Assembly (NCBI GenBank): GCA_943704525.1 | Contig: CALSCQ010000498.1 | Location: 1-20,453 of the forward strand | From: Pigoraptor vietnamica | Lineage: Eukaryota; Opisthokonta; Filasterea | DNA: 20,453 bases | Direction: 5' to 3' | Part shown: positions 1 to 20,453 of the stretch, in pieces | Layout: each line of letters starts with the position of its first letter | Numbering within the stretch: the stretch's first letter is position 1 | Notes under the pieces: model-generated | What the model was told of the DNA's origin: nothing | What the model saw: only the letters and a program-made list of their open reading frames with translations | Database searches by the model: none | Translations under genes and position numbers: made by a program

Positions 1-85
1 CACCAATAAACGGTGAAAGGGAAAGAAGAAGAGAAGAGGTGACCGCACGCAAGGCCATTCGAATTCAAATAACCCCGCGGGTGCA

Positions 86-94
86 ATCACGTGA
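86..94. promoter_or_regulatory. CACGTG palindrome (ATCACGTGA)
   Basis: The sequence ATCACGTGA contains a perfect CACGTG core, the binding type of many bHLH and bZIP factors. The same 9-mer recurs at 18216-18224 in the HIRA/H2A.Z promoter. Factor identity is unknown; a short palindrome can occur by chance. Confidence 0.3.
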
Positions 95-161
95 CGCCCC
101 GCCCCGTATGTGAAGGCTAAACCGGCACTTCACAACAACAATTCACTATGTATGGTAATAC

Positions 162-209
162 AGAGATTATCGGAAGAATTATCAGATAGGCGCCAAATTC
201 GATTCAAAA
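162..209. promoter_or_regulatory. Degenerate composite E2F-like element (copy A)
   Basis: The minus strand reads TTTGGCGCC (197 down to 189), matching the E2F consensus TTTSGCGC. On that strand it is preceded by TTTTGAATCGAA, comparable with TTTTGCCTCGAAA beside the same core at 2311-2333. On the plus strand the core is preceded by GAGATTATCGGAAGAATT (163-180), resembling the block at 18273-18292 but with several differences and one extra base. It is the weakest of three copies and suggests a promoter, perhaps of a gene beyond the left edge. Confidence 0.35.
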
Positions 210-210
210 A

Positions 211-372
211 ATGGCCAACTATGATTATCAGGAAATATCGGATTTTCTTGCCGAACGACCTGATAACCAAATTGCGATTTGGAGAAAATTGCATACGCAG
301 AAAGCCATACAGCTCAGGATTATCATACATGATGATCAACTGCAATCGCAGTGGGATTTCACGCGCCAATGA
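211..372 (+). other. Short AT-rich ORF, 53 codons, status uncertain
   Basis: ATG at 211 opens a 53-residue frame ending in TGA at 370-372. The product would begin MANYDYQEISDFLAERPD and is rich in Gln, Ile and Asp, with a plausible amphipathic look. Its codons end mostly in A or T, unlike every real exon in the window, which prefer G or C at the third position. It could be a fragment of something foreign, a small exon, or chance reading of an AT-rich promoter. The E2F-like site just upstream fits the last explanation. I do not recognise it. Confidence 0.15.
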
Positions 373-669
373 ATGGCCCCACTGTTTGCCCTCTCAGAGA
401 CACAAACACTGAGAGTGAACTGCATGCGCGCGCCGTGCGTCAATCTGTGGGTTTCTCTTCTCGCTTCGACGAAACCCGTGCTTTCCATTGAGAGCTGAAA
501 AAAGAAGTGTGCAATCTCTCACAGGCTTTGTCTTTTTCGTTTTGTTTTTTTGGAAGACGAAAACGCTGCGATGCAAAACTGACAACGGATCCAATCCAAC
601 GCAACACGCGACGAAAGGCCAAACAGGGGAGAAACAAACGAGAAAAAAATCCAGTGCATCCGCCACAGC

Positions 670-2048
670 TCAGGCGTTGTGCACGGCCACGTGACGGGCC
701 TGAATGCGTCTGTCGGAGGCGAACTTGGGCGACTGCGCCCTCGTGGTGGGCCGCTTCGACACCCTGGGCACGCCGACCTCGCCGGCGCTCTCGAACACGC
801 GGTAGTTGACAGGATTCGCCTTGATCTTTGGGGCGTTCTTGATCGCGAGGAGCTCCCTCTCCTCGGTCGACAGGACGGGCTGCGCCGTTGTCCTGACCCT
901 GCGGGACGTGGCAAACTTGGGTGTGCGCGGCTGCGTGAGCTCGGACTTTGCCTTGGTGATGGCGGCGGGCGCCTTCGAGAGTGAGGCCTTGGGGACGTTG
1001 CTCGGGGGCTTGTTCTCGTCCGCCTTGCGACGCTGCAATGCAATACGGATGTGTGCGATTGAGACCGATTCCAAAGCACATGACAAACACCCAACGGCAC
1101 AGCCACCCATCGGACGACGCACACAATTGCAAGAGAATGGCAATAAATGACTATTTAGGTAGAGGCACGCAAGACTCCCAAACCCAACCGATCACACACA
1201 ACAGCACGTGCAGCTCACCTGCATGGCGTCTTTCGCCGAAGTGGGCTTGCGCGAGAGAACAGACCCGCCGCGGCGGACTCCAAGCTCCTTCTTCTCCTCC
1301 GCCACACGCGACATGCGCGCCTTGCGCTGCGGCGTCATGCGGAGGGCCATCTGCGACGACCGCTGCACAGAGGCCACGGACGCCGTCGACATGGACGACA
1401 AGGGGCGCTCGAACGACGGCGTCGCAGGGGGTTCGCTCGCAGCACGCGACTGGGGTCGGGATGTCACGCGTGCGTCTGTGCGAAAGTGGAACTCTTGGGG
1501 CTCTGTGAGAGGCTGGCTGGACCGCTTCGGCAGATATGCGATCCCCGTCTCGCCCAGTCGCTTGAGACCCTCAGTGGCCACCTTGCGGGCGCGTGCGAAT
1601 TCGAGGCGCGCTGCCTCAATGCGCTCGAGTTCGAGCTCCTCGCTCGTCTTGGGCTTTTTTGCTTCCCGAAGGATGGGCTGCTGAGGGGCGCTGCAGTGTT
1701 CGGGGTGGACGGACGGGGCGACCATTAAGGGGGACAGAAATCGTCTCACGCGCAGCGTCACACGATGAAGACACACGCGCAAAAGCTCGTACACCGCATA
1801 TGACGAGCACCATGTCGCAATTTGACAAGCAATTCACACCAAACGTGCGCAATAAGCCGGATTGGCCGCACTCACACGTTCATCTTTGAAATCTTTTGCC
1901 GCCGAGGCGACATGCGACTGGAGGGCTCCGAGACACTCCGCCGCGACTTCACACCAAGACCGCTTTCCCCAAAGGCGAGCGATCCAGCGAACGCCTTCCC
2001 AAAGCGCTCGAGACTTGCGTCAATGTCCATGGGTTGGGGGCCGTCCAT
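670..2048 (-). CDS. TPX2: TPX2-family spindle assembly / microtubule-associated protein (3 exons, 335 aa)
   Basis: Exons, 5' to 3': 2048-1876, 1690-1219, 1032-670; introns GT-AG, phases 2 and 0. TPX2 family proteins bind microtubules, promote spindle microtubule nucleation and, in animals and plants, activate Aurora A. Three copies of a family-type motif, T-x(5)-F-x(3)-R/D-R-V/I, are visible: LTEPQEFHFRTDARV (residues 119-133), LTQPRTPKFATSRRV (247-261) and TTRAQSPKFASDRRI (311-325). The stretch SEELELERIEAARLEF (74-89) and IKANPVNYRVFESAGEVG (285-302) also look typical of TPX2, the latter especially of plant-like TPX2. The N-terminus is Ser/Arg-rich. At 335 aa it is much shorter than human TPX2 (about 750), with no kinesin-5-binding C-terminus recognisable. 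The ATG at 2048 is the only one giving this compact model; an in-frame extension upstream is GT-rich and noncoding in character. Another TPX2-domain protein is the main alternative. Confidence 0.78.
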
Positions 2049-2523
2049 TCTCACCGCGTTCGCTGAAAACCGTCTCTGATTAATTACAGTATTTGCGAAC
2101 GGCTTATTTCGACGAAGGAGGGCAAACAGAGTGTTCCCACACGCGACACTTATGCCCACTATATATCGTGCACCAGCCCACCTCGCTTCTAAGCCGAGCA
2201 AGAGCACCGTCTCTCTCTTGGGAACACCTTTGTACTTTGTTCGCAATTTTTTTTGAATGACAGAACGGGGGGTGATTTTTCGCGCCCCAATTTGACCGAG
2301 ATCTCGCTTATTTTGCCTCGAAATTTTGGCGCCAGCAAGGTTTTGAACATCACACACACACACACCCACTCACTCACTCTTGCCGTGCGGTTTAGCACTG
2401 GTGTCGCTGACATTGTAGCGAGGGTGGAAGTGACGCGTGCATGTCGGTAGTTCTGTGTGTGCGTGTGCGTAAGAAGATGAAGCCCTGAGAAGGGGGTGTT
2501 ACTTGAAGCGATTGGGACGCAAA
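2049..2523. promoter_or_regulatory. Divergent TPX2-RTTN intergenic promoter
   Basis: These 475 bases separate two start codons pointing away from each other. The centre (about 2240-2340) is AT-rich and carries two E2F-like cores inside a composite element. A TATA-like TATATA lies at 2160-2165; on the minus strand it is about 115 nt upstream of the TPX2 ATG. A short CA tract (2351-2365) separates the core from the RTTN side. Transcription starts are not visible from sequence. Confidence 0.6.
2278..2333. promoter_or_regulatory. Composite E2F-like element (copy B)
   Basis: Reading the plus strand: TTTCGCGCC (2278-2286) fits E2F consensus TTTSGCGC. It is followed by the reverse complement of CGAGATCTCGGTCAAATTGG (2287-2306), then TTTTGCC (2311-2317), TCG, and AAATTTTGGCGCC (2321-2333), a second E2F-type site. 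The 20-mer and the 13-mer recur in the HIRA/H2A.Z promoter at 18273-18292 (18 of 20 identical) and 18456-18468 (identical). The sequence matches are directly visible; the E2F role is inferred. Confidence 0.6.
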
Positions 2524-2910
2524 ATGGCGGACATCTCCGAGCTGACGCAGAAGTTTGGTGGGTGTTCAAGTCGCCGTGCGCGTTCCTGAAAGCAGCATCA
2601 TGCCGCCGTCCTTTATGGCCGTTTGTATGTAGACATCTACACATGTTGAAACCGGACCATGAATCTGCATGTAGCGCATCCCAATCCTGTCGTCCGCGAG
2701 CGGGCCATCGCGAGCGTCGCTTTCAAGCTCGACGTCGGCATCGTCGACGCGTCAGCGATCGCATACGATGCAACGGCACTCGCGGACGTCCTGGAGTGCC
2801 TCAATCATGGGGACAATCCCGCCGTCGTGCTCAATTTTCTTGCCAAGGTGTTGACGGTGAGTGAGTCGCCGACTGGGTGCTATGGTTGACGTCCACACGC
2901 AGACACACAG

Positions 2911-2962
<52 letters not shown>

Positions 2963-5900
2963 ACTAACATACTTGCTGCAGAATTTTCAGTGCCGGCGTA
3001 CGTTTGCGTCGATCGGTGGCTTTGACTTTCTGCGCGGTTTTGCTGAGGACTGCCCGACTGAACTGTTGTCGACGCTCACCCCTCTGGTGGACCTCGAACA
3101 CGCGCCGGACGTGACATCTTCCGATGCAACGCTTCTCATGTACTCTGCGCTTGCTGACGAGGGTGAGTATTCCTTCGTGTGCGTAGCAGTGTGTTTTTTT
3201 TCGCGCTGTGTGTGCGTTTTGTGGTTGGGCCATGCATGTGGCCTCAGTTGACGGAGTGTGTTAAATTACTTTCACGCACGCCCGCAACAGGTGCGGCGCC
3301 GTCACCGCTGTCGAATACGCGCCCGTCAGCAGTAGAGCCACTCACGATTTCGGACGAAGGCGGGCAGCAAGTGGCCACATCGTCGGTATGGGGGCGCGCG
3401 GAAGACCTGAACACGCCGGTGTTGCCGCGCTCGAACCCGCGTGCGAGTGGTTCTCGGGCGGGATCTCAATCGCCGGCGGACAACGGCCCCGTACAGCCGC
3501 GATGCGAAGAGCTGGAGCGACGGGTTGAGGCTGACGTTGCGCAGTCGTCCGTGGAGAAGTCACGCGATGCCCTTCAGGTGGGTGCGGGCGTTCTCTGCTA
3601 GCACTGGGCCGCAAATTACTGTTCAACGCACCCGCCCTCCGTCCACGTTCCCCTGTCGATGTGCGCAGCCACTCATCAAGCACTGCATATGGTCCCGTGG
3701 GCAGATGGCGCTGGCGGTCGTCGCCGACTCGCTCACGGAGGGTGCAGACGTCACGTGCTTCCGTGGCATACGCTGCTTTGAGAGCCTCCTCAACCGAGCT
3801 CTCGGTCTCGCATCGGCAAAGCGGTGGACGGGTGATCATGGCGCACAAACGGACGACCTCGCACACGCCATTACCATTATGGCTTCGGTGGCATCCGCCG
3901 TGGGCATTGCGCGCGACTGCATCGCCGCGTTCGGACGTCTGGACGTTGCTGTGCTCCTCGCTCGTCTCGGAACACACGCGCTTGCGTGCCTCGCGGCCCT
4001 CCCACAATCGACGCACGCGGCGTCAGCTGCAGGCGGCGTTGCAGCGGCCGTGTGCGAGCTGTGTTGCGCGCTAAGGGAGTGCGTGATGGGGCAGGCGGAC
4101 TCGTTTCATCGATGTGCCGCGCCATTGTTGTCGGCGGCGGTGGACTGCGCGACGGAGTGCGTCCGATTGGGATGTTTTGCGCAGGTGTGTGGGCGCTCGT
4201 CGTTTCGATTATCACTGTCAATCACTGTCCGTCTTTGTTGTGTTGTTTATGTATTTGAGCACTAATCAGTAGTGGGCTGTGCAGTTCCTGCAATCTTTCA
4301 CGTGCGACGCATGTTGTCGTGTGAATGGCTGAGAGTGGATATCGCACCCCTTGTGCCCCAATAGCGATGCACAGTGCGTGCTTCGATAGCGATAGCGGAC
4401 CACTTATTCAATTCGCATCAACGGCCCACCATAGGCCGATGCCGTGGCCCTGGAGCACGTGTCGAGCGTCATGGCATCCCTCGCTGCACACAGCGCGGAC
4501 TTTGAAGCGTCCACACTCTCCAGCCGAGCGCTCGGTTGTCTTCGCGCGTGCGACGCCGTCGGCGCACAGGTGAGAGTGAACGTCTTACCCTGCATTTCGC
4601 GTACGAGACAACACGTAACACGCGTGTTGCACACCTGCAAAAAAGGCGTTGGAGCTCGCCCAGAAGACCGGCGAGTCGTACTTGACAGCGCGCAGTGCGC
4701 TCGTAAGAGACGCGGACGCCTTTGCAAAGGTATGTGTGATGCGCCGTTTTCAGGGCCCCGTGGGCTTATCTCACGCCATGCGACAATATCGGATTACGCT
4801 GACCCCCGTGCTACAGGTGACAGAGGAGAGCGGCTCTGCACAGACCGAAGCCCTGCTCGAAGGCTTTCGGCGCGTGTGCGACCCCATTGCCGCGGACGCA
4901 CTTGCGCGGACGGGCATGCACGCGGCGCTCTACTCTATGCTGCGTCACCCAGAGTCCTACGTGCGTCTTGCAGCCCTCCACGCGCTGGAAGATGTCGGAG
5001 AGGCGCTGCGAATCTCGTATGAGCTGCGGACGGCGCCGCAGAAAGGCCGCAGCCCCTTGCGAGAGGGGGCGAACGCACCGGCAGACGGGGAGCTGGGTGG
5101 CCTGGACGTGCCTCACGGGATTTCTGTGGAGGCGGCGAATAGGACGCTGAGGACGCTGTGGAATCCCTCGACCGTCTTTGTGGTGTGCGCGTGGGCGCTT
5201 AATGACGAGGACGAGAAGGTGCGTGATCACGGGTGTGCGTGCATATATATGTGTGTGTGCGTGCGTATATGTGTGCGTACGTGCTCGTGTGTGGTGCCTG
5301 TTGGGCCTCGTGCCCCTGATGAATGCCACCAATGCGTGCGCGTGCGTGTGTCACTGACTCATTCGCCGTCGTTTGCCATAGGTGCGGTCGGCCGCGCGTG
5401 GGGTCGTGTCTGTGCTGCGATATACGCGTCCGAGCTGCCTTCGCAACGCACTCGTCCCCCTCGCCGCGCTCGCCGAGTTCTCGGAAGACCAGCCGTCGCA
5501 GCAGGAGGCCGTCAGCGTGGACGTCCGGCACAACACGCTGACGTTCCGTTCTGCGCGACGGGGCCCGAGTAACGCCGCCAATAACGCGCCTCCGATGCGC
5601 GTCCCGGATGCACCCCTGATACGCCGCGTGGCACGTGACGCCCTGGAGGCCGCCCTCTTGCCCGCGCCCTCCGACAGTGATGCCGCCGCCCGCGCGCTCG
5701 CGTGCGCCGTCATGTTGCTTGCTACAGACGAGGGGTACGCATCCTGTTAATTCGTATCCATCCGTTGTGAGCATCTCCGCACGCTGCCCACTTACGCTGA
5801 GATATCTTTGCGCCCTCCAGCACGCGCATATACGCCTTCCACTGCCTGTCGGCCATCGCAAGCCGTGACGCCCCTGAGGGTGAGGGTGGCAGCGGCGAGC

Positions 5901-8900
5901 AGCCGTGGAACGCCCTCGTGAGGCGCCGCGGCGCTGTGGACGCAGAAGCACACGGGCGCGCCGGTGCTGCCTCGGTGGGTCCAGTTGACCTTTGCCGTCA
6001 CAACCTAATGTTACCGTGATGCCTTAACTACTCTGTTGCTGTCTGTGCGGAACTTTGTCTTTACACCGCTGCCCACGAGAGCCCTTATACCCATTGTCCA
6101 TTCGCAGGCGTCCGATGTGGAGGCGCTGTGCCGCGTGCTGACGAACGGCGCCGTCGATCCTTTTATGCGCCGCACGGCCGCGTGCCAGCTCGCCGACATA
6201 GTGGACGGTGCGTGAATGGCCGCTTTCTGCTTCTCCCTCGTGCGGAACTGACCCTATCCCGTGCTTTGTGACTCGGAGCGTGTGGATGAATTGCATGCAC
6301 TTGGTTTTTGTATTCATTGAACACTCTTTCTTATTGTCCCTCACAACCAGACCCCGCGGCGGCATCCTGCGCCGAATCCCTCGGCGTCGTTCGCGTGCTT
6401 GTCGAGTGCCTCTGCGCGGACGACACGCACAACGCGTCCATGTGGCAGCCCGCCCTCCGCATCCTGCCCCGGATGTGCGCCGCACATGAGCGCGTGGCCG
6501 CCGCGCTCGCTCGCATGGCAGACCGTCTCGTTCCCGCCATTGTCTTCAGTGGGTGTCACGTGAGAATGGGTTGGGTCCGGGCTCAGCCTGGCGGCATGTG
6601 TGGCAGGAAGTAGTGTCGCGTGCGGGCCATTTGGCTCTCCTCTTACTCTGCTTACGTTTAGTGTTGCATGCCTTTGTCGGTTCATTCGCCGTACCTGCTG
6701 CTGAATTTCCGACTTGTTTGCTGCGCAGACGTCGTTCCCAAGTCGCAAATGCCCCTTCACGCCGAGGCCAACCGCTTCGTCGCTGCGCTCGCACTCGGAC
6801 CACACGGCGTGTACCGCGGACTATTGGATGGAGACGGCGTGTCTCTCCCACGCATTCTTCGCAACGCCTTTGTGGTCTCTGCGACGAACATTGCCTCCGC
6901 TGAGCGCAACTTGGAGCTTCCCTTCGACTCGGCTTTCGGCGTCGGCGGCACTCGCGCGCGCGCGCTTGCCGGCGAACTCCTCTCGGCCGCACTTAAGGCT
7001 CGCCTCGCAGAGGATGCTGATGACGCCATCAACCGCGCCTCGTCATCCCGCGCCTTCGGAGGCGACCTGTACGCCAGTGTCGTGCGCGGTTTGTGTGATG
7101 GCGGCGTCGACGGCATGTCGGTGTTGCGGGAGGCGCTGAGTGCGGTGGGCAGCGCCGGCAGCCACGGGGAAGCGATTGCGGCCGCTGTGCGTGCGGCAGT
7201 GCTGCTGCGGTACGACCCGGAGGTGTCAGTAGCTGTGCGCGAAGGATACACAGTCACCGCGGAACTCGCGCCGCTCGAAAGGTGCGCGACGTCATATGCT
7301 CTTTGGCACTGTGTTAGCTCGACTGTTACTCTGCACGCGCGCGCAATTGTTGGGTTAATGGACGATCGACATATCAGCGAACAGGAGTTGCTCACACGAT
7401 CACGTGCGTTGTGCGCGCAGGTTTTTTGCTGTTTTGCCGCAGAGCGAGAATGATCGTTGGCTTCTCACGTTCGTGCTCGACGTGAGCGACGCGCTCCTCC
7501 TTCGGACGTCCCCGTCTCCTGCCGACATCCGCACCGCCCCGGATTACAAGCACACGGAGCGAACGGCCCTCGTTGAGCAGTGGGTGGCGGAGACGACCTT
7601 CGATCGCACGGCCATGCTCATCTCAATTGACATGCGAAAGGACGCCGCCACAAGGCAAGTGCACTGCGCGCAATGACATACGCACACACACGCACGCACG
7701 CACACACACGCACAAACCCGCACACACGCACACACGCACACACGCACACACACGCACACACGCAGGCACACACACATATTTGTCCCTTGGAATAATGCAT
7801 ATCATCGAGCAGCCCGGGGTCACTACATCTCTTCCTTTTTCACTTTGCGTCGATTGAGCCACGTCATCGATTTGAGCTAATCCTCTTTAGCGTTCGCGAC
7901 ATGGCTTGCGGGTGCTGACATCCATTACGCCTTCATGCAGGGCGCTCGTCGCGGCTGTCTGTCGCACTGTGGCCTCCGTCGCCAGGAGGGGCAGCCCGCA
8001 GACGCTTTCATCTCTTCTCTCTCGGCCTGCCGATGCCGCGGGAAGCGCCACGTGCGCACGCGCGCTCGCCGATCTCCTTCGCCGCGCCCTTCGCCAAACG
8101 CCAATTGCCACCGTCCAGTCAGTGGTGGGCTGCGTGGCCGCGTGTGTCGCGCGCGCGTCGCAGTGTTGCGCAGACTCCCTATTCAAAGACAGCGCCAAGA
8201 GAGACACCAAGAGCCCGTCGGCATCGATCGCTTCGTCTCTCGCTACTGCTGCATCTATCCTCGCGCCTCCGCTCGAGTCTATTTTGCGCATGGCGGCTGT
8301 GGGTGTCGTGTGGCCGTCGCACGTGCGCGCTGCCGCGGGATTGGCGCTTGGCGACTGCGCCGTCTGTGCCATCGCCGCCGGCGTAACGGGACAAGTCGGA
8401 GGGTGTAACACCGAAGGGACCGAAGACGGAACCGCGACGCATGTGTCGCTTCGGTGGCTGCGCGCACTGGTCCTTGACGAGGAAGCGTGTGTGCGCGCCT
8501 GCGGGTTTGCGGCGATGTCGGCCGTTGCCAAGTGCACGGCATCCACCAGCGTGCTTGCTTCGACGCGCGCCTCGAGCGGCTCCTACTATGCGGCGGCGAC
8601 GGCCGCGTGTGCGCTGAGGGCGCTCGTTGGTGATGCACTCGCGTCCTTCCGAGACAGCGCGCAACCAGCAGAGCTGCGGATTTCGGCGGCTGCCGCCTGT
8701 CTCGATGCCCTTCGTGCGCTGTCGTCGGGCGGCTTTGACGTGGCAACTGCGCGCGTTGCCGAGTCAGAGCAGAGTGCGGACGACGACGTCGCAAGCGGTA
8801 AGCGCGAAGGGGAAAGCGCCGTGTCTCTGGAGGCGTGCTGTCGTGCGGCGGGTGCGGACGCGCACAAAATTGCGGCGGCGTCGGACAACGACGAGTTGGT

Positions 8901-11900
8901 GGCGTGCGCACTCGCCATAGTGTCGGCGTGCGTGGACGTCTGCGTCGTCGCGGGTGACACGGATGCATCGCTGCTGCGCGCGACCGTGGACACTCCGGCG
9001 CGCATTGCACGCGGTGCGCGGCACAGCCTCGCGATTGCATCGCTTGCGAGCGTTCTCGAACGAACTCTGCGCGGTGCCCTCAGGGGCACCCTCCGAGTGC
9101 GGACGTCCGCCCTCGCGCTTGCCGCGACTGCCGTGGAGAAGAGCGCGTCCGACAGGGCCATTGTGGTCGACTGGCGCGAACTGCACGACTTCGCGTTTGA
9201 GTCGCTGCAGATCGCGCTTGATGCGGGGGCCCGCAGCGTGACCGGGGAGTGCAGCGACGCGGAGCGGCTCTTTGCGGCGGGCCTTTCGTTTGTCGCTGCG
9301 TCGCTCTCGCACTCTGCACTGTCCGGTGCGTGCGCAGCGGTCGCTAGCGGCATCCGGCACATGCATCAATGCGAAGGGTCGGTGGTTGCGGCTCTATCGA
9401 CGGCTGGACTCACGGGCAAGCAGCAGCGAGGTTCGCCGGCGTGCCCTCGCGCGGCAGAGGGCACAGCACTCCCGTCGCTCGCCGCGCGCATTGTGTGCGA
9501 GATGCATGCGCGCGTGCGGCCGGACTGGCTAAACACGGACGCGCTTCTGTGGGCGCTCGTGGACTGTCTACGCGCCGTGCACTCGCGCGTGCTCAAAGGG
9601 ACAGCGTCGGATGAATTTTCCGGAGGATTGGAGGCCGATCATCTATGGGTGGCGGTTGCTCGGGTTGCGCAGCACGCGGGCGCACGCGGTGACGGAAAGG
9701 CGCAAGGTGAGTCGTTTGTGAAGCTGCCGCAAGTTGCGTAGTAGCGACTGTCAGTTCGGCGTCGCATAAGGATGATGTTGCCGGCTCACACCAACGTCTT
9801 TCGCAACGCAGACGATTGCATGAAGCGCGTGCTCGACATGTGCCGACAATCCATTGTGGAGCGTTCGCGTGTCGCTGCGTGGGACAGCGCACGTCCAAAG
9901 AAGGCCGACGACGGCGCTCGCATGGTGCGTGAATATTGCTCTTCTAGTTGCGGGCATGAGACACTGTTGTCTGTGGTCGTGTTAATGTATCTCGTTCTGC
10001 TCCCGCTCACAACTCATCCGCCGGTCGACACAGGCGCGCTCCGAGGCCATTACGTCTGCCATCGCACACTGCGTCGAGTGTATTCGCGCAATGGTGTGCG
10101 GATCAGCCGTGCTGAAGGTGGGCCCGCGCACGTCTGCACGCACGCAAATGGTACACAGACGCACAGCACCTCCCTCCCCGTTCACAACAAACACACGCAC
10201 TAGCACAAACACATACACACACACGCGCGCGCGCGTGCATACACTATACCATAACGCACTCGCACGTATGTGCACTCAACGCAACCGTCAATTCCCCAAT
10301 ACGTCTCCCAGGCCACCCATGCGCAAGCCATCGTCGACATTGTGTCTCCGCTCGTGCCAGTCACGTGGCAGCACGTGCGCGGGTCCGCTGCGGACGCCCG
10401 CGCTACCCTCGCGTGCCTCCATCTCTGCGCGTCCCTCACTTTCGGCAGTCCGAGCGCGCGCATCGCCGTCGTCACTTCATGCGCGTCGATCGCCAACGCG
10501 GGGACTACTGTCTCCGGCTCGTCGCTTGTCCAGCGGCTGCTGAAACTCTCGAGCAACGGGGAGAAGGCGCCCAGCGCACACTATGCCGCTCTCCACGGCG
10601 TCATTGCAAACGCCGCGTTGTGCGCAGAGACCGTCGGGGCGATGGTCAAGGTGTGTGCGCTGTGGTGTGGGCGTCGTAGATCTATCTGATCTGGTGCGAG
10701 AAGTCGCTGCGTGGCCGTGCGACCTTGGAAAATTTTGGCTGACTAACTCTGTGTGCATGTGCGTGCGTTCGGTCGCGCGCAGGTCGGCTACCTGCCCTCG
10801 CTGTTGCAAGGGTCTCTCGTGGACTACTGTGGCAGCCACGCGTCTGCACACGCAAAGTCTGCGCGCTTTCTCACGCGCGCCGAATGGGCACTCCGCATTG
10901 CCGCCAACGCCTCGTTCACTTTGGACGGGGGGCGGCAAATAGCTCGCATTCCGAGTGAGTTTCCATTCGTCTGTACGTGTGTGAATATGCGTGCGCTGTG
11001 TGTGCGTGCGCGCTCGTGTGCGTATGTGCGTGCGAGTGGGCGTTTTTTGCGGGCGCGCACCTATTTTCTCTATCTAGCTGCGTGCGTCCATGCACTCGCA
11101 TGCATTAAGCATTCGCCCGCAGACATCCTCGAGTATCTCCTCGATGCCACCGAGCGCAGTCCGTCGCTGGAGGCCCCTTGCGCCCTCCTGTTGCGCAATC
11201 TCGCGTTCGTTGCCGAGTGCAGGGCCGCGTTTGCCGCAAACGGTGTGTGCACTCCGCCATTCCGCGCCTGCATTCTCTTGGGCTACCGTCGCGCGTGTGT
11301 GGTTCGCATGTGCTCGCGTGTACCTGCGACAACTTGACCACAGAAGACTCTCCCTTATGCTCTTTGACGTCTCACGCGGCTGTGGCTTCGCAGATCGCAT
11401 TCTCGTCCGCCTGGTCACGTGGGTCGGTGAAGGGTCCGCGCACGTGCGGGGCATCGCCGCGTCTGCCCTTTGGGCGCTCGTGCGCAACAGCGAGAAGGTA
11501 CGGTTTTGTCTGTGGTAGTGATCGCGTGCTCGCAGTGAACGTGTGCGACAGGACGTCACTGTTCGTCTGTCTCTAATCCTACATTTTTCGCAGCTGAAGG
11601 CCGCGGTTCGACGCGCGGGGCTTTCCACCGAAGCGCTTGCGAACGTCAGCGCAGTTATCGACGACGGTGGGTCCCTTCTTACTTCGACGAATGGGCGTGA
11701 TCTATGCCATGCCTCATGACCCTGGTATTAACACCCATTCCTCGCCGTACTTGTCTCCGCAGCGAGCGACAACGGCGTCCACGCGGAACTGCGCGAGTGC
11801 GTCGCCGGTCTCTCCGCCGCTCTGCGCGTAGACATTGAGCGCACGTCCTCGCTCGAGTCCCTCTCGGCGTCATCGGTCGCTTCGGGACCAGTGGCGCACC

Positions 11901-11926
11901 ACGTTCCCCTCCGGCCATACCGATGA
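2524..11926 (+). CDS. RTTN: Rotatin (RTTN/Ana3), armadillo-like centriole assembly protein, 24 exons, 2127 aa
   Basis: Exons: 2524-2557, 2675-2856, 2982-3162, 3291-3577, 3669-4184, 4285-4320 (provisional), 4435-4569, 4646-4729, 4817-5218, 5382-5734, 5821-5974, 6108-6207, 6351-6548, 6729-7281, 7421-7654, 7941-9706, 9812-9924, 10034-10117, 10312-10650, 10783-10954, 11123-11242, 11394-11497, 11594-11666, 11763-11926. Phases join throughout, giving 2127 aa (human rotatin 2226). Rotatin is needed for centriole and basal-body assembly. The N-terminus matches the rotatin N-domain: a short leader, then HPNPVVRERAIASV followed by paired helices (about residues 1-130). The C-terminus matches too: LLLRNLAFVAECRAAFAAN (about 1996-2014) and GIAASALWALVRNSEK (about 2034-2049), like vertebrate LLRNLCF and GAAALWALIYN. 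Between them are alpha-helical Ala/Leu-rich repeats of armadillo character and a Ser/Pro-rich loop in exon 4. No signal peptide or membrane segment is seen. Exon 16 (1766 nt) is by far the largest. Identity rests mainly on the two ends. Confidence 0.85.
2916..2960 (+). repeat. (CA)n microsatellite in RTTN intron 2
   Basis: An uninterrupted CA run of about 22 units lies between the donor at 2857 and the acceptor ending at 2981, preceded by an imperfect CACAGA stretch. A branch-point-like CTAAC follows (2964-2968). Confidence 0.95.
4285..4320 (+). other. Provisional 36-nt RTTN exon 6, possible cassette exon
   Basis: The segment follows a good acceptor (CTGTGCAG, ending 4284) and would be followed by a weak donor (GTGAAT at 4321). 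It encodes FLQSFTCDACCR in phase 0 on both sides, so inclusion or skipping both keep the frame (2127 or 2115 aa). Flanking introns would be 100 and 114 nt; skipping gives a 250-nt intron, also within the range seen here. Confidence 0.45.
5235..5300 (+). repeat. GT-rich imperfect repeat in RTTN intron 9
   Basis: The intron between exons 9 and 10 is dominated by GTGTGTGCGT-type repeats with ATATAT interruptions, soon after the donor at 5219. Confidence 0.7.
7655..7940 (+). other. GC-AG intron (RTTN intron 15)
   Basis: The upstream exon ends ACAAG and is followed by GCAAGT, the classic strong context of GC donors; the acceptor is CATGCAG, ending 7940. Only this donor joins exon 15 in phase 2 to the long open frame of exon 16, giving an Arg at the junction. 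The nearest GT donor (7659) would put the next exon in the wrong frame. At 286 nt it is the longest intron in the gene. Confidence 0.8.
7679..7777 (+). repeat. Imperfect CACA/CACG repeat in RTTN intron 15
   Basis: About 100 nt of CACACACG and CACGCACG units with a few interruptions sit inside the GC-AG intron. Translations of it in any frame give low-complexity Cys/Val or His/Thr strings and are not genes. Confidence 0.9.
10212..10236 (+). repeat. CA then CG alternating tract in RTTN intron 18
   Basis: An ACACAC run passes directly into CGCGCGCGCG, a purely alternating purine-pyrimidine tract within the intron 10118-10311. Such tracts can adopt Z-DNA; that is general knowledge, not shown here. 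Confidence 0.7.
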
Positions 11927-12116
11927 GCCGCTTCGCCGTTGCCGTTCGCAGCGAACGTGCGCGTTGTGCTTGCGTATGTCTTGTCATTTCTCAGTCTCTT
12001 CTTTCAATCGTGCGTCGCAGAACTGTAAGCGTATTTATCGTCTGTTTCGCCTTCAATGCCCAATCGCCATGAACTCGAGACCACGGCCTTTCTCCCAGCC
12101 TCGCAGTTCAAAGGAA
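11927..12116. other. Convergent gap between RTTN and HIRA stop codons
   Basis: Only 190 bases lie between the two stop codons of genes transcribed toward each other, so the 3' ends must be very short or overlap. A TGTAA (12024-12028) lies about 100 nt past the RTTN stop, and a minus-strand ATAAATA lies on the HIRA side. Neither is proven as a poly(A) signal. No gene is seen. Confidence 0.7.
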
Positions 12117-15100
12117 TTACTTTAATGACGCTTCAAGCTCCTCGACCGTTTCCTGCACCTCCGACACAAATCGCTGAAGCTCAAGGCGCTCGCGTACGCG
12201 AGACTCTGCGGGGAGGGGGGGGGGAAAGGGTGAGAGTGCCGTTCGGAGCTCGAAACGAAGATATACCTCACACGCACAAAAAACAACGGAAAAACCAAAA
12301 CCACGGACACAACACAAAGCGCAGGTCGATGCTCACCGACGACCGGGACCAGAGCGCGCACAATCTGAAGTCGCCGTTCAATCTGAGGCGGCAAAGGGCG
12401 AAAGCGGGTCAGTGGCCGCAATCACCGAACGCGGCAGAGTACACAGCCTTATCACAATCCACGCTGAGCCTCCAAGGCACTTCAGCTCTAATTGTTGGTG
12501 TGCGCGTGTGCACTGTGTATGAGAGTGAGTGTGTGTGAGTGCGTGAGTGTGTTTGTGTTTGCGAGTATGTAGAAACGCCCATATGCCCAGCCGCGTGCGC
12601 TCACTACACTCACCGGCAATGGCGGCTCGTCCCTTCCCTCCTCGGCCGCACGCGCGCCAAGCAAATCCTCAAAGAGATCCCTCAGTCGCGCAATGTGAAG
12701 CTCGTCCGCAAGACGCCGCGCGTACGCGTGTAGCCAGTACTCCCACTCGACAGGGGATCCGACGGCCTTGGCGGCAACCACTTGCATCTGAGAAGGAATG
12801 GAGCGCGGGTGTCAGCACTGCTCGTGCACTACGCATTACGATAAACGAACTCGACACACCACGCGTGCGCATCCACATCCACACAACGCGCAACAATCTC
12901 AACAACGGCACCATTAATACAGCCACGTCAACTTCCGTCAGAAGAATCCCCTGCGCCCATTCCCACCTCTAAGTGCGCGAGCGTCGTCGGCGCCGCATTC
13001 GCCGTCCTCAGCGCGCCAATCGACCCCCGCATGTCCATGACGAGTCCGCTCTGCATCGTTGCAAGCGGACCCGACGCAAGGCCCTGTGCGCCTGGCAGCG
13101 CAGCATACTCCGAAGCACCGGCAATAGGGCAGCCGCGGCTTGCAATGCGAACCCACGCGCTTAAGTTGTGGTCAAACGCAAACACGACGTCGTTCGTGAG
13201 TCGCACGACGGGCACGGGGCGCTCGACGGTTGGTTCTTGCGGTTGTTGGGACCCGTCGGTGGGCGTGGGCGGTGGTCGCTTCGAGAGGAATGCGACCGAC
13301 ACGCCCGTCCCGAGCGGTTGTTGCGCAAGAATGGCGCCGAACGAGCGCTCGCAAAGTGTGCACGCGGACCGGCGAGGCTCCCTGCGTGGCACTGAACAGT
13401 GAGACGAAGCATGCGCGGCATCTTGTGTTGCACTTCATGCAAACAATAAGCAGCCAAGGTGAAGGGAGAAGGGGCGCACGCACCACACGCGAACCGAGTC
13501 GTCGCCCCCAATGACGAGGACCTTGCCGTCCGACACGGAAAGCCACTTGCACGGCGAACCGACAAATAGGGGCGGGAGGAGTCTGCGAACGGTGACGCCG
13601 AGCACTGTGAGCCACACACACACACACGCATGTTACACACGCATAACACTACACAACATGTTTACAGACACACACGCACACACAACGCGCGCACTGATGC
13701 AAAAGGGCACTCATTGCGCGACACCACTCGACAAAGCCCATGTTGCACGATACGCAAATTCGTAAACGAGACGACAGAGGGGCTTGCCGCGAACCTTCGG
13801 CCCGTCTCGCTGAACGTGAGGAGCGTGCCGTCCTCGCAAACGACAGCGACGAGCGAGGCCGACCCATCAAGCCGCTGCGGTCGCGCTGGCAGAAGTGCGT
13901 CCCACGCGGGCGCGCCGTCGTGCAGGCACGTGAGCTTGTACACTGCGACATACCACGGCGAACGTGTCAGTCACAGTAGTCTTTCGGCAAAGGCGTTTGT
14001 CCGTACGCCAACGCTATGCACATTTCTCAGAAAAACCAGGAAGAGGGAGGAAAAGCAAAAGGTATGACACGCGTCGGCATGCCACTCACGTGATGCGTTG
14101 ACTTGCGCAGTCTCCAGCGCCGTCGCGGGTGCGTCGGAACCCCCGAGCGTTACTTGCATGGCGGGCAGCGGCAGCTGCGGCTGCGGCGGCGGCGGTTGTT
14201 GTGTCTGGCCGACCGAATCCTGCAATAAAGTGCCCACGGAACAAGTTGGCAAAGACAGGGCATGCCAAGGCCGTCAAAGAAAGAAAGAAAGAAATTCGCG
14301 CAACGAAAACACAAACCACATTTGCGTATGCACTGGCCGTGCTTGCTGCGGCGCCGCGCGTGTGTGCCTGTGTGTGTGCGTATGTCAAAAAAAAAAAAAG
14401 CCAATAGACGCTCACCTTCGCTGCCACCGCTGGTCGCTTCGGCGCAGGTCCTCCCTCGCCGTCGACAACGACAGACGCCTTTCGCTTCGACGGGCGCTCG
14501 TCCCTCTCTTGCGCGTGCTGTGTGTTGTTGTTCGCGGATGTGGTCAGCGGCTGTGCTACCACGGCGCTCTGCGAGGGCTGCGGCGGCGCCACAAAGGGGA
14601 GCTGCTGCGCGGGCGAAAACGAGAGCTGCTGGAAGGCCGTGGCCGTCGCGTTCGATTGCGAGACATCGCCCTGAAGTACAGAAGAGTGTGGAAATCGCGT
14701 TAGCAGAAAATTACGGCTCGCGTGCATGCACCTTCGCGCACGACAGCGCCTCCATGCATTGTCACCATGCGAAATCAGTGCGCCCACACACACCGTAAAG
14801 GCGCTGTTGACGGGCGCACTCGCCCCATTCCCGCTGCGCGGAAAACGAACATCATCAGCGCAACCACACACGCAACGTTTCCCTCTCCACGCTCATTCAC
14901 ACACACGCGCGCAACAGTAACTCGCTCCGCACCTTTCCCCCAAGAAGGTCGGCTGGATGCGGCGCTTGCCGTCCCTCGTGCGCGATTCAACCTGTTGCAC
15001 TGCCACATTGGACGCCCGAACGGGCTGAGGCTGCGGCTGTTGCTGTTGCTGTGACGGCGGCTGTCCGCGGTTGGGCGACTCGCTCACGGCCATGCGCGGT

Positions 15101-15930
15101 GGCTGAGCGATGGACGCCTGTGCGTGAAGCGAGCCCCCGCCGCCGCCTCCGAAAGCACCCGCGACTGCGCCAAACGACGTCGCGGGAGGGGGCGCTCGCG
15201 CGTTCTTGAGATAGCGGGGGTCTTCGGGGACGAAGACGCGCGCTTCATCGCCCATATGCACGCCGTACGCCTCCTTGCGCTTGCGCTCCTGTCGACGACA
15301 GAAGATGAACGGCGTAAAAAATCCACACAAGTGCGAAGGTCGTACTCTGAGGGCGCTAAGGAGAGACGAGAAGTAACAAACGCAACAGAACGAAGTGCCG
15401 ACACGACAGGCGGGGCCATGTGCGCTCTCACCGTCTTGGATGCGCTGATCGGCCGCCCTATTTCGTCCTCGGAGAACTGCACAAGCGCAATGGAACCGTC
15501 GCCGGAGCACGCAAGGAGCTTGATGCCACTCCGGTCCCTGAGATGGCACATGAAAGGCGACAAGGCCGCGCCATTAAAATCTCTTGTGTGTACCAGAATA
15601 AACACACACACACACACACACACACAAGTGTCGAAGGGGAAGGGGGCGACGGAGAAGAAATTTCGAACTCACCAAGTGAGGTCGAGCACGGGGCGCGTGA
15701 AGAGGTGCTTGGCGACCGCAATCGCGCGGTTGGACGCTGTTGACCAAACGGAGAGAGCGCCGTCTTGCGTCCCCACCGCGCACACGCCGATGGTATCGTC
15801 CACGTCACCGCGCGACGACGCCGGCTGAAAGATGACGGGGTTGAAGCGCTGCGGGCGCGAGGTCACGCGAGGGTCACATTTATATCGCAAGGCGTGCCAC
15901 TTAGCGCGAGCCCGCTGGGGTATGCGTGCG

Positions 15931-15983
<53 letters not shown>

Positions 15984-17697
15984 ATGTCTCTGTGCACACT
16001 TCGGGATGGGTGTCTGTGCGTGTGGGAGTGCGCATGTGAGTTGAGTCCACTCACCGTTGCAATGATTGGCGCAGAGTGCCCCACAAATTGGACGTTCGTC
16101 GCCCACGTGTCGCGATCGACGAGTGCGGACACGGGCGTCGACTCGTTCTCGTTGTAAGCGTGCGCTGTGCTAATGACCGCGCCGTCCGGCGACCAGCTGC
16201 GGCAGACGCACAGTACGTGAGGTGGACTGCGTGTTTTAGCGAGAGCGTACGTGGCGTGCGTGTGTGTGTGTGTCTGTGCATGCGTACGTGCGTGCAATTG
16301 CGCGCGGGCCACGTGCATATGTGCATCCAATATGACCGCAGGTGGGTGCGCAACCGCACGCACCTTGGCCGCCTGAAGAAGAGGTTTGCGTCGAATGGAT
16401 TTGCGTACGTCGGCTCAAACGGCCGCTTGACAACCGCCTCCACCTTCCAGTCTTTCGTGCGCCAAATGCGCATCGTCAAATCCTCCGACTGCGCACGACA
16501 GTGATGCCACAGCAGGAATAAGGCGTCACTTCGAGAAATACCAAACAGTACCAAATAAAACAAGAAAAAGACGAAAGGATTGCACAACACAAATCGACAA
16601 CACAGGGGCCAATAGAGATAGGATGATGAATTCTGCGCCATCAACAGCGGTTGTTTCGCATTGCACGCACCGACCCGCGGCGCTCCCACCCACCTGGCTT
16701 GCGAGGAACTGCCCGGCGGGATCCCACGTGACGCCCTTCACGAAGCTCGAGTGCTCCTGAAGCCGCGCAATGACAGCTGGCGGATGCAAAGCGAAGCGAG
16801 GAGGAACACGGGGAGAAGGGGGACACGAAGAGTTGAGTGAGGCGCGCGTGGCTTAAAATATTGAGACACAAGGCTGTACGAACGGAACCAACAAACGCCA
16901 AAAAACTGTCGGCCGCCACTGACGTCAGGGTGACTGCATGCACCCACCCGACGTCTTTGGGTCCCACACAATGACGAGGCGGTCGATGCCGCACGTCGCC
17001 AGCCGCGAGCCATCCGCAGACCACGCCAAATCGCACACGTCTGGACAAAATGGTGCAGGTGTGGGGATCAGAACGGGTAAACTCCCATGACGACGTCACC
17101 GCAAAAAGTAACGCACAACAAACAAAAGAGTGACGCACTTCCAGGACTCGACAGTCAACACGCAGACGGTGCTCGCGAGAACGGAACACACGCTCCGATG
17201 TCACGTACAGCAGTCAACCCACCGCCCTCGTGGCCATGCAGCACACCCGTGCAGCGCCACTGCTCCGTGGTCGCCTCGGACGGGCTGCTGCCGAAAGGGG
17301 CACTCACCGCGCCCGTTCTGCGCACAGGACAACCGACACATTAGCACACTGATTATGGAATCGCAAGCGTAATGCGGAGGGCGTTTAACGTTCAGCGACG
17401 GCAGCGCATATAGAAACTCACTGCGACATCTGCCACAGCATGACTAGCTTGTCGTCGCTTCCCGACGCGAGCAGCGCGCCCTTCGGGTGCCATCGCACGC
17501 AGTTGACGGCGCCAATGTGGCTCGTCATGACGGCGAGCATCTTGTGCACGTCAGAGTTGCGCTCGGCGTCGACAGACTGCAACGGCGCCATGTTCCATAT
17601 CTTGATCTTGCAGTCTGCGGCCGGCGTGGAGTATGTGAATAGAGCTTAGGCATGTGCATGACTGATTTCCAAGTGAATGTGCACACAGACACACACA

Positions 17698-17746
<49 letters not shown>

Positions 17747-17937
17747 GACTGCGCATCCGAAGCACGCGACAATCACCTTGCCCGCCCGTCGCGAGGCGAA
17801 CACCATCGGGGTTAACATCGATCGAAAAGATGGCTTGTCCTGCCCAGGAAAACAGTGTCAGTAGACGCAAACAGCGGTCCTTCTTCCGCCCAACACCGAC
17901 CATTGTGGGACACCCAGTCGGGAACGACCACGAACAT
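12117..17937 (-). CDS. HIRA: HIRA, replication-independent histone H3.3-H4 chaperone, 20 exons, 954 aa
   Basis: Exons, 5' to 3': 17937-17901, 17839-17777, 17614-17422, 17317-17223, 17040-16948, 16776-16694, 16488-16364, 16196-16055, 15848-15673, 15537-15432, 15288-14933, 14833-14794, 14670-14416, 14219-14090, 13942-13795, 13582-13484, 13381-12967, 12787-12614, 12382-12337, 12205-12117. HIRA is the scaffold of the HIR complex, depositing H3.3-H4 in the nucleus outside S phase. Residues 1 to about 371 form the WD40 propeller, opening like the family (PDWVSHNG then IFSIDVNPDG) and including EQWRC and FVKGVTWDPAGQFLASQ. The ASF1-binding B domain is intact at 470-488 (VESRTRDGKRRIQP; vertebrate VETRTADGRRRITP). 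A Gln/Pro-rich linker and a bipartite nuclear signal (KRK 565-567, PKR 580-582) follow. The C-terminal Hira domain (about 632-954) has FSETGRRLLPPLF, WEYWLHAYARRL and a helical end. Human HIRA is 1017 aa. All parts of the family are present. Confidence 0.95.
14276..14294 (+). repeat. (AAAG)n short repeat in HIRA intron 13
   Basis: Nearly five AAAG units sit within the intron 14220-14415; on the transcribed strand this is a pyrimidine run (CTTT). A 13-base poly(A) run at 14387-14399, poly(U) in the RNA, lies near the donor of the same intron. Confidence 0.7.
14794..14833 (-). other. 40-nt exon 12 of HIRA
   Basis: This tiny exon (acceptor TTCCGCGCAG, donor GTGTGT) encodes SGNGASAPVNSAFT. It is required because exon 11 ends in phase 2 while exon 13 must be read in phase 0; the 40 nt correct the phase exactly. 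Without it the downstream frame soon hits a stop. It lies in the low-complexity linker after the B domain. Confidence 0.8.
15602..15626 (+). repeat. (AC)n microsatellite in HIRA intron 9
   Basis: About 12 AC units lie in the intron 15538-15672; they read GT on the transcribed strand. Confidence 0.9.
15935..15982 (+). repeat. (TG)24 microsatellite in HIRA intron 8
   Basis: An uninterrupted TG run lies in the intron 15849-16054 and reads CA in the HIRA transcript. Confidence 0.95.
17681..17744 (+). repeat. (AC)n microsatellite in HIRA intron 2
   Basis: A pure AC run of about 23 units (17699-17744), preceded by ACACAG units, lies in the intron 17615-17776, just downstream of the exon 2 donor in the HIRA transcript, where it reads GU. 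Confidence 0.95.
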
Positions 17938-18215
17938 CGCCGCGACGGCAAGAGTGCCACACTGCCTCAGAGACGGTTGAGGCAGTGGCGGCCCTTAGCC
18001 CATCGAAGGTTGGAGCGGTGTAACACACAGATATGCAGGTCACGGCATCCAACTTCCCGCAAGGCGAAGCAGCAAACGTAGCAATGACGAAGACGGGCTC
18101 TGTGAGGGATGAATGTGACAAGGAAGACACCGTCGAGCACGAAGGAAGCGCTGGTATGGCGTTAAGATGGACGTGAAAGCGTTTGCACGGGTCCAACAGG
18201 CCAAACGAGAGCCAC

Positions 18216-18225
18216 ATCACGTGAT
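18216..18225. promoter_or_regulatory. ATCACGTGAT palindrome
   Basis: A perfect 10-bp palindrome with CACGTG core sits 6 bases before an E2F-like TTTCGCGCC. Nine of its bases recur at 86-94. Confidence 0.4.
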
Positions 18226-18230
18226 ACAAC

Positions 18231-18305
18231 TTTCGCGCCAGAAAAGTTTACGAGAGTTCGCTTGAATTGTAACGAGATTTCGGTAAAATTGGACAGCGCG
18301 CCAAA
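18231..18305. promoter_or_regulatory. Composite E2F-like element (copy C, first part)
   Basis: The block begins with TTTCGCGCC (18231-18239), identical to 2278-2286. CGAGAGTTCG (18251-18260) and CGAGATTTCG (18273-18282) repeat a CGAGA-NN-TCG motif also present at 2297-2306. The second opens CGAGATTTCGGTAAAATTGG (18273-18292), matching the reverse complement of 2287-2306 at 18 of 20 positions. GCGCGCCAAA (18296-18305) follows, as a GGCGCG core follows in copy B. Confidence 0.6.
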
Positions 18306-18443
18306 CAACGAAAAAAAAATTGAAAAAAATTTTGCGCGCCTTTTATTCGAAACAATTATTTCCAAAGGCTCTTTGTTCTGATTTTGTATTGAAATTCGAA
18401 TTATTTCTGCTTGTTTTTGATCCGATTGGGCCAATGACGCGCG

Positions 18444-18468
18444 TTTTGCCGTTTCAAATTTTGGCGCC
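18444..18468. promoter_or_regulatory. Composite E2F-like element (copy C, second part)
   Basis: TTTTGCC (18444-18450), five spacer bases, then AAATTTTGGCGCC (18456-18468). The same two blocks in the same order, with a three-base spacer, lie at 2311-2333. CCAAT boxes lie immediately upstream. The site is about 170 bases before the H2A.Z ATG. Confidence 0.6.
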
Positions 18469-18639
18469 GTTTTTCGGGTTTGCGCTCCCCCTTCGCTTCT
18501 CCCCATCGTTCACTCTGCAGCGACTCACTCGCAATCCCACCATCCATCCACCCCTTTTAACGCTTCATCCGTGCACACCAACCACTTATCCACACATTTC
18601 TAGCCTTCCTTTGCGCAGGAAACTCAGGACACATTCAAG

Positions 18640-19407
18640 ATGGCGGTGAGTGTCGACGGATGCCTGCGTCACTGTTTTTAGTGCGATGTGACGCAGATTG
18701 CTCAAAGATGCTAATCTTTTCGACCCATCTCGTTGAAACAGGCCGGCAAGACGGGAAGCAAGACGGGCAGCAAGCAGAAGGGCGAGAAGTCGAAGGCCGT
18801 TTCGCGGTCGTCGCGCGCCGGGCTCCAGGTAAAATTGGATGTCGCCGAAGTGTAACTGGTGCATCGCCAACGGTCTGGCCGTAGAAAGATGCTCAGTGGT
18901 GCAGACCCATGGTCTTCATATTCGCCCTCCCTTGCGTGCGTCTCTTCGTATGGGCGTTGTAGTAATGCCTTGTCTCTACAATTGGTGGGATCCACTTGAC
19001 GATTTGCAACCGTGCCGCTATTTTCCACCCCGTCATTCTTCTCATTTTTCGCCTCTTACCTCGTTGATCCGCAGTTCCCTGTGGGCCGCATCCACCGCAT
19101 CCTCAAGGACCGCACGACGAGCAACGGCCGCGTCGGTGCCACGGCTGCCGTGTACAGCGCCGCCATCCTCGAGTACCTCACGGCCGAGCTTCTCGAGCTT
19201 GCGGGCAACGCCTCGAAGGAGCTTAAGGTCAAGCGCATCACCCCGCGCCACCTCCAGCTCGCCATTCGCGGTGACGAGGAGCTCGACTCGCTCATCAAGG
19301 CCACGATCGCCGGCGGTGGTGTGGTGCCCCACATCCACAAGAGCCTCCTCGGCAAGAAGGCGGAGAAGAAGGGCGTCAAGGGCGCCGCCGGCTCGACGAG
19401 CCAGTAA
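18640..19407 (+). CDS. H2AZ: Histone variant H2A.Z (3 exons, 141 aa)
   Basis: Exons: 18640-18645 (only Met-Ala), 18742-18828, 19075-19407; both introns GT-AG, phase 0. H2A.Z replaces H2A in nucleosomes around promoters and is placed by SWR1-type remodellers. The histone fold is almost standard H2[15 protein letters not shown], the L1-loop [40 protein letters not shown] and the H2A.Z-specific docking stretch [14 protein letters not shown]. The acidic-patch residues (DEELD) are present. The N-tail is Lys/Gly/Ser-rich with a short repeat ([10 protein letters not shown]), offering acetylation sites. The C-tail is about a dozen residues longer than in animals and ends in Ser-Gln. The start is the ATG just before GCG-GTGAGT; exon 2 alone has no start. 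Confidence 0.96.
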
Positions 19408-20055
19408 GAATGTTCAACGGTCTCCGCTGCGGTCGCTGCTGATGGGGGTGCGCAAGTGTGTCCGGCGATTTGCGCCCGTCCACGCAGCGCTCCACTTGGT
19501 GTTGTCAGTGGAGCTGCTGCGAAGTCGTCGACAGCTGTAACCAAAGTGTGCCGTTTGCGCGGCAGCACTTTGGAGGACGCCTATCTTGTCCCAATTGCAT
19601 GCGTGTGCGGTCGTGGACGCGGTTTATGTCCACATGCAGTTGCGCTCCTTTGTTGGCAGTGGCCGTCTGATATTCGTCGCCTGCGTTTCTGTCTCTTTCG
19701 GTCTCGTTTTGACATTGGCCTTTGTACGCTTTTCTTTCTTTCTTTCTTTCTTTCTTTTTTTTTTTTGAATCGGCGCGCGTCTGAATTGCAAAAAACTTGA
19801 AAAAAAACAAAACAAAACAAAAAAACAACACACGACAAAGAGATTTGTGCGGCTGCCGAAGTGGATGCAAGACTCTTGTTACACGCGTTACACCTCACGT
19901 GGGATCGTGGTTTCAACATGGTTAACCTTGGCACTCGAATGTCAAGAGAAGGAACAGACAGCACTGGGACGGGTAGATAAGGGAAACGCTTCAGAGCACA
20001 CAGTCTCATTTGCGTCGGTTTTTTTTTCTGATTCTGCTTTGAGATCTCCGCCAAT
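19408..20055. other. Intergenic region between H2A.Z and the DNAJC25-like gene
   Basis: The first part should be the H2A.Z 3' untranslated region; TGTAA occurs 130 nt after the stop (19536-19540) and a 6-bp-stem hairpin (GTGGAC/GTCCAC) at about 19613-19633. A T-rich tract (19731-19766) faces an A-rich tract (about 19790-19827). CACGTG at 19896-19901 lies about 155 bases before the next start codon. No histone 3' stem-loop, tRNA or protein gene is recognised. Confidence 0.6.
19731..19766 (+). repeat. (TTTC)n-T12 tract with facing A-rich tract
   Basis: Six or so TTTC units run into 12 T, followed 24 bases later by an A-rich stretch with AAAAC units (about 19790-19827). The two could pair imperfectly. 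They sit between tandem genes. Confidence 0.8.
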
Positions 20056-20256
20056 ATGGGCCGTCACGTGCGCTTGCTGTTGGCTCTCGTCGCCGTTGTC
20101 GTGCTCGCGGATGCGGCACACGGCCTGATCGATGGCCTTTACTGCGGCCAGAAGAATTGCTACGACGTCGTTGGCGTGTCGCCGACGGCTGATAAGGCGG
20201 AGATCAAGCGCGCGTACAGGAAACTGTCGCTCAAGTTGCACCCCGACAGGAACAAG
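20056..20256 (+). CDS. DNAJC25: DNAJC25-like ER-membrane J-domain protein, first exon only
   Basis: This is a partial gene: exon 1 encodes 67 residues, then a GTGTGT donor at 20257 opens an intron running off the right edge. Residues 1-22 form a signal peptide or anchor ([18 protein letters not shown]). [17 protein letters not shown] follows, closely like the DNAJC25 family (GLYCG-x(2)-DCYEVLGV in animals), and a J-domain begins with helix I and helix II ([18 protein letters not shown]) with the Hsp70-stimulating HPD at residues 62-64. The protein probably recruits Hsp70 (BiP) at the ER membrane. The GLYCG-plus-Cys signature just after the signal sequence separates it from generic DnaJ proteins. 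The downstream J-domain helices and membrane segments lie beyond the window. Confidence 0.82.
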
Positions 20257-20320
20257 GTGTGTGTGCGCGAGTGTGCGGGCGTTCTCTGTTCCCACCGACG
20301 CACATCGGCGCACTTGCACG

Positions 20321-20453
<133 letters not shown>

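Follow-up and report, generated by a model that had tools for sequence, protein, structure and literature searches.

Two divergent gene pairs on one contig of Pigoraptor vietnamica raise the question of what their intergenic regions have in common and which proteins may read it. The stretch of 20,453 nucleotides that was analysed as a whole is called the window here (assembly GCA_943704525.1, contig CALSCQ010000498.1). The original prediction had placed in both regions a composite element, an E2F/DP site together with a partner reading CGAGA-NN-TCG and AAATTGG, that would serve spindle, centriole and chromatin genes.

Shared sequences of two gene pairs

The gap between the TPX2-like gene and RTTN measures 475 bp, and that between the HIRA-like gene and H2A.Z about 702 bp. 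Pfam matches at these genes were TPX2_importin (E 1.3e-12 with joined exons), RTTN_N (7.5e-6) and histone H2A (4.7e-20). The gene to the left of H2A.Z is presumably HIRA; WD40 and HIR1-type families were matched somewhere in the exon set that contains it and are assigned to no single gene. A sequence check of the window found each of the named sequences, i.e. the shared 13-mer, the inverted block with 18 of 20 identities, the shared 9-mer and TTTTGCC, exactly where it had been described. The TTTSSCGC cores TTTGGCGC and TTTCGCGC are likewise in place. The start codons and elements are as follows.

2048, minus strand: first base of the TPX2-like start codon
2278..2286, minus strand: E2F-type core GGCGCGAAA, 11-bp spacer to the palindrome
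2287..2306, minus strand: block 2, the palindrome CGAGATCTCG (2297-2306) with an AT-rich arm, between TPX2-like and RTTN
2297..2315, plus strand: the palindrome of block 2 with its other arm; either strand has a matrix score of 22.7
2311..2317, plus strand: TTTTGCC, probably no functional part
2321..2333, plus strand: block 1, AAATTTTGGCGCC, an extended E2F-type site, its TTTGGCGC separated by 18 bp from the palindrome
2524, plus strand: first base of the RTTN start codon
17937, minus strand: first base of the start codon of the gene that we take to be HIRA
18231..18239, minus strand: E2F-type core GGCGCGAAA, 12-bp spacer to the palindrome copy at 18251
18251..18269, plus strand: an extra palindrome copy CGAGAGTTCG with arm, absent from the original prediction, 22 bp before the next copy
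18273..18292, plus strand: block 2, CGAGATTTCG with an AT-rich arm, between HIRA-like and H2A.Z
18298..18305, plus strand: E2F-type core GCGCCAAA, 15-bp spacer after the palindrome
18456..18468, plus strand: block 1, AAATTTTGGCGCC, an extended E2F-type site
18640, plus strand: first base of the H2A.Z start codon

In both gaps the palindrome lies close to the midpoint between the start codons, about 10 bp away in the first (centre 2296.5, midpoint 2286) and about 6 bp away in the second (18282.5 and 18288.5). Chance cannot explain the inverted block, since a 20-mer with at least 18 identities appeared in none of 400 Markov-resampled pairs of the two gaps, whereas a shared word of at least 13 bases appeared in 6 of them, so that the 13-mer alone is not beyond chance. 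Two more shared 12-mers in opposite orientation (2068-2079 with 17967-17978, and 2375-2386 with 17945-17956), near the HIRA start and inside the TPX2/RTTN gap, may be due to chance. Long CA/TG repeats occupy 2921-2961, 17699-17745 and 20316-20453, within introns and at the contig end.

The palindrome across the genome

We searched the genome (32,526,649 bases in 1,395 contigs) for the palindrome and found the bare decamer CGAGATCTCG 448 times, compared with 6 for the same word reversed, a control that keeps base content and does not keep dinucleotide content. By this control the extended site, CGAGATYTCGGTMAAATTGG with up to three mismatches, was present 87 times (3 reversed) and GGCGGGAAA 669 times (355 reversed). 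Among the 15 distinct bare decamers in loci L036-L050, which are the first listed places, 5 are in coding sequence, as are some places of the E2F-type word AATTTTGGCGC.

A matrix was built from 92 arms of listed pairs, where the arm letters played no part in the choice while the pairs had been chosen for AT-rich spacers, and it gave a unit consensus of about CGARATYTCG-S-W-A-A-A-W-T-T-W. In each of the two window promoters, both strands of the core have good matrix scores, which places arms on both sides of it. Moreover, two exact cores stand within 40 bp of each other in 18 cases (0 in the control), at steps of 21 (four times), 22, 27, 29, 30, 31, 31, 32, 33, 33, 36, 36, 37, 37 and 40 bp, and none of these 18 pairs has a step below 21 bp. 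With degenerate cores the counts were 125 and 126 on the two strands (11 and 19 in the controls). The lower limit on the step is a firmer fact than helical phasing. A strict phasing of 10.5 bp was rejected, as the signal was only weak (resultant 0.27, p 0.02 against a uniform distribution from 20 to 40) in a sample of 53 pairs, namely those among 80 listed pairs whose spacers are AT-rich.

Hundreds of copies could also be expected from a dispersed repeat or the end of a mobile element. In the loci examined, however, the likeness ends at core and arms, the cores are degenerate and the flanks unrelated, so we regard such an origin as highly improbable. On the flanks of these loci, a repeat and a duplicated promoter were both rejected; the original prediction had set the latter aside too.

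Where the palindrome lies relative to genes was determined for loci L006-L035 and L051-L070. They cover 50 of the 87 extended places and, once repeats had been removed, amounted to 53 sites. Genes were called with a rough coding score of our own, initially trained on MCM exons and then widened iteratively. At an exon threshold of 14, 5 sites were coding, 10 had a single neighbour called and 38 had both; of these 38, 30 were divergent, 5 and 1 were tandem and 2 were convergent. The divergent share differs from one half with a binomial p of 0.0002, or 0.0015 when counted by locus (26 of 34), and it shifts with the threshold (27 of 40 at 10; 25 of 29 at 18). In control loci, 264 of 1,200 noncoding positions were divergent. 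The sites also tend towards the middle of the gap, with a mean offset of 0.134 compared with 0.25 for a uniform distribution (26 loci, one site per locus; p 0.0009 with 80 bp at each gap end excluded). Thus, the extended palindrome mostly lies between head-to-head genes and near mid-gap. The original prediction had proposed to look for a bias of this kind towards head-to-head promoters. Among bare decamers only 3 of 7 noncoding sites with both neighbours called were divergent, and no bias is evident in so small a sample.

The genes beside the palindrome are of many kinds. Two Pfam scans, covering 53 and 62 exons next to extended sites, matched 62 and 35 families, respectively. The 25 families listed from each scan include WASH-4, V-ATPase H, P4-ATPase, ATP synthase B, DEAD helicase, dyskerin, CDC48_N, KIN17, kinases and kinesin, together with the ciliary-type families DPCD, TPH and CFA20. 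The neighbours are therefore mainly of a general housekeeping kind, with ciliary and cell-cycle genes among them, and they do not form a spindle or chromatin list. TTTSGCGC lies within 60 bp of 6 of the 53 extended palindromes, 2 of these in the window, and is absent from the other 47. The palindrome as such is thus not the spindle, centriole and chromatin element that had been envisaged.

A mid-gap position between divergent genes, multiple copies and broad gene classes would also suit a boundary (insulator) or replication-origin element that is no promoter element, comparable to the BEAF sites of flies. In the part of the BEAF study available to us, clustered CGATA sites lie by cell-cycle genes and BEAF competes with DREF (PMC2605929), which fits this reading too. 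The measurements made here agree with either role; an E2F partner at the spacing of one palindrome arm, as found below, fits a promoter more naturally, and we consider a boundary or origin function rather unlikely.

Other promoter words are found around the palindrome. X-box-like words such as GTTGCCGCGGTAAC and CGCCATGGCAAC, presumably RFX-type, lie within 200 bp of it in L018, L022, L024, L025, L029, L051 and L059, and a loose X-box-like word is denser within 150 bp of the palindrome than farther away. The palindrome-like words GGGGTAC and GTACCCC stand near the element in 7 of 44 promoters and in none of the reversed sequences (L008, L011, L012, L028, L046 and others). Near palindromes and E2F sites, TCACGTGA is frequent, with the same counts (7 of 44, 0 reversed), and occurs at 18218-18225 of the window and at many loci.

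Composites with an E2F core

E2F is conserved across eukaryotes, while its DNA-bound partners vary by lineage and are mostly known from animals, plants and yeast. The E2F_TDP family (PF02319) had four matches at three places of the genome, one on C137, two on C294 and one on C1174 (best E 1.9e-27). The two matches on C294 (30490-31571) are about 0.85 kb apart on one strand and possibly belong to a single protein that, like E2F7/8, has two DNA-binding domains. The 13-mer AAATTTTGGCGCC, by its letters an extended E2F-type site, is found 5 times genome-wide (0 reversed) and AATTTTGGCGC 42 times in the 32.5-Mb genome (1 reversed). TTTTGCC, which had been counted as part of the composite, precedes none of the three other genomic 13-mers and is dropped.

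A genome scan for the composite with spacing allowed, which the original prediction had proposed as a check, found CGAGNNNTCG followed within 30 bp by GCGSSAAA at 92 places (24 in the control) and by TTTSSCGC, the other E2F orientation, at 57 (28 in the control). The spacer measured 11-13 bp in 26 of the 92, where about 9 would be expected if spacers were uniform (p 4e-7), and the dyad-equivalent spacer was 7-9 bp in 12 of the 57 (p 0.008) or 6-8 bp in 14 (p 0.0009); the 11-13 range was picked after the first list had been seen, and the second list had likewise been seen before scoring. In 109 loci, taking either orientation of the core, 11 distinct GCGSSAAA composites were found compared with 1 in reversed sequence, numbers that give no rate because the loci had been picked for palindromes, E2F sites or MCM genes. 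Their spacers are 6, 11, 11, 12, 12, 13, 13, 13, 15, 17 and 27 bp, so that 7 of 11 fall within 11-13 as scored. The composite is real, being in excess genome-wide and having a preferred spacing; the pairing of an E2F-type site with a second, sequence-specific CGAGA..TCG partner carrying an AT arm is thereby supported.

In the window, composites span 2278-2306 (spacer 11), 18231-18260 (spacer 12) and 18273-18305 (spacer 15). The spacers of 11 and 12 bp identify the shared 9-mer, TTTCGCGCC, as the partner E2F core in both promoters. When two palindromes stand at their minimum step, 21 bp, the gap between them is likewise 11 bp, so that the E2F core occupies the place of a second palindrome.

The MCM genes served as an independent check, as they had been picked as E2F targets before their promoters were seen. 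The analysis covered seven upstream stretches, of which one has only 589 bases; that of the eighth gene fell outside its contig. The seven contain TTTCCCGC 8 times in 12,595 bp (0 reversed) and TTTGGCGC only 2 times (0 reversed). Upstream of the MCM gene at L083 (C283), whose exons we take to resemble MCM7, there are three palindromes and two TTTCCCGC sites with spacers of 11 and 13 bp. On C657 a palindrome core (63297-63306) is followed 12 bp beyond by GCGGGAAA, at the start of L089; it lies 3.3 kb before the first MCM-domain exon and is a candidate MCM promoter element. The remaining stretches have E2F sites without a strong adjoining palindrome, or neither. Of the seven stretches, one thus clearly has the composite and a second probably does.

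The named genes with composites at the 11-13 spacing are TPX2|RTTN, HIRA|H2A.Z and one MCM gene, and those at L016, L026 and L108 are not among the genes named; a composite with spacer 6 (L014) adjoins a P4-ATPase gene. A link to the cell cycle may therefore hold for the composite subset.

The two motifs might simply meet by chance, as independent and common promoter motifs without joint function. Most palindromes have no nearby E2F core and most AATTTTGGCGC places no palindrome (a strong one lies within about 150 bp at only 2 of 23 non-window places examined of 40), and TCACGTGA, GGGGTAC and X-box-like words are enriched by the palindrome too, as in promoters generally. A chance meeting would, however, yield no spacer peak such as that at 11-13 bp in the genome scan and in the loci, and we consider it improbable.

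The reading that we prefer, and hold to be probable, is that both gaps are bidirectional promoters with two separate modules, with E2F standing one arm from the palindrome in a minority of promoters. Module A would be the E2F/DP site TTTSGCGC, frequently in the form AAATTTTGGCGCC here. Module B would be the palindrome CGAGATCTCG, flanked on one side or both by AT-rich arms and bound by a putative protein that is most simply a symmetric dimer. Alone or in arrays, it would sit near the middle of many head-to-head promoters and open chromatin or recruit polymerase in both directions. In the minority, the E2F core would take the next palindrome's place, about 11-13 bp from the core; this distance of one arm suggests direct contact between the two proteins and joint binding, and E2F/DP docking there would add cell-cycle control. 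The palindrome thus points to a putative E2F partner protein.

A stricter form of this proposal is a two-protein code. In it the dimer would contact both grooves of CGAGATCTCG (the CG core and the AT arms), with E2F/DP docking at a distance of exactly one arm; where an E2F core stood in place of the next palindrome, a general bidirectional organiser would become a cell-cycle switch. We regard it as a rather long shot. Copies in the hundreds, a clear footprint and a spacing preference relative to E2F make the palindrome a direct handle on an E2F partner and on the question of how divergent gene pairs are switched together.

Relation to known promoter systems

The vertebrate CGCG element TCTCGCGAGA drives divergent transcription from housekeeping promoters, some of which have several copies (PMC6192621), and the BEN domain of BANP binds AAATCTCG most strongly in vitro (PMC10206803), according to the portions of these papers available. 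Like the Pigoraptor palindrome, the CGCG element is a ten-base palindrome of the half-sites CGAGA/TCTCG, but with the half-sites in the opposite order. The BANP-preferred AAATCTCG is contained in the 18273 copy, which reads CGAAATCTCG on the minus strand, and occurs 16 times in the loci (0 reversed). TCTCGCGAGA itself is absent from both gaps and has only 2 copies in 242 kb of loci, compared with 60 of CGAGATCTCG in the same loci, which were partly chosen for CGAGATCTCG. The divergent setting of the CGCG element is matched, in gene layout, by the 30 of 38 extended sites described above; among bare decamers 3 of 7 are so placed. A search for the BEN domain (PF10523) at E 0.1 gave no match here and likewise none in the control genomes. 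Should the dimer prove to be a BEN protein of the BANP kind, the CGCG-type bidirectional promoter system of animals would be joined by a relative from outside the animals or from their base.

Drosophila DRE/DREF and BEAF use CG-centred palindromic or clustered sites at housekeeping and cell-cycle genes, as seen here; a BEAF dual-core is common to the oppositely oriented cdk7 and snf (PMC2605929, in part). Their sequences differ from the palindrome and the BEAF spacers, as far as given there, are far longer. TATCGATA is absent from the 109 loci, and CGATA occurs once and not at all in the two window gaps. In the fly PCNA promoter the DRE adjoins E2F sites. The element works, by analogy, like the CGCG/BANP and BEAF/DREF systems, and we claim membership in neither. 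By the titles of part of the matching papers, CGAGATCTCG has not been reported as a motif, and no such motif was found in the available parts of a chromatin study of unicellular holozoans (PMC12221973) and a sponge promoter study (PMC4773876).

Classical E2F/DP sites of replication genes are matched here by those upstream of the MCM genes, but have no partner palindrome at one-arm spacing, which is the feature of the present case. Words of the CDE/CHR (DREAM) type, counted at any distance, are present in the two gaps with 2 and 1 copies of TTTGAA and 0 and 2 of TTCGAA.
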